From assembly GCF_003966565.1 (NCBI RefSeq), contig NZ_AP018718.1:1612001-1676000 (forward strand): 64,000 nucleotides of DNA. The letters are read 5' to 3'. The position numbers and the translations under genes were made by a program. The stretch comes from Sulfuricystis multivorans. GTDB taxonomy: Bacteria > Pseudomonadota > Gammaproteobacteria > Burkholderiales > Rhodocyclaceae. The notes below the pieces were generated by a model. That model had not been told where the DNA came from and did not search any database. It saw only the letters and a program-made list of their open reading frames with translations. Below, piece after piece: positions 1 through 64,000 of this stretch (position 1 is its first letter; each line of letters begins with the position of its first letter).

Positions 1-353
1 ATTAGGGCGACGAAGGTCATGAGATAAATTTTGATCACCTTGTCCCACTGTGGATAGTCACCGGCCGTGTCGTAACCCGCCAGCCAGGAAATCGTCATCC
101 AGATGGCGAACAAAAAAAGGATGATGGTAGGCGCTCCTTGGAAAGGGGATTGCCGGTATTTCGTAAACAACGTACCGATCAGCACTGATACCGCCACAAT
201 CGCCGCCACAGGCGAGGTGTAAGCGATGCCCCAAGCGTAACGGTGAGGGTTCATGATGCTGACCCAGGTCCAGAGCAAGATGCCGATCCATGGTCGCCAA
301 AGCGCCACGGCTGCGCCGATAAGAATGATCGAAAGAATGATCAGGTCACGCAC
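1..353 (-). CDS. putative O-glycosylation ligase, exosortase A-associated (5' part only)
   Basis: A reading frame opens with GTG at 353 and stays open to the window edge, giving about 117 residues. It begins VRDLIILSIILIGAAVAL, continues LWRPWIGILLWTWVSIMNPH and RYAWGIAYTSPVAAIVAV, then has another hydrophobic segment (IILFLFAIWMTISWLAG). This is the start expected of the Wzy/WaaL-like PEP_O_lig_1 family (TIGR03097), inner-membrane proteins found only beside exosortase A and thought to ligate or polymerise glycan. The start overlaps the TGA of the upstream glycosyltransferase (GTGCGTGA), so the two genes are translationally coupled. The rest of the protein lies outside the window. Family assignment rests on the N-terminus only, but it is a strong match. 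Confidence 0.85.
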   Translation of the reverse strand, partial: MRDLIILSIILIGAAVALWRPWIGILLWTWVSIMNPHRYAWGIAYTSPVAAIVAVSVLIGTLFTKYRQSPFQGAPTIILFLFAIWMTISWLAGYDTAGDYPQWDKVIKIYLMTFVAL

Positions 354-1548
354 TAGTGGCCCTCACGACTGATTCCATGACCTCCAGTGCCTGCTCAGCC
401 CAACGAGACCAGCTGTGAGCTTCTGCATGGCGGCGTATTGCATCTTCGTCATAATCGGTCTCAGCAATCTTGTTCAGCGCATTGGCAAATGTTTCAGGTG
501 AATAGTCTTCAACAACAAGACCCAAATCCGGACTGCTTATCGCATCCTTGGCAGAATCGACATTAGTGGAAAGAATCGGGCGCCCACAAGCCATAGCTTC
601 GAAATAAACAGTAGGCCAACCTTCGTGGAGGCTAGAAAGAAGCAGCCAATCTGAAGCTGCCATCCATGTAGCAACTTCAACATGAGGCCTTTTGCAAACC
701 CAGAAAATTCGATCGTCAACGCAGAGTTGTCGAGCCTCCTGCTCTAAACGGTATCTGTTTGGCCCTTCACCCAAAAAAATCACATATGGAAGTGGAAGCT
801 GCAAGTAACGTAGTCGATGTAATGCCTTGATAATCAGTGACTGATTTTTTATGTCGATCAGTGCAGCAACACAAATTCCTATTTTTTCATCTAAAGGAAG
901 GTTTAGCTTTTGCCTGCACTCAACTTTATTAAGCGGTTTAAATTTTTCGGTATCTACCCCATTAGGAATAAAAATAGCGTTTTGCTCATTGCAGCCTAGC
1001 TCGATAGACTTGGATCTAAGGCTATTACTAACTGATAATACACGATCTGCTGATTTAAGCGTCCATCTGAGCATAGTACCTGCAAATGGCAGTTCTGGAT
1101 AAAGACGCAAATCAGACCCATGACAGGTCACCAGACAAGGGCGCTTCAAGTATTTTGCGAGTTTGACAGATGCATAGCCATCTGGATACGCAAAATGCCC
1201 ATCTATAACATCTGGATTCCAGCCTTTGAAATCTTCTAAGAAATTACGCCTGATCGCAATGGTCATAGCAACACCCTGCGACCAGGTTGCAATTTTTGGT
1301 ATGGATAAATAACGAGGGTAAGTAGCCGATAATCCTCCTTCAAGCTTTCCATGCAATTCCACAGCACTCCATTTATTCCACTCCGAGGGTCCAGGCATCG
1401 AAGCTGGGAACCATGGTGTAGGAACCATAACTCTTACATCGACATGCCTTGATAGAGCCTTTGCACGTTCTAAGCAAAAAGTGCCGAGAGTTGGAAATGC
1501 CTTACTAGGGAAAAGCCGCGTCAGCATTAAAACTTTGAGCCGAGACAT
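346..1548 (-). CDS. family 4 glycosyltransferase
   Basis: A 400-residue GT-B fold glycosyltransferase. The N-terminal domain starts KVLMLTRLFPSKAFPTLGTF and carries HGSDLRLYPELPFAG. The C-terminal nucleotide-sugar domain has FIPNGVDTEKF and the retaining GT4 EX7E motif in HEGWPTVYFEAMACG (Glu309 and Glu317). It would transfer a sugar from a nucleotide donor to the lipid-linked repeat unit at the cytoplasmic face. It sits 4 bases after the next glycosyltransferase and overlaps the O-ligase start, so it belongs to the EPS operon. The paralogue at 5484-6713 shares the same N-terminal style (LFSTLYPSSVRPSHGIF). The DNA is clearly AT-richer than the bulk of the window. Donor and linkage cannot be told. 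Confidence 0.9.
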   Translation of the reverse strand: MSRLKVLMLTRLFPSKAFPTLGTFCLERAKALSRHVDVRVMVPTPWFPASMPGPSEWNKWSAVELHGKLEGGLSATYPRYLSIPKIATWSQGVAMTIAIRRNFLEDFKGWNPDVIDGHFAYPDGYASVKLAKYLKRPCLVTCHGSDLRLYPELPFAGTMLRWTLKSADRVLSVSNSLRSKSIELGCNEQNAIFIPNGVDTEKFKPLNKVECRQKLNLPLDEKIGICVAALIDIKNQSLIIKALHRLRYLQLPLPYVIFLGEGPNRYRLEQEARQLCVDDRIFWVCKRPHVEVATWMAASDWLLLSSLHEGWPTVYFEAMACGRPILSTNVDSAKDAISSPDLGLVVEDYSPETFANALNKIAETDYDEDAIRRHAEAHSWSRWAEQALEVMESVVRATSA

Positions 1549-1552
1549 GTCT

Positions 1553-2653
1553 TTATTCTGCTTCTACCAAGCTTTGGTAGAGGTCAAAATAGTTTTTCAA
1601 CATGACTTCCATTGAATAGTTCTTAGATATAAATTCCACTGCAGCAGCGCCGAGGGCTTTACGTTTCTCATGATCAGTAGCAAGAATTAATAATAATTTG
1701 ACCAAGGCAACCTCATCGCCAGCCTCAAAAAGAAGAGCTGCACGACCTTTGTCAGTAATTTCAGGTATACCTCCGACACGTGTTGCAATGCACGGAAGAC
1801 CACAAGCCATTGCTTCACTGAGTGCGTTAGGGTGGGCTTCACTATCACTCGGAAGAACAAAAATATCCAGATTATTTAGAAATTTCTGAATATTTTTGAC
1901 ATGTCCTAATAAACGAACATTTCTAGTCAGTCCTAGCGAATCTATCAATTTCTCAAGCGCTTGACGTTCCCTACCCTCACCTGCAATATCCAGTTGTACA
2001 TCGATTCCTTGATTTAAAACTTGAAAGCACGCGCGAATCAACAACGCTTGATTTTTGACTGGAGAAAGACTGCCTACGGTACCAATCCTCAAAGGCCCCC
2101 CAGTATGACGTGGATCCCTTTTTGGATAAAAGATTCTGGTATCGACACCATTGGGGATGATATCTATATCGGAGCCACATAGCCCAAGATGATGAACTAG
2201 AAATTGCTTCGAACCCTCACTAACGGTAAAAATGTGCGTGGTTATCATGCTGAGCATTCTACTTAGCAATCGCCACCGCATTGGCACGGGCTTAACTTCT
2301 GCAATACCATGAAAACTGAACACAATGGGCACAAGCGGATAAGTCATTAAGCGAGCGAACGCTATTTCGGGCCATGCCCCAAGATTTCGCGCGTGAATGA
2401 CAGATGGCGCTTCGTTCTTGATCAGACGACGCAGCCGGAATGGGATATGGGGGTCATGCGGCCCCGCATGCATACAATGAATACGCACAGACAGATCAAA
2501 TCGATCCCGAATAATCGCATCACCTTTTAGCGCAATGATGCTATGAGTAGTTCCGTAAGGTATCAGCCCATTGACGACCCTAGCGAGAGCAAACTCCATT
2601 CCTCCTGGCTGGAGGGTTGGAACGACATGGACCACATGAAAAGAGCGATTCAT
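1553..2653 (-). CDS. family 4 glycosyltransferase
   Basis: A 366-residue GT4 enzyme. It starts with HVVHVVPTLQPGGMEFALAR, the glycine-rich donor-loop signature of this class, then has ARNLGAWPE, FSFHGIAE, IIPNGVDTRIF, and the EX7E motif in SDSEAHPNALSEAMACG (Glu272 and Glu280), followed by VGGIPEI. It resembles the PEP-CTERM stp2-type transferase at 14760-15947 (DVGGLENG near the N-terminus), so it may be a diverged duplicate. It is cytoplasmic or membrane-peripheral and adds one sugar to the growing repeat unit. It lies in the AT-rich island between the acyltransferase and another GT4, with 4 to 16 base gaps, consistent with one transcript. Substrate unknown. Confidence 0.9.
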   Translation of the reverse strand: MNRSFHVVHVVPTLQPGGMEFALARVVNGLIPYGTTHSIIALKGDAIIRDRFDLSVRIHCMHAGPHDPHIPFRLRRLIKNEAPSVIHARNLGAWPEIAFARLMTYPLVPIVFSFHGIAEVKPVPMRWRLLSRMLSMITTHIFTVSEGSKQFLVHHLGLCGSDIDIIPNGVDTRIFYPKRDPRHTGGPLRIGTVGSLSPVKNQALLIRACFQVLNQGIDVQLDIAGEGRERQALEKLIDSLGLTRNVRLLGHVKNIQKFLNNLDIFVLPSDSEAHPNALSEAMACGLPCIATRVGGIPEITDKGRAALLFEAGDEVALVKLLLILATDHEKRKALGAAAVEFISKNYSMEVMLKNYFDLYQSLVEAE

Positions 2654-2669
2654 TTCTTATTCATTGACA

Positions 2670-3608
2670 CTAGAGCGATTTCAATTCCCAATGCGTAACA
2701 ATATTTCCCAAACGAGAGAGAACATTTGCAACTACAAAAATCAATATCAAAGAAGCAAGAAAGCGCAAAACTGCAAATGTACCAAAATTTATAAAAAGAT
2801 AAGTATGAATTAAATATATCTCTAATATTGAAGAATAAAATATTGTAGCCCAAGAAAAGTACGTTCTTGATACTTGCCCTCGCTCAAGCCAAATCACAAT
2901 TGAGATAGAAATAAGAAATATAAATACTATATTGGCATGCTTAAAACCCACAGCATTTAGAATCAATATTACAAAGACATTTACACTAGTGATTAATAAC
3001 CATAACCGCGCAGACCCTTCCAGTGGGTATCTTGCCGAATATACGCCAAACCAAAAAGCAAATGCGGTAATCCAGAGTGCATGCCCTACATTAACCGCAT
3101 AACTTAGGAATAAAGTTAAGAATAAGAATGATGTAATTAAAACAGTAGCTTGTCGTGGTTGATTAAGCCATCGATACAAGAATGGGTAAAGAAGATAAAA
3201 AGTAAGCAGGAGTGTTAAAAACCACAATCCAGCACCAAACGGGCTGTCATTGGAAAACCCCAACCAATTAATCCATCCGCTCATGCCAAGCAAATGAACC
3301 ACAGTCTGCCAAGTCCAGATTCCATCTCTATCATTCACCAAAAAAAACAGCAACAAAAAGCCTTGTGCAATCCAAAAAGGAATGACTAAGCGCCTGAGCT
3401 TGTTTAGCCAGAATGATTTATAAGAAAAGTGATAGCCATATTTCTTTGTAGTGAAATATGCGGATGAAAAGGCAAAGACAAAAAGACCAATCGTCACAGG
3501 CACCCAGAGTAAGCTTCCTTCGAAAAAATGACCACCGACTACCAGAAGGATAGACAATACCTTTGCTACTGCAAAATTGAAAGATGTTTGCGAGCTGATG
3601 ACACCCAT
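2670..3608 (-). CDS. acyltransferase 3 family membrane protein
   Basis: A 312-residue protein with about ten hydrophobic segments. The first begins FNFAVAKVLSILLVVGGHFF, where the His after the first helix matches the catalytic His position of acyltransferase 3 (PF01757) enzymes. Basic loops (YKSFWLNKLRRLVIPFWIAQ) also match that family. Such proteins O-acetylate or otherwise acylate sugars of exopolysaccharide from the inner membrane. It is somewhat short for the family (usually 330-380 residues). The DNA is among the most AT-rich in the window, pointing to recent acquisition together with its two glycosyltransferase neighbours. An alternative is an O-antigen-type membrane protein, but the His and basic loop favour AT3. 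Confidence 0.75.
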   Translation of the reverse strand: MGVISSQTSFNFAVAKVLSILLVVGGHFFEGSLLWVPVTIGLFVFAFSSAYFTTKKYGYHFSYKSFWLNKLRRLVIPFWIAQGFLLLFFLVNDRDGIWTWQTVVHLLGMSGWINWLGFSNDSPFGAGLWFLTLLLTFYLLYPFLYRWLNQPRQATVLITSFLFLTLFLSYAVNVGHALWITAFAFWFGVYSARYPLEGSARLWLLITSVNVFVILILNAVGFKHANIVFIFLISISIVIWLERGQVSRTYFSWATIFYSSILEIYLIHTYLFINFGTFAVLRFLASLILIFVVANVLSRLGNIVTHWELKSL

Positions 3609-3620
3609 GCAACTATATGC

Positions 3621-5438
3621 TCAGTGAGGGATTTGTCTAACTAAAGTTTCCAGCGTCATGAGACGTCGCCACTGTTCGTTTCGAAACTTGGCTTGAACAT
3701 TATCCAATTGCTTAAGGTAACTCATCTCTGGAAGAAAAAGCCCGGTATTTAGTAGCTCTAATGATTCAAATGCTTTAGCCAAGCCACTTTCATAAATAAA
3801 GCCAGCAACATCTTCGCTAGTATGAACCGTGGATTGGAGATTAAGGGTAGAAATGCGGAGCCTGAGTCCTAGTCGAGGTGCCAGTTTGCTCCAGACCTTT
3901 CCGCCGTAATGGCCAAGCATTGGTAGAAAGCGCCAAACGTTGAATAGCGTAGCGGGAGCGGGAGGATAACCATGTTCAAGTGGTATGTTCGCCAACGGCG
4001 GGGCAAAGCGTTGAAACAGGCGGCGCACGAGCAGGCTGCGAAAGCGCGCGTCGGCCCGGGCAGCGAGGATCGGATCGAGCACCTGGGCAAAGGCGATCGG
4101 TGAAAATGCCGGCCAGAGTTGATTGGTGCTGCTGGTGATGCGCCCCTGCCAACGCTGCATACGCAGGGTGTAATAAACGCAATCCATTTGCGTCGTGTTG
4201 GGATAGTTGATGATGGGCACAATGGCACGGCTGGCGACTTCGGCCATATGGGACGCGAGATCAAGCTGTGCGGCAGGTGAAAAAATCGATTTGTCGTAGG
4301 GAATGGCGGCAAAGCGTTTGCGCGCGACCATTGCAACATCGAGTGGATGACGTCGTGCCAAGCGGGGCCAGAGCAGTTCCCACCAATAACCGCGCGCCAG
4401 CTCGCCGAACGAGCCGTTGAGACTCATGCCATGTTCATTGGCGAGTCGGCGGTGGATGTGGAGGATGCGAGCGAAGTCGAAAGCATCATATTCGCCATCG
4501 GTCATGCGCACGGCAGCATCGAATTCCTCGGCGGTTGGCAGCGACGGTGAGCTGATGTTCTGGTGCTTCAGACCGAGTGCCGAGGCAATTCGCGCAGCAA
4601 CCGTGACATCCGGATGATCGCTGCTCCCCGAGACGGTAGTATGGAACGGCCGCTGTGCATCGAGCAGGCCAGCCAGCAGCAGACGTGAATCGTAGCCGCC
4701 GGTGAGATCGGAAACGAGGGGCTCGCGGGTATCAGGCAAGGCTTTGAGCACCTCGACCAGAGCGGCATGGGTTCGGTCGACAGCATCGTCGAGTGCCAGA
4801 CTTTCCGGCTCGATAGCCGAAAAATCCCAGTAGCGACGGCTCCGCGCACCGTTGGCATCGATGGTCAGCACCGTGGCCGGGCCAATCTTGCGGACATCGC
4901 GCCACAACGACCGGTCTTCGTAGATGATGCCGGTCGCGATGAATTCATGCACTGCGAGGGGATCGAACGTGCTCGGTGCGCATTGCGCCAATACAGCGGA
5001 AGAAGTACAGACGGCTACGCCATCTGCCAACTGCCGCCAATATATATGCAGGCTGCCACAGCGATCGGTGATGACATGCACCTGACGGCTGCGCTGGTCG
5101 ACGATGAATATCGCAAACAAGCCCTGTAGACGGCACGCCAAACCATCCGCGCCATGGGTGAGGTATTGCTCGATCAGCCAGCTTCCGTCGCGGCCTTTTT
5201 CAGCCGGGAGAGGCAGCCAGGTGCCGAAATCGGCGATCCAGACTTGGTCGTCTGTTGAACGGGTGATGCGTTTGTCGGTTGTCTTTGCCGGCGGCGCCAC
5301 CGCGAGGGAAGCGTTGGCAGAAATTGCGCTATCGCTGATCTTCACTCCTTTGAAGCTGCATAACGCTTGGACGCCTTTTTGGAAACTCGGCACTTCAAAT
5401 TGGCCGGCAGCAGGAACAAACAGGAAGGCGTGGCTCAT
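3621..5438 (-). CDS. asparagine synthase-like protein without glutaminase cysteine
   Basis: A 605-residue protein with the two-domain layout of asparagine synthetases. The N-terminal Ntn-hydrolase-like domain (about 1-200) includes LQGLFAIFIVD and the C-terminal PP-loop ATP-pyrophosphatase domain carries DLTGGYDSRLLLAGLL (246-251 as TGGYDS, where SGGxDS is usual). The N-terminus is MSHAF, not MCG, so the nucleophilic Cys2 needed to release ammonia from glutamine is missing. It may use free ammonia or another amine, or act on a sugar or peptide carboxylate. This differs from the true amidotransferase at 12162-14060. It lies in the EPS operon 12 bases before the acyltransferase. Such truncated-function homologues are common in EPS and lasso-peptide clusters; the real substrate is unknown. 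Confidence 0.8.
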   Translation of the reverse strand: MSHAFLFVPAAGQFEVPSFQKGVQALCSFKGVKISDSAISANASLAVAPPAKTTDKRITRSTDDQVWIADFGTWLPLPAEKGRDGSWLIEQYLTHGADGLACRLQGLFAIFIVDQRSRQVHVITDRCGSLHIYWRQLADGVAVCTSSAVLAQCAPSTFDPLAVHEFIATGIIYEDRSLWRDVRKIGPATVLTIDANGARSRRYWDFSAIEPESLALDDAVDRTHAALVEVLKALPDTREPLVSDLTGGYDSRLLLAGLLDAQRPFHTTVSGSSDHPDVTVAARIASALGLKHQNISSPSLPTAEEFDAAVRMTDGEYDAFDFARILHIHRRLANEHGMSLNGSFGELARGYWWELLWPRLARRHPLDVAMVARKRFAAIPYDKSIFSPAAQLDLASHMAEVASRAIVPIINYPNTTQMDCVYYTLRMQRWQGRITSSTNQLWPAFSPIAFAQVLDPILAARADARFRSLLVRRLFQRFAPPLANIPLEHGYPPAPATLFNVWRFLPMLGHYGGKVWSKLAPRLGLRLRISTLNLQSTVHTSEDVAGFIYESGLAKAFESLELLNTGLFLPEMSYLKQLDNVQAKFRNEQWRRLMTLETLVRQIPH

Positions 5439-5483
5439 CGCGAGAAGTGCTTCCGGAAAAAGTGTTGCGATCGATTATACGGA

Positions 5484-6713
5484 CTACATGGAGGTAACAG
5501 TTTTATCTACGAAGGTGCCGTTCCGCCAGCGCCGACTATGCGCTGGCGAGAATCTGCCGAAATAGTGCCAATTGCCCGGCGGTGGTCGGCTGCCAGCGAA
5601 GCGCTCGGCATAGGCACGGGTGAGGTTGCGGGACGGCATGCCAGATCGCAACCGGCCTATGGCACGCACGATGCCATTGGCGCTGCGTTCATCCATCAGC
5701 ACACCGGCTTCGGGGGCTGCGACGACTTCCGGTGTGCCCCAGACCTTGCTGGCGACGACCGGCGTGCCGCAGGCCATGGCTTCGAGCAGCACGTTGGCCC
5801 AGCCTTCGCGGCTGGAGGCGAGTACCAGGCAATCGACAGCGCTGTAGAGGGTGCGCAGCTGGGTTTGCGGCATGGCGCCCAGGAAATGCACTCGCTCCGT
5901 CATGCCCAGACGCGCAGCCAGCGCGCGCAGGCGGGTTTCCTCTTCGCCGCCGCCGGCGATGAAAAGCTCGGCATCCGGAATCTGCGCCAGTGCTTCGATG
6001 ACGAGGTGGTGGCCCTTGCGTTCGATGAGGTGGCCGACCGAAGCGATGGTGAAACGGTCGCTCATGCCGAAGGCAGCACGGGCCTGTCCGCGGTCTTCGG
6101 GATGGAAGAGTTCCAGATCGACGCCGTTGCGCAGCACGGTGATCTTTTCCGCCGGGGCGCCGAGTTCCACCAACGCATCTTTGAGCGCCTGGCAGACGGT
6201 GATCATGTGGTCGCACTCGTGGGCGGCCTGCAGGATCATGCGGCGCGGTTTTGCGAATCGTGGGATCAGGTTGATGTCGGTGCCGCGCGCGGTGATGACC
6301 ACGGGTTTGCGAAGCGTCTTGCCGATCAAGGTGGCGGCGACACCGTCCGGATAGAAGTAGTGGGCATCGATGAGATCGAAATCGAAGCCTGCGGCGATGA
6401 GCTTTCTTGCCGCTGCCAGTCCGCATCGGGCGAGGCTCGCGGGCGCCAGGTTCATGCCAATCTTCGGCAGCAGCAGGTAGCGCGGATGACCGACCTCGAT
6501 GCCGTGGCGACTTTCATGGGCCGGCACGGCGGCATGCTTGGCGTATTCACCGAAACGCGGGTGTTTGAAGGGAAACCACGGCACGGGGGCGACGACGCCG
6601 GTTTCGACTGCGCCGCTGGCCAGCAGATGCCGCAGCCTTGTTTCGACGAAGATGCCGTGGCTCGGCCGTACGCTGCTGGGATAGAGGGTGGAGAAGAGGA
6701 GCGTGCGGATCAT
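5484..6713 (-). CDS. family 4 glycosyltransferase, C-terminus frameshifted
   Basis: As read, 409 residues. GT4 features are clear: LLFSTLYPSSVRPSHGIFVE, ARGTDINLIP, VLRNGVDLELF, GHLIERKGHH, and the EX7E motif in SSREGWANVLLEAMACG. The last 40 or so residues (after YAERFAG) are proline/arginine-rich and unlike the family. One extra base near 5594 would restore AWQPTTAGQLALFRQILASA and a TAG stop at 5536-5538, which is the usual family ending. The gene therefore carries a one-base deletion (or a sequencing error) replacing the last 20 residues with an unrelated tail. The catalytic core is intact, so it could still work. A copy of the dispersed repeat follows the restored stop directly. Confidence 0.85.
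   Translation of the reverse strand: MIRTLLFSTLYPSSVRPSHGIFVETRLRHLLASGAVETGVVAPVPWFPFKHPRFGEYAKHAAVPAHESRHGIEVGHPRYLLLPKIGMNLAPASLARCGLAAARKLIAAGFDFDLIDAHYFYPDGVAATLIGKTLRKPVVITARGTDINLIPRFAKPRRMILQAAHECDHMITVCQALKDALVELGAPAEKITVLRNGVDLELFHPEDRGQARAAFGMSDRFTIASVGHLIERKGHHLVIEALAQIPDAELFIAGGGEEETRLRALAARLGMTERVHFLGAMPQTQLRTLYSAVDCLVLASSREGWANVLLEAMACGTPVVASKVWGTPEVVAAPEAGVLMDERSANGIVRAIGRLRSGMPSRNLTRAYAERFAGSRPPPGNWHYFGRFSPAHSRRWRNGTFVDKTVTSM
5516..5535 (+). repeat. dispersed 20-25 bp repeat, copy 1
   Basis: TGCCGTTCCGCCAGCGCCGA, 19 of 20 matches to the consensus seen at 9935-9954. It lies immediately after the restored stop codon (5536) of the frameshifted glycosyltransferase. It is not palindromic. 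See the findings for the whole family. Confidence 0.8.
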
Positions 6714-6724
6714 GGAGATCGCTG

Positions 6725-6744
6725 TGCCGTCCCGCCAGCGCCGG
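6725..6744 (+). repeat. dispersed 20-25 bp repeat, copy 2
   Basis: TGCCGTCCCGCCAGCGCCGG, followed by GTTTT. It sits in the 53-base gap between the PIN toxin stop and the glycosyltransferase start. It is identical to copy 3 over the first 19 bases. Confidence 0.8.
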
Positions 6745-6766
6745 GTTTTGACCTTACCTGCATTTT

Positions 6767-7180
6767 TTACACAGCCTCGATCCGTAGTCCAGCCCTCCCT
6801 GCTGCTTCGAGCTGTCGTGCGTCTGCCGATACGAAAACATCCGCCTGCAATGCAACGGCGCTACCGATATGAAGGGCATCCATGCCACGCAGAGCATTCG
6901 ATTCGAGGCAGGCTATCGATTGGGCCAGCACCTCTGGCGTCAGATCACAAATCGCGGCATCTTCGATGTCCGCCAGCAGCAGGGTTTTTAACTGCCGATA
7001 TTGTGTGTCGTCGACTTTGCCCTCACGGCGCAAGCGACAGAAAACAGAAATAATCTCGGGCAGCGCAATCGCGGAAAGCCCGATTTCCGTCGCCTGATCG
7101 CACCACTCTAGTACTTTGTCGGTACCGGCTTCGCTGATGTAGCGCTTGGCGAAGGCCGAACTGTCGAAGAAAACGCGCAC
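6767..7180 (-). CDS. PIN-domain ribonuclease toxin (VapC-like)
   Basis: A 137-residue PIN-fold protein. Acidic metal-site residues are visible in VFFDSSAFAKRY (Asp6), ALPEIISVFCR (Glu), MDALHIGSAV (Asp) and VFVSADARQLEAA (Asp), the four-acid pattern of VapC-type Mg-dependent RNases, which typically cleave tRNA or rRNA. It is 12 bases downstream of a Phd/YefM-type antitoxin and should form a toxin-antitoxin operon with it. The pair separates two blocks of EPS genes and faces the same way, so it may be partly co-transcribed with them. Length and motifs are normal. RNA target unknown. Confidence 0.88.
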   Translation of the reverse strand: MRVFFDSSAFAKRYISEAGTDKVLEWCDQATEIGLSAIALPEIISVFCRLRREGKVDDTQYRQLKTLLLADIEDAAICDLTPEVLAQSIACLESNALRGMDALHIGSAVALQADVFVSADARQLEAAGRAGLRIEAV

Positions 7181-7192
7181 CGGAAAGCACTC

Positions 7193-7420
7193 TTACAAAC
7201 CGGCCTGGCGTTGTTCGAGAATCATGCGGCTGATCGAAACGCCATCCAACACCAAAGGCTGCGCCTTGCGGCGTTTCCATAAGGGCAGATCAGCCACCAC
7301 GGGGACGATATCGGCAATCGGCTTGCCGTTGCGCAGCACACGCACGGTTTCTCCCGATTCGACAATGTCGAAATAGGCTTTGGCGTGGTTACGGACTTCG
7401 GTGAAGGTAGCCTGTCTCAT
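7193..7420 (-). CDS. Phd/YefM-family antitoxin
   Basis: A 75-residue protein beginning MRQATFTEVRNHAKAYFDIV, followed by GETVRVLRNGKPIADIVPV, the DNA-binding N-terminal domain of Phd/YefM antitoxins. The C-terminal tail (about 50-75) would wrap the PIN toxin encoded just downstream. Antitoxins of this class repress their own operon by binding short repeats over the promoter. Two direct GTAATCA repeats lie 10-30 bases upstream of the start (7430-7450). Confidence 0.87.
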   Translation of the reverse strand: MRQATFTEVRNHAKAYFDIVESGETVRVLRNGKPIADIVPVVADLPLWKRRKAQPLVLDGVSISRMILEQRQAGL

Positions 7421-7429
7421 ATCCGTCTA

Positions 7430-7450
7430 GTAATCAGATTCGTGTAATCA
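7430..7450 (-). promoter_or_regulatory. possible antitoxin operator (direct repeats)
   Basis: GTAATCA occurs at 7430-7436 and again at 7444-7450, so the two copies start 14 bases apart, just upstream of the antitoxin ATG (7420). Phd/YefM antitoxins commonly bind repeats at this position, so this is a candidate autoregulatory site. Inferred from position only. Confidence 0.35.
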
Positions 7451-7558
7451 TACATCTTCATCTGGTACTGCCAGCGGCTGGATTTTTCGTGGTCTGACAC
7501 TGGATTTTTATTGTTGTTTGCAATCTTGGGAGTCACCCTCCCAATTTTGCAAGGATGT

Positions 7559-8758
7559 TTAGCCTTTGGCCACCAACACTTCATAAACACGCTGGTAATT
7601 CGCCACGCTGTTCCTCCAGTTCCGCTCTTGCTCGACGAAGCGCCGGCCGGCGGCCCGGTAGGCGGGCCACTGCTCGCGTCGTGACAGCATGTCTTCGACT
7701 GCAGCAGCCAGCGCGCCGGCATCGCCGGCCTTGAACAGGCGACCGGTTTCACCGTCACGGATCAGTTCCCTGTGGCCACCGACATCCGAGGCGACGAAGA
7801 TGCGCCCCTGCGCCATCGCTTCGAGCGGCTTGAGCGGGGTGACGAGCTCGGTGAGCCGCATCGAATGGCGCGGATAGACCAGCAGGTCGATCAGATCGTA
7901 GTAACGGCTGACCTCCTGATGCGGCACGCGGCCGGCAAAGACGACCTTGTCGGCAATGCCTAGACGTTCTGCCTGCGCCTTGAGGTTCGCCTCCTGCGGG
8001 CCACCGCCGACGAGTAGGATGCGCAGATCGGGGCGGCGCGCGAGCATCGCGGGAAAGGCTTCGAGCAGCAGGTCGAGGCCTTCATAGGCATAGAACGAGC
8101 CGATGAAACCGATCACCGTCGTGCCGTCGAGCGAAAGCCGAGTTTTGAGCGCGGGATCGGGCGCGCCGGAAAGCTGGAAGTTTTCGATGTCGACGGCGTT
8201 GGGAATGACGGTGACCTTCTCGGCGGGGATGCCGCGGGCGAGGATGTCCTGGCGCAACCCTTCGCAGATCGTGAAGGCATGGGCGACACGCTGCAACACC
8301 CAGGTTTCGAGCTTGCGTGTCAGGCGATAACGCAGGCTGCCTTCACGCGTCGTGCCGTGATCGACGGCGGCATCTTCCCAGAAGGCGCGGATTTCATAGA
8401 CCACCGGGATTCCCAAGCGCCTGCCGACGCGCAGTGCCGGGATGGCATTCAGCACCGGGGAATGGGCGTGGAGGATGTCGGGGCGCAGTGTGCGGGCAAG
8501 CTGCTCGAGCCGGGCCGCGGTGGCCTCGATCTGGCGCAGTTCGTTGAGGATCGGCGGTGCGGGGGGCGGCACTGCGGTGCGGTGGAATAGCAGGCCGTCG
8601 ACTTGTTCGGCTTCGGCTGTCACGCTGCCCTGCTTGGGCGAGGTGAGATGATGGGTTTCCCACCCCAGCGCACGCTGCTCGCGCAGGATGGCAGCCGTGC
8701 GGAAGGTGTAGCCGCTGTGCAGCGGAATCGAATGGTCGAGGATGTGCAGGATGCGCAT
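7559..8758 (-). CDS. PEP-CTERM/exosortase A-associated glycosyltransferase, Daro_2409 family
   Basis: A 399-residue GT4 enzyme starting MRILHILDHSIPLHSGYTFR, a signature of the XrtA-associated TIGR04063 family. Other motifs are HAHSPVLNAIPAL, IPNAVDIENF, GFIGSFYAYEGLDLL and LTELVTPLKPLEAMAQG with DVGGHRELI. It would add a sugar during assembly of the exosortase-linked polysaccharide. The ATG at 8758 overlaps the wecB stop (TGATG), which fixes the start; an upstream extension to 8827 is only the open frame inside wecB. UDP-ManNAc or its acid made by the neighbouring enzymes is a reasonable donor guess. Confidence 0.92.
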   Translation of the reverse strand: MRILHILDHSIPLHSGYTFRTAAILREQRALGWETHHLTSPKQGSVTAEAEQVDGLLFHRTAVPPPAPPILNELRQIEATAARLEQLARTLRPDILHAHSPVLNAIPALRVGRRLGIPVVYEIRAFWEDAAVDHGTTREGSLRYRLTRKLETWVLQRVAHAFTICEGLRQDILARGIPAEKVTVIPNAVDIENFQLSGAPDPALKTRLSLDGTTVIGFIGSFYAYEGLDLLLEAFPAMLARRPDLRILLVGGGPQEANLKAQAERLGIADKVVFAGRVPHQEVSRYYDLIDLLVYPRHSMRLTELVTPLKPLEAMAQGRIFVASDVGGHRELIRDGETGRLFKAGDAGALAAAVEDMLSRREQWPAYRAAGRRFVEQERNWRNSVANYQRVYEVLVAKG

Positions 8759-9864
8759 CAGCGGTTCCCGGCTGCCAAAGCGTCGGCCAAGATGGCGACG
8801 ATGCGTTCTGCCGCCCGACCATCCCACAGTTGCGGTCGACGGCCTTGCTTGCCCTGTCCGGCGAGCACCTTGCGAGCTTCCGTGACGATGCGCGCCGGAT
8901 CGGTGCCGACCAGGGTGTTGGTGCCCTCCTCGATGGTGATCGGGCGTTCGGTGTTTTCGCGGATCGTCAGGCAGGGCACGCCGAGGGCGGTGGTTTCTTC
9001 CTGCAAGCCGCCGCTGTCGGTGAGCACCACCACGGCATCCTTCCAGAGGTTGAGGAAGGGCATGTAACCTTGTGGCGCGACGAGGGTGATGTCGGGTCCC
9101 AGATCGATGCCGAATTTTTCGAGGTTGGCGCGCGTGCGCGGATGCACCGGAAAGATCAACGGCAGTTCGGCAGCGATTTCCTTCAACGCCGCGGCGATGC
9201 GCGTCATCGTCTCAGGTTCGTCGACGTTGCTCGGCCGATGCAGGGTGAGCACGCCGTAGCGCGCATGGCGGCGCTTGAAGGCATCGGTTTCGAAGTCGGT
9301 TTCCATGCGCGTGAGTTTTTCGGCCTGATAGAGCAGGTTGTCGACCATCACATGGCCGACGTGGTGAATCGCACTGTCGGGCTTGCCTTCACGGCGCAGA
9401 TGTTCGATGCCGCTCGGTTCGGTGACGAAGAACCAGTCGGCGATGCTGTCGGTGACGAGACGGTTGATTTCCTCGGGCATCGACATGTCGCCGCTGCGCA
9501 GGCCGGCTTCGACATGGGCGACCGGGATGTGCAGCTTCTTGGCGACGATGGAACAGGCCAGCGTGGAATTGACATCACCGACGACGAGCACTGCGTCGGG
9601 CATTTCGGCCTGGCAGAGTTCTTCGAAGGCGACCATGATCTTCGCGGTCTGCTGGGCATGGCTGCCGCCGCCCGCGCCCATGAACACATCGGGCGCCGGG
9701 ATGCCGAGCTCTTCGAAGAAGACGTCGTTCATTTCGCGGTCGTAATGCTGGCCGGTGTGGATGATCTTGAAGCCGAGCCCGCCGTGGGCCTGCAAGGCGC
9801 GCACGATCGGGGCGATTTTCATGAAATTGGGCCGCGCGCCAGCGACGAGATAGAGCATGTGCAT
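8758..9864 (-). CDS. wecB: UDP-N-acetylglucosamine 2-epimerase (non-hydrolysing)
   Basis: A 368-residue WecB/MnaA-family enzyme converting UDP-GlcNAc to UDP-ManNAc. Recognisable stretches are GARPNFMKIAPIVRAL, HTGQHYDREM, VVGDVNSTLAC, VEAGLRSGDMSMPEEINR, TLHRPSNVDEPE and LTDSGGLQEETTALGVPC. Length is typical. Start may be 9864 or the second Met at 9858. It overlaps the next glycosyltransferase by the stop/start and follows ugd after a 93-base gap holding a dispersed repeat. Its product could feed ManNAc or, after oxidation, ManNAcA into the polymer. Confidence 0.95.
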   Translation of the reverse strand: MHMLYLVAGARPNFMKIAPIVRALQAHGGLGFKIIHTGQHYDREMNDVFFEELGIPAPDVFMGAGGGSHAQQTAKIMVAFEELCQAEMPDAVLVVGDVNSTLACSIVAKKLHIPVAHVEAGLRSGDMSMPEEINRLVTDSIADWFFVTEPSGIEHLRREGKPDSAIHHVGHVMVDNLLYQAEKLTRMETDFETDAFKRRHARYGVLTLHRPSNVDEPETMTRIAAALKEIAAELPLIFPVHPRTRANLEKFGIDLGPDITLVAPQGYMPFLNLWKDAVVVLTDSGGLQEETTALGVPCLTIRENTERPITIEEGTNTLVGTDPARIVTEARKVLAGQGKQGRRPQLWDGRAAERIVAILADALAAGNR

Positions 9865-9934
9865 TGTGTAGCCGTTTCTGTTGGTTATACGATCATTCTG
9901 GGGTGCCGCATTCCGCCTGACAAATTGCCGACCA

Positions 9935-9954
9935 TGCCGTCCCGCCAGCGCCGA
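9935..9954 (+). repeat. dispersed 20-25 bp repeat, copy 3 (consensus)
   Basis: TGCCGTCCCGCCAGCGCCGA followed by ATTTCA. It begins four bases past the ugd stop codon, in the ugd-wecB gap. This copy is used as the reference for the repeat family. Confidence 0.8.
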
Positions 9955-9957
9955 ATT

Positions 9958-11124
9958 TCAATCGTGGCCAAACAGATCACGGCTGTAGACCTTGTCTGCC
10001 ACGTCGCGGATCTCGTCGGTGATGCGGTTGGCGACGATGATGTCCGCGAGATATTTGAATTCGGCCAGGTCGTTGATGACGCGCGAACGGTAGAACTCCG
10101 GCTCGCTGAGTACCGGCTCATAGACGATCACCTCGATGCCCTTGGCCTTGATGCGCTTCATGATGCCCTGGATCGAGGAGGCGCGGAAGTTGTCCGAGCC
10201 AGCCTTCATGATCAACCGATAGACGCCGACGATCTTCGGGTTCCTTCGGATGATCTCGTCGGCGATGAAGTCCTTGCGTGTGGTGTTCGAGTCGACGATC
10301 GCGCGGATCAGGTTCTGCGGCACGTCGCGGTAGTTGGCCAGCAGCTGCTTGGTGTCTTTCGGCAGACAATAGCCGCCGTAGCCGAAGCTCGGGTTGTTGT
10401 AGAAGTTGCCGATGCGCGGGTCGAGGCAGACGCCGTCGATGATCTGACGCGTATCCAGACCGTGGGTGGCGGCATAGGTGTCGAGCTCGTTGAAGAAGGC
10501 CACCCGCATCGCCAGATAAGTGTTGGCGAACAGTTTGATCGCCTCGGCCTCGGTGCTGTCGGTGAAGAGCACCGGAATGTCGGGTTTGAGCGCGCCCTGC
10601 TTGAGCAGATTGGCGAAGGTCTCTGCCCGCGCCGAGCGTTCGCCGACGACGATGCGCGATGGATACAGGTTGTCGTAGAGCGCGCGACCCTCGCGCAGGA
10701 ATTCCGGCGAGAAGATCAGGTTCTCGCAGCCAAGCTGAGCGCGCGTCTTCGCGGTGTAGCCGACCGGCACGGTGGATTTGATCACCATCACCGCATCGGG
10801 GTTGATGGCCATGACATCCCGGATCACTGCTTCGACCGAGCGGGTGTCGAAGTAGTTGGTTTCGGGATCGTAGTCGGTCGGCGTGGCGATCACCACATAA
10901 TCGGCACCGGCATAGGCATCCTGCTTGTCGAGCGTGGCGCGGAAATCGAGCGGCTTGTGGGCGAGATAGTCCTCGATCTCGGTATCGGCGATCGGCGAAA
11001 CCTTGCGGTTGAGCATGTCCACCTTCTCGGGAACGATGTCGAGCGCGACGACTTCGTTGTGCTGCGCGAGCAATACGCCGATCGAGAGGCCGACGTAACC
11101 CGTTCCGGCAATGGCGATTTTCAT
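9958..11124 (-). CDS. ugd: UDP-glucose 6-dehydrogenase
   Basis: A 388-residue short-form nucleotide-sugar dehydrogenase that oxidises UDP-glucose to UDP-glucuronate with 2 NAD. The N-terminal Rossmann motif is [10 protein letters not shown], the middle has STVPVGYT and [14 protein letters not shown], and the catalytic Cys253 lies in [12 protein letters not shown]. Length equals the E. coli Ugd class. It starts 2 bases after the stop of the 4-epimerase gene (11127), so the two act in series: UDP-GlcA, then UDP-GalA. It provides the uronic acid part of an acidic EPS. Confidence 0.95.
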
Positions 11125-11126
11125 GA

Positions 11127-12134
11127 TCAGACCCTGAAATAATCGCGATACCAGGCGACGAAGTTGGCCACCCCCTGCTCGACTGGCGTAGCCGGCTTGT
11201 AGCCGAAATCACGCACCAGATCCTGCACGTCGGCATAGGTGTCGGGCACGTCGCCGGGCTGCAGCGGCAAGAGTTCCATTTCGGCTTTCATCCCCAGCGC
11301 CTTTTCCAGCGCGGCGATGTAGTCCATCAGTTCGACGGGATGGTTATTGCCGATGTTATAGACGCGCCACGGGGCGAGGCTGCTGCCTGGATCGGGATGG
11401 TCGCCCGACCAGTCCGGATTCGGCTGCGCGGGCTTGTCGAGCACGCGGATCACGCCTTCGACGATGTCGTCGATGTAGGTGAAGTCGCGGCGGTGCTTGC
11501 CATAGTTGAACACCGGGATCTTGCAGCCTTCGAGGATCGCCTTGGTGAATTTGAACAGCGCCATGTCCGGCCGACCCCAGGGGCCATAGACGGTGAAGAA
11601 GCGCAGGCCCGTGGTCGGCAAGCCGTAGAGGTGGCTGTAGGTGTGCGCCATCAGCTCGTTGGCTTTTTTGGTGGCGGCATAGAGCGAGAGCGGATGATCG
11701 ACGTTGTGATGCACCGAGAACGGCATCGTCGTATTGGCGCCATAGACGCTGGAACTCGAGGCATAGACGAGATGCTCGACGCCGTGATGCCGGCAGCCTT
11801 CGAGGATGTGGCCGAAACCGACCAGATTGCTGTCGATGTAGGCGAGCGGATTTTCCAGCGAATAGCGCACGCCGGCCTGGGCGGCGAGGTTGATGACGCG
11901 CTGCGGCTTGTGCTCGGCGAAGGCCGCCTCCATCGCCTTGCGATCGGCGATGTCGATACGCAGATGGGTGTAATGCGGGTGATGGGCGTGGCGCGCCAGA
12001 CGCGCTTCCTTGAGCGCCGGATCGTAGTAGTCGTTGTGGTTGTCGATGCCGATGACCTGATCGCCGCGTTCCAGCAGGCGCAGCGCCAGCGCCGAACCAA
12101 TAAACCCGGCCGCGCCGGTGATGAGGACTTTCAT
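11127..12134 (-). CDS. UDP-glucuronate 4-epimerase (CapI-like SDR)
   Basis: A 335-residue extended SDR. The NAD-binding motif GAAGFIG is at 7-13, the catalytic YxxxK is Tyr152/Lys156 in [10 protein letters not shown], and substrate-side stretches are [33 protein letters not shown] and [17 protein letters not shown]. These are characteristic of UDP-GlcA to UDP-GalA epimerases (CapI/LpsL/GAE type). It is translated directly before ugd, which makes its substrate, supporting the call. A UDP-glucose 4-epimerase role is less likely, because a separate GalE lies at 55725-56735. Confidence 0.9.
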
Positions 12135-12161
12135 GAAGGATTCCCTGTCGTTTCGTGCATT

Positions 12162-14060
12162 TTATGCGTTCATGACATTGCGCAGGAAGGCGTCGAACAT
12201 CAACAGCACCCAGATCGGCGTGCTGTGGTCGCGGCGGCCCGCTTCGTGCTGTTCGACGATGCGGCGGACCGCGTCGCGCTCGAACCAGCCGGTATCGAGC
12301 AGCGGGCCGCCGAGCAGGCCGTCGCGCACGCGTTGCCGCAGCGGCCCGCGGAACCAGCGCGCCAGCGGCACGGCGAAGCCCATTTTCGGCCGGTACATGA
12401 TGTCGTGCGGCAGATGCGGCTCCATGGCTTTTTTCAGCAGAAATTTGCTCTCGCCATTGCGCACCTTGAGGCTGCTCGGCAGCGTGGCGAGCCATTCGAC
12501 CAGCGGATGGTCCATCAGCGGTTCGCGCACTTCGAGCGAATGCGCCATGCTGGCGCGGTCGACCTTGGTGTTGATGTCGCCGATCAGATAGGTGTGCAGG
12601 TCGAGATACTGGATCAGCGCCAGCGGGTCGTCGGTGTCGGCGCGGGCGGCATGGCGGTCGAACACGGCCTGCGCGTTGTAGCCGCCGAGTTCTGCCTTGA
12701 AGGCGGCGCTGAAGATTTGCGCGCGCTGCCAGTTGCGGATCACCGAGACGCTGTGGAAATAGGCTTCGACCGAGGTGCGCGCCAAGGCTTCGAAGGTGGT
12801 CTTGGCGCGGAAGATGCGCGGCGCCCAGTCGGCCTTCGGATAGAGCCGGCCGAGCAGGCCAAACAGCGGCCGACGCAGCCCCAGCGGCAGCAGAGCGCGC
12901 AGCTTTTCCTCCATCAGATGCAACTGGTAACGGCGGTAGCCGCCGAAGCTCTCGTCGCCGCCATCGCCGGAGAGCGCCACCGTCACGTGCCGCCGCGCCA
13001 GCTGACAGACGCGGTAGGTCGGGATCGCCGAGCTGTCGGCATAGGGTTCGTCATAGAGCCTTGCCAGCGTGTCGATCAGGTCGAAATCGTCGCTCTCGAC
13101 CCGGTCGACGAAATGGCGTGTGTGGTAACGCTCGGCCACCTGCTGGGCAAAGCGCGCCTCGTCATAGGCCGGATCGGAAAACGAGATCGAGCAGGTATTG
13201 ACCGGTTCCGCAGACAAACCGGCCATCATCGCCACCACCGCACTCGAATCGACCCCACCGGAGAGGAAGGCGCCGAGCGGCACTTCGGCGATCATGCGCA
13301 GGCGGATCGATTCTTCGAGCCGGCGCTCGAGCTCATGACAAGCCTCGTCGAGGCCGATGCGTTGATCGAGCGTGAAGCGCACGTCCCAGTATTCGCGCGG
13401 CTCCGGCAGTGCCGTGCCGCCACGGCCGACTTTCAGCGTGCAGGCCGGCGGCAGCTTTTTCGCCTGTTTGAAGATGCAGCGCGGCTCGGCCACATAACCG
13501 AGCGCGAAATATTCTTCGACGGCCAGCGGGTCGATCTCGCGCTTGAGGCCTCCGTGGGCGAGCAGCGATTTCAGCTCGGAGCCGAACAGGAAGGTGCCGT
13601 CGTCGAGCAGCGCATAGAACAGCGGCTTGACGCCGAGCCGGTCGCGGGCGAGAAACAACACTTCGCGATTGCGATCCCACAGCGCAAAGGCGAACATGCC
13701 GCGAAAGCGCTCGACACAGGCCTCACCCCACGCCTCCCAGGCATGGACGATGACTTCGGTATCGCTCTTGGTGTGGAAAACATGGCCGAGCGCTTGCAGT
13801 TCCGGAATCAACGCCTGGAAGTTGTAGATCTCGCCGTTGAAGACCACGCAGACGCTGCCATCCTCGTTGTAGAGCGGCTGCTGGCCGGTGGACAGGTCGA
13901 TGATCGACAGGCGGCGATGGCCGAGGCCGACGCCCGGTTCGAGATGCAGCCCGCCCTCGTCCGGCCCGCGGTGGAACTGGCTTTCGTTCATCCGCTGCAA
14001 CACGTCGCGGTCGATGGCGCGCTTGCCGCGGGTATCGAAGATGCCGGTGATGCCGCACAT
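12162..14060 (-). CDS. XrtA/PEP-CTERM system amidotransferase 1 (asparagine synthase-like)
   Basis: A 632-residue glutamine-dependent amidotransferase of the exosortase A-associated family TIGR03108. It has Cys2 in MCGITGIFDTRG, a glutaminase domain with HRGPDEGG, GHRRLSIIDLSTGQQPL and FNGEIYN, and the PP-loop FLSGGVDSSAVVAMM (267-272). A later conserved region is ALSGDGGDESFGGY. It probably amidates a uronic acid carboxylate of the polysaccharide, as the neighbours make uronic and aminouronic acids; this is inference. Residues 210-217 (KVGRGGTA) are encoded by a diverged copy of the dispersed repeat. Its start is 2 bases after the PIN toxin stop. Confidence 0.93.
   Translation of the reverse strand: MCGITGIFDTRGKRAIDRDVLQRMNESQFHRGPDEGGLHLEPGVGLGHRRLSIIDLSTGQQPLYNEDGSVCVVFNGEIYNFQALIPELQALGHVFHTKSDTEVIVHAWEAWGEACVERFRGMFAFALWDRNREVLFLARDRLGVKPLFYALLDDGTFLFGSELKSLLAHGGLKREIDPLAVEEYFALGYVAEPRCIFKQAKKLPPACTLKVGRGGTALPEPREYWDVRFTLDQRIGLDEACHELERRLEESIRLRMIAEVPLGAFLSGGVDSSAVVAMMAGLSAEPVNTCSISFSDPAYDEARFAQQVAERYHTRHFVDRVESDDFDLIDTLARLYDEPYADSSAIPTYRVCQLARRHVTVALSGDGGDESFGGYRRYQLHLMEEKLRALLPLGLRRPLFGLLGRLYPKADWAPRIFRAKTTFEALARTSVEAYFHSVSVIRNWQRAQIFSAAFKAELGGYNAQAVFDRHAARADTDDPLALIQYLDLHTYLIGDINTKVDRASMAHSLEVREPLMDHPLVEWLATLPSSLKVRNGESKFLLKKAMEPHLPHDIMYRPKMGFAVPLARWFRGPLRQRVRDGLLGGPLLDTGWFERDAVRRIVEQHEAGRRDHSTPIWVLLMFDAFLRNVMNA
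13410..13429 (+). repeat. dispersed repeat, in-gene copy in the amidotransferase
   Basis: TGCCGTGCCGCCACGGCCGA then CTTTC, 17 of 20 matches to the consensus. On the coding strand it gives Lys-Val-Gly-Arg-Gly-Gly-Thr-Ala, in a surface-type linker before the PREYWD stretch. Confidence 0.45.
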
Positions 14061-14062
14061 GC

Positions 14063-14476
14063 TCAGCGCCGTCCGTCAAAGGGGTTGAAGACATTCACGC
14101 CTATCGGCGCGAAATCGCCGCTGTTGCGTGTGACCACCGTCAGAGCGTTTTCCAGCGCCGTCGCGGCGATCAACAGATCTGCGCCATCGTTGCCGATGCG
14201 CGCAGCCAGACGCCCCCAGGTGCGGGCGATCGCCGGCGTGACCGCCAGGATCCGGTCGGCGTACAGGCGAATCAGCTCTTCGAGCCAGACGGCCAGCTCC
14301 GTGGCGAATTGCGGCGCACGGGCACGCTGCTTCTCGACGCCTTTTTCGATTTCACCCAAGGTGACGACACTGATGAACAGCTCATCATCCTGGCGGGCGG
14401 AGATCCAGCGCACCACGCCGCTATCGGGACGACTCTTGCGCAGCTCGGAGATGATGGCGGTATCGAGCAGAAACAT
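14063..14476 (-). CDS. PIN-domain ribonuclease toxin (VapC-like)
   Basis: A 137-residue PIN toxin: MFLLDTAIISELRKSRPDSG (Asp5, Glu11), VVTLGEIEKGVE (Glu), GNDGADLLIAATALENALT (Asp) and VTRNSGDFAPIGV (Asp). This is the FitB/VapC pattern of Mg-dependent RNases. The ATG at 14476 overlaps the antitoxin stop (ATGA-type coupling), which argues against longer starts. The cassette lies inside the EPS operon with only 2 bases to the amidotransferase start, so EPS transcription probably runs through it. RNA target unknown. Confidence 0.9.
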   Translation of the reverse strand: MFLLDTAIISELRKSRPDSGVVRWISARQDDELFISVVTLGEIEKGVEKQRARAPQFATELAVWLEELIRLYADRILAVTPAIARTWGRLAARIGNDGADLLIAATALENALTVVTRNSGDFAPIGVNVFNPFDGRR

Positions 14477-14739
14477 CAAAACTCCACATCGCGCAGCCGG
14501 AGCCGGGCCTTTTCGGCCGGCATGGCCTCGCTCTTCGGCACGGCAAGCAGATGCGCAACGAAACCCGGCGCCGCATGGCGCGCTTGTTGCTGCAAGCGCT
14601 GGTAGGCCGATTCGGCGAGCACCACGACGGCTTCCCGCCCGCGGCGCGTCACGTGCTGCGGCTCCCCCTGCAGCGCCGCTTCGACGACTTCGCTGAAACG
14701 AGCTTTCGCATCCTGCAAACGCCACTGTGATTTGTGCAT
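14476..14739 (-). CDS. Phd/YefM-family antitoxin
   Basis: An 87-residue antitoxin starting MHKSQWRLQDAKARFSEVVE, then GEPQHVTRRGREAVVVLAES, matching the YefM/Phd DNA-binding fold. The C-terminal half is the likely toxin-neutralising tail. It pairs with the overlapping PIN toxin. A 15-base palindrome (14767-14781) lies 28 bases upstream, inside the last codons of the preceding glycosyltransferase gene, and is a candidate operator. Confidence 0.88.
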   Translation of the reverse strand: MHKSQWRLQDAKARFSEVVEAALQGEPQHVTRRGREAVVVLAESAYQRLQQQARHAAPGFVAHLLAVPKSEAMPAEKARLRLRDVEF

Positions 14740-14759
14740 GAACGGATTCTCCTTTACTG

Positions 14760-15947
14760 CTAACTAGTCAGATTATCTGACCAGTTTTGTCTGGCGTCAA
14801 TGGCGAGACAGCGATCATAGAGGGCTCGATAGGCCGCCACCATCGCCTCCAGGCTGAAGCGCCGTTCGACCTCCGCCCTGCTCTGCCGGCCGTGTTCCTG
14901 CGCCAAGGCTGGCTGTTGCGCATAGACGAGGATCGCCTCGGCCATCGCCTCGACATCGTCGGCCGGCACGAGCCGACCGCTGCGGCCATCGACGACGAGT
15001 TCCGGATTGCCGCCGACGCGGGTGGCGATCACCGGTAGCCCCGTCGCCATCGCTTCGAGGATGGTGTTGGAGATGCCCTCGGCCTGCGAGGGCAGCACGA
15101 AACAGTCGAGGCTGCGTAAAAGCGCCGGCACATCGTCGCGCTCGCCGGGTAACCAGGCGAGATCGGCGACACCGGCCGCGGCGAGCAGCGCCTGGGCTTC
15201 TCTCCGCAAGGGCCCGTCGCCGACCATCACCAGCCGCAGGCGCGGCCGCAGCTCCGGGGCGATTTCCAGCGCGCGGATGAAGGCCCGCGCCAGCAGGGTT
15301 TGATTCTTGACCGCCTGCATGCGGCCGACCGTGCCGATCAGCCAATGCTCCGGGCGCCGGAAAGGACAATCCACGAAAGTCGCATCCGACAAGCTGGCAG
15401 GATGAAAGCGTTCGGCATCGACGCCGTTGTAGATCTGCGTCACCTTGCGCGCCGGAATGCCGACGCGATCGACGAGATAGTTCTGCAGATCGCGCGACAG
15501 CGCGATCCAATGGCTGACGAAGGGGTTGTAGGCGCGGCGCAGCCAGCGGTAGGTGGCATTGCTGCCATCGAGATCATGGACGTCGTAGCCATGCTCGCCG
15601 TGCAGGCGCACCGGCACGCCTGCCAGCCACGCAGGCACGGTGACTTCCAAAGCGGCAAGATTGCGCGAATGGACGATCGCCGGTCTGAGTTCGCGAAAGA
15701 TGCGCACCAGACGTGGGAAGAGACGGAACAAATGGCCGGGCGGCTTGTGCAGGCTGATGTAGCGCACATCGTCGCGCTGCACACGCCGCTTGAAGTCGGT
15801 CACCTCGGTGAGGGCGAGGATCGCATGCCGGTAGGCATCTTCCGGCATGCGGTTGATCAGATTGACGACGCCGTTTTCCAGCCCGCCGACATCGAAGCGG
15901 TAGAAGACGTGCAAGACCAGTGGCCGTTCATCGGGCTTGCCGGTCAT
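14760..15947 (-). CDS. PEP-CTERM system glycosyltransferase, stp2 family
   Basis: A 395-residue GT4 transferase with [20 protein letters not shown] near the N-terminus, matching the XrtA-associated TIGR03088 family. Other marks are [55 protein letters not shown], and the EX7E motif in [18 protein letters not shown] followed by RVGGNPEL. The ATG at 15947 overlaps the epimerase stop (ATGA), so the longer open frame to 16151 is not used. It probably adds a mid-chain sugar. The last codons overlap a palindrome that may serve the downstream toxin-antitoxin promoter. Confidence 0.93.
14767..14781. promoter_or_regulatory. palindrome, candidate toxin-antitoxin operator
   Basis: GTCAGATTATCTGAC is a perfect 7+1+7 inverted repeat. 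It overlaps the 3' end of the glycosyltransferase gene that stops at 14760 and lies just upstream of the antitoxin ATG (14739). Autorepression by the toxin-antitoxin complex at such a site is usual for the family, but the assignment is positional. Confidence 0.45.
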
Positions 15948-17023
15948 TTGAGATGTTCTATGTACCAGGCCATCGCCGCTTCGAGGCCGGCGTCGATGCG
16001 GTGGCTCGGCGCATAGCCGAGCAGGCGTTGCGCCTTGGAGATGTCGGCAAGCGAATGGCGCACGTCGCCGGCACGGAAATCGCGATAGATCGGTTTGAAG
16101 TCGCGCAGCTGCGGATAGCGCTCGGAAAGATGCTTGACGAGGAATGCGCACAGCTGATTGAGCGAAGTGCGCTCGCCGACAGCGACGTTATAGACCTGAT
16201 CGAGGGCTTGCGGATTTTCCGTCGTCGCGGCAAGCAAATTGGCCTGCACGGCGTTGTCGATGTAACAGAAGTCGCGGCTCGTCTCGCCATCGCCGTTGAT
16301 AAAGACCGGCTGGCCGGTGATCAAGGCTGCGATCCACTTCGGAATCACTGCGGCATAGGCGCCGTTCGGGTCCTGGCGTTTGCCGAAGATGTTGAAGTAA
16401 CGCAGCCCGATGGTCTTGAAGCCGTAAGTACGGGCGAACACCTGGGCATAGAGCTCATTGACCAGCTTGGTGACCGCATAGGGCGAGAGCGGCTTGCCGA
16501 TCTTGTCCTCGACCTTCGGCAAATCGGGATGATCGCCATAGGTGGAGCTGCTCGCCGCATAGACGAAACGGCTCACCTTGGCGTCGCGTGCGGCGACGAG
16601 CATGTTGAGGAAGCCGTCGATGTTGGCCTGGTTCGTGGCGATCGGATCCTCGATCGAACGCGGCACGCTGCCCAGCGCCGCCTGATGCAGCACATAATCG
16701 ACGGCATGGCTCTTCGCTCCCTGCTGCCACCACATCGCCTCGCGGCAGGTCTCCAGATCCCGGATGTCGCCCTCGATGAAATGGAACAGCGCTTCCAGCT
16801 CGCCGCGCGGTCGCCCGGTGGCGGCACTGGCATCGTCGAGCGCGGCTTCGAGATTGTGGTGATAGCCGGTGGCGAAGTTGTCCAGGCCGACGACGCGCTG
16901 GCCGAGCGTCAGCAGAGTTTCCAGCAGGTTGCTGCCGATGAAGCCCGCGACCCCCGTGACCAACCAGGTCTGAGGGTGGTCTCGCAGCGCATTGCGCAAC
17001 GCATCGTAAGTCGGTGCCGTCAT
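15944..17023 (-). CDS. UDP-N-acetylglucosamine/UDP-GlcNAcA 4-epimerase (TviC/WbpP-like)
   Basis: A 359-residue extended SDR. The NAD motif is GVAGFIG (24-30), the catalytic pair is Tyr182/Lys186 in [13 protein letters not shown], and typical TviC/WbpP stretches are [46 protein letters not shown] and [16 protein letters not shown]. These enzymes epimerise UDP-GlcNAc or its acid to the galacto form. Together with the TviB-like dehydrogenase at 17898-19244 this would give UDP-GalNAcA, as in Vi antigen synthesis. The ATG at 17023 is preferred because upstream residues are unlike the family. Confidence 0.92.
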
Positions 17024-17076
17024 GATGTGAGGGGTTTGCCGAGGGAAGTTAACGTGAAATACGATCAGCCATGCTC

Positions 17077-17391
17077 TCAACGATCGCTACACGACCGGCA
17101 GTCACCCATCGCGGCGTAAGCCGCGCTGACAGTCTCCCCGCCCGCGAGGGCGGGGCTAGGGGTGGGCGGGTGTTTATTTTTGCGCATGGGTATTTCATCC
17201 TCCGCGGGTGAAGTGTCCGACATGCGCGTTAGAAGTTCAGCCACCCTACTGCCCGCCTGTCGGGCGAGCAGAGGATTTTGCAGCCACATCTGGATGGTGA
17301 ATTCGCGCAACTCCTCAGCCTGTTCCAAACGCATCAGCAAGAGCTGTTGCGGAATGTCGACAGTGCTGGCGCGTGGATCTGTTTCAGCCAT
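17077..17391 (-). CDS. small hypothetical protein paired with a nucleotidyltransferase
   Basis: A 104-residue frame whose ATG (17391) overlaps the stop of the nucleotidyltransferase by 8 bases, implying coupled expression. The N-terminal half ([20 protein letters not shown], then a helical Glu/Leu-rich stretch to about residue 55) looks like a real small helical protein. I do not recognise its family. The C-terminal third ([20 protein letters not shown]) is encoded by a hairpin-rich intergenic-type sequence (17111-17155) of the kind that often reads out as PSPxLAGG in many proteobacteria. The native stop may therefore have been lost to insertion of such an element. Possibly the partner of a toxin-antitoxin-like pair. 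Confidence 0.5.
17111..17155. repeat. two adjacent hairpins (REP-like)
   Basis: GCGGC-GTAA-GCCGC (17111-17124) and CCCCGCCC-GCGA-GGGCGGGG (17136-17155) are perfect inverted repeats with 4-base loops. The second is flanked by CTAGGGGTGGGCGGG. Paired hairpins of this form are typical of REP/BIME-type elements. They lie within the 3' end of the small hypothetical gene. Confidence 0.6.
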
Positions 17392-17884
17392 TCGGGTCTT
17401 CTCCTCGCCGGATTTTTTCCAGCGCTTCGATATCGAACCAATCCCTTGGTCGGTTAGCGTTTCGTTTCAGTTCGAGCAAATCCTCGATCGACGCGATCAG
17501 GACTTTTCCGCCCGGCAATTCGCCGACGATGGCGTTTCGCATCAAGCGGTCGAAGGGTACTGAAGGTCGCACCAGGATATCGACAACCTTGCCGCCGGGC
17601 TGGGATTCACGCAAGGAAAACGCCAACATGCCTTTTTCTCGATGCCAGATATCGATCTGGGCGGCATCACGTAAAACATCGAGAGGCACGGGAATATTCG
17701 GCTGTAATCCGTACTTCCTCGCGACGCCGATGAATTTGTCGAGATTCGCATCATCCATTGCCAAGACCAGATCGATGTCGAGCGTTGCACGCATGAAGCC
17801 GTGTAGCTGTACCGCCAAACCGCCGACCACAACATAGGAAACCCCCGCTTCGGTCATGGATTGCAACAGTTCGGCGATTTTCAT
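17384..17884 (-). CDS. nucleotidyltransferase-fold protein (AbiEii/DUF6036-like)
   Basis: A 166-residue protein with the minimal nucleotidyltransferase pattern GGLAVQLHGF followed by ATLDIDLVLAMDDAN (Asp-x-Asp), then KVVDILVRPSVPF (third acid) and IASIEDLLELKRNANRPRDW. This matches small nucleotidyltransferases of toxin-antitoxin or abortive-infection type pairs. It is followed by an overlapping small gene and sits between two sugar-nucleotide genes of the EPS operon, with an unrelated function. Together the two genes look like a third selfish or defence cassette in the locus. Target unknown. Confidence 0.75.
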   Translation of the reverse strand: MKIAELLQSMTEAGVSYVVVGGLAVQLHGFMRATLDIDLVLAMDDANLDKFIGVARKYGLQPNIPVPLDVLRDAAQIDIWHREKGMLAFSLRESQPGGKVVDILVRPSVPFDRLMRNAIVGELPGGKVLIASIEDLLELKRNANRPRDWFDIEALEKIRRGEDPNG

Positions 17885-17897
17885 TCGTGCGCCCCTA

Positions 17898-19244
17898 TCA
17901 CACCCGCCAGAGCTTGAAGCCTGCCTTGGCGACAGCCTTCGGATCGTAGGCCGATTTGACGTCGACGAACACGCCGCCGGGCTTGAGTTTGCTGGTCAGC
18001 CGCTGGAAGGACATCGCGAGATACTGCTTGTGCGCGACCGCGGCGACGAGCGCATCGGCCCGATCGGGCAAGGCGTTCCATTTGACCAGCTCGATGCCAT
18101 ATTCATGCCGCGCCTCGGCCGGTTCGCCGAGCGGATCGTGCACCGCCACCTTGCAGCCGAAGGATTGCAGCTCCTTGACCAGATCGGCGACTTTCGAATT
18201 GCGTAGGTCCGGGCAGTTCTCCTTGAAGGTGAGGCCGAGCACGATCACCTGCGCACCTTTCACCGGGCAGCCATTGTTGATCATCTGCTTGACGGTCTGC
18301 TGGGCGACCCAGCTCGCCATGCCGTCGTTGATGCGGCGGCCGGCAAGGATCACTTCGGGATGGTAGCCGAGCATCTCCGCCTTGTGCGTCAAGTAATACG
18401 GATCGACGCCGATGCAGTGCCCCCCGACCAGACCCGGCCGGAAGGGCAGGAAGTTCCACTTGGTGCCAGCCGCCTGCAGCACTTCGAGCGTGTCGATGCC
18501 CATACGATTGAAGATCAGCGCCAGCTCGTTCATCAGTGCGATGTTCAGGTCGCGCTGGGTGTTCTCGATCACCTTCGCGGCTTCGGCAACCTTGATGCTG
18601 CTGGCTTTGTGCACCCCGGCAGTGATCACCGAGGCATACATCTGCTCGACGAAGCGTGCGGTCTTTTCGTCGTCGCCGGAGACGACCTTGACGATCTTCG
18701 TGATCGTGCGTTCCTTGTCGCCCGGATTGACGCGCTCGGGCGAGTAGCCGACATGGAAATCTTTCATCCACTTCATGCCGGAATGCTTTTCCAGCAGCGG
18801 GATGCAAACCTCTTCAGTGGCACCCGGATAGACCGTCGATTCATAGACGACGATGGCGCCCTTCTTCATGTATTTGCCCACCGTCGTCGAGGCGCCGATG
18901 AGCGGCGAAAAATCGGGAATGTGCGCCTGATCGACCGGGGTCGGCACCGCGACGACGATGAAATCGGCGGCGGCGATGGTGGCCGGATCGCTACTCACCG
19001 AAAGCTTGGTGGCTGCCTTGAGGTCGGCGCTGCTCACCTCACCGGTCGGATCGATGAACTTGCGGTAGCTGCTTACTTTGGCTTCCGAAAGGTCATAGCC
19101 GATGGTCTGGTATTTCTTGCCGAATTCGACCGCCAGCGGCAGCCCGACATAGCCGAGGCCGACGACGGCGACGACGGTATTCGCCAACGAGACGGACTTG
19201 CCGGCTCGGCGTGCGGATTTCGTTGCGGTTTTGCGTGTTGCCAT
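17898..19244 (-). CDS. tviB: UDP-N-acetyl-hexosamine 6-dehydrogenase (TviB/WbpO-like)
   Basis: A 448-residue nucleotide-sugar dehydrogenase. The Rossmann motif VVGLGYVGLPLAVEFGK starts near residue 28, followed by YESTVYPGATEEVCIP, FHVGYSPERVNPGDK, ENTQRDLNIALMNELALIF and the catalytic Cys277 in GLVGGHCIGVDPYYL. The C-terminus has FKENCPDLRNSKV. These match the Vi-antigen TviB group that makes UDP-GlcNAcA. The first 20 residues (MATRKTATKSARRAGKSVSL) are an unusual Lys/Arg/Ala-rich extension. The ATG at 19244 follows a purine-rich ribosome site, whereas 19265 would be TTG. WecC-like activity on UDP-ManNAc is possible, since wecB is nearby. Confidence 0.92.
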   Translation of the reverse strand: MATRKTATKSARRAGKSVSLANTVVAVVGLGYVGLPLAVEFGKKYQTIGYDLSEAKVSSYRKFIDPTGEVSSADLKAATKLSVSSDPATIAAADFIVVAVPTPVDQAHIPDFSPLIGASTTVGKYMKKGAIVVYESTVYPGATEEVCIPLLEKHSGMKWMKDFHVGYSPERVNPGDKERTITKIVKVVSGDDEKTARFVEQMYASVITAGVHKASSIKVAEAAKVIENTQRDLNIALMNELALIFNRMGIDTLEVLQAAGTKWNFLPFRPGLVGGHCIGVDPYYLTHKAEMLGYHPEVILAGRRINDGMASWVAQQTVKQMINNGCPVKGAQVIVLGLTFKENCPDLRNSKVADLVKELQSFGCKVAVHDPLGEPAEARHEYGIELVKWNALPDRADALVAAVAHKQYLAMSFQRLTSKLKPGGVFVDVKSAYDPKAVAKAGFKLWRV

Positions 19245-19279
19245 GAGCTTCCCCTTCGATTGCAATGAACATATGGATT

Positions 19280-20848
19280 CTAGCGGTGCCTGGCCGCCCG
19301 TTCGAGCAGTACATCGAGTGCCCCGCCCGTTGCGGCGAGGAAATCGGCCAATGTGGCTTCGCTACCGGGTTCGAATGCATAGACGAACACCGCTGCGGAG
19401 GCATCGCCGCGTCCGCTCAATTTCGCCCATGCCAAGCGCAATTTGCCGAGCATGTCGTTGATGACGACGTGGCCATCGATCCAGTACCAGTGCCAGACCG
19501 TGAGACGCGGCGGATCGGCAGCCAGCAGCGCGTCCAGGCTGCGTAGCGTGGCGCTACGCACGCTGACACGCTCCGCGCCCAGCAGCGCTTCGCGCTGGCC
19601 ACGCCCGACTTGTGCCCAGGCCTTGTCTTCGCTCCTCACCACCAGGTTCGTCGAGGTGATCAACTTGCGTTCGTAGTTCTGCTGTTGGTACCAGGCGATG
19701 AAGACACCGACACGGCGTCCGTCTTTGGCGAACACGGCTTGCAAGGTCGTGGTGGGATTGGCATAGGCCGGCTGCCAGTCGACGAGAGGTTCCGAGACGG
19801 GCTGCCAGCCGCCTTGAGCCAAGGTCTCGCCCGACAGTCGCGGCGGTGGCAGCTGCGCGCCTTCGTCCATCAGCCTCAGCGCCGCGCGCGGCGCGAACCC
19901 AATCGCCACGGCGAGCAGCGCGGCCGCTAGCGCCGCCCGTGGAGGAGCAGGCGGCATCGGCAAGGTTGTGGCAGTGACGGATTCGCCGGATGCCACGATG
20001 TCGTGTTCGCGCCAGCGCAGGCCGATCGCGAACATGATCAGCATCACCAGGCCGAAGAACACCCAGCCGTAGATCAGGTGGTCGATACCGACGGCCAGCG
20101 TGTTGCCGGAGAGATGGCCGAGCATGACGATCATGTAAGCGCGCAGCCAGTTGGCGACGAGGGGGATGACGATCGCGACGCCGATGAAGATCAGCCGACG
20201 CTTGAGCGATCGGTAATTGAGGTAGGCATAGAGCGTGCCGACGACGATCGACGCGATCAGATAGCGAACGCCGCTGCAGGCTTCGACCACCGACCACCGG
20301 CCGGAAGGGATCACGAAATGCAAGCCTTCCTGATAGACGGGAATGCCGGAGGCACGCAAGCCGATCACGGTAAATTTCGCCGTCCAAGCCATCATCGTCG
20401 GCATCACGAATTCGCCGAACGGCACCGCAAAGAACAGGAATGCCAGTGGGAAGGCGATGATGCGAGCAGCCGGCAGGCCGATCACCAGCGGCACGGCGAG
20501 CACCATCATCGCCACCAGCGCAAACTGGGTCAGCACATTCACCGCGACCAGCTCGCCCAGCAGCCAGCCAAAGGCAATCAGGGCCAATGGCAGTAAGAGC
20601 CACGGCGTGGGGCGCGGCGGCACCTGTCCCAGCACGTGGCGTTTTTCCCAAATCAGCCAGAGGCTGATCGGTGGCACGAGGAAGGCATGGTTAAAGGTTC
20701 CGGAACGCCACCAGATCTCGACCATCGCCCGCGCCGTATCGAAATAGAGCGCGAGCAACACCAGCTCGATGACGATGAGCGCAACGCCGGCCTGCTTCCA
20801 GCCCGCAGCGGGTGCAAAAGTCGGCGCTGACGGCACGGCACTGTTCAT
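19280..20848 (-). CDS. xrtA: exosortase A with fused EpsI domain
   Basis: A 522-residue inner-membrane protease/transpeptidase that recognises PEP-CTERM signals. About eight membrane segments fill residues 20-280. The family's catalytic residues are present: Cys191 in EACSGVRYL, Arg236 in ANWLRAYMI and His257 in GIDHLIYGWVFF. Residues of about 300-522 form the periplasmic EpsI-type domain (VFIAWYQQQNYERKLI), the fused form usual for XrtA. The ATG overlaps the stop of the stp1 glycosyltransferase (ATGA). Codons 3-11 (AVPSAPTF) coincide with an inverted copy of the dispersed repeat. Its substrate in this window is the protein at 49324-50187. Confidence 0.96.
   Translation of the reverse strand: MNSAVPSAPTFAPAAGWKQAGVALIVIELVLLALYFDTARAMVEIWWRSGTFNHAFLVPPISLWLIWEKRHVLGQVPPRPTPWLLLPLALIAFGWLLGELVAVNVLTQFALVAMMVLAVPLVIGLPAARIIAFPLAFLFFAVPFGEFVMPTMMAWTAKFTVIGLRASGIPVYQEGLHFVIPSGRWSVVEACSGVRYLIASIVVGTLYAYLNYRSLKRRLIFIGVAIVIPLVANWLRAYMIVMLGHLSGNTLAVGIDHLIYGWVFFGLVMLIMFAIGLRWREHDIVASGESVTATTLPMPPAPPRAALAAALLAVAIGFAPRAALRLMDEGAQLPPPRLSGETLAQGGWQPVSEPLVDWQPAYANPTTTLQAVFAKDGRRVGVFIAWYQQQNYERKLITSTNLVVRSEDKAWAQVGRGQREALLGAERVSVRSATLRSLDALLAADPPRLTVWHWYWIDGHVVINDMLGKLRLAWAKLSGRGDASAAVFVYAFEPGSEATLADFLAATGGALDVLLERAARHR
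20821..20840 (-). repeat. dispersed repeat, in-gene copy at the exosortase start
   Basis: On the minus strand TGCCGTGCCGTCAGCGCCGA then CTTTT, 18 of 20 matches. It encodes residues of about 4-11 of exosortase A, before the first membrane segment, where sequence is unconstrained. Confidence 0.5.
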
Positions 20849-22044
20849 GGCGCGAGGGAATCGAGTTGGCGGTCGATCACGGCGAGATGGGCGTCCCAGC
20901 CGTAGCTGGCGAGCACCCGCCGCCGGGCGGCCCTGCCAATGTTATCAGCATGGGCCGGCGCAGCGAGCAATGCTTCGATGCGGGCGAGATAATCCGCCGC
21001 ACTTTCGGCAACCAGCAACTCTCGATCGGGCACGGCGGCGATCGGCTGCGCACAGGTCGCCGAGGCGACCACCGGCCGGGCCATCGCCATCGCTTCGAGC
21101 ACCTTGTTCTGGATGCCGCGCGCGATGCGTAGCGGCGCGACGACCACGGTGGCATGGGCGAGATATGGTCGCACGTCCGGCACCGTCCCCGTCACCACGA
21201 TGCCCTCTCCGGACAATGCCTGCACCGCCGGGTCAGGACTACGGCCGACGATGAAAAAGCGCAGTGCCGGATGACGCCGGCGCAGCTCGGGCAGGACTTC
21301 GTTGGCGAACCAGACCGCGGCATCGATGTTCGGCCAGTAATCCATCGCGCCGGTAAATACCAGCGGGATTTCCTCGCTGCGATAAGGCGAGGCGAAATCC
21401 TGATCGGGCGAAAAGAATTCGGCATCGACGCCGTTACCCATCGCGTCGATGCGCCCGGCGCATTCCGGGGCCGCGGCGAGGAACAGCTCACACTCGGCTG
21501 GAGTGACGAAGAACGCGTGCGCCGCCTTGTGCGCCACCGCGCGCTCGAAGGCGAACAGGCACTCGCCCTCGCGACGATACAACCAGGACAGAGGCCAACG
21601 ATGAGTCGTCGCATATTGCCGCCATTTGGCCGAATCCATGTCGACGAAATCGACCAGCGTCGGCAAGCTCGCCATGTCGGGCAGGTAATCGGCCATCACC
21701 GAGGAAAACACGACCGCGGCATCGATGTCTGCCGCCGCGCAGGTGCGTTCGACCCAGGTGCGCAGACTGGCATCGCGGTAATACGGCAGCGACAGCGCCT
21801 CCCCATCGAGCAGCCCCCGCAGGCTGCGCAGCTTCGCTCGGCGCGGATCGAGGCGCGCGACATGCATCTCGGCGCAATAGCCGCGCACTTCGTCGAGATA
21901 GGCCGCATCGGCGGGATCGTCGATGAAGGTGCCGAGATAGAGCCGATGGCTGCGGGCCAGATGCTTCATCAGGTGGAACGAGCGCACCTTGTCGCCCTTG
22001 TTCGGGGGATAGGGCAGCCGATGCACGAGATAGAGCAGATTCAC
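20845..22044 (-). CDS. PEP-CTERM system glycosyltransferase, stp1 family
   Basis: A roughly 399-residue GT4 transferase with LLYLVHRLPYPPNKGDKVRS at its N-terminus, the hallmark of the XrtA/EpsH1-associated TIGR03087 family. Further motifs are VDMDSAKWRQYA, MGNGVDAEFFSP, FTGAMDYWPNIDAAVWFANE and RIARGIQNKVLEAMAMARPV. No ATG is available: the start is GTG at 22044 or TTG at 22050, right after the FemAB stop. Its stop overlaps the exosortase ATG. Membership in the 20.8-25.1 kb overlapping gene string fits a dedicated EPS assembly role. Confidence 0.94.
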   Translation of the reverse strand: MNLLYLVHRLPYPPNKGDKVRSFHLMKHLARSHRLYLGTFIDDPADAAYLDEVRGYCAEMHVARLDPRRAKLRSLRGLLDGEALSLPYYRDASLRTWVERTCAAADIDAAVVFSSVMADYLPDMASLPTLVDFVDMDSAKWRQYATTHRWPLSWLYRREGECLFAFERAVAHKAAHAFFVTPAECELFLAAAPECAGRIDAMGNGVDAEFFSPDQDFASPYRSEEIPLVFTGAMDYWPNIDAAVWFANEVLPELRRRHPALRFFIVGRSPDPAVQALSGEGIVVTGTVPDVRPYLAHATVVVAPLRIARGIQNKVLEAMAMARPVVASATCAQPIAAVPDRELLVAESAADYLARIEALLAAPAHADNIGRAARRRVLASYGWDAHLAVIDRQLDSLAP

Positions 22045-22050
22045 GGGCAA

Positions 22051-23115
22051 TCAGCCGAGGTTGCGCACGATCAGCGGGCCAAGCCGGGTGGTCAGCCACA
22101 GTGGCAAGCGGCGCCAGGTGGCGATCATCAGCCGGTATTTCGGATTGTTCGGGTTGTTCTGCGGAATGCTGTCGCGCTTGTAGAGACGGTATTCGTAGGA
22201 CAACGGCTTTGGTTCGAAACCCCAGTTTTTCTTGAACGCATAGGAGCCGGCACCGACCTTGCTGCGCCCGTAATCGAACACCTTCAGCCCGCGGGCACAG
22301 GCGCGCCGCATCAGTTCCCAGTATTTGAAATCGTTGGCCGCCAGCTCGCGCGCCCGCACGTCATCGCCGGCGTAGTAAGGCAGCACTTCATCGCGGAAAT
22401 AAAAGCTCAGCACGCTGCTGACCGGGGTGCCCGCGGCATCGACGACGGTGAGGATTTCGCAATCCGGACCGAAGGTCTCGAGCAGACGATCGAAATAGTG
22501 TTTCGGCAGCGCGGGCGTGCCGTGGCGGCGCACGTTGTCGGCATAGAGGGCGAAAAAACGCCGACTGTCGGCGTCGATTTCGGCGCGCAAACCGTGCTTG
22601 ATGCCTTTCCTGACCATCGCCCGCTGCTTGCGCGGGATGGCCTGCAAGTTGGCTTCTTCTTCTGGCAGGATTTCCTTGCGGAACGTGACGTAGAGCTCCT
22701 GGCGCGGCCAGTCGGCGTGCCGAGGTATCAGGTTGCGATATTCGAGATGATCGACGTCCAAGCGGCGCGCCAGCGCCTCGGCCTCGGCCTCGAGCGCTTC
22801 CACGGTCTCCGCATCCTCGGCGATGATCCCGCCATAGACGCAGAACGGCAGTGACACCAGCGCGTTGCCGAACAGCCGGCTCTTGACCTGCGCGAGCGGC
22901 AGGATGCCCACGATCGCACCGTCACGTTCGGCATACAGATAATGGGTCTGATGGCCGAACACCTCGTGCAGGATGTCTTGCCAGGCGGCGCGATGAAAGA
23001 AAGTCGCCGCCGGATGCGCGGCGACGAAGGCTTCCCAGCGGGCGTTGCCGCTGGCATCGCCGGCATCGAGCCGTCGCACGCGCAAGGATGAAGCTGAAAC
23101 GGTTGGCTCACTCAT
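22051..23115 (-). CDS. FemAB-related protein, PEP-CTERM system-associated
   Basis: A 354-residue GNAT-fold FemAB-like protein (TIGR03019). Visible stretches are HPAATFFHRAAWQDILHEVF, GILPLAQVKSRLFGNALVSL, RKQRAMVRKGIKHGL, KHYFDRLLETFG, SYVFKKNWGFEP-like (SYAFKKNWGFEPK) and FDYGRSKVGAG. FemAB proteins transfer amino acids from tRNA, so this one may aminoacylate a sugar or lipid of the EPS; in this family it is unproven. The ATG at 23115 overlaps the deacetylase stop. Length is typical. Confidence 0.93.
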   Translation of the reverse strand: MSEPTVSASSLRVRRLDAGDASGNARWEAFVAAHPAATFFHRAAWQDILHEVFGHQTHYLYAERDGAIVGILPLAQVKSRLFGNALVSLPFCVYGGIIAEDAETVEALEAEAEALARRLDVDHLEYRNLIPRHADWPRQELYVTFRKEILPEEEANLQAIPRKQRAMVRKGIKHGLRAEIDADSRRFFALYADNVRRHGTPALPKHYFDRLLETFGPDCEILTVVDAAGTPVSSVLSFYFRDEVLPYYAGDDVRARELAANDFKYWELMRRACARGLKVFDYGRSKVGAGSYAFKKNWGFEPKPLSYEYRLYKRDSIPQNNPNNPKYRLMIATWRRLPLWLTTRLGPLIVRNLG

Positions 23116-23942
23116 GCGCCGAGAAACACCCGATCCATCCGATCCCAGCGGAAGTCGGCGAGCAAACATTCGAGCCGCCGTTCCATCCGATGCAGATTGA
23201 GATAGTGTCGAAAGCGCGTCTTGACATCGATGCCTGGAATGCGCGGCTGCTCGGGATCGAGCTCCCAGGGGTGGAAGTAGAACACCGCCGGCTCGCCGTC
23301 GATTTCATTGACATGGGCGATCAGGCGCCGCGAGATCGCATAGGGCAACAGCCGAAAGTAGCCGCCGCCGCTGGCCGGCCAGTTGCGCAGGAAGGCACGC
23401 ACCGTGGTCGGCGGGATCTCCAGTATGCCAGCATCCGGCACATGGGAAAAGCGCGGCGCCTCGGGCATGCCGTAATGATCGTGACGCACCGGATAGACGC
23501 TGGAGCTATAACGATGGCCGGCCCGGGCCAGCGTCTCGAAGGCCCAAGCGCGGTTGCTGGCATCGATCGAGAAGCTCGGTGCCCGGTAGCCCTTCACTTG
23601 CTGGCCAGAAAGATCTTCGAGGATTCCCTTGGCACGGAAGACATCGTCAGCGAACGCTTGTGGCGTGAGCCGGTTCGCGCGCTCGTGGCCATAGCCGTGG
23701 CTGGCCAGCTCGTGACCATTGGCAATGATCTCGCGCACCACTTGCGGATGGCGCTCCGCGATCCAGCCGAGCGTGAAGAAGGTTGCTTTGACATTGTGCC
23801 GGTCGAGCAAAGCGAGGATGCGCGCGACATTGCGTTCGATGCGGCATTCGCGCTGATCCCACTCGGTGCGATCGATGTAGGGTGCGAAGGCCGAGACCTG
23901 GAAATAGTCCTCGACATCGATGGTCAGCGCATTGGTCTTCAT
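23112..23942 (-). CDS. polysaccharide deacetylase, XrtA/PEP-CTERM system-associated
   Basis: A 276-residue NodB-type deacetylase (TIGR03006). Motif 1 is TIDVEDYF (Asp9), motif 2 is the metal-binding HELASHGYGHE (His77, His82), and motif 3 is GYRAPSFSID (Arg120). Later comes FYFHPWELDPEQPR with another conserved His. It removes N-acetyl groups from hexosamines in the polymer. There is no signal peptide, as usual for this subgroup, so action on lipid-linked precursors in the cytoplasm is plausible. It overlaps both neighbours by ATGA, within the assembly operon. Confidence 0.94.
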   Translation of the reverse strand: MKTNALTIDVEDYFQVSAFAPYIDRTEWDQRECRIERNVARILALLDRHNVKATFFTLGWIAERHPQVVREIIANGHELASHGYGHERANRLTPQAFADDVFRAKGILEDLSGQQVKGYRAPSFSIDASNRAWAFETLARAGHRYSSSVYPVRHDHYGMPEAPRFSHVPDAGILEIPPTTVRAFLRNWPASGGGYFRLLPYAISRRLIAHVNEIDGEPAVFYFHPWELDPEQPRIPGIDVKTRFRHYLNLHRMERRLECLLADFRWDRMDRVFLGA

Positions 23943-25072
23943 GCGTCTTCGCTTTTCGTGGCTTCCGTATCCGTCTTCTTTTCCGCAGGATTGCGGGCAG
24001 CCTTGCCGACCCGCGCAGCATCGACCAATTGCTGCAATACGCGCAGCATCATCGTGTTCGTCTGTTCGAGGCGCACCAGGCTGCGCTCGAGCCGCAGCAA
24101 CCGATCGGCGATGCGCCGGTTGCTGATGCTGGTGAGCGTCTTGCCGGCCTCCTGGGCCGTCTCGGCATCGATCTGCAGTGCCGCAACCTCGGCAGGAGCG
24201 AAATCGCTTTCCAATGCCTGCGGCGCCAGCAATGCCGTCGTGGTCGGCTTGGCACCGGCGCCGATCTGGCCGCCCATCTCATTGACGACCTCTTGGACGT
24301 CCTCCTTGCCGAAGAGTTTCTTGTCATTCAGAAAGCCCAGCAGCAGGAGTCGATCGCACAGCGCGTTGATGCGCCTGGGAATACCGCCGCTTGCCTCATA
24401 GATCGCCTGGTGCGCGGCATCATCGAACTTCGGCTCGCCCTTGGAGCCGGCACAGCGCAAACGGTGATAGATGTAATCGCGCGTCTCGGCGGCGCTCAGC
24501 GGACCGACATGGCAGGCGGCGATCACCCGCTGGCGCAACTGCTCCATCTGCGGGCTCAGCATGATGGCGCGAAATTCCGGCTGGCCGACGAGGAAGCTCT
24601 GTAGCAGCGCGTGCGACTCGAACTGGAAATTCGACAGCATGCGCAATTCTTCGACCGCGCGCGGCGTCAGATTCTGTGCCTCGTCGACGATCAGCAGACA
24701 ACGCTTGCCGCGCCGCGTGATCTCGACGAAAAACGCTTCCAGCGCCAGGATCAGATCGGCTTTGGCGAGATCCTTGAAACGCACGCCGAAGGCGGCGGCG
24801 ACCATGCGCAGGATGTCGTCAGCATCGAGTTGGGTGCTGACGATCTGCGCGGCGACGACCTTGTCCTTATCAAGCGCATCAAGCAGGCCGCGCACGATAG
24901 TCGTTTTGCCGGCGCCGATCTCGCCGGTGACGACGATGAAGCCCTCGTTCTGGTGCAGGCCGTATTCGAGATAGGCCTTGGCGCGACGGTGCTGCTTGCT
25001 GTCGAAATAGAACGCAGGATCGGGGTTCAGCTGGAAGGGTTTGACCTTCAAGCCGTAATAGGCTTCGTACAT
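23939..25072 (-). CDS. XrtA-associated ATPase (ExeA/GspA-like)
   Basis: A 377-residue AAA ATPase of TIGR03015, starting MYEAYYGLKVKPFQLNPDP. Walker A is GEIGAGKTT (50-58), Walker B is CLLIVDEAQNL (about 125-135), and a GIPRRINALCDRLLLLGFL arginine-finger/sensor region is near 250. The C-terminal 120 residues are a family-specific tail with a helical stretch. Such ATPases resemble ExeA of type II secretion and probably help assemble or energise the export machinery. It sits between the deacetylase (overlap) and the outer-membrane barrel gene (7-base gap). Confidence 0.94.
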   Translation of the reverse strand: MYEAYYGLKVKPFQLNPDPAFYFDSKQHRRAKAYLEYGLHQNEGFIVVTGEIGAGKTTIVRGLLDALDKDKVVAAQIVSTQLDADDILRMVAAAFGVRFKDLAKADLILALEAFFVEITRRGKRCLLIVDEAQNLTPRAVEELRMLSNFQFESHALLQSFLVGQPEFRAIMLSPQMEQLRQRVIAACHVGPLSAAETRDYIYHRLRCAGSKGEPKFDDAAHQAIYEASGGIPRRINALCDRLLLLGFLNDKKLFGKEDVQEVVNEMGGQIGAGAKPTTTALLAPQALESDFAPAEVAALQIDAETAQEAGKTLTSISNRRIADRLLRLERSLVRLEQTNTMMLRVLQQLVDAARVGKAARNPAEKKTDTEATKSEDA

Positions 25073-25079
25073 GGTCGTC

Positions 25080-26648
25080 TCAGAAGGAGGCGGACAATGT
25101 GCCGGTTATCGCGTGTTCGGTGTAGTCGGCGGTGCCGCTACCGGCGTTGTCGTAACTGTTCTGGCGCAGCCCGAGCGATGCCGTGGTGCGAGCACCGAGT
25201 TTCGTCGTATAAAGCAGCGAGATCGAGCGCAGCCGAGAATCCTGCCCGCTGGCATCGCCGCGACTGTGCGAGGTCAATGCATTCAACGTCAAGTTGCTGA
25301 TGGGCGAAAGTTTGTGCGCCCAGCTACCACTGAAACCCGACTGGCGGATGTTCTGCGTCAGCGCGAAATCGTCGAGTGCACCGACGCCGGTGCCCAGCCG
25401 GGTGTTGCTGCTGCGTTGGGCGGTAAAGGTCACCGTGTTGTTCACCCCGGTCAGCGACAGCGAAGCCTGCTGCCGCCGCTGGATGAACGGCTGGGCTGTC
25501 ACGACATTGCCATAGATCAGGCTATTTGCCGGAATACCTGAGCTTTGCAGCAATGCACTGACCACCTGTGAGCGCACGACCGGGTCGGGCACCGAGGAAG
25601 CGAGTTGCAGGAACAGCAGATCGTAGGCCGTCGACAGCGGAGCGGTGGTGAATTGCTGAGCCGGGATGACCACACTGCGCGTATCGATGAATTTCCACGC
25701 CGTCAGCGCGGTGCGATGGCTGAAGTCGATCGTATGGCCATTGCCAAAGCTGCGTTTTTCCTTGGTCAGCTTGAGCAGGGTGCGCTCGGTGGGTGCCCAG
25801 TCGAGCCCATAGCCGGTCACGGTGCGGTGTTGCCACTGGAGATTGCTGTAGTTGTCGGATTCCCGGCCGGCGCTGAGGTTGAACTTGAGCTGCGGATCGA
25901 AGCGGTATTCGAGCGTGCCGATGAGGCGACTCGACTTCGTATCCCGTACCTTGAAGCTGGTGCGCTGATCCTCGGCGAGCAGCGACCAACCGATGAGCGC
26001 CACCGGCATATCGCCGGAGAGGCGACCGGTCCAGATCTGGGTGTCGACGTCGTTCCCGGTGGCATAGAGGCCGCTGTCCGCGGTCGTGCGCACATCACGA
26101 TAGCGTAATTCGTAAGCAACGTTGCTGGCACCGAAATAACCTTGCAGATACGGCGACCACTGCCACGAGGTGGTCTGGCTGCGATTGTTATTGACCAGCT
26201 CATTGTTGGCAGTCTGAGTGCCAAACACCGAAGTGGCATGTTGGGCGATGCTGGCAAGCGCATCGAGATACAGCCATTGCTCCACCAATTCCGCCTTGCC
26301 GGACGCCGACAGCGACATCTGATCGTTGTTATAGCGGTTTTCGCTGGCATAGAAGTTGTTCTGCCAGCTGAAATTGAGATTGCCGCTGACGCGCCCGCCT
26401 TTGCCATCGATGCGGATCGCCGGCGTGATGCTGGTGATCAGATCGCTTTTCTTGTCGGTCTGCCCGGGACGCACATTGTCGGTGAATGTCAGGGTAGCGG
26501 AGATGCTCGGCGTGATCAGCCAGGCCGGCCGGTTGGCCGAGGCAGCGACATCTTCCTGCGCAGAGACATTCCCCAGCCACAGGAGGCCACCAGCCAGACA
26601 GCCCAGCAGACTAGCCGACTTGCGGAACGGAGCGTGTGCTGTGATCAA
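25080..26648 (-). CDS. outer-membrane beta-barrel protein, PEP-CTERM system-associated
   Basis: A 522-residue protein of TIGR03016 type. It has a signal peptide (SASLLGCLAGGLLWLGNVSA), then PSISATLTFTDNVRPGQTDK, a run of alternating polar/aromatic beta strands, and a C-terminal strand ending in Phe (TGTLSASF), the usual BamA-recognised ending. It probably forms the outer-membrane part of the EPS system. No ATG fits: the TTG at 26648 has a well-placed GAGGG ribosome site 8 bases upstream, and the ATG inside that spacer leads straight to a stop. Starts of this kind may lower expression. Confidence 0.88.
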   Translation of the reverse strand: MITAHAPFRKSASLLGCLAGGLLWLGNVSAQEDVAASANRPAWLITPSISATLTFTDNVRPGQTDKKSDLITSITPAIRIDGKGGRVSGNLNFSWQNNFYASENRYNNDQMSLSASGKAELVEQWLYLDALASIAQHATSVFGTQTANNELVNNNRSQTTSWQWSPYLQGYFGASNVAYELRYRDVRTTADSGLYATGNDVDTQIWTGRLSGDMPVALIGWSLLAEDQRTSFKVRDTKSSRLIGTLEYRFDPQLKFNLSAGRESDNYSNLQWQHRTVTGYGLDWAPTERTLLKLTKEKRSFGNGHTIDFSHRTALTAWKFIDTRSVVIPAQQFTTAPLSTAYDLLFLQLASSVPDPVVRSQVVSALLQSSGIPANSLIYGNVVTAQPFIQRRQQASLSLTGVNNTVTFTAQRSSNTRLGTGVGALDDFALTQNIRQSGFSGSWAHKLSPISNLTLNALTSHSRGDASGQDSRLRSISLLYTTKLGARTTASLGLRQNSYDNAGSGTADYTEHAITGTLSASF

Positions 26649-26669
26649 GGATTCATCCCTCAGTAAGCA

Positions 26670-27605
26670 TCAAGGTCGCGCGGCGCTTGCGCTGGCATCG
26701 GATTTCGCAGCATAGCCATAGCCGTAACCGTAGCCATAGCCGTAACCGTGGCCATCGACATGGCCGGTGGTCTTGTTCAGCACCGCCATCTTGACCGGGC
26801 AGGACTCGATTGCGGCGATCGCGTTCTTGACCTCGGCGTGCGTCGTGCTCTCGGCCTTGACGACGAGCACGACCTGGCCCATGTGCATCGCCAGCGCACG
26901 CGCCTCGGTAGTCACCAAGAGGGGAGGCGAATCGAAGATGATGATGCGGTCGTGATAACGCCGTGCCATGTCGGCGAGCAGCTGATTCATCGCATCGCTG
27001 GCCAACAGCTCGGTCGCCCGCGGATGCGGCGTGCCGGCGGGCAGCACGGAGAGTTTCTCGATGTTGGTGCGCAATAGCACCTGGCTCAAATCGAGCGTCG
27101 GATCGGTCAGGGCGTCGAGCAGCCCTTTTTCCTCGTCGAAACCAAATACTTCGGGCAACGAGGGCCTTGCGACGTCGGCATCGACGAGCAGCACGGTGCG
27201 ATCCAGCTCCATCGCGATGCTGATCGCCAGATTCGCCGCCATGAAGGTCTTGCCTTCGCCTGGCAGAGCGCTGGTGATCATGATCAAGTTGGCGTCCTTC
27301 ACCGGCGCAGCACCCTTGCCGGCGACATTGTGCAACAACGGACGCTTGATGACGCGCATCTCGTCGCCGAGCTGCGAACGCACGCTGTCGGGCGTCAGGA
27401 TGCCGTGCGCGGTCAGCACGCCCATGTCGAGATCGATACGCCGCGAGTGAACAGTGCCCTGCCCGGCCAGGGGTGCCGTAGCGCCAGCGCCGAGTTTTGC
27501 CGCAGACGTCTCCCCTGAGGCAGAAGCGGCAGATTCGCCCGGCAGCTCGACGCCGGCGCGGCGCAGTTCTTCGAGACGTTTGGCGGCTTGTTCAATGATG
27601 TCCAT
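26670..27605 (-). CDS. tyrosine autokinase, PEP-CTERM/XrtA system (BY-kinase)
   Basis: A 311-residue bacterial tyrosine kinase cytoplasmic domain (TIGR03018). Walker A is SALPGEGKTFMAAN (112-125), Walker A' is VLLVDADVARPSL (138-150), and Walker B is IIIFDSPPLL. The C-terminal tyrosine cluster is an unusual run of six Gly-Tyr pairs (287-298) before AAKSDASASAARP. It phosphorylates itself on those tyrosines and, with the Wzz-like partner encoded upstream, controls chain length and export. The ATG at 27605 has GAGGG upstream; 27617 would be TTG. Residues 37-44 (KLGAGATA) are encoded by a copy of the dispersed repeat. Confidence 0.94.
   Translation of the reverse strand: MDIIEQAAKRLEELRRAGVELPGESAASASGETSAAKLGAGATAPLAGQGTVHSRRIDLDMGVLTAHGILTPDSVRSQLGDEMRVIKRPLLHNVAGKGAAPVKDANLIMITSALPGEGKTFMAANLAISIAMELDRTVLLVDADVARPSLPEVFGFDEEKGLLDALTDPTLDLSQVLLRTNIEKLSVLPAGTPHPRATELLASDAMNQLLADMARRYHDRIIIFDSPPLLVTTEARALAMHMGQVVLVVKAESTTHAEVKNAIAAIESCPVKMAVLNKTTGHVDGHGYGYGYGYGYGYAAKSDASASAARP
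26706..26752. repeat. tandem Gly-Tyr codon repeat
   Basis: The 3' end of the autokinase gene repeats GGTTAC/GGCTAC/GGCTATG-type hexamers six times, coding for six Gly-Tyr pairs. Alternating synonymous codons (GGC TAT, GGT TAC, GGC TAT, GGC TAC) suggest an 18-base higher unit. Slippage here could change the number of phospho-acceptor tyrosines. Confidence 0.75.
27474..27493 (+). repeat. dispersed repeat, in-gene copy in the autokinase
   Basis: TGCCGTAGCGCCAGCGCCGA then GTTTT, 18 of 20 matches to the consensus. On the coding strand it gives Lys-Leu-Gly-Ala-Gly-Ala-Thr-Ala in the flexible N-terminal linker, ahead of the kinase core. Confidence 0.5.
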
Positions 27606-27613
27606 CGTATCCC

Positions 27614-29176
27614 TCAAGCCGCGCGGAAAATGATGATGCTGACAACGGCGATGGCCGCCGCATAGACGCCGACGAAGGCGCCCAGTCCGGCGACGAAACG
27701 TATCAGCGCGCGGCGCTCGTGTTGTTGGTCGGCCGGCGTGGTGATCAGCGAGACGGTGCCCAAGAGCGGCAAGCCGCTCACTTCACGCAGGGTACGCGCA
27801 TCGAAGAAGGCGGGACGCAGCTGGCTCGCAGCGAAGCTCGCCGCCAGCCCGATCGACAACGAGGCCAACAAGGCCAGGGCAAGCAGGATCGCTCGATTCG
27901 GCCCAACCGGTGTGCGCGAGGCGCGCGGCGGGTCGATCAGGCGGAAATCGGCGACGCTCGAGACATCGGTCATCCCTTCGGAAATCGTCGCCGACTCGCG
28001 GCGCTTGACCAGCTCGTCATAGTTTCTCTTGTGCACATCATAATCGCGGTTGAGCTGGGCATATTCGGCCTCGATTTCGGGCAGTAGCTTCACCCGACTC
28101 ACCGCCTTGTTGTAGCGCGATTCATACTCGGCCACGCGCGCCCGCAACGCGGCAACGGTCGCCTCTGCTTCGGCGAGCGACACCTTCAGCTGTTGATAGG
28201 CGGGATTGGTATTGACCGACACCGAGGCTGGATGGGCTGCCGCTGCTTTCTTGCGCGCGGCGATCTCCTTGGCCTTTTGTTCTTCGAGTTCCTTGATGAT
28301 GCGCCGGGTATTGACCACATCGGGATGCTGATCGGTATAACGCTGCAGCAGCGCATCCAGATTGCGCTTCTGCACGTCGATGCGTCCATCGATTTCGGGA
28401 ATCGAGACGGTCGATTCCAGCCCAGGTGCATCCGGCAGCAGAACCGGCTCTTCGCCGGCGAGCTGCCGTTTGAGCGCATCGCGGCTGTTTTCTGCCTCAC
28501 GCAATTCGAGGCGTGCTTGACTGAGCTGCGCGCCCAGCTCGGACAGACGGCCCCCGACTCCACCTTCCTTGTCCAGGCCGATCTCGAGATTCTGCAATTT
28601 GAACTGCTTGAGCCGGTTTTCCGCTTCTTCCAACTTCTTGCGATAGATCGCGATCTGCTCGTCGATGAATTTGCGCGCCGCATCGGTATCGCTGCGCTTG
28701 CTGCCCAGGCTCGACTCGACGAAGATCGTCGTCAGCGACTGCACCACCTTGCGCGCCCGCTCGGGATCGGTATCCCGATAGCCCAGCGTATAGAGGTTGT
28801 CACGGCCGACGCTCTTGATGCTCAGTGCGGCGGTGACCTTGTCGATCAGCGCCTCTTTCTCGCGGGGCGAAGCAATCCCGAGATCCAGATCAGCCATGCG
28901 AATCAGCTTCTCGACATTCGGCCGGCTGATCAAGGTGCGGCTCAACATCGCGATCTGCTGTTCGGTGTTGGCCGGCACGGTCAGGCCAGCCAACAAGGGT
29001 TTGAGCACGGAATCGGTATCGACGAAAATGCGTGCCGATGCCTCGTATTTGTCCGGGGTCACGAAAACGAGGACCGCGGCGACCAGACCCACGCTCCAGG
29101 CCACGAACAACCCCAGCCAGCGGTGCAGCCACATGCCGCGCAATACCAGCCGGGCCTGTCGTACCAGTTCTTCCAT
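27614..29176 (-). CDS. polysaccharide chain-length determinant (Wzz-like), PEP-CTERM type
   Basis: A 520-residue inner-membrane protein of TIGR03007. The N-terminal helix is near 20-40 (GLFVAWSVGLVAAVLVFV), the large periplasmic coiled-coil domain spans about 150-400 (LEEAENRLKQFKLQNLEIG, then repeated heptads), and there are C-terminal helices near 430 and at the end (AAAIAVVSIIIF). It lacks the fused kinase domain, which is the separate gene 8 bases downstream. It would set EPS chain length and dock the export lipoprotein. Confidence 0.94.
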   Translation of the reverse strand: MEELVRQARLVLRGMWLHRWLGLFVAWSVGLVAAVLVFVTPDKYEASARIFVDTDSVLKPLLAGLTVPANTEQQIAMLSRTLISRPNVEKLIRMADLDLGIASPREKEALIDKVTAALSIKSVGRDNLYTLGYRDTDPERARKVVQSLTTIFVESSLGSKRSDTDAARKFIDEQIAIYRKKLEEAENRLKQFKLQNLEIGLDKEGGVGGRLSELGAQLSQARLELREAENSRDALKRQLAGEEPVLLPDAPGLESTVSIPEIDGRIDVQKRNLDALLQRYTDQHPDVVNTRRIIKELEEQKAKEIAARKKAAAAHPASVSVNTNPAYQQLKVSLAEAEATVAALRARVAEYESRYNKAVSRVKLLPEIEAEYAQLNRDYDVHKRNYDELVKRRESATISEGMTDVSSVADFRLIDPPRASRTPVGPNRAILLALALLASLSIGLAASFAASQLRPAFFDARTLREVSGLPLLGTVSLITTPADQQHERRALIRFVAGLGAFVGVYAAAIAVVSIIIFRAA

Positions 29177-29212
29177 CGATGTTGTTCCGAGCTATTACTT
29201 GTTTGGGATGCG

Positions 29213-29851
29213 TCAGAACCAGCTGCGCGGGATGATCAGCACGTCGCCAGGCTTCATCTCGACGTTCGCCGAGACATCGCCTCGCTTGACCAGATCCTTC
29301 AGGCGCACGCCATACTGCTTGTTGCCGTCGGAGGGGCGCAGGATCGAGGCGCCATTGCCGTCGGCGAAATCGGTCAAGCCGCCCACCGCGATCATTACGT
29401 CGAGTAGCGTCATCTTTTGTTTGTAAGGCAGCACCTGGGGCTTGGCGGCCTCGCCGATCACGCGGATCTGTTCGCTATAGGGCCCGACGAACTGGGTGAC
29501 GATCACCGTCACCACCGGGTCGCGGATGAACTTCGACAAAGCCTTTTCGATGTCGCGAGCCAGCTCGGTCGGATTCTTGCCGATCGCCGGCAGATCCTCG
29601 ATCAGCGGCGAGGCGAGCTTGCCGTCGGGCCGCACCGGCACCGACATCGATAGTTCCGGGTTACGCCAGACGACGATATTGACGGTATCGCCCGGGCCGA
29701 TGTGATAGTTGTAATCATCCGAAGCCGCCAGCGTCGGCGCCGGCGGATAGGCATTCGAGGCACAACCGGCCACGACCCCACCGATCAGGACGACGAGCAG
29801 CAGACGCAGCATGGCCGCCCAGGAACTCCGCACGCTTCCATTTCCAATCAT
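29213..29851 (-). CDS. polysaccharide export lipoprotein (Wza-like), PEP-CTERM type
   Basis: A 212-residue outer-membrane polysaccharide export protein (TIGR03027). The signal sequence ends in the lipobox VVAGC with Cys30. The Poly_export domain has YNYHIGPGDTVNIVVWRNPE, and SLBB-like segments include VIGEAAKPQVLPYKQKMTLL and MKPGDVLIIPRSWF. It forms the periplasmic/outer-membrane conduit with the Wzz-like protein. It appears to be the first gene of the 20.8-29.9 kb operon: a GGGGAG ribosome site precedes the ATG, and the 160-base gap to the divergent gene holds a 14-base palindrome. Confidence 0.94.
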   Translation of the reverse strand: MIGNGSVRSSWAAMLRLLLVVLIGGVVAGCASNAYPPAPTLAASDDYNYHIGPGDTVNIVVWRNPELSMSVPVRPDGKLASPLIEDLPAIGKNPTELARDIEKALSKFIRDPVVTVIVTQFVGPYSEQIRVIGEAAKPQVLPYKQKMTLLDVMIAVGGLTDFADGNGASILRPSDGNKQYGVRLKDLVKRGDVSANVEMKPGDVLIIPRSWF

Positions 29852-29901
29852 GACCGTTCTCCCCTACCTTGAAAGTGATCAGCCTCGCCCGAAAGAATGA
29901 C

Positions 29902-29918
29902 CGAAAAAAACATTTTCG
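29902..29918. repeat. inverted repeat in the divergent promoter region
   Basis: CGAAAA-AAACA-TTTTCG, a 6-bp stem with a 5-base loop, lies about 50 bases upstream of the export-lipoprotein start. It could be an AT-rich regulator site. It has no run of Ts after a GC stem, so it is not a terminator. Confidence 0.35.
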
Positions 29919-29923
29919 TGACA

Positions 29924-29937
29924 GTCCGTTAACGGAC
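29924..29937. promoter_or_regulatory. 14-bp perfect palindrome, candidate operator
   Basis: GTCCGTTAACGGAC is a perfect palindrome in the 160-base region between the divergently transcribed EPS operon (first gene starts at 29851) and the cyclase-like gene (30012). The rest of the region is AT-rich (TATCAATATACTTTAAAAGC) and could hold promoters. A dimeric regulator site controlling one or both directions is likely, but no regulator is identified. Confidence 0.5.
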
Positions 29938-30011
29938 AAATATCAATATACTTTAAAAGCATAACATAATCACTTGAATTTCGATGCTCCAGCTTTAAAC
30001 CGGCCGTCCCA

Positions 30012-31232
30012 ATGACCGCCATGCCGCGCACACGCGCCCTCCGCCAACGACCCTTGGATGCAAGTCAACGACTTGATGTCCAAGTTTATCTCGTGCGGGT
30101 GGTTTTTTGCCTACTGATGATGCTGCTCGTCGCGGTCGACGACATCTACTGTCACGATCGGCCTGGCGCGCATGGGCTGCTGTTGTTCGTCGGACTGATC
30201 TATCCCCATCTCGGCCATTTGATCTCCGGCCGCTTCGATCCCGATCTACGCCACCGTCGCTTATTGTTCATGCTCGACGGGCTCTATGCCGGCGCCGTCA
30301 TTGGTGCGCTCGAATTCGCCTGGCTGCCGAGTTTCGTCGTCTGCGTCATCTGCCTGTTCAACTGGCTGGTCGTCGGCGGCATCCCGTTGATCGGTCTAGG
30401 ATCGGCGGCAATGTTGGCCGGCGCGCTGCTTTCCGGTAGCCTGCCCACCGCAATGTCGAGCGCTGGCCTGCAATCAGGCTGTACCGCGCTGCTGTGGTCG
30501 ACGGCAAGTCTGTTCGTCGCCTATTTCCTGATCGTTGCATATGTCATTCACCGGCTGATCGGCGCACTGCAACACCAGCAGACCATACTCCAAGCCAATG
30601 CCGACGCGGCGGATGCGGCACGCAGCCTGGCAGAGCGCGCCCTGCTCGCGGCCTTTCCCCGCAGCGTGGCCAAACAGCTGGAGGCCACGGGCAAGCATGT
30701 GCCGGAGCCGCTCCCGGCGGCCAATCTGGCGCTGATCGAGCTCGCCGCATTCGACACGGCACCACAAGATCTCGCCCCATTGCAAGCAACTTGGGACCTG
30801 TGCGAGACGATCCTGACCCGCCATGGCGCCGAGCTGATCAAGACTTTTGATCGTCGGGCGATCGCCCTTTGCCGTGGTGATACCGGTCTGCAAGGGTTGA
30901 TCGACGCGGCCCGGGAAATCCTCATCCACTTCTCGGACCATCCGGTTGGGCCAGCCGGTTGCCCAAGGCGCATCCTCATTCACCGGGGATCGGTGACGCT
31001 CGGCCTGGTGCAGCCAGCGCGTCTGAACCTGGATTTCTGCGGCCCGGGCATCGAAGCACTGTTGACCCTCGCCGCGCAGGCGGCAGAATTGGCATTGCAA
31101 GGCCTGATCGTCTCGCCTGCTGCGTTCCGGCAGCTACGGAGCAGCGAGGCTTTCGTCGCACATCCGTCCGAAGTGGATTCGCCACTGTGTTACCTCGAAC
31201 GCAGTTACCTCGAACGCAGCCATTTCGCATGA
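30012..31232 (+). CDS. MASE2-type membrane protein with degenerate class III cyclase-like domain
   Basis: A 406-residue protein. Residues of about 25-190 hold several membrane helices resembling the MASE2 sensor (LIYPHLGHLISGRFDPD, LDGLYAGAVIGALEF, CLFNWLVVGGIP). A short helical linker follows. The C-terminal half has the layout of a nucleotidyl cyclase domain: LLAAFPRSVAKQLEATGK, LIELAAFDT where FADIVGFT is usual, ELIKTFDRRAIAL for EKIKTIGDAYMAV, and RILIHRGSVTLGLV with FCGPGIEALLTLAAQA. The metal-binding aspartates are not seen, so it is probably catalytically dead. Its stop overlaps the start of a cNMP-binding gene. A 15-base tandem duplication repeats YLERS at the C-terminus. Confidence 0.65.
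   Translation: MTAMPRTRALRQRPLDASQRLDVQVYLVRVVFCLLMMLLVAVDDIYCHDRPGAHGLLLFVGLIYPHLGHLISGRFDPDLRHRRLLFMLDGLYAGAVIGALEFAWLPSFVVCVICLFNWLVVGGIPLIGLGSAAMLAGALLSGSLPTAMSSAGLQSGCTALLWSTASLFVAYFLIVAYVIHRLIGALQHQQTILQANADAADAARSLAERALLAAFPRSVAKQLEATGKHVPEPLPAANLALIELAAFDTAPQDLAPLQATWDLCETILTRHGAELIKTFDRRAIALCRGDTGLQGLIDAAREILIHFSDHPVGPAGCPRRILIHRGSVTLGLVQPARLNLDFCGPGIEALLTLAAQAAELALQGLIVSPAAFRQLRSSEAFVAHPSEVDSPLCYLERSYLERSHFA
31190..31219 (+). repeat. 15-bp tandem duplication
   Basis: TTACCTCGAACGCAG occurs twice in a row at the 3' end of the cyclase-like gene, giving Tyr-Leu-Glu-Arg-Ser twice. It looks like recent slippage. Confidence 0.85.
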
Positions 31233-33088
31233 TCAGCCCGCCCACAGACACGCTTTCCGCCAGACATGCGGCGCTGATCGCAGCGGCGCTGAAGCAGATG
31301 TGCGGTACGCTCGATGAAACGAGCCTTGCCGCGCTCCTCGGCGAAGCCCAAGTGCTGCACCTGCCAGTTGGCAACATTCTTTACCGGCAAGGAGAACCGG
31401 GCGATTGCCTGCACATCGTGCTTTCCGGCCGTCTGCAAGTCAGGGTCAGAGAGATCGATGGCCAAGAGCGAATCGTCGCCTACCCTCAGCCCGGGGATGT
31501 GGTCGGCGAAATCGCTCTGCTATCGGGTAGTGGGCGGGCGGCGACGATCACCGCGGTGCGCGATACGATCCTCGCTGCGCTGCCACGCGCAGCGATCGAT
31601 CGACTCATCGCCCATCACCCACAAGCATTCACGAACATCGCACGCATGGTCATTGCCCGGCTGACCGGCCAACGCGGCCACATCGCGACCCGCAGCGGCG
31701 CGCGCACCCTGATGATCGTCCCGCTGCACCGCACCGTGGATGTGCATATCTGGTGTGACGCCTTGCGCAGCGAACTGCTGCGTTTCGGCGCCGTGCTGCA
31801 GCTCGATGCCGCTGCGGCCAACGCACGCTTTGGCACCCCACCGGGCCCTGTCTACGGGCATCATCTCGACCGCTGCGAGCAGGATTACGACTTTCTGCTG
31901 CTCGTCGCCAACCCGCTGCCCGACGAGTGGAATCGCATCTGCCGCGGTTATGCCGACAAGATCGTGCTCGTGGCCGATGCCGCTCTCGAACCGAACGTCA
32001 CCGAACTGGAACGCTGGCTGTTCGATGTGCCGGAGACACAAATCCATCACTGCGATGTCCATCTGGCCTTGACTCATCGCACCGACACGCAGCCGCAGCG
32101 GACGCGCGACTGGCTCGCAGCACGCCGGGTGGACCGGCATCACCATCTGCGCAGCGGCAACCGTGAAGACATGGCGCGCCTGGCCCGCTTCCTTTCCGGT
32201 CATGCGGTCGGGCTGGTGCTCGCCGGTGGCGGCGCGCGCGGTTTCGCCCATCTCGGTGCGATCCGTGCCTTGGGCGAAGCCGGCGTGCCGATCGACATGA
32301 TCGGCGGTGCCAGTTTCGGCGCGCTCGCGGCGACGGGCTTGGCTCGCGGCTTGAGCGATGCCGAAAGTTTTGCCGAGCACCGGCTCGCCTTCACCAGTGA
32401 GGATCCGCTCGGCGACTACACATTGCCGGTGGTATCGCTGGTGCGCGGCGAACATCTGAACCGCGTGCTGCGCAGCCATCTGCCGATGGACATCGAGGAT
32501 TTGTGGTTGCCCTTTTTCGCGGTGTCGAGCGATCTGTCGGCCAATCGCGTGCGCGTGCATGAGCGCGGTCCGCTCTGGCAGGCGATTCGCGCCAGCGTCT
32601 CGTTGCCAGCGATTCTGCCGCCCGCGATCGAAGATGGCCATTTGCTGGTCGATGGCGGGGTATTGAACAACCTGCCGATCGACATCATGCGTGAACGCAT
32701 GCAAGGTAAGATCATCGCCATCGACCTCGCCGTCGAGGCACTCGAAGGGACGGCTTACCAGCGCATTCCCGGCAGCCTGGAATATCTCGCCGACCAGCTG
32801 CTGCCCGGCAGAGCTCGCGAAGCGGCACCGACGCTGTCGCGCGTCATCCTGCAGGTCACGACGCTGGCCAGTCGCAAGGAAGTCCAGCATGCGCGCAAGC
32901 TCGCCGATCTCTACCTGAACCCGCCGCTCGATGACTTCGACTTCCTCGATTGGCGCCAGATGCGTGCGATCGCCGCTGCCGGCTACCAGCATGCCCTGCC
33001 ACGCGCCAAGGAATGGCTCGCCCGTCATCCGCAATACGATCGGCGCGCCGGATTCATGAACGGCTGGCAATTCGGCCAGGCCGCCTGA
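31229..33088 (+). CDS. cyclic-nucleotide-binding patatin-like phospholipase (NTE family)
   Basis: A 619-residue protein with two parts. Residues of about 35-150 form a cNMP-binding domain, with the phosphate-binding cassette GEIALLSGSGRAATITA carrying Arg103. Residues of about 325-530 form a patatin lipase domain: oxyanion loop LAGGGARGFAHLGAIRAL, nucleophile Ser362 in GGASFGAL (GxSxG), and Asp475 in VDGGVLNNLP. This is the bacterial neuropathy-target-esterase layout, a membrane-associated lysophospholipase. The ATG at 31229 overlaps the stop of the cyclase-like gene (ATGA), so cyclic nucleotide sensing may link the two. It precedes prsK by 7 bases. Confidence 0.9.
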   Translation: MISPPTDTLSARHAALIAAALKQMCGTLDETSLAALLGEAQVLHLPVGNILYRQGEPGDCLHIVLSGRLQVRVREIDGQERIVAYPQPGDVVGEIALLSGSGRAATITAVRDTILAALPRAAIDRLIAHHPQAFTNIARMVIARLTGQRGHIATRSGARTLMIVPLHRTVDVHIWCDALRSELLRFGAVLQLDAAAANARFGTPPGPVYGHHLDRCEQDYDFLLLVANPLPDEWNRICRGYADKIVLVADAALEPNVTELERWLFDVPETQIHHCDVHLALTHRTDTQPQRTRDWLAARRVDRHHHLRSGNREDMARLARFLSGHAVGLVLAGGGARGFAHLGAIRALGEAGVPIDMIGGASFGALAATGLARGLSDAESFAEHRLAFTSEDPLGDYTLPVVSLVRGEHLNRVLRSHLPMDIEDLWLPFFAVSSDLSANRVRVHERGPLWQAIRASVSLPAILPPAIEDGHLLVDGGVLNNLPIDIMRERMQGKIIAIDLAVEALEGTAYQRIPGSLEYLADQLLPGRAREAAPTLSRVILQVTTLASRKEVQHARKLADLYLNPPLDDFDFLDWRQMRAIAAAGYQHALPRAKEWLARHPQYDRRAGFMNGWQFGQAA

Positions 33089-33095
33089 CACGATC

Positions 33096-35213
33096 ATGGG
33101 AACTTCCCTCTCGACCGCCCCGCTCTGGAGTTATGGCCTGGCGAGCGTGAGTCATCTGGCCTTCGCGCTCCATTTTCTGCGCTGGCGCCACGGCAACCTG
33201 CGTGACCCGGTCGACCGCGCGTTGCTCGGTGCTGCCGTGGCCACCCTGCTCTGGGCCGCCGAGGGATTCCTGCTCGCGCTGCAGCCGCTGTCTTTTCTGT
33301 TCATTGCCCATGCCGTCTTCGATAGCCTGCGCTATGCCGGTTGGTATGTCTTCATCATCCTACTGCTGCGCACGGCGACTTCGGCCAGCGGACGCGAACA
33401 ACCGTTCCGAGCGCAGTGGCCGATGTTCGTCGGCCTCGCCAGCGTCACGCTGGCGCTCGTGTTCCAGGCCCTGCTGGCGACGGATCTGCTGGTAGCCGAA
33501 GTCGCCGCGCGCGGTGCGCAATATGCGGCATTGGCCCAGAGCATCTTCGGTCTGGTGCTGATCGAGCAACTGTTCCGCAACACCACGAGCGATTCGCGTT
33601 GGCAGATCAAGCCGCTGGGCATCGGCCTGGCAGCGGTCTTCGGCTTCGACCTCTACTTCCATTCCACCGTGCTGCTGTTCAACCGCATCGACAATGACAG
33701 CTTCACGGTACGCGGATTGGCCACCGTGCTGGTGCTGCCGCTGATCATCCTGACGGTCTACCGCACCCGGGCACGCCAGCTGCGCATCGCCGTCTCGCAG
33801 AAAGCCGCCTTCCAGACCACATCGCTCGCAATCGCCGGACTCTACCTATTGATCGCTTCCGCCGCCGGCTATTACGTCCGTTACCTGGGCGGCAGTTGGG
33901 GCGGTGCGCTGCAGATCGCGGTGCTGTTCGCGGCCATGCTGCTGATGATGGTGTTGATGTTCTCTGGCACGATGCGCGCGCGCATCAAGGTGCTGATCGG
34001 CAAGAATTTTTTCCGCTATCGCTACGACTACCGCGAGGAATGGCTCAAATTCACGCGCACACTCTCTTCCGGCGAGAGTGCGCAGCAAGCCGGACAACAG
34101 GTGATTCGCGGTCTGGCCGACATGGTGGAGAGCCCGGCGGGCACGCTATGGCTGCTCGATGGCGATGGAAGCACCTATCGCCAGAACGCACGCTGGAACA
34201 TGCCGGAATGCACCGGCAGCGAGCCCGCGGACGGTTCGCTGGTGCGCTTCCTCGAAACCAGCGGCTGGGTGATCAATCTCGAGGAGTACCGCCATCGCCC
34301 GAGCCGCTACCAGAATCTCACTTTGCCCGAATGGCTGCTGGAAACGCCCAATGCCTGGCTGATCGTGCCGCTCAGTCTGCCCAGCAAGGTCGTCGGTTTC
34401 GTCGTCCTCGCCACGGCGCGCGCGCCGCTCGACATCGACTGGGAGGTGAATGACCTGCTGCGCACCGCCGGCCGCCAGGCCGCTGCCTTCCTCGCCCAGC
34501 TCCAGGCCGCCGAGGCGCTGCTCGAAGCGCGCAAATTCGATGCCTTCAACAAGATGTCGGCGTTCGTCGTCCATGACCTGAAGAACATCGTCACCCAATT
34601 GTCGCTGATGCTGAAGAACGCCGAACGGCATGCCGGCAATCCGGAATTCCAACGCGACATGATCGAAACGGTGGATCACGCCGTGACACGCATGAAGCAG
34701 CTGATGATGCAGCTGCGCGAAGGCGCAAAACCGGCCGAGGGCGTCTGCGGTGTCGATCTCGCCGCCATCGCGCAACGCGTCAAAAAGGCGAAGGCCCACC
34801 TCGCACCGCCCGTCGATGTCAAGGTGCATGCCCAGGTTTTTGCCCGCGGTCACGAAGAGCGGATCGAGCGTGTGATCGGCCATCTGGTACAAAACGCCCT
34901 CGAGGCGACGCCGCCCGACGGCCGGGTCTGGATCGACATCGGCCGCGCCGGCAGCCAAGCGACGATCGAGGTCGGCGACACGGGCCACGGCATGTCAGCG
35001 GAATTCATACGCGAGCGCCTGTTCAAACCGTTCCAGACCACCAAACAGTCCGGCATGGGCATCGGCGCCTTCGAGAGCCGCCAATATATCCAGGAACTCG
35101 GAGGTGACATTTGCGTAGAAAGTGCCGAGAATAGCGGCACACGCTTTTTGATCCGGCTGCCGCTGATCGAAGTTTCGAAGTCATCCGACCTGCAACAGGC
35201 TGAGCATCCATGA
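33096..35213 (+). CDS. prsK: PEP-CTERM system histidine kinase PrsK
   Basis: A 705-residue sensor kinase (TIGR02916). Residues 1-300 hold about nine membrane segments, then a GAF-type domain (about 335-470, AGTLWLLDGDGSTYRQNARW). The phospho-acceptor box is FVVHDLKNIVTQLSLM (His493), and the ATPase domain has HLVQNALEATPPDG (N box), VGDTGHGMSAEFI (G1) and SGMGIGAFESRQYI (G2). In the exosortase A system PrsK acts with PrsR to control PEP-CTERM genes. The ligand is unknown. Its stop overlaps the prsR start. Confidence 0.96.
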   Translation: MGTSLSTAPLWSYGLASVSHLAFALHFLRWRHGNLRDPVDRALLGAAVATLLWAAEGFLLALQPLSFLFIAHAVFDSLRYAGWYVFIILLLRTATSASGREQPFRAQWPMFVGLASVTLALVFQALLATDLLVAEVAARGAQYAALAQSIFGLVLIEQLFRNTTSDSRWQIKPLGIGLAAVFGFDLYFHSTVLLFNRIDNDSFTVRGLATVLVLPLIILTVYRTRARQLRIAVSQKAAFQTTSLAIAGLYLLIASAAGYYVRYLGGSWGGALQIAVLFAAMLLMMVLMFSGTMRARIKVLIGKNFFRYRYDYREEWLKFTRTLSSGESAQQAGQQVIRGLADMVESPAGTLWLLDGDGSTYRQNARWNMPECTGSEPADGSLVRFLETSGWVINLEEYRHRPSRYQNLTLPEWLLETPNAWLIVPLSLPSKVVGFVVLATARAPLDIDWEVNDLLRTAGRQAAAFLAQLQAAEALLEARKFDAFNKMSAFVVHDLKNIVTQLSLMLKNAERHAGNPEFQRDMIETVDHAVTRMKQLMMQLREGAKPAEGVCGVDLAAIAQRVKKAKAHLAPPVDVKVHAQVFARGHEERIERVIGHLVQNALEATPPDGRVWIDIGRAGSQATIEVGDTGHGMSAEFIRERLFKPFQTTKQSGMGIGAFESRQYIQELGGDICVESAENSGTRFLIRLPLIEVSKSSDLQQAEHP

Positions 35214-36565
35214 CGAACGGGAAACCGCGCACCCTGCTGATCGTCGAGGACGATCCCGCGCTGCAAAAACAGATGCGCTGGTCGTTCGACCAGTACGAGA
35301 CCCTGGTCGCCGCCGATCGCGACAGCGCACTTGCCCTAGTGCGGCGCCACGCACCGGCGGTGGTGACGATGGACCTGGGGCTACCACCGGACGCCGATTC
35401 GGTGAGCGAGGGCTTTCTGCTCCTCGAACAGTTGCTGGCGATCGCTCCGGATACCAAGGTCATCGTGCTCACCGGCCAGAATGACCGGGCCAATGCGCTG
35501 CGGGCGATCGACATGGGGGCCTATGACTTCTTTGCCAAGCCTTTCGAGCCGGAAATCCTTGGCCTGACGATCGACCGCGCATTCCGTCTCTATGATCTGC
35601 AGCAAGAAAACCGCCGTCTGCGGTCGATGCAACAACCGGATGCGTTGGGTGGCCTGATCACCCGCGACCCGGAAATGTTGCGCATCTGCCGCACGATCGA
35701 GAAGGTGGCCACCAGCAATGCCACGGTGCTGCTGCTCGGCGAAAGCGGCACCGGCAAGGAGTTGCTGGCGCGCGGTTTGCATGCCGCCTCGCCGCGTAGC
35801 GGCGAACGTTTCGTCGCGATCAACTGCGCGGCGATTCCAGAAAACCTGCTCGAAAGCGAACTGTTCGGCTACGAAAAAGGCGCCTTCACCGGTGCGGCGA
35901 AAAGCACGCCCGGCAAGATCGAAACGGCACATCGCGGTACGCTGATGCTCGACGAGATCGGCGATCTGCCCCTCGCGCTACAAGCCAAGCTGTTGCGCTT
36001 TTTGCAAGAGCGCGTGATCGAGCGCGTCGGCGGCCGCGAGGAAATCCCCGTCGATGTGCGCATCGTCTGCGCGACCCATCAGGATTTGAAGGCATTGATT
36101 CGCGAGGGCCGCTTCCGCGAAGACCTTTACTACCGGCTGGCCGAGATCGTCATCAACATCCCGCCGTTGCGCAACCGAATCGGCGACGCCGCACTGCTCG
36201 CCCATGCCTTCGTGCGTCGTTTCGGCGCCGAACAAAAGCGCAGTCTGACGCTCGGCGAGGATGCGCTGAGCAGCATCACGGCGCATCGCTGGCCCGGCAA
36301 TGTGCGCGAGTTGGAAAACTGCATCAAACGCGCCGTCATCATGGCCGAGGGCAACCTCGTGACGGCCAGTGATCTCGGCCTGGAAACCACCGACACGGAA
36401 CCCACGAATCTGGATCTGCGCTCGCTCCGCGAAGAAGCCGAACGCAAAGCGATCCTCACCGCTCTGAGCCGCAGTAACGGCAACGTGGTGCGCACCGCCG
36501 AGCTCCTCGGCATCAGCCGACCGACGCTGTATGATCTGATGCACAAGCTGGGGCTGAAAACTTGA
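35210..36565 (+). CDS. prsR: PEP-CTERM-box sigma-54 response regulator PrsR
   Basis: A 451-residue NtrC-type activator (TIGR02915). The receiver domain has the acidic pocket VEDD, Asp55 in VVTMDLGLPP, and Lys110 in FFAKPFEP. The AAA+ domain has Walker A GESGTGKE (177-184), the sigma-54 contact loop GAFTGA (224-229), and LMLDEIGDLPLALQAKLLRF. The Fis-type HTH at the end is NGNVVRTAELLGISRPTLYD. It should activate sigma-54 promoters of PEP-CTERM genes; two such promoters are seen here (50251-50265 and 43999-44013). Overlaps prsK by ATGA. Confidence 0.97.
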   Translation: MTNGKPRTLLIVEDDPALQKQMRWSFDQYETLVAADRDSALALVRRHAPAVVTMDLGLPPDADSVSEGFLLLEQLLAIAPDTKVIVLTGQNDRANALRAIDMGAYDFFAKPFEPEILGLTIDRAFRLYDLQQENRRLRSMQQPDALGGLITRDPEMLRICRTIEKVATSNATVLLLGESGTGKELLARGLHAASPRSGERFVAINCAAIPENLLESELFGYEKGAFTGAAKSTPGKIETAHRGTLMLDEIGDLPLALQAKLLRFLQERVIERVGGREEIPVDVRIVCATHQDLKALIREGRFREDLYYRLAEIVINIPPLRNRIGDAALLAHAFVRRFGAEQKRSLTLGEDALSSITAHRWPGNVRELENCIKRAVIMAEGNLVTASDLGLETTDTEPTNLDLRSLREEAERKAILTALSRSNGNVVRTAELLGISRPTLYDLMHKLGLKT

Positions 36566-36589
36566 ACAATCTTGCAAGCGAGGCATGAA

Positions 36590-39358
36590 ATGACTTCCCT
36601 CCTCCATCGTACTCTGGCCATCGCGACGCTCGTCGCCGCTCTCGTCGGCACCGCCTGCGGCGATTCTCCCGAAGCCATGCTCGCTTCGGCGAAGGAGTAT
36701 CTGGCCAAGAACGATCAGGCAGCGGCGACGATCCAGCTCAAGAACGTGCTCGCCAAGAATCCCGATTCGGCAGAAGCGCGCTTCCTGCTTGGCAAAGCCT
36801 TGCTCGAAAACGGCGATGTGACGGCCGCCGAAGTCGAACTGCGCAAGGCGCTCGAGCTCAAACATCCTGCCGACCAAGTGGTGCCACTGCTCGCCCGTGT
36901 GCTGCTCGCCCAGAGCCAGTTCAAGAAACTCGACGAGCTCGCCAAGACATCCATCGCTTCTGCCGAGGGATTGGCCGACCTGAAAACGACGCTGGCGCAG
37001 AGCCTCGCGATGCAGGGCAAACCGGAGGCCGCGCGGACGATGCTCGATGAAGCGTTGGCGGCAAAAAGCGATTTCGCTCCGGCATTGCTCCTCCAAGCGC
37101 GGATCAAGGTGGCCAACAACGATTTGGCTGGTGCCCATGCAATCATCGACGGTATCCTCGCCAGGGCACCTCAGGACGTGAATGCTTGGCTGTTCAAGGC
37201 CGATCTACTCAACGCCGAGGGCAAGACCGCGGAGGCCGTCGCCGCCTACGAAAAGGGTCTCGCGCTCAAACCGCAGGCACTCAATGCCCATGCCGCGCTG
37301 ATCATGACCCATCTGCGCGAACGTCAGCCCGAGAAAGCCGCCAAACAGCTCGAGGCGATGCAGAAGGTCGCGCCCAAACATCCGCTGACCTATTATGAGC
37401 AAGGACTGCTGGCCTTCACTAAGAAAGACCTCGCCACGGCCAAATCCGCGGTCGACAACCTACTCAAGCTCCAGCCCGACAGCCCACAGGGCCTTCAGCT
37501 CGCGGGTCTGGTCGCATTCGAAAGCCGCTCCGACCTCCAAGCCCAGGACTATCTGCGCAAGGCCTTGCAAAAGGCACCGGCACTTGCCCTCGCCCGGCGC
37601 ACGCTCGTGCTCTCCTACTTGCGCAGCGGCCAGTCAGCCAAGGCAGTGGAAACCCTTCAACCGGTGCTCCACGGCGACGAGACGGCGCCCACCTGGCTCG
37701 AGCTGGCGGGCAATGCCTACCTGCAAAACGGTGATGCCAAGACCGCGGAGGAATTTTTCCAGCGGGCCACCAAGGCCAACCCGCAAAACAAGAAGGCGCA
37801 GACGGCTCTGGCGCTGGCACGTCTGCGCGGCGGCCATACCGCGGAAGCCCTCGGTGATCTCGAAGCGATCGCCGCATCTTCGGAAACCGATACCAGTGCT
37901 GACATGGCCCTGATCGTCGCCAGCATCCGCACCCGGCAGTTCGACAAGGCTTTGCAGGCGATCGCCAATCTGGAAAAGAAACGGCCCGACCACCCGCTCG
38001 TGCATAACCTGCGCGGCGGCGCGCTGCTCGCCAAGGGCGACCAGGAAGGGGCGCGCAAGAGTTTCGAAAAGGCGCTGGCGATCGACCCGGCCTATCTGCC
38101 AGCCGCCAGCGCCCTGGCTCAAATGGATCTGCGTGCCAACCGGCCGGAAGAGGCGCAAAAACGTTTCGAAGCCGTGCTCGCGAAGGACCCGAAGAACGCG
38201 CAGGCGATGCTGGCCCTCGCCGAACTGCGCGCCCGCGGCGGGGCGAAAACTTCCGACCTGGTGGAACTGATCAAGCGGGCGATCGACGCAGCACCAGCCG
38301 AACCCGCGCCACGCCTGGCGCTGATCGGCGCCTATCTGCGCGAACAGGACAAAGACAAGGCGCTCGCTGCCGTCCAGGAAGCGCTCGCCGCGATCCCCGA
38401 TCGCCCCGAGCTGCTCGACGCCGCCGGCCGTGTCTATCAGATGAACGGCGACAACCAGCAGGCGCTGACCATTTACAGCAAGCTTGCGAACCTGATGCCG
38501 ACCTCACCGCAGCCTTATCTGCGCATGGCCGAAATCCAGCTTGCGGCCAAGAACCGCGAGGGCGCACGCAGCAGCCTGACGAAAGGACTGTCGGCGCTAC
38601 CGGATTCGTTGGCGCTGCAGCGCGCGCTGATCCAACTCGACCTCGAAGAAGGCAAGCTCGAAGCAGCGCTCGCCCGGGCACGGGAAATCCAGAAGGCCCA
38701 GCCGCAACAAAGCGTCGGCTATCTGTTCGAAGGCGACGCACATGCGGCGAACAAAGCCTGGGCGCAGGCGGCCAATGCCTATCGTGCCGGCCTGAAGGCC
38801 GCCCCAGCGACGGAACTCGCGCAACGGCTCCATGCCGTTTTGCTGGCCGACGGCAAGACCGTCGAAGCGAGGGCGCATGCCGATGCCTGGCTCAAACAGC
38901 ATCCGAAGGACCATGCCTTCCGGCTCTATCTCGCCGAACAGGCAAACCGAAACAAAGACTTCGCGACCGCCGCGGCGCACTACCGCAACCTGCTGGCCAA
39001 TCAGCCGAACAACCCGGCGTTGCTCAACAACCTCGCCTGGACGCTCGGCCAGATGAAAGATCCCCAAGCCCTGTCACTAGCCGAGCGCGCGAACAGCCTC
39101 GCCCCGAACCAGCCGGCGATCATGGATACGCTTGGCATGCTGCTCGTCGAGCGCGGCGAGGGCAAGCGCGGTGTCGAACTGTTGGCCAAGGCCGTCGAGC
39201 TGCAACCGCAGGCCGCCCTAATCCGGCTCAACTATGCGAAAGCCCTGATCAAGACCGGCGACAAGAACACCGCGCGGCGCGAGCTCGAAGAACTGTCCAA
39301 GCTCGGCGAGCGCTTCCCGGCGCAAGCAGAAGTCGCGGCACTATTGAAGAGTCTGTGA
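36590..39358 (+). CDS. prsT: TPR-repeat lipoprotein PrsT, XrtA/PEP-CTERM system
   Basis: A 922-residue protein (TIGR02917). The signal ends in lipobox LVGTAC (Cys23). From about residue 30 to the end there is a long run of tetratricopeptide repeats of 34 residues (for example AAATIQLKNVLAKNPDSAEA, and VELRKALELKHPADQVVPLL). It is probably an outer-membrane or periplasmic scaffold for the EPS/PEP-CTERM machinery, like BcsC or AlgK in other systems; that analogy is inference. The ATG at 36590 has a GAGG ribosome site, and the earlier TTG (36572) does not. It follows prsR by 24 bases and completes prsKRT. Confidence 0.95.
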   Translation: MTSLLHRTLAIATLVAALVGTACGDSPEAMLASAKEYLAKNDQAAATIQLKNVLAKNPDSAEARFLLGKALLENGDVTAAEVELRKALELKHPADQVVPLLARVLLAQSQFKKLDELAKTSIASAEGLADLKTTLAQSLAMQGKPEAARTMLDEALAAKSDFAPALLLQARIKVANNDLAGAHAIIDGILARAPQDVNAWLFKADLLNAEGKTAEAVAAYEKGLALKPQALNAHAALIMTHLRERQPEKAAKQLEAMQKVAPKHPLTYYEQGLLAFTKKDLATAKSAVDNLLKLQPDSPQGLQLAGLVAFESRSDLQAQDYLRKALQKAPALALARRTLVLSYLRSGQSAKAVETLQPVLHGDETAPTWLELAGNAYLQNGDAKTAEEFFQRATKANPQNKKAQTALALARLRGGHTAEALGDLEAIAASSETDTSADMALIVASIRTRQFDKALQAIANLEKKRPDHPLVHNLRGGALLAKGDQEGARKSFEKALAIDPAYLPAASALAQMDLRANRPEEAQKRFEAVLAKDPKNAQAMLALAELRARGGAKTSDLVELIKRAIDAAPAEPAPRLALIGAYLREQDKDKALAAVQEALAAIPDRPELLDAAGRVYQMNGDNQQALTIYSKLANLMPTSPQPYLRMAEIQLAAKNREGARSSLTKGLSALPDSLALQRALIQLDLEEGKLEAALARAREIQKAQPQQSVGYLFEGDAHAANKAWAQAANAYRAGLKAAPATELAQRLHAVLLADGKTVEARAHADAWLKQHPKDHAFRLYLAEQANRNKDFATAAAHYRNLLANQPNNPALLNNLAWTLGQMKDPQALSLAERANSLAPNQPAIMDTLGMLLVERGEGKRGVELLAKAVELQPQAALIRLNYAKALIKTGDKNTARRELEELSKLGERFPAQAEVAALLKSL

Positions 39359-39360
39359 CG

Positions 39361-40260
39361 ATGCGGTCTTTCGCCTTTCTTCGCTTCTGGCCGGTTGCCG
39401 CAATGGCGCTGGGTGCCGTCTTCCCAGCGCCGACTCTCGCCGCCGGGCCCGAGGCGGAACACTGGCGCCAGCTGCGCGAGGAAGCCCGCGCCTACGAGCA
39501 TGGCGAAGGTGTGGCCAAAGACCCTATGAAAGCCTATACGCTGTATTGCGCGGCGGCAAAAGCCGGCGATCCAGAGGCGCGTTACAGCCTCGGCTGGATG
39601 ATCGCCAATGGCCGCGGCGTGCCGCGCGACGATGCCCTTGCCGCCTATTTCTTCGCGCTCGCCGCCGAACAGGGACACGAGCCTTCCCGGCGGATGTTGC
39701 GTTTCGTCGGCACGCCGACCGATCAAATACCGGAATGCCTGCGCGACCCTCCAGCCGCCGCCGAGCAGGACGATGACATCGAGTTCGCCAGCGAACAGCA
39801 GCGTCAGTTCGCCGAGCTGGTGAAGCGTCTCGCTCCCGAATACGGCATCGAACCGCGCCTGGCGCTGGCGATCGCGCGCACCGAATCCAATTTCAACCCG
39901 CGCGCCGTCTCGCCGAAGAACGCCCAGGGCCTGATGCAGCTGATCCCCGAAACCGCCGCGCGTTTCAACGTCAAGAAGCCCTTCGATCCGGAGCAGAACG
40001 TGCGCGGCGGCCTTGCTTACCTGCGCTGGCTGCTGGCCTATTTTCGCGGTGACGTCGCACTCGCCGCCGCGGCCTACAACGCCGGTGAAGGGGCCGTCAA
40101 TCGCCATCTCGGCATCCCGCCTTTTGCCGAAACACGCGAGTATGTGAAGCGCATCCTGGAATTCTTCCGCCGTCAGGAGCACCCATACGACGCCTCCGTC
40201 ACGGACCCCTCTCCCGAGCTGCCGAAGATCCTGCGCCGCCTGTCCAGAGTCCGATCATGA
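39361..40260 (+). CDS. lytic transglycosylase with Sel1-like repeats
   Basis: About 299 residues with a signal peptide (FWPVAAMALGAVFPAPTLAA). Next come Sel1-type repeats (YEHGEGVAKDPMKAYTLYCA, ARYSLGWMIANGRGVPRDDA). The C-terminal SLT domain has the catalytic Glu in LALAIARTESNFNPRAVSPK, then GLMQLIPETAARFNV and AAYNAGEGAVNRH. It cuts peptidoglycan in the periplasm and could open the wall for the EPS conduit. A GTG at 39355 overlaps the prsT stop and is an alternative start. It overlaps the following protease gene by ATGA-type coupling, so it is part of the prs transcript. Confidence 0.9.
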   Translation: MRSFAFLRFWPVAAMALGAVFPAPTLAAGPEAEHWRQLREEARAYEHGEGVAKDPMKAYTLYCAAAKAGDPEARYSLGWMIANGRGVPRDDALAAYFFALAAEQGHEPSRRMLRFVGTPTDQIPECLRDPPAAAEQDDDIEFASEQQRQFAELVKRLAPEYGIEPRLALAIARTESNFNPRAVSPKNAQGLMQLIPETAARFNVKKPFDPEQNVRGGLAYLRWLLAYFRGDVALAAAAYNAGEGAVNRHLGIPPFAETREYVKRILEFFRRQEHPYDASVTDPSPELPKILRRLSRVRS

Positions 40261-41039
40261 AGCCGCGGCTTCCCGGGCAGCTGCTCTTTGCGCTGCTTTG
40301 CTGCCTGATGCTCGCGCTGCCGGCGCGTGCCGGGCTGCCCGACACGATCGAACGCATCAAACCTTCGCTGGTCGTCATCGGCCTCTTCAACAAACTGAAA
40401 AGTCCCGCGTTCCAAATGCGCGGCACCGGCTTCGCCGTTGGTGATGGCCGGCTGATCGCCACCAATGCCCATGTCGTGCCGGAAATCACCGCTAGCGATA
40501 CCGGTGAGGATCAGCTCGCGGTTCTCGCCAGGTTCGGCAGCGAACGCCGCGTGATTCCGGCGCGCCTGGTGGCGCGCGATGCCGACCACGACCTGGCGCT
40601 GCTGCGCTTCGACGGCCCGCCACTAACCACCGTGACGCTCGGTGACTCCGATGCCGTACGTGAAGGCCAGGCCATCGCCTTCAGCGGCTTCCCGATCGGC
40701 AGCGTGCTCGGCTTCTCACCGGTGACCCATCGCGGCATCGTCTCGTCGATCACGCCGATCAGCGTGCCTGGCAATAATGCCCACCAGCTCAAGGCCCAGT
40801 CGATCCGCAGTCTGCGCAGCGGATCGTTTCCGATCTTCCAGCTCGACGCCACCGCCTACCCCGGCAACAGCGGCGGCCCGCTGTTCGATGCCGACAGCGG
40901 TGAAGTGGTCGGCATCATCAACATGGTGTTCATCAAGACGACGAAAGAATCCATCTTGGAAAAACCGTCGGGGATCAGTTATGCGATTCCGGCCAAGCAT
41001 CTCGCCGAGTTGCTGAGGAATAGCGAAACCAGGCGCTAG
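40257..41039 (+). CDS. periplasmic trypsin-like serine protease
   Basis: A 260-residue S1-type protease with a signal peptide (LLFALLCCLMLALPARAG). The triad is visible: His72 in IATNAHVVPE, Asp112 in DADHDLALLRF and Ser205 in ATAYPGNSGGPLF. There is no PDZ domain, unlike DegP, so it is a stand-alone protease. It closes the plus-strand prs operon after the transglycosylase (overlap). Its TAG stop shares bases with the TAG of the convergent nucleotidyltransferase gene (CTAG at 41036-41039). It may mature or remove secreted PEP-CTERM proteins, a guess from context. Confidence 0.9.
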   Translation: MKPRLPGQLLFALLCCLMLALPARAGLPDTIERIKPSLVVIGLFNKLKSPAFQMRGTGFAVGDGRLIATNAHVVPEITASDTGEDQLAVLARFGSERRVIPARLVARDADHDLALLRFDGPPLTTVTLGDSDAVREGQAIAFSGFPIGSVLGFSPVTHRGIVSSITPISVPGNNAHQLKAQSIRSLRSGSFPIFQLDATAYPGNSGGPLFDADSGEVVGIINMVFIKTTKESILEKPSGISYAIPAKHLAELLRNSETRR

Positions 41040-42130
41040 CTCACCGTTTCGGATTCTTGCCGCAAGGCTCGCCAAGACTTGCGCAGCAAATGCGGCAGCA
41101 ATAACCTGAGTGGCATGCGTAGCCAATGGCCGCGCAAATAGAGCGTCTGTTTGGCCAGAGCAAAGCCGCGACTACGCACACTGGGGTGGATTCCTTGTAA
41201 TAGCGGAGCGTAGAGGGCATGCATGGCACGTAGAACCGGCAGCGACGGGCATGCATCGGCCAAGTCGCGTTCGGCTTTTTCCAGTCCTTCGAGCTGGAAG
41301 ACACGGCGCAGGAAATGCACTGCGAGAAACAGAGGCCGTTCAAGGCCAATGATCTGTGCGCGCGCAACCAGCCGCGTGACGAAATCCGCGCTCTCGGCCT
41401 GGCGCGATTTCAACAGCTCGACCAGATCATAAAGATTGCGCAGCGCGGCATCCGCTTCCCCTTCGGCGAACAAATGCACCGCCGCATGGAGGAATTGATC
41501 CTCATCCGACAACACCAGCACACCCGCCAAAGCGCCTGCTGGCCGCGTAGCGGCAAAGACGGCCGTCGTATCGGCACGATAGCGCGCAGTGAGCGGTGTC
41601 AGAGCATGATGTAGGTCCAGCGTCGTACCGCGATGAATCTGGCGTAACGGCGGCACCTCGTGCATCCACTGTCGATAATAGCGTTGGTCATAGGCATCGC
41701 TGGTCGTCGTCAGCCAGCCATATGTCATCAACTGTGTTTCGACCTCGCCGAGTCGCGCGCGTGGCACCATTACATCGATGTCGCCGAAATGACGGTGATG
41801 CGCCAGCGGCAGGCCATCGGCGACATAGGCGGCACCTTTGAGTAGAATCGGCATGACGCCGATCGGTTCGAGCGCCAGGGCGATCTGCCGGCATTCCCAG
41901 AGCACCGTTTCATTGCGATGGGCGATGGTCTGTCTTGCGGCGGAAAAGATCGGCTGGGCGAGCGAAGGAATCTCGATTGAGATCGGGCTTTCCTGCAATC
42001 GCACGGCGAGTGCCGCAACCAGATTGGCCGTGCGTGCCTGGCGAATCGCCAGTCCCCAGTCGGCTGCCGACCAACACCGCGCTGCCTCGGGCTCGATGAG
42101 TGCCTTGAGCAGCAGGTTATGCTCAAACAC
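41036..42130 (-). CDS. nucleotidyltransferase-family protein of the HPr-rel-A cassette
   Basis: A 364-residue protein of the NTP_transf_5 type (PF14907). The nucleotidyltransferase core has LLKGAAYVADGLPL then HRHFGDIDVMVPR with Asp117 and Asp119, and the rest is helical with conserved HHALTPLTARYR and DQFLHAAVHLF. It is expected to transfer a nucleotide to some acceptor. The best start is GTG at 42130, which overlaps the TGA of the kinase gene; upstream residues are frame read-through. It forms the last gene of a secreted protein, PqqD-like, HprK-like, nucleotidyltransferase operon. It ends convergently against the protease with shared stop bases. Confidence 0.82.
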   Translation of the reverse strand: MFEHNLLLKALIEPEAARCWSAADWGLAIRQARTANLVAALAVRLQESPISIEIPSLAQPIFSAARQTIAHRNETVLWECRQIALALEPIGVMPILLKGAAYVADGLPLAHHRHFGDIDVMVPRARLGEVETQLMTYGWLTTTSDAYDQRYYRQWMHEVPPLRQIHRGTTLDLHHALTPLTARYRADTTAVFAATRPAGALAGVLVLSDEDQFLHAAVHLFAEGEADAALRNLYDLVELLKSRQAESADFVTRLVARAQIIGLERPLFLAVHFLRRVFQLEGLEKAERDLADACPSLPVLRAMHALYAPLLQGIHPSVRSRGFALAKQTLYLRGHWLRMPLRLLLPHLLRKSWRALRQESETVS

Positions 42131-43058
42131 CCCTTTCGCTCCCTTCCACAATCTCGGCAAAGCCGGCAATTGCCTCGTCGAGGCTGCCATACTCGAGACT
42201 GTAGCAATCGCATTGGCCAACCATATCGGCCAAGGCTGCAAAGCCCGGCCTCCCCAGAACGGGCAGATTGAAAGCATTCTTGGCCAGCTCGATCGCGGCC
42301 TCTGGACGGCCAAGCGGCACCAGCGACCAAGACACCCCCGCAACGAAGCGCGGAAAGACCAACCAGCGCGGAACCGCCTTTTCCCGGTTGCCCATCATGC
42401 TATGCGCCGTCGGACGCAAATGTGCTACGGTACCCTTGACCGTATCCTGCACCGCAGGTGTGAATATCGCTTCGGGGAAATGTCCGCCGATGATCCCGAT
42501 CGAAGCATTCTTCAGGCTCACCGGTCGTACGAAGGGTTCGAGTCGGCCGGCATGCGGATCGAGCAGGGCGAGTTCGTCGGACAGCAGCCGCCAGCCAGAA
42601 AGCATCAGTGCCGCCGCAAGCGTACTTTTCCCGGAACCGGGAGGAGCAGGCAGGATCAGGGCTTGTTCACCCTGCGCCAATACCGCGCTGTGACACATCA
42701 GATACTGTTGGGCGCTGGTCGTCACGCACCAGTTCATCGCCCACTCGAGCAAAGGGAAAACTTGGCCACGCGGCAGAGGCGCAAATGGACGGGCACCATC
42801 GAATTCGAGTTCGATCAAGGGCTTGAACCAGCGGCGCAGGCCAGTCGCCGGTTTGACCCTCAAGTCGAAGTGAATGAATGCAGGCTCGTCGAGGATCTCG
42901 TAACCGCCATAAGCGAGGCGTAGCGCCGGCAATAGCTCGCCTACCTGGGCGCGCAACCTGAACACGAATGGCGGAGCGGAAAAAACGAGGCCGCAGCTGG
43001 CCAGAAGCTGCTGCAGTGTTTCGAGGCTCAGGTCATCGAGGCGTTTTCGCTCGGACAA
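42123..43058 (-). CDS. HprK-related kinase A
   Basis: A 311-residue protein matching the HprK-related kinase A family (TIGR04352). Walker A is LPAPPGSGKSTLAAAL (about 136-151), preceded by MCHSAVLAQGEQAL and followed by GWRLLSDELALLDP with an Asp/Glu pair (161-162). True HPr kinases act on a PTS protein, but no PTS gene is near, so the substrate is probably a partner in this cassette. The only plausible start is TTG (43058), overlapping the PqqD-like gene by 31 bases. The next gene overlaps by 8 bases. All three cassette genes thus use TTG or GTG and depend on coupling. Confidence 0.88.
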   Translation of the reverse strand: MSERKRLDDLSLETLQQLLASCGLVFSAPPFVFRLRAQVGELLPALRLAYGGYEILDEPAFIHFDLRVKPATGLRRWFKPLIELEFDGARPFAPLPRGQVFPLLEWAMNWCVTTSAQQYLMCHSAVLAQGEQALILPAPPGSGKSTLAAALMLSGWRLLSDELALLDPHAGRLEPFVRPVSLKNASIGIIGGHFPEAIFTPAVQDTVKGTVAHLRPTAHSMMGNREKAVPRWLVFPRFVAGVSWSLVPLGRPEAAIELAKNAFNLPVLGRPGFAALADMVGQCDCYSLEYGSLDEAIAGFAEIVEGSERGV

Positions 43059-43360
43059 CAGCGCACCACTCCCGCTTTGTAAAGGCTGTCGACGATCCCG
43101 CGCACTGCTGTGCTGCTCAAGCCGAGTTCAGGAAAGGCTTCGATGGTGTCGGCAGACAACGTCGCGAGGTCGAGAGGCTGAGCATCCAATCGCTGCAGCA
43201 GATGGGCCGCGACTCGGTCTACCGCGAGCAGTTCTCCCGAAAAGCAATGATAAACGACACCGCCTTCTTCGGGGAAAAGCCGCAAACACCACCCTTCCGC
43301 TAGCCGATAGAAGAGGGAGTCAGAAACCTCAACGCCGAGATTGGAGCATTCCGCAGCCAA
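43028..43360 (-). CDS. PqqD-family peptide chaperone, HPr-rel-A system
   Basis: A 110-residue protein with the PqqD layout: VSDSLFYRLAEGWCLRLFPE, then GGVVYHCFSGELLAVDRVAA, LLQRL, and a C-terminal winged-helix half ending in DSLYKAGVVRC. It matches the PqqD-like member of the HPr-rel-A system (TIGR04353). PqqD-type domains bind leader peptides and hand them to a modifying enzyme. The start must be TTG at 43360, as an in-frame stop lies three codons upstream and no Met follows until the end. It begins 17 bases after the Tat-signal protein gene, which is the obvious candidate substrate. Confidence 0.82.
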   Translation of the reverse strand: MAAECSNLGVEVSDSLFYRLAEGWCLRLFPEEGGVVYHCFSGELLAVDRVAAHLLQRLDAQPLDLATLSADTIEAFPELGLSSTAVRGIVDSLYKAGVVRCCPSENASMT

Positions 43361-43377
43361 CTGATGCTACGCAAATG

Positions 43378-43956
43378 CTACGGCCATGGGCTATTGCCGA
43401 CCAGCACGTCGAGGAAAGCGCGCACCGTCTGCTCAGACCATGCCGTGCCATTGACACTGTAGGGTTGGCCGCAAAAGACCAATCCCCACATCTTTTGAAT
43501 GTCAGCAGTGGTGAACTGCCCTTGAGCGTAACCGGCTGCCGCATCCAGATAGGCGGAGATCAGATCGGCCGCCAAGGCCCGATCACCCCCTCCTCCCTGC
43601 ATGTTGAGGATATCGATCAGTTTCGTATCTGAAGTAATCCCGAGCGCAGTTAGTCTGCTACCAATACAAAAGCCCGCTTGCCCCACCGTCGTCTGTTGGG
43701 AAATCGGCCAAGCCTTATTTTTCCAGTAGCCGTGGGAATGGCAGGTCGGCAACTGCTGGGGCCGATGGCTGGTAGCCGGATTGAGAGTGATCGACGTAAA
43801 GGAAGACGGGCTCGCACATACACCGCTCGCCAGAGCGCTACCGCTCTTCAGCGAGGCCAGAACACCGCCTGTGATTCCGGTGGCGAGAAAACGGCGCCGC
43901 CCCGCTAACCTCGGGAGGGAACCTGTCTCATTTCTCCGGACCTTTTCATCGTTCAT
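43378..43956 (-). CDS. Tat-signal secreted protein with SHGYWKN motif, sigma-54 driven
   Basis: A 192-residue protein of unknown function. The N-terminus has a twin-arginine-like signal (AGRRRFLATGITGGVLASLK, then ALASG). The mature part has four cysteines, a PTCHSHGYWKNKAWP motif (xGYWKN is shared by many secreted bacterial proteins of unknown role), a Gly-rich NMQGGGGDRALAADLISAYL stretch, and ends SPWP with no PEP-CTERM anchor. A sigma-54 promoter lies 43 bases upstream (43999-44013), with the same upstream element as the PEP-CTERM gene. It heads the operon with the PqqD/HprK-like/nucleotidyltransferase genes and may be their substrate. Confidence 0.75.
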   Translation of the reverse strand: MNDEKVRRNETGSLPRLAGRRRFLATGITGGVLASLKSGSALASGVCASPSSFTSITLNPATSHRPQQLPTCHSHGYWKNKAWPISQQTTVGQAGFCIGSRLTALGITSDTKLIDILNMQGGGGDRALAADLISAYLDAAAGYAQGQFTTADIQKMWGLVFCGQPYSVNGTAWSEQTVRAFLDVLVGNSPWP

Positions 43957-43998
43957 TTTTTTCTTGCGCCCAAAACAAACACTTCACGGTAAATTTGA

Positions 43999-44013
43999 GC
44001 AATTCTCGTGCCA
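43999..44013 (-). promoter_or_regulatory. sigma-54 (-24/-12) promoter of the Tat-protein operon
   Basis: On the minus strand TGGCACGAGAATTGC, an exact TGGCAC-N5-TTGC match. It is preceded by C and followed by TCA, giving an untranslated leader of about 30 bases before the ATG at 43956. The 20 bases directly upstream (44014-44033) match those of the PEP-CTERM promoter at 14 positions, including AATCAAAT. PrsR is the likely activator. Confidence 0.88.
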
Positions 44014-44033
44014 GAGTTATATCCATTTGATTC
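44014..44033 (-). promoter_or_regulatory. conserved element upstream of sigma-54 promoter (copy 1)
   Basis: On the minus strand GAATCAAATGGATATAACTC directly abuts the -24 box. The equivalent region at 50266-50285 reads AAATCAAATCGTTGTTATTC. Conservation beyond the sigma-54 boxes suggests a shared regulatory site or a promoter-architecture element. Confidence 0.55.
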
Positions 44034-44102
44034 AAAATGAGCTTCCATAAACGACCTGGAACAGGGCAATTGAAGTGTCAATGTTTCCGACAGTCATTCG
44101 AC

Positions 44103-45488
44103 TCATTGCGCACCCTTTCCTCCGACTACCACTCCCACGGTCTCGAACAAGATCACCAGATCGAGCAGCAAGGAATGATTCTTTACGTAATATAGATCAT
44201 ATTGCAATTTCTGCGCCGCATCGTCGACGCTGGCACCATACTGATAGCGCACCTGCGCCCAGCCGGTCACACCTGGCTTGACGCTGTGACGCACCGCATA
44301 AAACGGAATTTCCTTGGTCAGCTGATCGACGAAATAGGCCCGTTCCGGCCGCGGGCCGACCATGCTCATATCGCCCTTCAACACCGAAAACAGTTGCGGC
44401 AGCTCGTCGATGCGCAGCTTGCGGATGATGCGTCCGACTTTCGTCACCCGTGTATCGTTTTTCGACGCCCAACGTGGCGTGCCGTCCTTTTCCGCGTCTT
44501 TCTTCATGCTGCGGAACTTGATCACATTGAACAGGCGACCGCTCAGGCCTACCCGCTCTTGGCGATAGAGGATCGGAAAACCATCCTCGATCATGATCGC
44601 CAACGCGGTCAGTAGCATCAGTGGCGAGAAGAGGATCAACAGGATCGTCGCAGCGACGATGTCGAAGATGCGTTTGACCACCGTCCGGACAGGCCCCTGC
44701 CGGAAGCCATCGCCGAAGATCAGCCAGCCGGCGCGCAGTGCATCGAGGCGAATCTGACCGAGCATGCGCTCGAAATGGCTCGACATGTCGAGCACCAGGA
44801 CCCCGGAGAGACGGCAGTCGAGCAGCTCGCGCAGCGGCATGCGCCCACCGCGTCGCTCGCCGATTGCGACGACGATCTCATCGACCTTGAGCTCGCTGAC
44901 GGCATCGACGAGGTTCTTTTCGCGCGGGATCAGCATCTCCTGCGGCACCATCACTTCCTCGCTCGGATGCCCCGGATAAAACCCGACGACACGCACCGTC
45001 TGGTCTTCCTTGCTCAACGACGCGGCGACGGTCTCCGCCTCCTTGCCGGCGCCGAAGATCAGGATGCGGTGCGTCACCAGCGCATGCTGTCGCCGATGGC
45101 TGGCCATCACGCGATAACTCAGCATGCCGAACAGCGCCGCCATGCCCGAAAGCTCGAACAGGGTACGGTCACCATTCACCGACGGCAGGATCAGGAAAAT
45201 CAAATAGGCGACGGGAATCGACAGGTGCAACGCCAGCACCGCGCGTGCACGCGAATCCTCGATCGTCCGATCGTGGATGCGCTGATAGAAACCGAGCCAG
45301 GCATTGATCGCCAGCATCACCAGCGCCAGTATCGCCGCATAGGCGGCGACGAGACCGTAATCGACCGGCAGGCCGTTCTTGACCCACATCACGGCGATGA
45401 TGATGCCGACGAAGACGAAACCGAAGTCGAAAATCACCTCGAGCAGGGTGTCGGGGCGAAACAGATGCCACATCGTCTTCAGCGACAT
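44103..45488 (-). CDS. undecaprenyl-phosphate sugar transferase, EpsB type (PEP-CTERM-associated)
   Basis: A 461-residue initiating sugar-phosphate transferase (TIGR03013 type). Four or five N-terminal helices are followed by a CoA-binding-like region (HRILIFGAGKEAETVAASLS). A C-terminal bacterial sugar transferase domain (PF02397) has KRIFDIVAATILLILFSPLM, ILYRQERVGLSGRLFNVIKF then RSMKKDAE, RKLRIDELPQLFSVLKGDMS and VGPRPERAYFVDQL. It primes EPS synthesis on the lipid carrier. The ATG at 45488 has GAGGAG upstream; the longer frame to 45629 lacks one. It follows the ABC permease genes by 70 bases. Confidence 0.93.
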   Translation of the reverse strand: MSLKTMWHLFRPDTLLEVIFDFGFVFVGIIIAVMWVKNGLPVDYGLVAAYAAILALVMLAINAWLGFYQRIHDRTIEDSRARAVLALHLSIPVAYLIFLILPSVNGDRTLFELSGMAALFGMLSYRVMASHRRQHALVTHRILIFGAGKEAETVAASLSKEDQTVRVVGFYPGHPSEEVMVPQEMLIPREKNLVDAVSELKVDEIVVAIGERRGGRMPLRELLDCRLSGVLVLDMSSHFERMLGQIRLDALRAGWLIFGDGFRQGPVRTVVKRIFDIVAATILLILFSPLMLLTALAIMIEDGFPILYRQERVGLSGRLFNVIKFRSMKKDAEKDGTPRWASKNDTRVTKVGRIIRKLRIDELPQLFSVLKGDMSMVGPRPERAYFVDQLTKEIPFYAVRHSVKPGVTGWAQVRYQYGASVDDAAQKLQYDLYYVKNHSLLLDLVILFETVGVVVGGKGAQ

Positions 45489-45558
45489 GCCGGCTCCTCG
45501 GAAACAAACTATCGCAATGATACCCGATGCCCGAGGCATCAATGCGACAAGCGTAAAT

Positions 45559-46779
45559 CTACACCCCTTGTCGCAAGGCTTCGGCAATATGCATACGGCT
45601 GACCTTGCGTGCCGGCAAGATCGAGGCAAGGACTGCAGCCAACAGCCCGGTGAGGAAAGCCAGACCGATCACCTCCGGCACAACCAACACTTTGGAGATG
45701 TAGCCCTGATCGGCATTGGGCGGTGGTGGCATCGGAATGCCGACTTGTGAGACCGACATCGCCAGCAGGACTCCGATCACGACCCCCAGCAGACTGCCGA
45801 TCAATCCGAGGCAGACGCTTTCCGTCACGATCAAGCCGAACACCCGCGATGCGCGATTGCCCAGCGCAAGCATCGTGCCGAACTCGCTGACGCGTTCGAA
45901 GATGCCGATATTCACCGTGTTCGAGACTGAGAGCAGCAGCATCACCAGAATGATGGCAGTGAGAAATCCGAATTGCTGGCGATAAAGCGTCACGGTCTGG
46001 TTGTAGAACTCGTCGAGATCGAGCCAGGTACGCAATTCGAACTCTTTTCCGTCGAGCTGCCGACGCAAAGCTTCCGCTGCGCTGCCGGTGGCCGCAGTGT
46101 CTTTGAGCAGCAGGACGCCGAGATGCGCACCCGGTGTCGCCAGTAGCTCCTGTGCCGCCGCAAGCGAAATACGCACTGCACGCGCGTCGTAATCTTTCGA
46201 AAAGGTCTGGAAGACGCCGACGATTTCGAAATCGAGCAGGTTCGTCGCCCCGCCGGGTGTACTGACCAAGAGCGATGCCGTATCGCCAGCGCCGAGTTTC
46301 AGCGCCTTGGCGACGCCGGCGCCGATCATCATGCCAAAGCGGTCCTTGTCGGTCATCCGCCGCCCCGAAACCACTGTCAGATAACTCGCCAGCCGGGCCT
46401 CACGATCCGGCTCGACCCCCTCGCCGATGATCGGCCAATCGCTCCGGCCATTGCCCAGCAAGCCAGAAAAGCCGAGACGAAACATCACGTCGGCAACGCC
46501 ATCCATCGCAGCCATTAGGCGACGTAGTCCTTCCACATCATCGATCAGGTAGTGCTCGGGCTGCTGGCTACCATATTCCCAATAACCGCGACGCGCCACC
46601 TGGATGTGCCCGGTGTTCGAGCGGATCGTCGCCTCGCCGGTCTCGATGATCGTATCTTCGATGAAACCGCCCGCCAGGATCAAGGCCACGACACCGAAGA
46701 CGATCGAAGCCAGCGTCATCGCGGTGCGGCCGCGGTGACGGAAGATGTTGCGTAATGCCAGCTTCAGTAACCCTTGCAT
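45559..46779 (-). CDS. ABC transporter permease, FtsX/LolE-like (second subunit)
   Basis: A roughly 406-residue permease. An N-terminal helix begins LALRNIFRHRGRTAMTLASI, a large periplasmic MacB-type core follows (about 45-260, ATIRSNTGHIQVARRGYWEY), and three C-terminal helices form the FtsX domain (about 275-400, FLTAIILVMLLLSVSNTVNI). This is the layout of the lipoprotein-releasing LolC/E and MacB permeases. The ATG at 46779 is 7 bases from the stop of its sister gene. The only nearby ATPase, LolD-like, is at 54016-54801. Residues KLGAGDTA are encoded by a dispersed repeat copy. Confidence 0.88.
   Translation of the reverse strand: MQGLLKLALRNIFRHRGRTAMTLASIVFGVVALILAGGFIEDTIIETGEATIRSNTGHIQVARRGYWEYGSQQPEHYLIDDVEGLRRLMAAMDGVADVMFRLGFSGLLGNGRSDWPIIGEGVEPDREARLASYLTVVSGRRMTDKDRFGMMIGAGVAKALKLGAGDTASLLVSTPGGATNLLDFEIVGVFQTFSKDYDARAVRISLAAAQELLATPGAHLGVLLLKDTAATGSAAEALRRQLDGKEFELRTWLDLDEFYNQTVTLYRQQFGFLTAIILVMLLLSVSNTVNIGIFERVSEFGTMLALGNRASRVFGLIVTESVCLGLIGSLLGVVIGVLLAMSVSQVGIPMPPPPNADQGYISKVLVVPEVIGLAFLTGLLAAVLASILPARKVSRMHIAEALRQGV
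46276..46295 (+). repeat. dispersed repeat, in-gene copy in the ABC permease
   Basis: TGCCGTATCGCCAGCGCCGA then GTTTC, 18 of 20 matches to the consensus. It encodes Lys-Leu-Gly-Ala-Gly-Asp-Thr-Ala in the periplasmic core. Part of this may be native MacB-type sequence (a KLG-GD motif is common there). Confidence 0.4.
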
Positions 46780-46786
46780 CGCGTAC

Positions 46787-48010
46787 CTACTTGTTCTTGC
46801 GCAGCGCATCGACGATCATCATGCGTGAGGCTTTCCAAGCCGGATACAGACTCGCCAATACCGTCGTCATCACTGCGATGCCCAATGCCTCTGCCGCAAT
46901 GGTCGGGGTCAGCAAAATCCGGGCGATGTAACCTCGAGTCAAACTGGGGGGCGGCGGCATCTCGATCTGCAATGCATCGACCCCGATGCTGGCCAACCAC
47001 GCCAATAGCAACCCGCTGATGCCGCCCAGCAAGCCGATCAACGCGCCTTCGGCCAGGAACTGGCCCAGCACGGCACGCCGCCGCACCCCCAGCGCCATCA
47101 TCGTGCCGATCTCGCCGGTGCGCTCCATCACGCTCATCATCATCGTATTGCCGATACCGAGCAGGATGATCGCAAAAACGATGAAGCGCACCACGTCGAG
47201 TTGCTGGCGAAACAGATCGACCGCGCGGGCATAGAACTCGGCAAGCTGATCCCAGGTGCGCACCTCGAACTGGCGGGGATCGAACTGCCGACGCAAAGCT
47301 TCGGCGACGGTAGCGGTGTTTTCCGTCTTGTCGAGATATACCAGCCAGCTATGGGCCCCGGACACCTTGAGCAGCTTGCGTGCGTCATCGATCGGCACCA
47401 GCAGCGCGCTGTCGTCATAGGCCTTGCTGACGGATTCGAAAATGCCGGCGACGTTTGCATCGATGGCGCTCAAACCGCTGCCTGGATTATCGACGAGGAT
47501 CACCACCGCATCGCTAGGCTGTGCCCCCAACTGCAGCGCGAGCCCCTTGCCCAACAGAATCGTGTTCCGATCGGCCGGCGTCAGCTTGCGTCCGGCAATG
47601 ATGCGCAACGCCCGATCGCCGGTCAGATCGGTGGCCGGATTAAAGCCTTCCCCGATGAAAGAGAGCGTCGTTTCCCCCTTGCTCAAGAGACCCGAAAAAG
47701 CCAACCGCGCTCCCCAGCCGCGTACGTGGTCCAGCTTCGCCAATGAAGCAGCAGTGCTGTCTTCAGGCAACAGGAAGCGAAAAGGATCGGCGCGCCCGTC
47801 CTCGTGATAATGCGGCCGCGTCAGCTGAATATGCGCGTATTGCGATTCGATCGTCGCCTCGCGGAAGTCGTAAAACATCCACGCGATGTAACCGTTTGCC
47901 ACGGACAGTGCTGCGATACCGAAAGCCACGGAGAACACTGCGATCAGCGCCCGCCGCCGCTGGCGCAGCAGGTTGCGCAAGACGAGGGGAAACAAGGCAA
48001 GGACGCGCAT
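46787..48010 (-). CDS. ABC transporter permease, FtsX/LolC-like (first subunit)
   Basis: About 407 residues, homologous to the next gene: MRVLALFPLVLRNLLRQRRR, first helix, periplasmic core with ESQYAHIQLTRPHYHEDGRA, then FtsX helices (FIVFAIILLGIGNTMMMSVM and LLGGISGLLLAWLAS). Both permeases carry a MPPPP-x-GYI loop before the last helices. Two different permeases side by side is the LolCE pattern. The ATG at 48010 is chosen over TTG at 48064. A dispersed repeat (48070-48089) lies between its start and the ATP-grasp gene. Cargo unknown; a lipidated or amphipathic product is likely from the family. Confidence 0.87.
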   Translation of the reverse strand: MRVLALFPLVLRNLLRQRRRALIAVFSVAFGIAALSVANGYIAWMFYDFREATIESQYAHIQLTRPHYHEDGRADPFRFLLPEDSTAASLAKLDHVRGWGARLAFSGLLSKGETTLSFIGEGFNPATDLTGDRALRIIAGRKLTPADRNTILLGKGLALQLGAQPSDAVVILVDNPGSGLSAIDANVAGIFESVSKAYDDSALLVPIDDARKLLKVSGAHSWLVYLDKTENTATVAEALRRQFDPRQFEVRTWDQLAEFYARAVDLFRQQLDVVRFIVFAIILLGIGNTMMMSVMERTGEIGTMMALGVRRRAVLGQFLAEGALIGLLGGISGLLLAWLASIGVDALQIEMPPPPSLTRGYIARILLTPTIAAEALGIAVMTTVLASLYPAWKASRMMIVDALRKNK

Positions 48011-48069
48011 GGTCTGGAAAGCGAGCCTGGCGATGATACCGAAGTTCCGCAGGCCGCGAATCAATAAAG

Positions 48070-48089
48070 TCGGTGCTGGCGGGACGGCA
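48070..48089 (-). repeat. dispersed 20-25 bp repeat, copy 4
   Basis: On the minus strand TGCCGTCCCGCCAGCACCGA then CTTTA, 19 of 20 matches. It lies in the gap between the ATP-grasp gene end (48098) and the first permease start (48010), in the opposite direction to copies 1-3. Confidence 0.8.
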
Positions 48090-48097
48090 CGAGCTGG

Positions 48098-49258
48098 CTA
48101 CAAATCATTCACCCATCGATGCACCTGGCGGTCGGCATGGCGCTTGAGAAATTCCCGCGTTTCTCTCTTGAGCAATCCGCGACCATGTAACTGAACGATT
48201 TGCGTCCCCCCCATGTCGTTCAGCTCGAGGATCACCGGCCCTCGATCGGTCAATGCAAAATCCCAATGATGCACTTTCATCAAAGGAAAGACTTTCCCGG
48301 CTTCCTCACAGACATCGAGCATCGCTTGCCAACCAGGAAGACAAAACCCCGCAAAGGATTGCCCGGTAAGGGGGTGTTGCTCGTTAAGCCGCGCTTTAGG
48401 CCAGAAACCATCCACCACACGCTCGACTTTGCCTGTGGTTATATCGACTCCCGCGACCAAATTTCCGTAAGCCCCCATATGGAAATTATCTACGGTATTC
48501 GGTGGGACTGCGATCTTCCATGCTGCCGCAACCGGAAAAACACCCTCCGGGCCATTCAAGCAAATCAGGCGTATTCCACTGATCGCAGGCCATCCAGTCA
48601 ATTTTTCGATTTCCGGTGCGTTACGCAAAATCTGCTGAAAAAGGAAACCACATTCCGGGCGGTGGTAACGCCGATCGACGGTCTCATGGAGACGCCGCAC
48701 GAACGTGGGCAGCGGAATCGTACGATCACCAGCCAGTTGCAGAGTATCATCCTCCCGCCGATAACCGAGTAAGGCCAGCGCCCCTTCGCCTTGCTGCGAA
48801 TAGGCAGGTTTGGCATAGATAGGATATTCGGCCTCCTCGCGCAAGAACTCCGCCGCCGACTCCAAAGTCGAAAGCTTTCGGCATCCCGGGAGCACTAGCT
48901 TTTTTGCGGGATGAAAATAAGCAATGATCGGCGCCAAAGGAAGACCGGCAGCTTGCGCGAGCTGGTGAAAAACCAGCTTGTCCCACGCGGGTAAAACCGC
49001 ATGACGTGGGTTCAACGCAAAATTGAAAGGATCCTGCAATCGCCAGCCGAGAAAATCTGCTTGCCCTTCCCCCGACAAGTAATTTTCATCGTATAGCCTG
49101 AACCAATAGTAGTCGGTAATGCCGCATTGACCACCGGCATGTTTCAGCGCCCGTATTTCGCGCGCTTGGCTCAGCAAGCTCTTTCCAGTCTGCTTCTCAG
49201 CCAGGGATACCCATTCGCGGTATTCCTTCAGCCGCGCAAACAGATCATCGATACGCAT
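48098..49258 (-). CDS. sugar-transfer-associated ATP-grasp protein
   Basis: A 386-residue ATP-grasp fold enzyme matching PF14397. Recognisable parts are WDKLVFHQLAQAAGLPLAPI (subdomain start), EYPIYAKPAYSQQGEGALAL (ATP-binding Lys and glycine loop), FLFQQIL, and the C-terminal metal/ATP site KVHHWDFALTDRGPVILELN. Such enzymes ligate a carboxylate to an amine or other nucleophile and are often found in EPS clusters. The ATG at 49258 is chosen because residues before it are unlike the family. A strong terminator (49275-49300) lies directly upstream, so this gene needs its own promoter or read-through. Confidence 0.85.
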   Translation of the reverse strand: MRIDDLFARLKEYREWVSLAEKQTGKSLLSQAREIRALKHAGGQCGITDYYWFRLYDENYLSGEGQADFLGWRLQDPFNFALNPRHAVLPAWDKLVFHQLAQAAGLPLAPIIAYFHPAKKLVLPGCRKLSTLESAAEFLREEAEYPIYAKPAYSQQGEGALALLGYRREDDTLQLAGDRTIPLPTFVRRLHETVDRRYHRPECGFLFQQILRNAPEIEKLTGWPAISGIRLICLNGPEGVFPVAAAWKIAVPPNTVDNFHMGAYGNLVAGVDITTGKVERVVDGFWPKARLNEQHPLTGQSFAGFCLPGWQAMLDVCEEAGKVFPLMKVHHWDFALTDRGPVILELNDMGGTQIVQLHGRGLLKRETREFLKRHADRQVHRWVNDL

Positions 49259-49274
49259 AACGCAAAAATAAACG

Positions 49275-49300
49275 AAAAACGGCCCCGCAGGGCCGTTTTT
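49275..49300. terminator. rho-independent terminator (bidirectional)
   Basis: AAAAACGGCCC-CGCA-GGGCCGTTTTT is an 11-bp perfect stem with a 4-base loop, and gives a T-run in either direction. It lies 23 bases past the PEP-CTERM gene stop (49324), so it ends that transcript. It also insulates the ATP-grasp gene. Confidence 0.92.
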
Positions 49301-49323
49301 CTTGAAGAGCACAAAAACTTGCT

Positions 49324-50187
49324 TTACGCGTTTCTGCGACGACGCAGACCGGCCAGCCCAAAGAGGCCGAGACCAACCAGCGCCAATGAAGCAGGTTCTG
49401 GAACTTCACGGATGCGCATGAATATGCTCAGATCACTCGTTACGCCTTCAGCCGTCCAGACAGTACACGCCGGTCCAGAACAAGGGTAATTTGTCACCGA
49501 GTTATTAAATTCATCGATTTTGAATTCTGCATAATAGGTCTTGCCACCATCGACGAAAGTAATTGGGGCGAGGCCGCTGCCCGGAAAATTGAATAAGTCA
49601 TCGCAAATACTACCATTCGGATTCCCCAATGGGCAAGATCCCACATTCAAGGTTTCCGTGAAAGTGATCGGTATGCCATTAGGATCGATATGAGATCCGA
49701 TATAAAGCTCAGAGTATATCAGCGCACTCGCCAAAGTCGCTGCAGCGGCATTGATTGCACTATTCTTATGATATAGGGTTGATATTTTTTCCCAAGGACC
49801 AAAGGTGATAGGATCAAAGCCTGTCGACACCATCCCAGACCACCCTAATACTCGCAATCCACTATAGATTTGATCGCTATTACCTGTGACCGCAAAAGGA
49901 TCAAAGCCGACATTCCCAAGTCCTTGGTTCGTCGAGGCATACGACCACGCAATAGTATCGTAAGTCCCGGCCGGCGGAGTCACACCCGATGGATGCTCAT
50001 ACCATACGATATCATCGTGAGTATTGCCATTACCGCCGCCAGTACTAAAGAGCCATGCATCACTCACATCTAAGCCACTATGCTCTTGATAGGAGAGAGT
50101 CGTCGTAGCAGAAGCCTGCATAGAACCGATTGCCAAGACCCCAAACAACGCAGTTGCGAAGGTCTTACGTAGGAACTTTGATTTCAT
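49324..50187 (-). CDS. PEP-CTERM domain secreted protein
   Basis: A 287-residue exported protein. The signal peptide (MKSKFLRKTFATALFGVLAI, then MQASA) is followed by a beta-rich Gly/Thr/Ser/Asn-rich domain with few cysteines. The sorting tail (262-287) is VPEPASLALVGLGLFG, a hydrophobic helix, then RRRR and NA, a textbook PEP-CTERM signal for exosortase A. It is probably anchored or released at the cell surface with the EPS. The ATG at 50187 has AGGAG 7 bases ahead; the open frame to 50349 has no support. It has its own sigma-54 promoter and a terminator, so it is a monocistronic target of PrsK/PrsR. The DNA is AT-richer than its neighbours. Confidence 0.95.
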   Translation of the reverse strand: MKSKFLRKTFATALFGVLAIGSMQASATTTLSYQEHSGLDVSDAWLFSTGGGNGNTHDDIVWYEHPSGVTPPAGTYDTIAWSYASTNQGLGNVGFDPFAVTGNSDQIYSGLRVLGWSGMVSTGFDPITFGPWEKISTLYHKNSAINAAAATLASALIYSELYIGSHIDPNGIPITFTETLNVGSCPLGNPNGSICDDLFNFPGSGLAPITFVDGGKTYYAEFKIDEFNNSVTNYPCSGPACTVWTAEGVTSDLSIFMRIREVPEPASLALVGLGLFGLAGLRRRRNA

Positions 50188-50250
50188 TTGATTACTCCTG
50201 ACCGTGTTGGGATACCAAACATCAATTATCTTACTGCTCAAGCATATGTA

Positions 50251-50265
50251 GCAATACACGTGCCA
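50251..50265 (-). promoter_or_regulatory. sigma-54 (-24/-12) promoter of the PEP-CTERM gene
   Basis: On the minus strand TGGCACGTGTATTGC, an exact TGGCAC-N5-TTGC match preceded by C. The leader to the ATG (50187) is about 50 bases. PrsR, encoded at 35210-36565, has the GAFTGA loop needed to open such a promoter. Confidence 0.92.
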
Positions 50266-50285
50266 GAATAACAACGATTTGATTT
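50266..50285 (-). promoter_or_regulatory. conserved element upstream of sigma-54 promoter (copy 2)
   Basis: On the minus strand AAATCAAATCGTTGTTATTC directly abuts the -24 box and shares 14 of 20 bases with 44014-44033. It is also AT-rich, so it could serve DNA bending or PrsR contact. Confidence 0.55.
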
Positions 50286-50357
50286 TAAATAACTTTATCC
50301 TGATGCGCCACCCACCACGGGAATGGCTGTAAAAAATATCGACAGCCATTCATACTG

Positions 50358-51785
50358 CTAATCTTTCGAAAGATAATTGAATTTTCTTTCATAATCTATT
50401 GTTTTTGCGTATGAAAACGAATCGTAGGGTAATACGTGGATCGTCACAGCCCTGTCAATAGGAATCCTGGTAGCGAGATGTCGTTGTAGCCGATCGGTCA
50501 GCACATCCGAGTCAACGTCGACTCCGGCTCTTGCCTGAACTTCCCAGCGAAGAACGTCATCATTAGGGGTGAGGCAATGCGCTCCAGTCAATCGCCTCGC
50601 AACTGTATGATCTTCATAAAGTATCTCTTTGAACAGATCGACATGTCCCCCGCCGGGCAACCGATCCTTCGCGCGCCCATGTAAAGCGATCATCGGCAAC
50701 GAGGGAAGCGTCAAATCGGGGGCCAAGGCGGCCACCCGCTGGCGGTCGATGAATTGCATGCGGTCCCCGGTCGCGTAGCGCATCAATGGCACGGGAGCCT
50801 TTTCGTCCATCACCGTCACGACCAGATCGCCCACCCCATGCTCATCTGGGTCGATCACCTCGACGAATGACCGCAAGGGATTGAAAACCATGAAAGTCGG
50901 TGCTGGCAAGACGGCATTGTCCTGTCCTGTCAATTTTTTCGACAGTTCTGGATCGCGGCTGCAGGCGCGGCGCAAGGCGACGGTCTCGCGCGTTTCGTTG
51001 AAGAGGTTCAAACCAAGTTCTCCGACCCCCATCGAGCTACCGATCAAGCCGCTGGCCGGATCATCGGGATCGATACTAAGCACCACGGCGAGATAGTCGC
51101 GGAAGGTTTCGGGAAATGTTTCCTCACCCACGATGACGTGGATGCGGAAGCGGCGCCAGTCGAGTCCGATGTCTTGCGAATAGTCGCAGAGTTTTTTCAG
51201 AAACAACGGATCGCCACACAATACGATCTGCTCGAAAAGTGGGCCAGCCTTATCGACGATCGCGCAGGCCATGTCCTCACGAACGCTGACATTGGCGATG
51301 CAGACGAGATTGGAAGCGAAAGTGACGCCCATCGGCAGGCAGTTGACCAGTAGGGTACGGCGGCTATCGACGTCAAAAGCCAGATCGAGGCCGATATCGA
51401 TCAGCCGTGCCGCATCACGCAATTGCTTTCTGCTGCTGATGCCAAAGGCAAAACCATTCCCGCCATGCCCAGAACTAGTGATGATCGAGGCGAGGTCATC
51501 CAGTCGCACATCCTCGGCAATCAATTCTGCGATCGGGAAACGCCGGAATGTGTTGGTCTTGTCGAGCACCGGGCAGTGGCGGACGAAATCCTCGACCGTC
51601 TTGATCTTGGTAGGATCGATACCGGCCTCGGCGAGCAAGACACGATATGCTGGAGAAACTCGGGCGGCCCGGCGAAAAGCCGGCAACAACCATTTTCGTC
51701 CAGAACGAATCAGGGTGTCAGCGTCGGCTTTGGCGAGCCTGGCCCTGATCAGGCGACGTTCGATGGCAGCGAAAATGGCTTGCAT
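50358..51785 (-). CDS. PaaK/CapK-like adenylate-forming enzyme
   Basis: A 475-residue protein of the phenylacetate-CoA ligase (PaaK) superfamily. Visible parts are the N-terminal SPAYRVLLAEAGIDPTKIKT, the phosphate loop IITSSGHGGNGFAFG (family SSGTTG), MGVGELGLNLFNE (in place of YGxTE), RYATGDRMQFID (TGD motif) and a C-terminal lid domain. It should activate a carboxylic acid as an acyl-adenylate, perhaps giving a CoA ester. It lies 17 bases after a LuxI-like acyltransferase, which could use its product. Codons near 50900 (NAVLPAPTF) overlap a repeat copy. Substrate unknown. Confidence 0.78.
   Translation of the reverse strand: MQAIFAAIERRLIRARLAKADADTLIRSGRKWLLPAFRRAARVSPAYRVLLAEAGIDPTKIKTVEDFVRHCPVLDKTNTFRRFPIAELIAEDVRLDDLASIITSSGHGGNGFAFGISSRKQLRDAARLIDIGLDLAFDVDSRRTLLVNCLPMGVTFASNLVCIANVSVREDMACAIVDKAGPLFEQIVLCGDPLFLKKLCDYSQDIGLDWRRFRIHVIVGEETFPETFRDYLAVVLSIDPDDPASGLIGSSMGVGELGLNLFNETRETVALRRACSRDPELSKKLTGQDNAVLPAPTFMVFNPLRSFVEVIDPDEHGVGDLVVTVMDEKAPVPLMRYATGDRMQFIDRQRVAALAPDLTLPSLPMIALHGRAKDRLPGGGHVDLFKEILYEDHTVARRLTGAHCLTPNDDVLRWEVQARAGVDVDSDVLTDRLQRHLATRIPIDRAVTIHVLPYDSFSYAKTIDYERKFNYLSKD
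50897..50916 (-). repeat. dispersed repeat, in-gene copy in the PaaK-like gene
   Basis: On the minus strand TGCCGTCTTGCCAGCACCGA then CTTTC, 17 of 20 matches to the consensus. It encodes Ala-Val-Leu-Pro-Ala-Pro-Thr-Phe, much like the exosortase copy (AVPSAPTF). Confidence 0.4.
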
Positions 51786-51802
51786 GCGCAGCAGCGCTCC
51801 GC

Positions 51803-52630
51803 TCAGAGCTTGCCAAAATGCCCTAGTTTGTATTTCACCAACGTGGTGATCAAGAGCCAGTCGGAGATCGGCGCGTCCTGGAACCAGGCGAGCAGGAAGC
51901 GGTTGGCATTTTCGAGGGCGCTTTCGATCTGACGCAGATCGGCGAGATAGGTCGTCACCGGGCCGTAGTAATCGGTTTCCGGTCCAACCGGGACGAAATG
52001 GAAGCCCATGCGATCCAATAATCGAGCCAAGCCCTTCTCCATCGCCGCATACCAGAAACGTATGCCGTTTTGCCGACTGTAGCGGTACATCTCACGATAC
52101 ATGCCGAGCATGATCTGCGGGCTGCGGTTGCGCCGGTTGCGGTGCTTGAAGACGTGCGGAGGTTCGGGAGCAATTTCTGTGGCGTTACCATGCTCCTGAA
52201 ATTCTTTCGTCACGCCTTGCAGGTTGTCCCCTGCGCGCCGGCGGTAATTCTTTTTGACGATCAGGCGCGAGATCTCGGCACATTGCTCCTTCGGCGGGAA
52301 AGCGAAGTCCGGGAACACCGCACAATGCTCCTCGAAAGGGAAGATCTGCTCCTCTCTCGCCAATACGAGGCGAACGGTACCAACGATTTCGCCTTCGGCA
52401 TTCTGCGCCGAAACGTGGATCGAGCGCTCGTCGTATTCATCAGTCTCGAGCCTCGAAGGATAAGCGGCAGCATCGAGATATTTGCACTCTTCGCAATAAA
52501 CTTCGTAGCGCAAGCGGGCGATCGAGCGGAACACCTCTGCCTCTTCGTCCTTCGAAAGCAGCCGGCGAAAAGAAAAACTCGGCGCGAGCAGATCGCGCTT
52601 GCCATGATGGGTGAGCAGTTCAACCAACAT
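51803..52630 (-). CDS. PEP-CTERM/exosortase system-associated acyltransferase (LuxI-like)
   Basis: A 275-residue GNAT-fold protein of TIGR03694, a family restricted to exosortase genomes and related to acyl-homoserine-lactone synthases. Conserved stretches are IARLRYEVYCEECKYLDAAA, LETDEYDERSIHVSAQNAEG, EIVGTVRLVL and CAEISRLIVKKNYRRRAGD, corresponding to the R-W-E-D-SR pattern of LuxI. It probably acylates an amine using acyl-CoA or acyl-carrier protein. Product and role are unproven. It sits between a DUF1302-like barrel gene and a PaaK-like gene in one operon. No LuxR-type acyl-HSL receptor is near. Confidence 0.92.
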   Translation of the reverse strand: MLVELLTHHGKRDLLAPSFSFRRLLSKDEEAEVFRSIARLRYEVYCEECKYLDAAAYPSRLETDEYDERSIHVSAQNAEGEIVGTVRLVLAREEQIFPFEEHCAVFPDFAFPPKEQCAEISRLIVKKNYRRRAGDNLQGVTKEFQEHGNATEIAPEPPHVFKHRNRRNRSPQIMLGMYREMYRYSRQNGIRFWYAAMEKGLARLLDRMGFHFVPVGPETDYYGPVTTYLADLRQIESALENANRFLLAWFQDAPISDWLLITTLVKYKLGHFGKL

Positions 52631-52652
52631 TAGACCATTTCATGAAAACGCC

Positions 52653-54014
52653 TCAATAGGAATAACGCAGCTCGGTATAGACCCGATCCTGCGCACTGTA
52701 ACGCCCGAAGTAGCCGAGGGTCGGGCCGTGGAACACATCCGCGCCGAATACCAGCCGCCAATTTTTTTCGAACATCCAGCTGAGCTTCGGCCGCAGCATC
52801 CAGTCGCTCCGGTTCAGGCTCGCGACCCAGAGCACCTCGGCTTCGAGCCTCGGCCGCAATTTTCCATTTACAAATACACTATAGCCATTCTCACGCTTTT
52901 CTTGCAGCAAATCCGGATCGCGGGCATTCGTCACCATGCTCTGGAAAAACTGCAGATTGAGCCGCGTTTCCGCAGGTAACACGAAGTCGAACCCCACCAC
53001 CCAATCGAGCGTGTTCTGACGCGCCAGCCCATCGTCATCGGCAAGGCGCAGCACGGTCAAACCTCTCCCCTTCGTATAAACCGCCTCGGCCTTGAGCACC
53101 ATCGCGCCGAAGTCTTTAGCCAGCGTGCCGCCGAATTGGCTGATACGGTCATGGCGCGCCTCGTAACTGATCACACCTGCGACACCATCGACCGTGCGGT
53201 AGAACGTCGGTGTCGCATCGGTGCTGCGGTAGTAGAACGCAGAAACGTCCCAACCATTCTTCAGCCAGCCGGCCCGCAGACCATAGTTGCCATTGGCGGG
53301 GCGCCGTGAAGGCTTCTGTTCATTGCGATAGCGGGTCACGTAGCCCGGATATTCGGGCTGCCTCGGGAAGAATTCCGCGCCGGACTTGCCGGTTTCGTCG
53401 TAGCTCGGCACGGGGATCCAGAGCAATTCGCCGTGGAAGTCACCACTGAAGTATTCGGCACGTGCCGCCCACTGCGGAATGCGCATGAGGTTGAATTCGG
53501 GCAGGATGAATTCGCGCATGTCACGGGCCGAGACGACATCGGCGAAGAACAACCCGACCATCTCGCCCCAGATCACGTGTTGGCGCCCCAAACGGAAGTC
53601 CCAATCCCCCGCACCGACATCGAGGTAATTCTCGCGTAGCGAGACATTGAAGCGCTGATCATCGGCGACAGCGGCGGGATAGTGGTCGGTAACATCATAG
53701 ACCGCGTCATAGTCGGCGCGCGCGCTCAATTTCCATTTAAGGCCCTCGCCGAGTCGGCCATTGGCACCGACTTCGATGCGGCCGAGCATCTTCGACCAAT
53801 GCACCGGTCGGCTCGTCGTGCGTGCCAGCTCGAATTGCGCGAAACCATGCAGGCCCGCAGCCCCATGTCCGGCCTGCGCCGCCATACGGGCATCGTCCCG
53901 AGCGGCCTCGCGCAGCAACGCCTCGATGTCTTCCGGAACATTCTCGGCAGTTGCGGAACCCGCCATCAAGCAGATGAGTGCAATGAGCCAACCACTCTTC
54001 AAAGCCAATTTCAT
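52653..54014 (-). CDS. DUF1302-like outer-membrane barrel protein
   Basis: A 453-residue exported protein. The signal peptide (LALKSGWLIALICLMAGSATA) is followed by a helical stretch (30-60), then porin-like beta strands throughout with GRQHVIWGEMVGLFFADVVS, characteristic of DUF1302/outer-membrane efflux porin relatives, ending in an aromatic strand (RVYTELRYSY). It would form an outer-membrane channel. The ATG at 54014 is 1 base past the stop of the LolD-like ATPase gene, so the two are co-translated. This suggests it is the exit point of the split ABC system. Family placement is by motif and topology only. Confidence 0.7.
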   Translation of the reverse strand: MKLALKSGWLIALICLMAGSATAENVPEDIEALLREAARDDARMAAQAGHGAAGLHGFAQFELARTTSRPVHWSKMLGRIEVGANGRLGEGLKWKLSARADYDAVYDVTDHYPAAVADDQRFNVSLRENYLDVGAGDWDFRLGRQHVIWGEMVGLFFADVVSARDMREFILPEFNLMRIPQWAARAEYFSGDFHGELLWIPVPSYDETGKSGAEFFPRQPEYPGYVTRYRNEQKPSRRPANGNYGLRAGWLKNGWDVSAFYYRSTDATPTFYRTVDGVAGVISYEARHDRISQFGGTLAKDFGAMVLKAEAVYTKGRGLTVLRLADDDGLARQNTLDWVVGFDFVLPAETRLNLQFFQSMVTNARDPDLLQEKRENGYSVFVNGKLRPRLEAEVLWVASLNRSDWMLRPKLSWMFEKNWRLVFGADVFHGPTLGYFGRYSAQDRVYTELRYSY

Positions 54015-54015
54015 T

Positions 54016-54801
54016 TCATTCTCCCAAGCCGTCGAGACTGACGCCTTCGTCCTCGGCGCCCAGCACCAGCTCGCTGCCACGACGATGAAGGTTGATCGTT
54101 CCCCATTGCTTGCCTTTGCGAACGCCGAGCTGCCAGAGCACCCCATCCTCGATACGCACCAGGCGATTGGACATTTCCATCACACGTTGGTCATGAGTGG
54201 AAAAAATGAAGGTCGTGCCCAGTTCCTTGTTGATCTTGCGCATCAAACGGAGAATTTCCGTGCCGGTGGTCTGGTCCAGGTTTGCGGTCGGCTCATCGGC
54301 GAGCACGATGTCGGGTTGGATCGCCAAGGCGCGTGCGATCGCAACGCGCTGACGCTGACCACCACTCAGCTGGTTGGGCCGATGATCGGCATACTTGCTC
54401 AGCCCGACCATGCTCAGATAAAACGCCACACGCCTGCGCCGTTCCTCCTTCGAGACATCCTTGCGATAGAGCAACGGATATTCGACGTTCTCGGCAGCCG
54501 TCAATACCGGGAAAAGGTTGAAGGTTTGAAAAATGAAGCCGATCTTGTGGGCCCGCAGATCCGCCATTTGATCGCTCGTCCAGTTCGTGACATCCTGATC
54601 GTTGATGTAGATCCAGCCCTCCGTCGGCCGATCGATGCAACCGATCAGGTTCAGCAAGGTGGTCTTGCCACTACCAGAGGGGCCTGCAATCGCCATGAAG
54701 ACGCCTCGTTCGATATGCAGTGTAATATCCGACAATGCCTGAACGATCTGATCGCCCAGCAAATATTCCTTGAACACCCGCTCGATACGCACCACATACA
54801 T
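54016..54801 (-). CDS. ABC transporter ATPase, LolD/MacB-like
   Basis: A 261-residue ATPase. Walker A is IAGPSGSGKTTLLNLIG, the Q loop is FIFQTFNLFPVLTAAENVEY, the signature is NQLSGGQRQRVAIARALA, Walker B is PDIVLADEPTANLDQTT and the H-loop is FSTHDQR. This is the LolD/MacB/FtsE subgroup. It has a roughly 35-residue C-terminal extension beyond the usual 225. Its permeases are not adjacent but at 45559-48010. It heads a minus-strand operon with the DUF1302-like, acyltransferase and PaaK-like genes, and is divergent from the LolA-like gene. Confidence 0.92.
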   Translation of the reverse strand: MYVVRIERVFKEYLLGDQIVQALSDITLHIERGVFMAIAGPSGSGKTTLLNLIGCIDRPTEGWIYINDQDVTNWTSDQMADLRAHKIGFIFQTFNLFPVLTAAENVEYPLLYRKDVSKEERRRRVAFYLSMVGLSKYADHRPNQLSGGQRQRVAIARALAIQPDIVLADEPTANLDQTTGTEILRLMRKINKELGTTFIFSTHDQRVMEMSNRLVRIEDGVLWQLGVRKGKQWGTINLHRRGSELVLGAEDEGVSLDGLGE

Positions 54802-54885
54802 CGCTGACTCCGATTGGCGAGCCGAGATTCACCGGCGATTTTCCCCACTCTTTTCACACGGTGACATTTGAAACGAGGTGAAAGC

Positions 54886-55710
54886 ATGCAAATCGCAAGA
54901 GAATCCTGCCATTTCCGGCGCAGTTTGGCAATTCATTTTCATCTGGCATTGATTGGCACTGCCCTTGCGCTGTTTGCGAGTGGCCCTGTGCTGGCGCAGA
55001 GCCCATCAGGCCAGGTGGCCGAGGAAACTCCTGCCGACCCCCTTGCCCAGGAGATTTTGCTCAAGGCCGACCAAATCCGTTTCCCGAAAGAAAGTTTTCA
55101 GGTCGACATCAACATCATTTCAAAGCAAGCCGACCAAACCACCGAGACGAAAAAGTATCAGGTTCTTTCGAAAGGCAACGACAAAACCGTCGTCATTACC
55201 ACCGAGCCCGCCTCGGAGCGCGGCCAGACCCTATTGATGAGCGGCCGCGACCTCTGGATCTTTCTGCCCGAGGTATCACAGCCCGTTCGTCTGTCTCTGG
55301 CTCAGCGGCTGACCGGCCAAGTTGCCAATGGCGACCTCGCACGCGCCAACTTTTCCGGTGACTACCATCCCCGTATCTTGCGCAACGAGACGATCGACGG
55401 AGAAAGTTACCACGTGCTCGAACTGCGCGCGGTGGACCGCAGTGTCACCTATCCGCGGGTACTGTACTGGGTAAACCAGAAGAACGCCCAACCGTTCAAG
55501 GCAGAGTTCTATTCGCTCTCGAATCGGTTACTGAAGACCTGCCGTTACGAAAACTTCCGCAATCTGGCGGGCAAGCTGCGCCCCACGCGCCTCGTCATGG
55601 AGAACGCCCTGCGTGCCGGGGAGGTGTCGATCCTCGAATACAACGACATGAAGATCCGCGAACTGCCGGACAAGTTCTTCACCAAAGAGTATCTGAAGAA
55701 ACTCGACTGA
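54886..55710 (+). CDS. LolA-like outer-membrane lipoprotein-sorting protein
   Basis: A 274-residue periplasmic protein of the LolA_like family (PF17131). A signal peptide (LALIGTALALFASGPVLA) is followed by ADQIRFPKESFQVDINIISK, ITTEPASERGQTLLMSGRDL, WIFLPEVSQPVRLSLAQRLT and LRPTRLVMENALRAGEVSIL, a half-barrel able to hold a lipid. The ATG at 54886 has a GAGGTG ribosome site; 54868 would be TTG. It is divergent from the LolD-like ATPase, so with the two FtsX permeases and the barrel it completes a Lol-like set for moving a lipidated product to the outer membrane. Cargo not identified. Confidence 0.88.
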   Translation: MQIARESCHFRRSLAIHFHLALIGTALALFASGPVLAQSPSGQVAEETPADPLAQEILLKADQIRFPKESFQVDINIISKQADQTTETKKYQVLSKGNDKTVVITTEPASERGQTLLMSGRDLWIFLPEVSQPVRLSLAQRLTGQVANGDLARANFSGDYHPRILRNETIDGESYHVLELRAVDRSVTYPRVLYWVNQKNAQPFKAEFYSLSNRLLKTCRYENFRNLAGKLRPTRLVMENALRAGEVSILEYNDMKIRELPDKFFTKEYLKKLD

Positions 55711-55724
55711 GTTTCACGTCGGGT

Positions 55725-56735
55725 TCAGCCCGAATATCCATCCGGATTGGCGCTCTGCCAACGCCAGGCATCGATGCACATCGCGGCGAGGTCTTTTTCG
55801 GCGCGCCAGCCGAGTACTCGTGCGGCGAGCGTCGGATCGGCATAACAGGTCGCGACGTCCCCGGGCCGGCGCGGTGCGATCCGGTAAGGCACTTTGCGGC
55901 CGCTGGCGGCCTCGAAGGCCTTGACCATTTCGAGCACTGAATAGCCACGGCCGGTGCCGAGATTGACGGTCAGCAGCCCGCCCTGCCGCTCGAGCGCGGC
56001 CAGCGCAGCGAGATGCCCCTTGGCGAGATCGACGACGTGGATGTAATCGCGCACGCCGGTGCCATCCGGTGTCGGGTAGTCTTTGCCGAACACCGAGAGG
56101 AACGGGAGCTTGCCGACCGCCACCTGAGCGACATAGGGCATCAGGTTGTTGGGAATGCCGTTCGGGTCCTCGCCGATGCGCCCGGAAGGATGCGCGCCGA
56201 CCGGGTTGAAATAGCGTAGCAACGCGATCTTCCAGTCCGGTTCGGCGCGATGGAGATCGCGTAGCATGTCCTCGATCATCAGCTTCGAGCGGCCATAAGG
56301 ATTAGTCGCCGACAGCGGGGCATCCTCGCGGATCGGCACACTGGCCGGATCGCCATAGACGGTGGCCGACGAGGAGAACACCAGGGTCTTCACCCCTGTC
56401 TCGGCCATCGTTTCGAACAGGGCGATGCTGCCCGAGACGTTGTTGTCGTAGTAACGCAGCGGCTGGGCGACCGATTCGCCGACCGCTTTTAGGCCGGCGA
56501 AATGGATCACCGCGTCGCAGCCATTCAGCGCCGTGCGTAGCGCGCCGCGATCACGGATGTCACCGCGCACGAATTCTGGCCGTACCCCGGCGATCTCGGC
56601 GATGCGCTCCAGCACCGCCAGTTTACTGTTGGACAGGTTGTCGAGGATCCTGACCCGATGCCCGGCGGCGATGAGCTCGACGCAGGTATGGCTGCCGATG
56701 TAGCCAAGCCCGCCAGTGACGAGGCAGAAGGCCAT
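55725..56735 (-). CDS. galE: UDP-glucose 4-epimerase
   Basis: A 336-residue SDR: CLVTGGLGYIGSHTCVELIA (NAD motif), HFAGLKAVGESVAQPLRYYD, SSSATVYGDP, NPYGRSKLMIEDML (catalytic Tyr/Lys), LRYFNPVGAHPSGRIGEDPN and GTGVRDYIHVVDLAKGH. These are classic GalE. It makes UDP-Gal from UDP-Glc for EPS or LPS. The ATG at 56735 follows the response regulator stop by 5 bases, so it may share the regulator's transcript. It faces the LolA-like gene convergently with 14 bases between stops. Confidence 0.96.
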   Translation of the reverse strand: MAFCLVTGGLGYIGSHTCVELIAAGHRVRILDNLSNSKLAVLERIAEIAGVRPEFVRGDIRDRGALRTALNGCDAVIHFAGLKAVGESVAQPLRYYDNNVSGSIALFETMAETGVKTLVFSSSATVYGDPASVPIREDAPLSATNPYGRSKLMIEDMLRDLHRAEPDWKIALLRYFNPVGAHPSGRIGEDPNGIPNNLMPYVAQVAVGKLPFLSVFGKDYPTPDGTGVRDYIHVVDLAKGHLAALAALERQGGLLTVNLGTGRGYSVLEMVKAFEAASGRKVPYRIAPRRPGDVATCYADPTLAARVLGWRAEKDLAAMCIDAWRWQSANPDGYSG

Positions 56736-56740
56736 GATCG

Positions 56741-57424
56741 TCACCGAACCTTGCCTTGGCTGACCGCTTTCTGCTCGACGGCGAACACGGCCGCCTCGAC
56801 GCGCGAGGTCAGGTTCAGCTTGGCGAGGATGTGACGCACATGGAGTTTGACGGTGTCGTGGCTGATGTCGAGCGCGCGGCCGATCGCCTTGTTCGACAGG
56901 CCCTGGGCGAGATAGTCGAGGATCTCGCGCTCGCGCGCGGTGAGCTGCTGAAGGGCATCGGCCTTGGCCGGCTGCCCACCGCCCTGCAGCAGGCTCACCA
57001 GCTTCAGCGTCATCGCTGGCGCAACCACGGTCTCGCCGCGCATCGCACGCTGCACGGCATCGACGACGTCGTCCGGCTCCATGTCCTTCAGCAAATAGCC
57101 TTGTGCACCCGCCGCCATCGCGCTGGCGAGGTCTTCCTGGTCGTCGCTGACGGTGAGCACCAGCATCGGACCGTGCCAGCCGGCAGCGCGAATCTGCCGC
57201 AAGAGCGCCAGCCCCCCATGAGGCGGCATGTTCAGATCGGTGATGACGACATCGAAAGGCTCGCTTTGCAACAGTTTCAGCGCTTCGTCGCCATTGCCGG
57301 CGATGCCCGCGATATGGATCGGGCCGCGCTTTTCGAGCAGCTCGGCCAGCCCTTTGCGGAACAGGGTATGGTCGTCGGCGAGCAGCACGCGAATGCGTTC
57401 GTTCGGCAACAGAACTTCTGTCAT
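56741..57424 (-). CDS. NarL/FixJ-type response regulator
   Basis: A 227-residue regulator. The receiver domain has LLADDHTLFRKGL, Asp63 in DVVITDLNMPPHGG, and TVSDDQEDLASAM. The LuxR-type HTH is LTAREREILDYLAQGLSNKA followed by IGRALDISHDTVKLHVRHIL. It overlaps the histidine kinase gene by ATGA, so it is the kinase's partner. The sister gene downstream is galE, a possible target or just a neighbour. It is not an acyl-HSL receptor: the N-terminal domain is a receiver. Confidence 0.95.
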   Translation of the reverse strand: MTEVLLPNERIRVLLADDHTLFRKGLAELLEKRGPIHIAGIAGNGDEALKLLQSEPFDVVITDLNMPPHGGLALLRQIRAAGWHGPMLVLTVSDDQEDLASAMAAGAQGYLLKDMEPDDVVDAVQRAMRGETVVAPAMTLKLVSLLQGGGQPAKADALQQLTAREREILDYLAQGLSNKAIGRALDISHDTVKLHVRHILAKLNLTSRVEAAVFAVEQKAVSQGKVR

Positions 57425-58668
57425 GGGGCAACCTTGTGGTTACTCGGTCCGATGGCCGGAAAGGTCAGACGCACGCGAAAGCCGCCCTCTGGCAGGTTGG
57501 CCACTTCGACGCGGCCGCCGATCAGTCGCGCGCGTTCGCGCATGATCGACAAGCCGAAATGATCGCGCAGCTGCGGAATATCGTCCAATTCGCCACTACG
57601 GTTGGCAATGGCGAAGAAGTTCGGGCCGCCCCGACCGTTGTCGTCGATGGTGACCACATAGTAATCGCCGGCGCCTTCGAGGGTCAGTCGGGCACGGCTA
57701 GCGCCAGAATGACGGCTGACATTCGCCAGCGCCTCCTGGACGATGAAGAACACCTGGGCCTCCTGATCGACCGACAGGCGCAGATCGACGATACGGTTGC
57801 AATAATCCAGCGCGATCCCGGTGCGGTCCTGAAACGTCGCAGCGATGTTGGCCAGCGCCTGCTGCAGACCCATCGGGTCCATGCGACTGCGGAACTGCAC
57901 CAGCAGCTCGCGCAGCTGACGGTAAGCCTCATCCACCGCCTGGCCAACATCGTTGGCATATTTGACGGCCAACTCGCCATTCACGCCGGAGGAATCGCAC
58001 AAGGCGTCCTGCAGCAGGGCGATGCGCACTTTCATGTAAGCGAGCGTCTGCGCCAGCGAATCATGCACCTCGGCCGCCATCATCTGGCGCTCGTTCATCA
58101 GCTTGATGCGCAGGTTCTCGCGTTTCAGATGGGCGTTTTCGAGCGCCATGCCGAGATGCTCGCCGATCGAGCGAAACAGCAGCGCGACTTCTTCGGGAAG
58201 TTCGAAACGCTCGGGCAAGAACAGGTTGTAAATGCCTTGCAATTGGCCGCCATGCTGCAGCGGCACGACCACCATCGCCTGGCAGTCGTTTCCGAAATAG
58301 GAATGATGCGTGCGTTTCGCGCACGCGCCCAGATCGATTTCGTAGCGGGAATGCTCGTCGAGTAGCGCCCCGCCGCAATGCCCGCAGTCGATCGGCACCA
58401 GGCGCTCGCGTTCAACCACCGCGCGCGGTAGCCCCCGCGCCGCGACCAGCCTCAGATGCTTGCCGTCCGTGGTGACGACGCGCACCGCACCGGCGCTTGC
58501 CTTGGCCAGCTTGAGCATCGTGCCGAGGAAGCGACCGAGCAGTTCCTCGACGTCGTCCTCGTCCGCGAGGTTTGCCGATACCTCGGAAAAGATGTCGAGC
58601 ACCTGCAGCCGGGTGCGTTCGTCGGCTTCGACCTCCGGCAGCTCATTCGGATACTCGGGGGCGTTCAT
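57421..58668 (-). CDS. GAF-domain sensor histidine kinase (NarX/DegS-type)
   Basis: A 415-residue cytoplasmic kinase. A GAF domain covers about 40-180, then the HisKA_3 box AEVHDSLAQTLAYMKVRIAL (His201), and an HATPase_c domain with FFIVQEALANVSRHSGAS and DDNGRGGPNFF, HFGLSIMRERARLIGG. There are no membrane helices. The GAF domain has cysteines 95, 98, 116 and 129 (IDCGHCGG, GACAKR, NDCQ), a CxxC-containing cluster that could bind a metal or respond to redox state. It overlaps the response regulator. Stimulus unknown. Confidence 0.93.
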   Translation of the reverse strand: MNAPEYPNELPEVEADERTRLQVLDIFSEVSANLADEDDVEELLGRFLGTMLKLAKASAGAVRVVTTDGKHLRLVAARGLPRAVVERERLVPIDCGHCGGALLDEHSRYEIDLGACAKRTHHSYFGNDCQAMVVVPLQHGGQLQGIYNLFLPERFELPEEVALLFRSIGEHLGMALENAHLKRENLRIKLMNERQMMAAEVHDSLAQTLAYMKVRIALLQDALCDSSGVNGELAVKYANDVGQAVDEAYRQLRELLVQFRSRMDPMGLQQALANIAATFQDRTGIALDYCNRIVDLRLSVDQEAQVFFIVQEALANVSRHSGASRARLTLEGAGDYYVVTIDDNGRGGPNFFAIANRSGELDDIPQLRDHFGLSIMRERARLIGGRVEVANLPEGGFRVRLTFPAIGPSNHKVAP

Positions 58669-58728
58669 CGGGCTGGCTCGATACGCAAGTTCGGGAAAGG
58701 CATTTTAACTTGCAAGCACGGGCCAGAG

Positions 58729-59292
58729 TCAGAGCGGCAGTGGCCATGCCCCGCTCATGGTTTTCTCGGCCCAAAGCAGCGCCGCGATGGTCTTGCCATC
58801 GGTGATGTCGCCATCACGCACCGCCAGCAGCGCATCGGCGAGGGAGAGCTCGCAGAGCTCGACTATCTCGCCATCGTCGAGCGCCGCGCCGACGAAGGAA
58901 AGCCCTTTGGCCCAGAAGATCTCGATGCGCTCGTCCGAATAGCCGATGCAGTTATGCAGCGTGCCCAGATGCCGCCAAGTCTTCGCCTTGTAGCCGGTTT
59001 CCTCGCGCAGCTCGCGGCGGGCGGTGTCGAGGATGTGCTCGCCCGGATCGATCTTGCCAGCAGGAATTTCGAGAAACACCCGGCGCAACGGATGGCGATA
59101 CTGGCGCTCGAACAGCAGCTTGCCGTTGTCGAGCACGGCGAGGATCGCCACCGCACCCGGATGCTTCACATACTCGCGCCACGATTCGGTGCCGTCTGGC
59201 AGGCGCACCTTGTCGGAGAAGACCTTCAAGAGCCGACCGTCGAAAACCAGCTCGCTTTCGAGCGTTTCCTCGATGAATTCGCTTTCATCCAT
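58729..59292 (-). CDS. Nudix hydrolase, ADP-ribose pyrophosphatase type
   Basis: A 187-residue Nudix enzyme with the box GKIDPGEHILDTARRELREE ending in TGY, plus RQYRHPLRRVFLEIPAG just ahead and WPLPL at the C-terminus. The pattern matches NudF-like ADP-sugar pyrophosphatases. It hydrolyses ADP-ribose or similar nucleotide sugars in the cytosol. A housekeeping gene outside the EPS locus; the gap of 60 bases to the kinase gene suggests independent transcription. Confidence 0.93.
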   Translation of the reverse strand: MDESEFIEETLESELVFDGRLLKVFSDKVRLPDGTESWREYVKHPGAVAILAVLDNGKLLFERQYRHPLRRVFLEIPAGKIDPGEHILDTARRELREETGYKAKTWRHLGTLHNCIGYSDERIEIFWAKGLSFVGAALDDGEIVELCELSLADALLAVRDGDITDGKTIAALLWAEKTMSGAWPLPL

Positions 59293-59392
59293 ACCGTTTG
59301 CAGGGGATTGATTCGTCTTGAACTTTACCAGATCAGCGATATCTTATGGACAAATCAAGCCGCTTTTTGACCCCAACCCCAGGAGAGAACCC

Positions 59393-59845
59393 ATGTCATT
59401 CATCCCCAACTTCGACAGTGACGGCGTCGTCACGATCAACCGCGTCATCCTCAAGCCACAATTTTCCGTCGAAGACCTCGAGGAGCGCGTCGCGCTGCTG
59501 TGCGAGAACGTCAAGACCTATCATTCGGGTACCGGCTTCATCGGCGGCATGGTGGTGCTGAACAGCGGCCAGGTCTCGAACGAAGGCAGCACCGTCGGCC
59601 AGGCCGTCGCCAGCCCGCTCAAGGACCGCGAAGCGCTGATCATCACCTTCTGGCGCTCGTTCGAAGAGCACGAGGCCTCACACCGCAGTGAGACCTTCCA
59701 GCCACTCTTCAAGCACGTGCTCGAATTGTGCGAGAACGGCAACGAGGAGATTGCCTACCGGATGCTCTGGTCGGGCAAGGCCTACTCACCGAAGGAAGCC
59801 GCCGAAGCCCGCGCCGCGAAAGAGCGCTACCTGAAAGCCGCGTAA
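59393..59845 (+). CDS. hypothetical protein, possibly dimeric alpha/beta-barrel fold
   Basis: A 150-residue cytoplasmic protein I do not recognise. It starts MSFIPNFDSDGVVTINRVIL with an AGGAGAG ribosome site ahead. TYHSGTGFIGGMVVLNSG and ALIITFWRSFEEHEASHRSE resemble the strand-then-W-x-S-x-E-x-H pattern of antibiotic-biosynthesis-monooxygenase-like barrels. The C-terminus is helical (SPKEAAEARAAKERYLKAA). It is a single gene flanked by a terminator (59881-59902) and a dispersed repeat right after its stop. Function unknown. Confidence 0.75.
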   Translation: MSFIPNFDSDGVVTINRVILKPQFSVEDLEERVALLCENVKTYHSGTGFIGGMVVLNSGQVSNEGSTVGQAVASPLKDREALIITFWRSFEEHEASHRSETFQPLFKHVLELCENGNEEIAYRMLWSGKAYSPKEAAEARAAKERYLKAA

Positions 59846-59847
59846 AC

Positions 59848-59867
59848 TCGGCGCTGGCTGGACGGCA
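59848..59867 (-). repeat. dispersed 20-25 bp repeat, copy 5
   Basis: On the minus strand TGCCGTCCAGCCAGCGCCGA then GTTTA, 19 of 20 matches. It begins two bases after the TAA of the hypothetical gene, the same placement (immediately after a stop) as copies 1 and 3. Confidence 0.8.
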
Positions 59868-59880
59868 CTTCCCAAGCAAG

Positions 59881-59902
59881 ACGGGCCTCACGGCCCGTTT
59901 TT
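59881..59902 (+). terminator. rho-independent terminator
   Basis: ACGGGCC-TCAC-GGCCCGT followed by TTTT: a 7-bp GC-rich stem with a 4-base loop and T-run, 36 bases past the stop of the hypothetical gene at 59393-59845. Confidence 0.88.
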
Positions 59903-59961
59903 GCGAGTGTTTTCGAGATTGGGGAAACGCTGAAGAAAGCCGCGAGCGGCAGGCAGCAAGG

Positions 59962-59995
59962 TGCGCGGAGCGCAACGCAGCGTTGCGCCCGCGCA
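59962..59995. repeat. long interrupted hairpin
   Basis: TGCGCG and GCGCAACG (loop CAG) pair with CGTTGCGC and CGCGCA, giving about 14 paired bases with a small bulge. It lies 24 bases past the end of the thiolase gene. No T-run follows on the minus strand, so it could be a REP-like element or a weak transcription stop. Confidence 0.5.
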
Positions 59996-60018
59996 GCAAT
60001 TTATTCAGCGCTTCCTTA

Positions 60019-61203
60019 TCAGACGCGTTCCCAGATCGTCGTGATGCCCTGCCCACCGCCGATGCACATCGTCGCCATGCCGTAGCGGCCGTTGATGCGG
60101 ATCAACTCGTGCAGCAGTTTGGTGATGATCACCGCGCCGGTGGCGCCGACTGGGTGACCAAGCGCGATCGCGCCGCCATTCGGGTTGGTCTTCACCGGGT
60201 CGAGACCGAGGCCGCGGGCGACGGTGATCGACTGCACGGCGAAGGCCTCGTTCGACTCGATGACATCCATCTGGTCGAGCGTGAGCCCCGCTCTTTGCAG
60301 TGCCACCTTGGAAGAGGGAATCGGCCCCTCGCCCATCACATCGTTCGGCACCCCGGCGATCGCGTAAGAAACCAGGCGGGCGATCGGCTTGAAGCCGCCG
60401 GCGGCCGCCTTCGTGGCATCGGCGAGCACCAGGAAGGCGGCCGCGTCGTTGATGCCGGAAGCATTGCCGGCGGTGACCGTGCCGTCCTTCTTGAAGGCCG
60501 GCTTCATCTTCGCCAGCATCTCCATCGTCGTGCCGGGACGCGGATGCTCGTCGGTGTCGAAGACGACCTCGCCTTTGCGCGTCTTCAGCGTGATCGGCAC
60601 GATCTGGCTCTTGAAACGACCCTCGGCGATGGCCCGAGCGGCACGCGCCTGTGATTCGACGGCGAAGGCGTCTTGCTCCTCACGCGTGATGCCGTGCTTG
60701 GCGGCCAGATTTTCGGCCGTAATGCCCATGTGACCGGCGCCGAACGGGTCGGTCAGTACGGCGACCATCGCATCGATCGCCTGCGTGTCACCCATGCGCG
60801 CACCAGAGCGCAGCGTCGGCAGAAGATAGGCGCCGCGCGACATCACTTCGACGCCGCCGCCGATGGCGAAATCGGCATCGCCAAGCATGATCGCCTGGGC
60901 GACATTGACGATCGCCTGCTGCGCAGAGCCGCACAGGCGGTTCACCGCAAAGGCGGTCGAGCTCATCGGCATCCCGCCCTGGATCGTCGCCACCCGGGCG
61001 ACGTAAGGATAGCGCGACTCGGTCGGGATGGTATTGCCGACCGCTGCGAAGCTCACCTGATTGGGATCGACGCCGGCGCGCTCGATCGCGGCCTTGACGA
61101 TGAGCCCACCGAGTTCGGCGGGCTCGATGCCGGCGAGCGAGCCGCCGAAGGTACCGACGGCGGAACGCACGGCGCTCAATACGACAACTTCCTTGCTTGA
61201 CAT
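60019..61203 (-). CDS. acetyl-CoA C-acyltransferase (thiolase)
   Basis: A 394-residue thiolase. The acyl-accepting Cys91 lies in VNRLCGSAQQAIVN, then GGGVEVMSRGAYLLP, NASGINDAAAFLVLADA, the catalytic His in GGAIALGHPVGATGA, and the second Cys in MCIGGGQG. It makes or cleaves acetoacetyl-CoA and longer 3-ketoacyl-CoA (PhaA/BktB type). Its role may be polyhydroxyalkanoate or fatty acid metabolism. Not linked to the EPS genes. The start follows a GGAG ribosome site. Confidence 0.95.
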   Translation of the reverse strand: MSSKEVVVLSAVRSAVGTFGGSLAGIEPAELGGLIVKAAIERAGVDPNQVSFAAVGNTIPTESRYPYVARVATIQGGMPMSSTAFAVNRLCGSAQQAIVNVAQAIMLGDADFAIGGGVEVMSRGAYLLPTLRSGARMGDTQAIDAMVAVLTDPFGAGHMGITAENLAAKHGITREEQDAFAVESQARAARAIAEGRFKSQIVPITLKTRKGEVVFDTDEHPRPGTTMEMLAKMKPAFKKDGTVTAGNASGINDAAAFLVLADATKAAAGGFKPIARLVSYAIAGVPNDVMGEGPIPSSKVALQRAGLTLDQMDVIESNEAFAVQSITVARGLGLDPVKTNPNGGAIALGHPVGATGAVIITKLLHELIRINGRYGMATMCIGGGQGITTIWERV

Positions 61204-61237
61204 TTTCCACTCCTTTTTTATTTGACTGAAAAAGCGA

Positions 61238-62161
61238 CTAGCCGACCCAACGGGCGAGCGTCAGGAGAGCCAGCAACAACAGGCACAGCACCAGCGCGCG
61301 CCAGACCAGTCCGATGGCGCTTTGCAGATGTTCGACATCGGCATCGTCGCCGAGACCGAGCCCTGGTCGCACCATGCCCTCATCCTCGATCGACAATGGC
61401 TGGCCAAGGCGAATGCCCAGCGCGCCAGCGCCGCTCGCGAGCAGGATACCTGCCGCCGCATCTGGCCATTGCGCGGCCTGGGTGCGCCAGCAATAGATGG
61501 CATCCTCGAAATCGCCGACGATCGCGAAAGTCGCTGCCGTCATGCGCGCCGGCAGCCAGTCGAGTGCATCGAAAGCGCGACGGGCGAAGCTGCCGAAAGG
61601 CGCCTCCGTCTCGGGCGCGCCGGCATTGAACCGCCAGGCTTCGGCCGTCGTCAGCGCCAGCCGGTAAAGCACCGCGCCGGCCGGCCCGAATAGCAGAAAC
61701 CAGAACAGCGGCGCGAAGACATGCCGATGCGAGCTGAGGATGCCCTGCTCGATCGCCAGCTGCGATATCGCGGCCGGCCCGAGTCGCTCCTCCGTCTGGC
61801 CACGCCATTCGGCGAGCAGCCGACGCGCATGCTCGAGCTCGCCCATGCGCAGCGCCAGCTGGATGTCCGTGAAGTAGTGGCTGAACTGACGGAACCCGAG
61901 CAAGAAATACAGCACCAGCACATCGAAGCCGAAGGCCAGCACGACATGGATGGCCTCCAGCACGTAATGCACGATGAAGGTCATTAGCGCCGGCAGGCCG
62001 ACCCCGACGATCCAGGCGATCAAGCCATGCCGCATCTCGCCACCGTTGAAGCGCCGCTCCAGAAAGCGCGCGTAGGCCGAAAATGCAGCGAACACCTGGG
62101 CGGCAGGCGTTGCTTTGATCTGCTCGAGGACGAGTACGCAAAGAAGGCTGAGAAGCGTCAT
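61238..62161 (-). CDS. CobD/CbiB family membrane protein
   Basis: A 307-residue protein with about five membrane segments (IAWIVGVGLPALMTFIVHYV, and AFGFDVLVLYFLLGFRQFSH). It matches the betaproteobacterial CobD/CbiB-like family, related to AmpE. The ATG at 62161 is chosen because the frame before it overlaps the next gene. True CbiB condenses aminopropanol with cobyric acid, but this subgroup is usually encoded without other cobalamin genes, and none is near. Function therefore uncertain. Confidence 0.8.
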   Translation of the reverse strand: MTLLSLLCVLVLEQIKATPAAQVFAAFSAYARFLERRFNGGEMRHGLIAWIVGVGLPALMTFIVHYVLEAIHVVLAFGFDVLVLYFLLGFRQFSHYFTDIQLALRMGELEHARRLLAEWRGQTEERLGPAAISQLAIEQGILSSHRHVFAPLFWFLLFGPAGAVLYRLALTTAEAWRFNAGAPETEAPFGSFARRAFDALDWLPARMTAATFAIVGDFEDAIYCWRTQAAQWPDAAAGILLASGAGALGIRLGQPLSIEDEGMVRPGLGLGDDADVEHLQSAIGLVWRALVLCLLLLALLTLARWVG

Positions 62162-62216
62162 AAGGGCGACCGACGACTGGCTGCGTCGAAGATAACACAC
62201 TCCCCCATATGCCGCC

Positions 62217-62813
62217 TTACAAGTCAGACAGGGCTTCGCGCAGACTGACCAGGATGCTGGCGGTCGCGCCCCAGATGTAGTAATCCCGCCACGGCACCGC
62301 CCAGAAGCTGCGCCGCAAGCCCTCGATGACAACGGTTTCGCGGCGGTAGTTCGCCGCATCGAGGAAGAATTCCAGGGGCACCTCGAACACTTCGGCGACC
62401 TCGAAGTCATCGAGCCGCAGGTCGAGTGGCGGAGTGACGAGCCCGACCACCGGCGCGATGCAAAACCCGGTGCCGGTGAAATGATCGGGCAGCCTGCCCA
62501 GCACTTCGACTTGAGCAGGCTCGATGCCGACTTCTTCACGACTTTCGCGCAGTGCCGTAGCGATGGGCGATGCATCAGGAGCCTCGCATCGCCCGCCGGG
62601 AAAACTCACTTGGCCGGCATGATCGCGCAGATGCGCGGTGCGCTGGGTGAGCAGCACGGTCATGCCGCTCACGCGCGCAACGATCGGCACCAGCACGGCC
62701 GCCGGAACGACCGGCGCCGGCGGCGATGGCGAGGTATAGACGGCCGGCGCGGCGCCCGATGGGACGAAACGGCGACGCAGCCAGTCGGCGGTCAGGGATA
62801 GCGCCGGCGACAT
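62217..62813 (-). CDS. Nudix CoA pyrophosphatase
   Basis: A 198-residue Nudix hydrolase of the NudL/CoAse type. The UPF0035 motif LLTQRTAHLRDHAGQVSFPG precedes the Nudix box GGRCEAPDASPIATALRESR then EEVGI. Such enzymes split coenzyme A and its derivatives. A short Ser/Ala/Pro-rich linker (about 18-40) precedes the domain. It follows the retropepsin-like gene by one base (TGAG ATG) and is transcribed with it. Confidence 0.93.
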   Translation of the reverse strand: MSPALSLTADWLRRRFVPSGAAPAVYTSPSPPAPVVPAAVLVPIVARVSGMTVLLTQRTAHLRDHAGQVSFPGGRCEAPDASPIATALRESREEVGIEPAQVEVLGRLPDHFTGTGFCIAPVVGLVTPPLDLRLDDFEVAEVFEVPLEFFLDAANYRRETVVIEGLRRSFWAVPWRDYYIWGATASILVSLREALSDL

Positions 62814-62814
62814 C

Positions 62815-63468
62815 TCAATAGCGTTGCACGAGGCTCAGCGTCGTGCCGTCGCGGCGCATTTCCATCCGCTTCAGAAAGCTCATGCCAAGCAGCACGACCG
62901 GCATGTCATGCTCATGGACGGTGGCCTCGACGTCGCGCAAGGTGATGTTGCCCACCCGGACGCTGGTAAGCCGCACCCGCCAGACGCGCGTCATGCCATT
63001 GGCGGTCTGCGTCATGGCCGGCTTCGCATTGCCGAGATCGACGCGTGCCCGACGTGCATCCGCAGCGCCCAGCGAAACGAAGGTCGCACCGGTATCGACC
63101 AGGAAACGCATCGGCTCGCCGTTGATACTGCCGCTGGTGACGAAATGTCCTTGGGCATCGGCAGTCAGTACCAACGCCGGCTTTTCGGCCTTGGGCACGG
63201 AGACGACGCTCTGACCGATCTCGATGCGCCGGCGCTTGCCGTCGCTTTCGAACACCGCGGCGCCGGCTTCGATGGCCACGAGCTTCACCCCTTCGGCAGA
63301 ACGCTCACCCACCGACAACAACTGGCGCCGGCCGCCATCGATCACCACCAGCGCTTTGTCGGCCATCAACCCGACGAGCGCCAGATCGGCCGCCACTGCG
63401 AGGCTGGGCAAAATGCCAGCCAGCGCAGCGCTACAATGCATCGAGAGCACAGCTTTTCTGCCCCTCAT
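62815..63468 (-). CDS. retropepsin-like aspartic protease (TIGR02281 type)
   Basis: A roughly 217-residue exported protein. A signal peptide (HCSAALAGILPSLAVAADLA) is followed by a short N-terminal region and a C-terminal retroviral-type protease fold with the catalytic motif MRFLVDTGATFVSL (Asp125 in this numbering) and DMPVVLLGMSFLKRME near the end. It is a periplasmic clan AA protease that should act as a dimer. Starts at 63468, 63480 or 63489 are possible; the last two overlap the divergent gene. Co-transcribed with the CoA pyrophosphatase. Confidence 0.88.
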   Translation of the reverse strand: MRGRKAVLSMHCSAALAGILPSLAVAADLALVGLMADKALVVIDGGRRQLLSVGERSAEGVKLVAIEAGAAVFESDGKRRRIEIGQSVVSVPKAEKPALVLTADAQGHFVTSGSINGEPMRFLVDTGATFVSLGAADARRARVDLGNAKPAMTQTANGMTRVWRVRLTSVRVGNITLRDVEATVHEHDMPVVLLGMSFLKRMEMRRDGTTLSLVQRY

Positions 63469-63478
63469 CTTCAATGCC

Positions 63479-64000
63479 ATGAAACCCATCGCGATCTTTC
63501 GTCACAGTGCCGGGGAAGGCCCCGGCTATTTTGCCAGCTTTCTCGATGCCCATGCCATACCCTGGCAGCTGATCCGCATCGATGCCAATGATCCGCTACC
63601 GCAAGACGCGGCCGCTTTTTCCGGCTTGTGCCTGATGGGCGGGCCGATGAGCGTCAATGACGATCTGCCCTGGATTCCTCAAGTGCTCGGGCTGATCCGC
63701 GCCGCGGTTGCGGCCGCCATCCCGGTGATCGGCCATTGTCTGGGTGGGCAGCTGATGGCGAAAGCACTCGGCGGCCAGGTGACGAAAAATCCGCTCAAGG
63801 AAATCGGCTGGGGATGGGTCGAGACCACCGATCCGACGGCGCGCGACTGGCTGGGCGATCTTGAGCGCTTCGAGGCCTTCCATTGGCATGGCGAGACTTT
63901 TTCGATCCCGCCGGGGGCGACGCGCATTTTGAAGAGCGCGTTTTGCGCCAACCAGGCCTTCGTGCTGGGCCCACATCTCGCCCTGCAATGCCATGTCGAA
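63479..64000 (+). CDS. type 1 glutamine amidotransferase (3' end beyond window)
   Basis: An open frame from ATG 63479 to the window edge, 174 residues seen. It begins KPIAIFRHSAGEGPGYFASF, has LCLMGGPMSVNDDLPW, the nucleophile Cys in IPVIGHCLGGQLMAKALGG, and FEAFHWHGETFSIP with a catalytic-type His region. This matches GMP-synthase-like class I glutamine amidotransferases of unknown substrate. It starts divergently, 10 bases from the protease gene start, so the two promoters must overlap the opposite gene. The C-terminal His-x-Glu should follow right at the cut (QCHVE is the last stretch seen). Confidence 0.92.
   Translation, partial: MKPIAIFRHSAGEGPGYFASFLDAHAIPWQLIRIDANDPLPQDAAAFSGLCLMGGPMSVNDDLPWIPQVLGLIRAAVAAAIPVIGHCLGGQLMAKALGGQVTKNPLKEIGWGWVETTDPTARDWLGDLERFEAFHWHGETFSIPPGATRILKSAFCANQAFVLGPHLALQCHVE

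Follow-up and report, generated by a model that had tools for sequence, protein, structure and literature searches.

Among the closest described systems are the linear polyphosphorylated peptide (LPP) loci of Bacillota, which often lie near capsule loci and in which a discrete RRE, an HprK-like kinase and an NTP transferase accompany precursors of 35-200 aa with a constant N-terminus and a variable C-terminus (PMC13381572). As far as that source describes the chemistry, the kinase adds phosphate to Ser3 of the core, a short way past the leader, the phosphorylation is abolished by S3A and gone on deletion of the kinase, and deletion of the NTP transferase LppN caused no detectable change. LPP leaders are of the YxxP kind, and a SipW-like peptidase and an MsbA-like transporter belong to the system (PMC13381572). 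In the tailoring of the lasso peptides paeninodin and pseudomycoidin, an HprK-like kinase (PadeK, PsmK) is reported to phosphorylate the C-terminal serine, and PsmN, a nucleotidyltransferase homologue, has been linked to hexoses on the phosphoserine, with a host enzyme as another possible source (PMC9266682). NCBIfam further holds models for an HPr-rel-A system, comprising a kinase (TIGR04352) and a PqqD family peptide chaperone (TIGR04353), whose names point to a peptide partner without specifying one in this case; our search of the open-access literature found no paper on this system.

The window, a stretch of 64,000 nucleotides from Sulfuricystis multivorans, carries a minus-strand operon that is headed by an exact sigma-54 core and encodes a Tat-type protein of 192 aa, a PqqD-like protein, an HprK-related kinase A (TIGR04352) and an NTP_transf_5 protein, the last three of which we call the cassette. 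Its features, by position in the window, are as follows:

43999..44013, minus strand: sigma-54 (-24/-12) core TGGCAC-N5-TTGC, here TGGCACGAGAATTGC; an exact match, with 42 bases between its end and the ATG.
43378..43956, minus strand: Tat-leader precursor of 192 aa with an ATG start, the proposed substrate; an open reading frame with same-leader homologues beside the cassette elsewhere.
43828..43956, minus strand: Tat-type leader, residues 1-43, with R20-R21; RR invariant in the precursor alignment A2, leader found by a leader-only profile, cleavage after A43 placed by eye.
43792..43818, minus strand: motif C47-x3-S51-x3-S55, the proposed modification site, from conservation in type-1 precursors.
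43028..43360, minus strand: PqqD-like protein (TIGR04353-like), a predicted RRE with a TTG start; sub-cut-off family score, matches among its relatives (alignment A4) and a structure model.
42123..43058, minus strand: HprK-related kinase A (TIGR04352) with a TTG start; 344.7 bits, with H123, K144, D161 and E162 invariant in the kinase alignment A1.
41036..42127, minus strand: NTP_transf_5 (PF14907) nucleotidyltransferase-like protein with a D-x-D motif and a GTG start; 172.7 bits, with relatives in other loci.

An earlier reading of this DNA, made from the sequence alone (the sequence-only reading), had described such an operon behind a near-perfect sigma-54 promoter. An open reading frame check of the minus strand returned the same gene order, coordinates, starts and overlaps, and the core at 43999-44013 proved to match exactly. 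The precursor and PqqD-like genes are separated by 17 bases (43361-43377), the PqqD-like and HprK-like genes overlap by 31 bases, and the HprK-like and NTP_transf_5 genes by 5 bases.

With a score above the curated 200-bit cut-off of HprK_rel_A, the kinase is a clear member of the HPr-rel-A system. Its four invariant residues (A1 holds 27 of 38 picked sequences plus the window) align with those of HPr kinase; set against the catalytic His-Lys-Asp-Asp described for HprK-like kinases (PMC9266682), the fourth residue in this alignment is Glu (E162), not Asp. The nucleotidyltransferase-like protein far exceeds the PF14907 gathering cut-off of 31.2 bits. The PqqD-like protein reaches 29.5 bits against PqqD_rel_X (TIGR04353), under the 35-bit cut-off, and 64 of the 65 members of A4 (64 of 73 listed sequences plus the window) match this model at E≤0.01; by its position and the profile of its relatives it is a divergent relative of the TIGR04353 family. 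The model of this protein (pLDDT 83) is predicted to have the winged-helix PqqD/B1 fold of RREs, with TbiB1, PqqD and TfuB1 as its best Foldseek matches (probability 1.00, E only 0.006-0.03). The earlier suggestion of a peptide binder holds at the level of the predicted fold, in that the model resembles the RREs of lasso peptides.

The locus shares with LPP the set of RRE-like, HprK-like and nucleotidyltransferase genes and a conserved leader on a variable body, but differs in its Tat-type leader, in a precursor predicted to contain a folded domain and in its Proteobacterial hosts; precursor lengths overlap (PMC13381572, as far as described there). The operon's four genes include neither a SipW-like peptidase nor an MsbA-like transporter. 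With lasso tailoring by PadeK, PsmK and PsmN it has in common the HprK-like kinase and the nucleotidyltransferase homologue (PMC9266682, as far as described there), and none of the four genes encodes a macrolactam cyclase, a B2 leader protease or a lasso core peptide.

To identify the partner of the cassette we surveyed kinase loci in other genomes, where the sequence-only reading had proposed looking for a Tat protein beside HprK-related kinase A. This expectation was borne out: a Tat-leader protein gene lies beside the cassette in 121 of 123 distinct loci, and the two loci that lack one (L158, L159) both end at contig edges. A leader profile, trained on 86 precursors picked by a simple Tat regex, recognised the precursor in 120 loci, 110 times directly before the PqqD gene, 9 times behind NTP_transf_5 and once on the opposite strand; in the remaining locus (L069) it was recognised by the regex. 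The regex itself, written after the first 48 loci had been inspected, matches 86 of 146 open reading frames (140 aa or longer) in the precursor slot against 196 of 3684 outside it. The kinase has an RRE-like gene as its neighbour in 121 of the 123 loci, and an NTP_transf_5 relative is found in the same number. Kinase relatives from named records were the best 80 of 223, and among these 80 the hosts are what we take to be Alpha-, Beta- and Gammaproteobacteria.

We also searched whole genomes with alignments of the type-1 precursor (A2; 68 of 70 listed sequences plus the window) and of the leader (A3; 40 of 74 segments, from 20 sampled genomes and 20 named loci, plus the window, leaving out 4 with misplaced RR and 30 others); both include cassette sequences, and their main use is to show absence elsewhere. 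Across 300 genomes A2 gave 38 leader-bearing hits, none of them more than 4 kb from the kinase, and the leader-only profile had its 39 best hits exclusively at cassette loci; at E≤0.01 this profile hits 94 of the 300 genomes, mostly weakly in other proteins. In the 49 kinase genomes it gave a strong cassette hit in 39, a weak one in three (G179, G187, G020) and none in seven (G067, G049, G294, G118, G240, G137, G210). A second sample of 360 genomes contained 40 kinase genomes, of which 33 have an adjacent A2 hit, 6 an adjacent leader protein with another body, and 1 a contig edge. In the 300-genome search a further 36 genomes with matches below the cut-off were left out; among class genomes, two such relatives (G482, G582) were examined. 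To judge from the leader-only profile hits, the precursor leader has a specificity beyond that of ordinary Tat signals. The RR pair is invariant in the 69 aligned sequences of A2, of which Pfam TAT_signal matches just 1, and it is the RR motif that suggests export by the Tat route. Residues 1-46 of the window precursor contain no Tyr and no Trp, hence no published YxxP or WxxP site.

Behind the conserved leader, the precursor bodies are of several unrelated kinds (unrelated at E 1e-3). The main kind, type 1, accounts for 105 of 122 precursors, and its members share no more than 18-32% identity with the window protein. The latter has no NCBIfam match (E up to 0.1) and no Pfam match (E up to 1), and a scan of 69 type-1 and 6 further precursors gave no credible family in either database, with stray weak hits in single precursors. 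Its sequence-only description as an SHGYWKN protein does not carry over to the family, the His being Pro in 88 of 105 relatives; the body is replaceable, and what is conserved is the leader and a serine motif. After RR, S51 and S55 are the best kept residues of type 1 (each in 104 of 105 precursors), with C47 in 102 of 105, and C-x(1-6)-S-x3-S recurs in 26 of 27 type-1 precursors outside this set. A C-x3-S-x3-S-type motif occurs in 1 of 24 precursors classed as non-type-1, and in most kinds of these a serine motif at the C-terminus takes its place. The body types have no acceptor motif that all of them share, and in L077 and L092 neither of the two is present. In the predicted model of the window precursor, C47-S55 falls in a low-confidence stretch; the protein also has a confidently predicted folded domain.

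The operon therefore probably encodes a dedicated precursor together with its modifying enzymes, with serine phosphorylation as the most likely modification, perhaps followed by capping, before Tat export in an XrtA setting. From the partnership, leader, promoter core, serines, kinase and nucleotidyltransferase families and RRE-like prediction, all features read from sequence, we infer a route of binding, phosphorylation, second modification, export and a role in the matrix. The PqqD-like RRE would recognise the precursor in the cytoplasm, probably through the leader or the residues that immediately follow it, and would bring it to the HprK-related kinase. The kinase may phosphorylate a conserved serine, which would be S51, S55 or both in the window protein and a serine at the C-terminus in most other body types. 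NTP_transf_5 would next add a sugar or nucleotide that extends or caps the phosphate, as has been reported for PsmN acting on phosphoserine. Tat would carry the protein out in its folded, modified state, signal peptidase would cleave off the leader, and the mature protein may have its role in the extracellular matrix produced by the XrtA/PEP-CTERM exopolysaccharide programme. The NTP_transf_5 step is the least certain of these: its presence in nearly all loci suggests that it shares the function of the cassette, yet the reported lack of change on LppN deletion in LPP (PMC13381572) gives such a step little support. If phosphorylation is correct, RRE-guided serine phosphorylation would extend past linear and lasso peptides and include proteins exported by Tat, and the HPr-rel-A system gains a probable substrate family, without a credible Pfam or NCBIfam match among the proteins scanned, and specific candidate serines.

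The conserved serines could instead serve recognition. In this variant of the main reading, which we regard as possible but doubtful, C-x3-S-x3-S is the site bound by the RRE and the true acceptor lies elsewhere and differs between body types. Published leaders hold the RRE site near the modified residue, as far as those sources describe them, and a window leader with neither YxxP nor WxxP needs some other recognition site; however, the motif is nearly confined to type 1, whereas one profile finds the PqqD-like proteins of the whole class.

The setting of the locus bears on what the precursor does. EpsB_2, PrsR and PrsT are present in the window, and the locus adjoins exopolysaccharide genes. 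The window core alone is weak evidence (10 cores with at most one mismatch in the window against a shuffle mean of 6.6; 10 exact cores in the genome against 2 for a reversed control pattern). It gains weight from similar cores 5' of the precursor genes of relatives, where the earlier expectation of a shared promoter found support: a core with at most one mismatch precedes 37 of 119 precursor genes, while the opposite strand has one for 1 of 119 and order-1 Markov resampling yields about 0.8 (these genes are related and not independent). An exact core also precedes a PEP-CTERM gene, judged by its C-terminal tail, about 6 kb away. XrtA occurs in 46 of 49 kinase genomes, a co-occurrence whose Fisher value ignores kinship, and in the window's family, kinase and XrtA are both present in five genomes (G000, G111, G020, G067, G187) and both absent in four (G150, G218, G248, G278). 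Co-occurrence and the common core thus suggest a link between the cassette and XrtA. Control of the precursor by PrsK/PrsR, raised in the sequence-only reading, is putative. The precursor shares locus, promoter kind and genomic distribution with the XrtA/PEP-CTERM system, but has a Tat-type leader and, as had been claimed, no PEP-CTERM tail: its end, ...LVGNSPWP, shows no C-terminal PEP motif, transmembrane segment or basic tail. If the link is real, the exopolysaccharide/PEP-CTERM programme, which has been tied to floc formation in activated sludge, would gain a protein-modification branch. A bolder and rather unlikely extension is a RiPP-style, leader-guided pathway on folded-domain proteins with Tat export in which the kinase would make a phosphoserine, NTP_transf_5 would attach sugar to it, and this phospho-sugar would join the protein covalently to the XrtA exopolysaccharide of the matrix through a phosphodiester-type link.

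The same neighbourhood, with its exopolysaccharide genes and XrtA co-occurrence, would also suit a cassette that modifies something else, such as a polysaccharide precursor or a lipid, the Tat protein being a co-expressed partner that is never modified, for example a matrix or carbohydrate-binding protein. Type-1 bodies also occur leaderless, in frames of 207-2888 aa, either at sites where no cassette turned up or on other contigs, which fits such a role. We nevertheless judge this alternative unlikely: unrelated bodies sharing a leader and a cassette fit leader-guided modification better than a single protein function, an RRE-like gene accompanies the kinase almost throughout, and, RR aside, no residues are better kept than the two serines. 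Dedicated leader-binding chaperones are common among Tat passengers, and kinase and RRE might by analogy serve folding or export (chaperoning or quality control with transient phosphorylation), NTP_transf_5 working elsewhere and the mature protein staying unmodified, a reading that the specific leader, the opposite strand of NTP_transf_5 to the kinase in 5 of 6 class-level loci with other body types and the lack of visible effect of LppN deletion would favour, but that we consider improbable given an NTP_transf_5 gene in 121 of 123 loci and a phosphate that is a stable part of the product in LPP and paeninodin (PMC13381572, PMC9266682, as far as described there).

Two cases count against the main reading: one genome (G593) carries a second precursor without a cassette in the 12 kb examined around it, and a weak plasmid kinase relative (Parasedimentitalea) has the nucleotidyltransferase gene and no annotated precursor upstream. 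In its favour, related kinases tend to go with the same body type: along the kinase tree the type changes 10 times, compared with 19.8 on average after shuffling.

The proposed substrate and its putative modifying enzymes form a single operon in the window:

41036-44013, minus strand: sigma-54 core (TGGCAC-N5-TTGC), 192-aa twin-arginine (Tat) protein, PqqD-like protein, HprK-related kinase A, NTP_transf_5 (NTP5) protein, in that order

Start codons and gene spacing agree with the sequence-only reading of this DNA. The kinase scores 344.7 bits against the HprK-related kinase A profile (TIGR04352, cut-off 200) and the NTP5 protein 172.7 bits (cut-off 31.2), while the PqqD-like protein, at 29.5 bits, falls below its cut-off of 35. 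No NCBIfam or Pfam family matched the 192-aa precursor.

The earlier reading asked for a check of whether a Tat protein accompanies this kinase in other genomes. A TIGR04352 search of 300 genomes of the order found 49 above the cut-off, including the window's genome; a further 36 with sub-cut-off matches were left out of the 49. The surroundings of the other 48 kinase genomes and the best 80 of 223 relatives, with 6 duplicates dropped and the window added, gave 123 loci. Among ORFs of 140 aa or more, a Tat regular expression matched 86 of the 146 in the slot preceding the kinase, compared to 196 of 3684 outside that slot. A leader profile trained on these 86 placed a precursor immediately before PqqD in 110 of the 123 loci, after NTP5 in 9, of which two carry two copies, and on the other strand in 1. 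In all, 120 loci have a precursor by the profile and L069 has one by the regular expression; in the other two, L158 and L159, the sequence ahead of the kinase is just 667 and 450 bases long. PqqD-like genes adjoin the kinase in 121 of 123 loci, the exceptions being L092 and L090, which has a weak match farther away, and NTP5 was likewise found in 121, the exceptions (L114 and L124) both having a contig end soon after the kinase. Tandem pairs of precursor genes were seen downstream of the kinase on the plus strand at L125:2541-4040 and L152:5689-7104.

Is the precursor confined to the cassette? A profile of 69 sequences from the main (type-1) precursor family, run on the same 300 genomes, matched 41 genomes in 42 places. 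The 38 matches that include the leader correspond to 38 kinase genomes, all less than 4 kb from the kinase; the remaining four cover only the body, within frames of 1046-2888 aa, and two of these four come from genomes that lack the kinase. With the leader alone, the top 39 matches (E up to 2.4e-6) all lay within 4 kb of a kinase, the next (E 4.1e-5) was another protein, and weaker matches to other proteins occurred in many genomes. A dedicated partnership of precursor and cassette is well supported.

A second sample covered 360 genomes of the class. The kinase was above the cut-off in 40 of them, three of which (G000, G015 and G049) are common to both samples. The type-1 profile matched next to the kinase in 33 of the 40, six (G314, G432, G511, G390, G600 and G611) had an adjacent Tat-leader protein with another body type, and a contig edge cuts the kinase locus of G556. 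In 5 of the 6 loci with other body types, NTP5 and the kinase lie on opposite strands. Genome G593 carries a second precursor, a longer leader-bearing frame of 401 aa (L268, contig 20, ~5908-7110, minus), with no cassette within the 12 kb fetched; the cassette that this genome has on another contig might modify it in trans. Leader-bearing matches also occurred in G482 and G582, where only sub-cut-off kinase relatives are present, and five further matches were body only. In G582 (L270, ~4656-5942, minus) the sub-cut-off relative lies alongside a PqqD protein and three short frames of 77-106 aa whose Tat leaders are similar. The 8 kb fetched showed no NTP5, and this may be a sibling system with small peptides. 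The arrangement in G482 (L269, 3585-6138, plus) is similar: a single Tat-leader frame of 91 aa accompanies a PqqD-like gene and a weak relative of HprK_rel_A. Ten plasmid records had a match, and of the three inspected, two encode a Tat-leader protein upstream in the cassette, annotated as hypothetical:

L207:7860-9855: plasmid-borne cassette, Vibrio alfacsensis
L208:8224-10847: plasmid-borne cassette, Sphingomonas parapaucimobilis

The third, a Parasedimentitalea plasmid with a weak kinase relative, has no Tat-leader protein annotated upstream.

Of 122 precursor bodies, 105 belong to one large family; the rest form seven small groups with 1 to 7 members each, and no group is linked to another at E 1e-3. 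The aligned type-1 relatives are 18-32% identical to the window precursor, and mean column identity is 13% with many gapped columns counted in; the invariant columns are two arginines and the serines S51 and S55. Across the 105, S51 and S55 are each kept in 104 and C47 in 102, and C-x(1-6)-S-x3-S follows the leader in 26 of 27 type-1 precursors outside this set, three of the 27 being from one genus. Fold packing is a less likely cause of this conservation, since in the AlphaFold model S51 and S55 sit in residues 1-70, at a confidence of 46-66, whereas the confidently modelled part spans residues 71-180, with blocks of 89-97. The window's body domain matched no Pfam family or solved fold. Leaderless versions (PGYWKNH-like) occur in frames of 207-2888 aa (L203-L206 and L271-L274), with the N-terminal serine pattern absent in 6 of 8 and present in 2. 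Among 24 precursors of other types the N-terminal motif appears only in L130, while [CA][WFYLMV]xS[FLIVA] lies in the last 40 residues of 21 (91 of 4015 control ORFs). L077, whose Tat leader precedes a serine/glycine/asparagine-rich tail, and L092 have neither motif. A serine-rich insertion was observed in the L051 precursor. Body types cluster on a kinase tree built with FastTree, which needs 10 changes of body type where shuffling gives 19.8 on average; shared descent alone can give this pattern.

The window kinase residues H123, K144, D161 and E162, kept in 28 of 28 aligned kinases, align with the His, Lys, Asp and Asp of HPr kinase, and PMC9266682 describes lasso kinases as requiring a His-Lys-Asp-Asp set. 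The PqqD-like model resembles PqqD and the lasso RiPP recognition elements (RREs) TbiB1 and TfuB1 at a Foldseek probability of 1.00, with E only 0.006-0.03; by sequence, the profile matches TbiB1 at E 0.0005 and TfuB1 at E 0.003. Each Asp of the NTP5 D-x-D is conserved in 90% or more of the NTP5 relatives.

The closest precedents come from peptide systems. PMC13381572 describes clusters for linear polyphosphorylated peptides (LPP) in Bacillota, often near capsule loci, that encode an RRE, an HprK-like kinase and an NTP transferase together with precursors whose N-termini are conserved and whose C-termini vary; there, phosphorylation was lost on kinase deletion and abolished by S3A, and NTP transferase deletion gave no detectable change. 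In pseudomycoidin, PMC9266682 reports, PsmK phosphorylates a C-terminal serine and hexoses on that serine are linked to PsmN. By analogy, the cassette most likely phosphorylates a conserved precursor serine. Unlike the LPP systems, the window precursor has a Tat-type leader without a YxxP site, and its operon has no SipW-like peptidase or MsbA-like transporter. The kinase would act on the serine before export, the phosphoserine may then be extended by NTP5, and Tat would carry the modified protein out. Because Tat moves proteins that have already been completed and folded in the cytoplasm, this route would suit modification before export. We infer every chemical step of this pathway, the NTP5 step most of all. 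The HPr-rel-A system itself is not new, its kinase and chaperone families being already named in NCBIfam; we found no description of the substrate family, leader, serine motifs or sigma-54/XrtA setting in the open-access literature searched.

The XrtA/PEP-CTERM genes EpsB_2, PrsR and PrsT lie near the window operon. Of the 49 kinase genomes, 46 have XrtA above its cut-off, versus 26 of the 251 others; in 15 of the 19 genomes with XrtA and the kinase on one contig, the two are at most 60 kb apart. We scanned up to 300 bases upstream of the 119 of 122 precursor genes with enough sequence, holding GG and GC fixed. With at most one mismatch, a sigma-54 core precedes 37 of 119 genes (1 on the reverse strand, 0.8 expected); with at most two it precedes 78 (5 on the reverse strand, ~9 expected). 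PrsK/PrsR may act on the precursor promoter. A second exact core in the window (50251-50265, minus) immediately precedes a protein that has a PEP-CTERM-like tail. An ATG frame of 341 aa at this position (49324-50349) extends beyond the core, so the true start is probably farther downstream.
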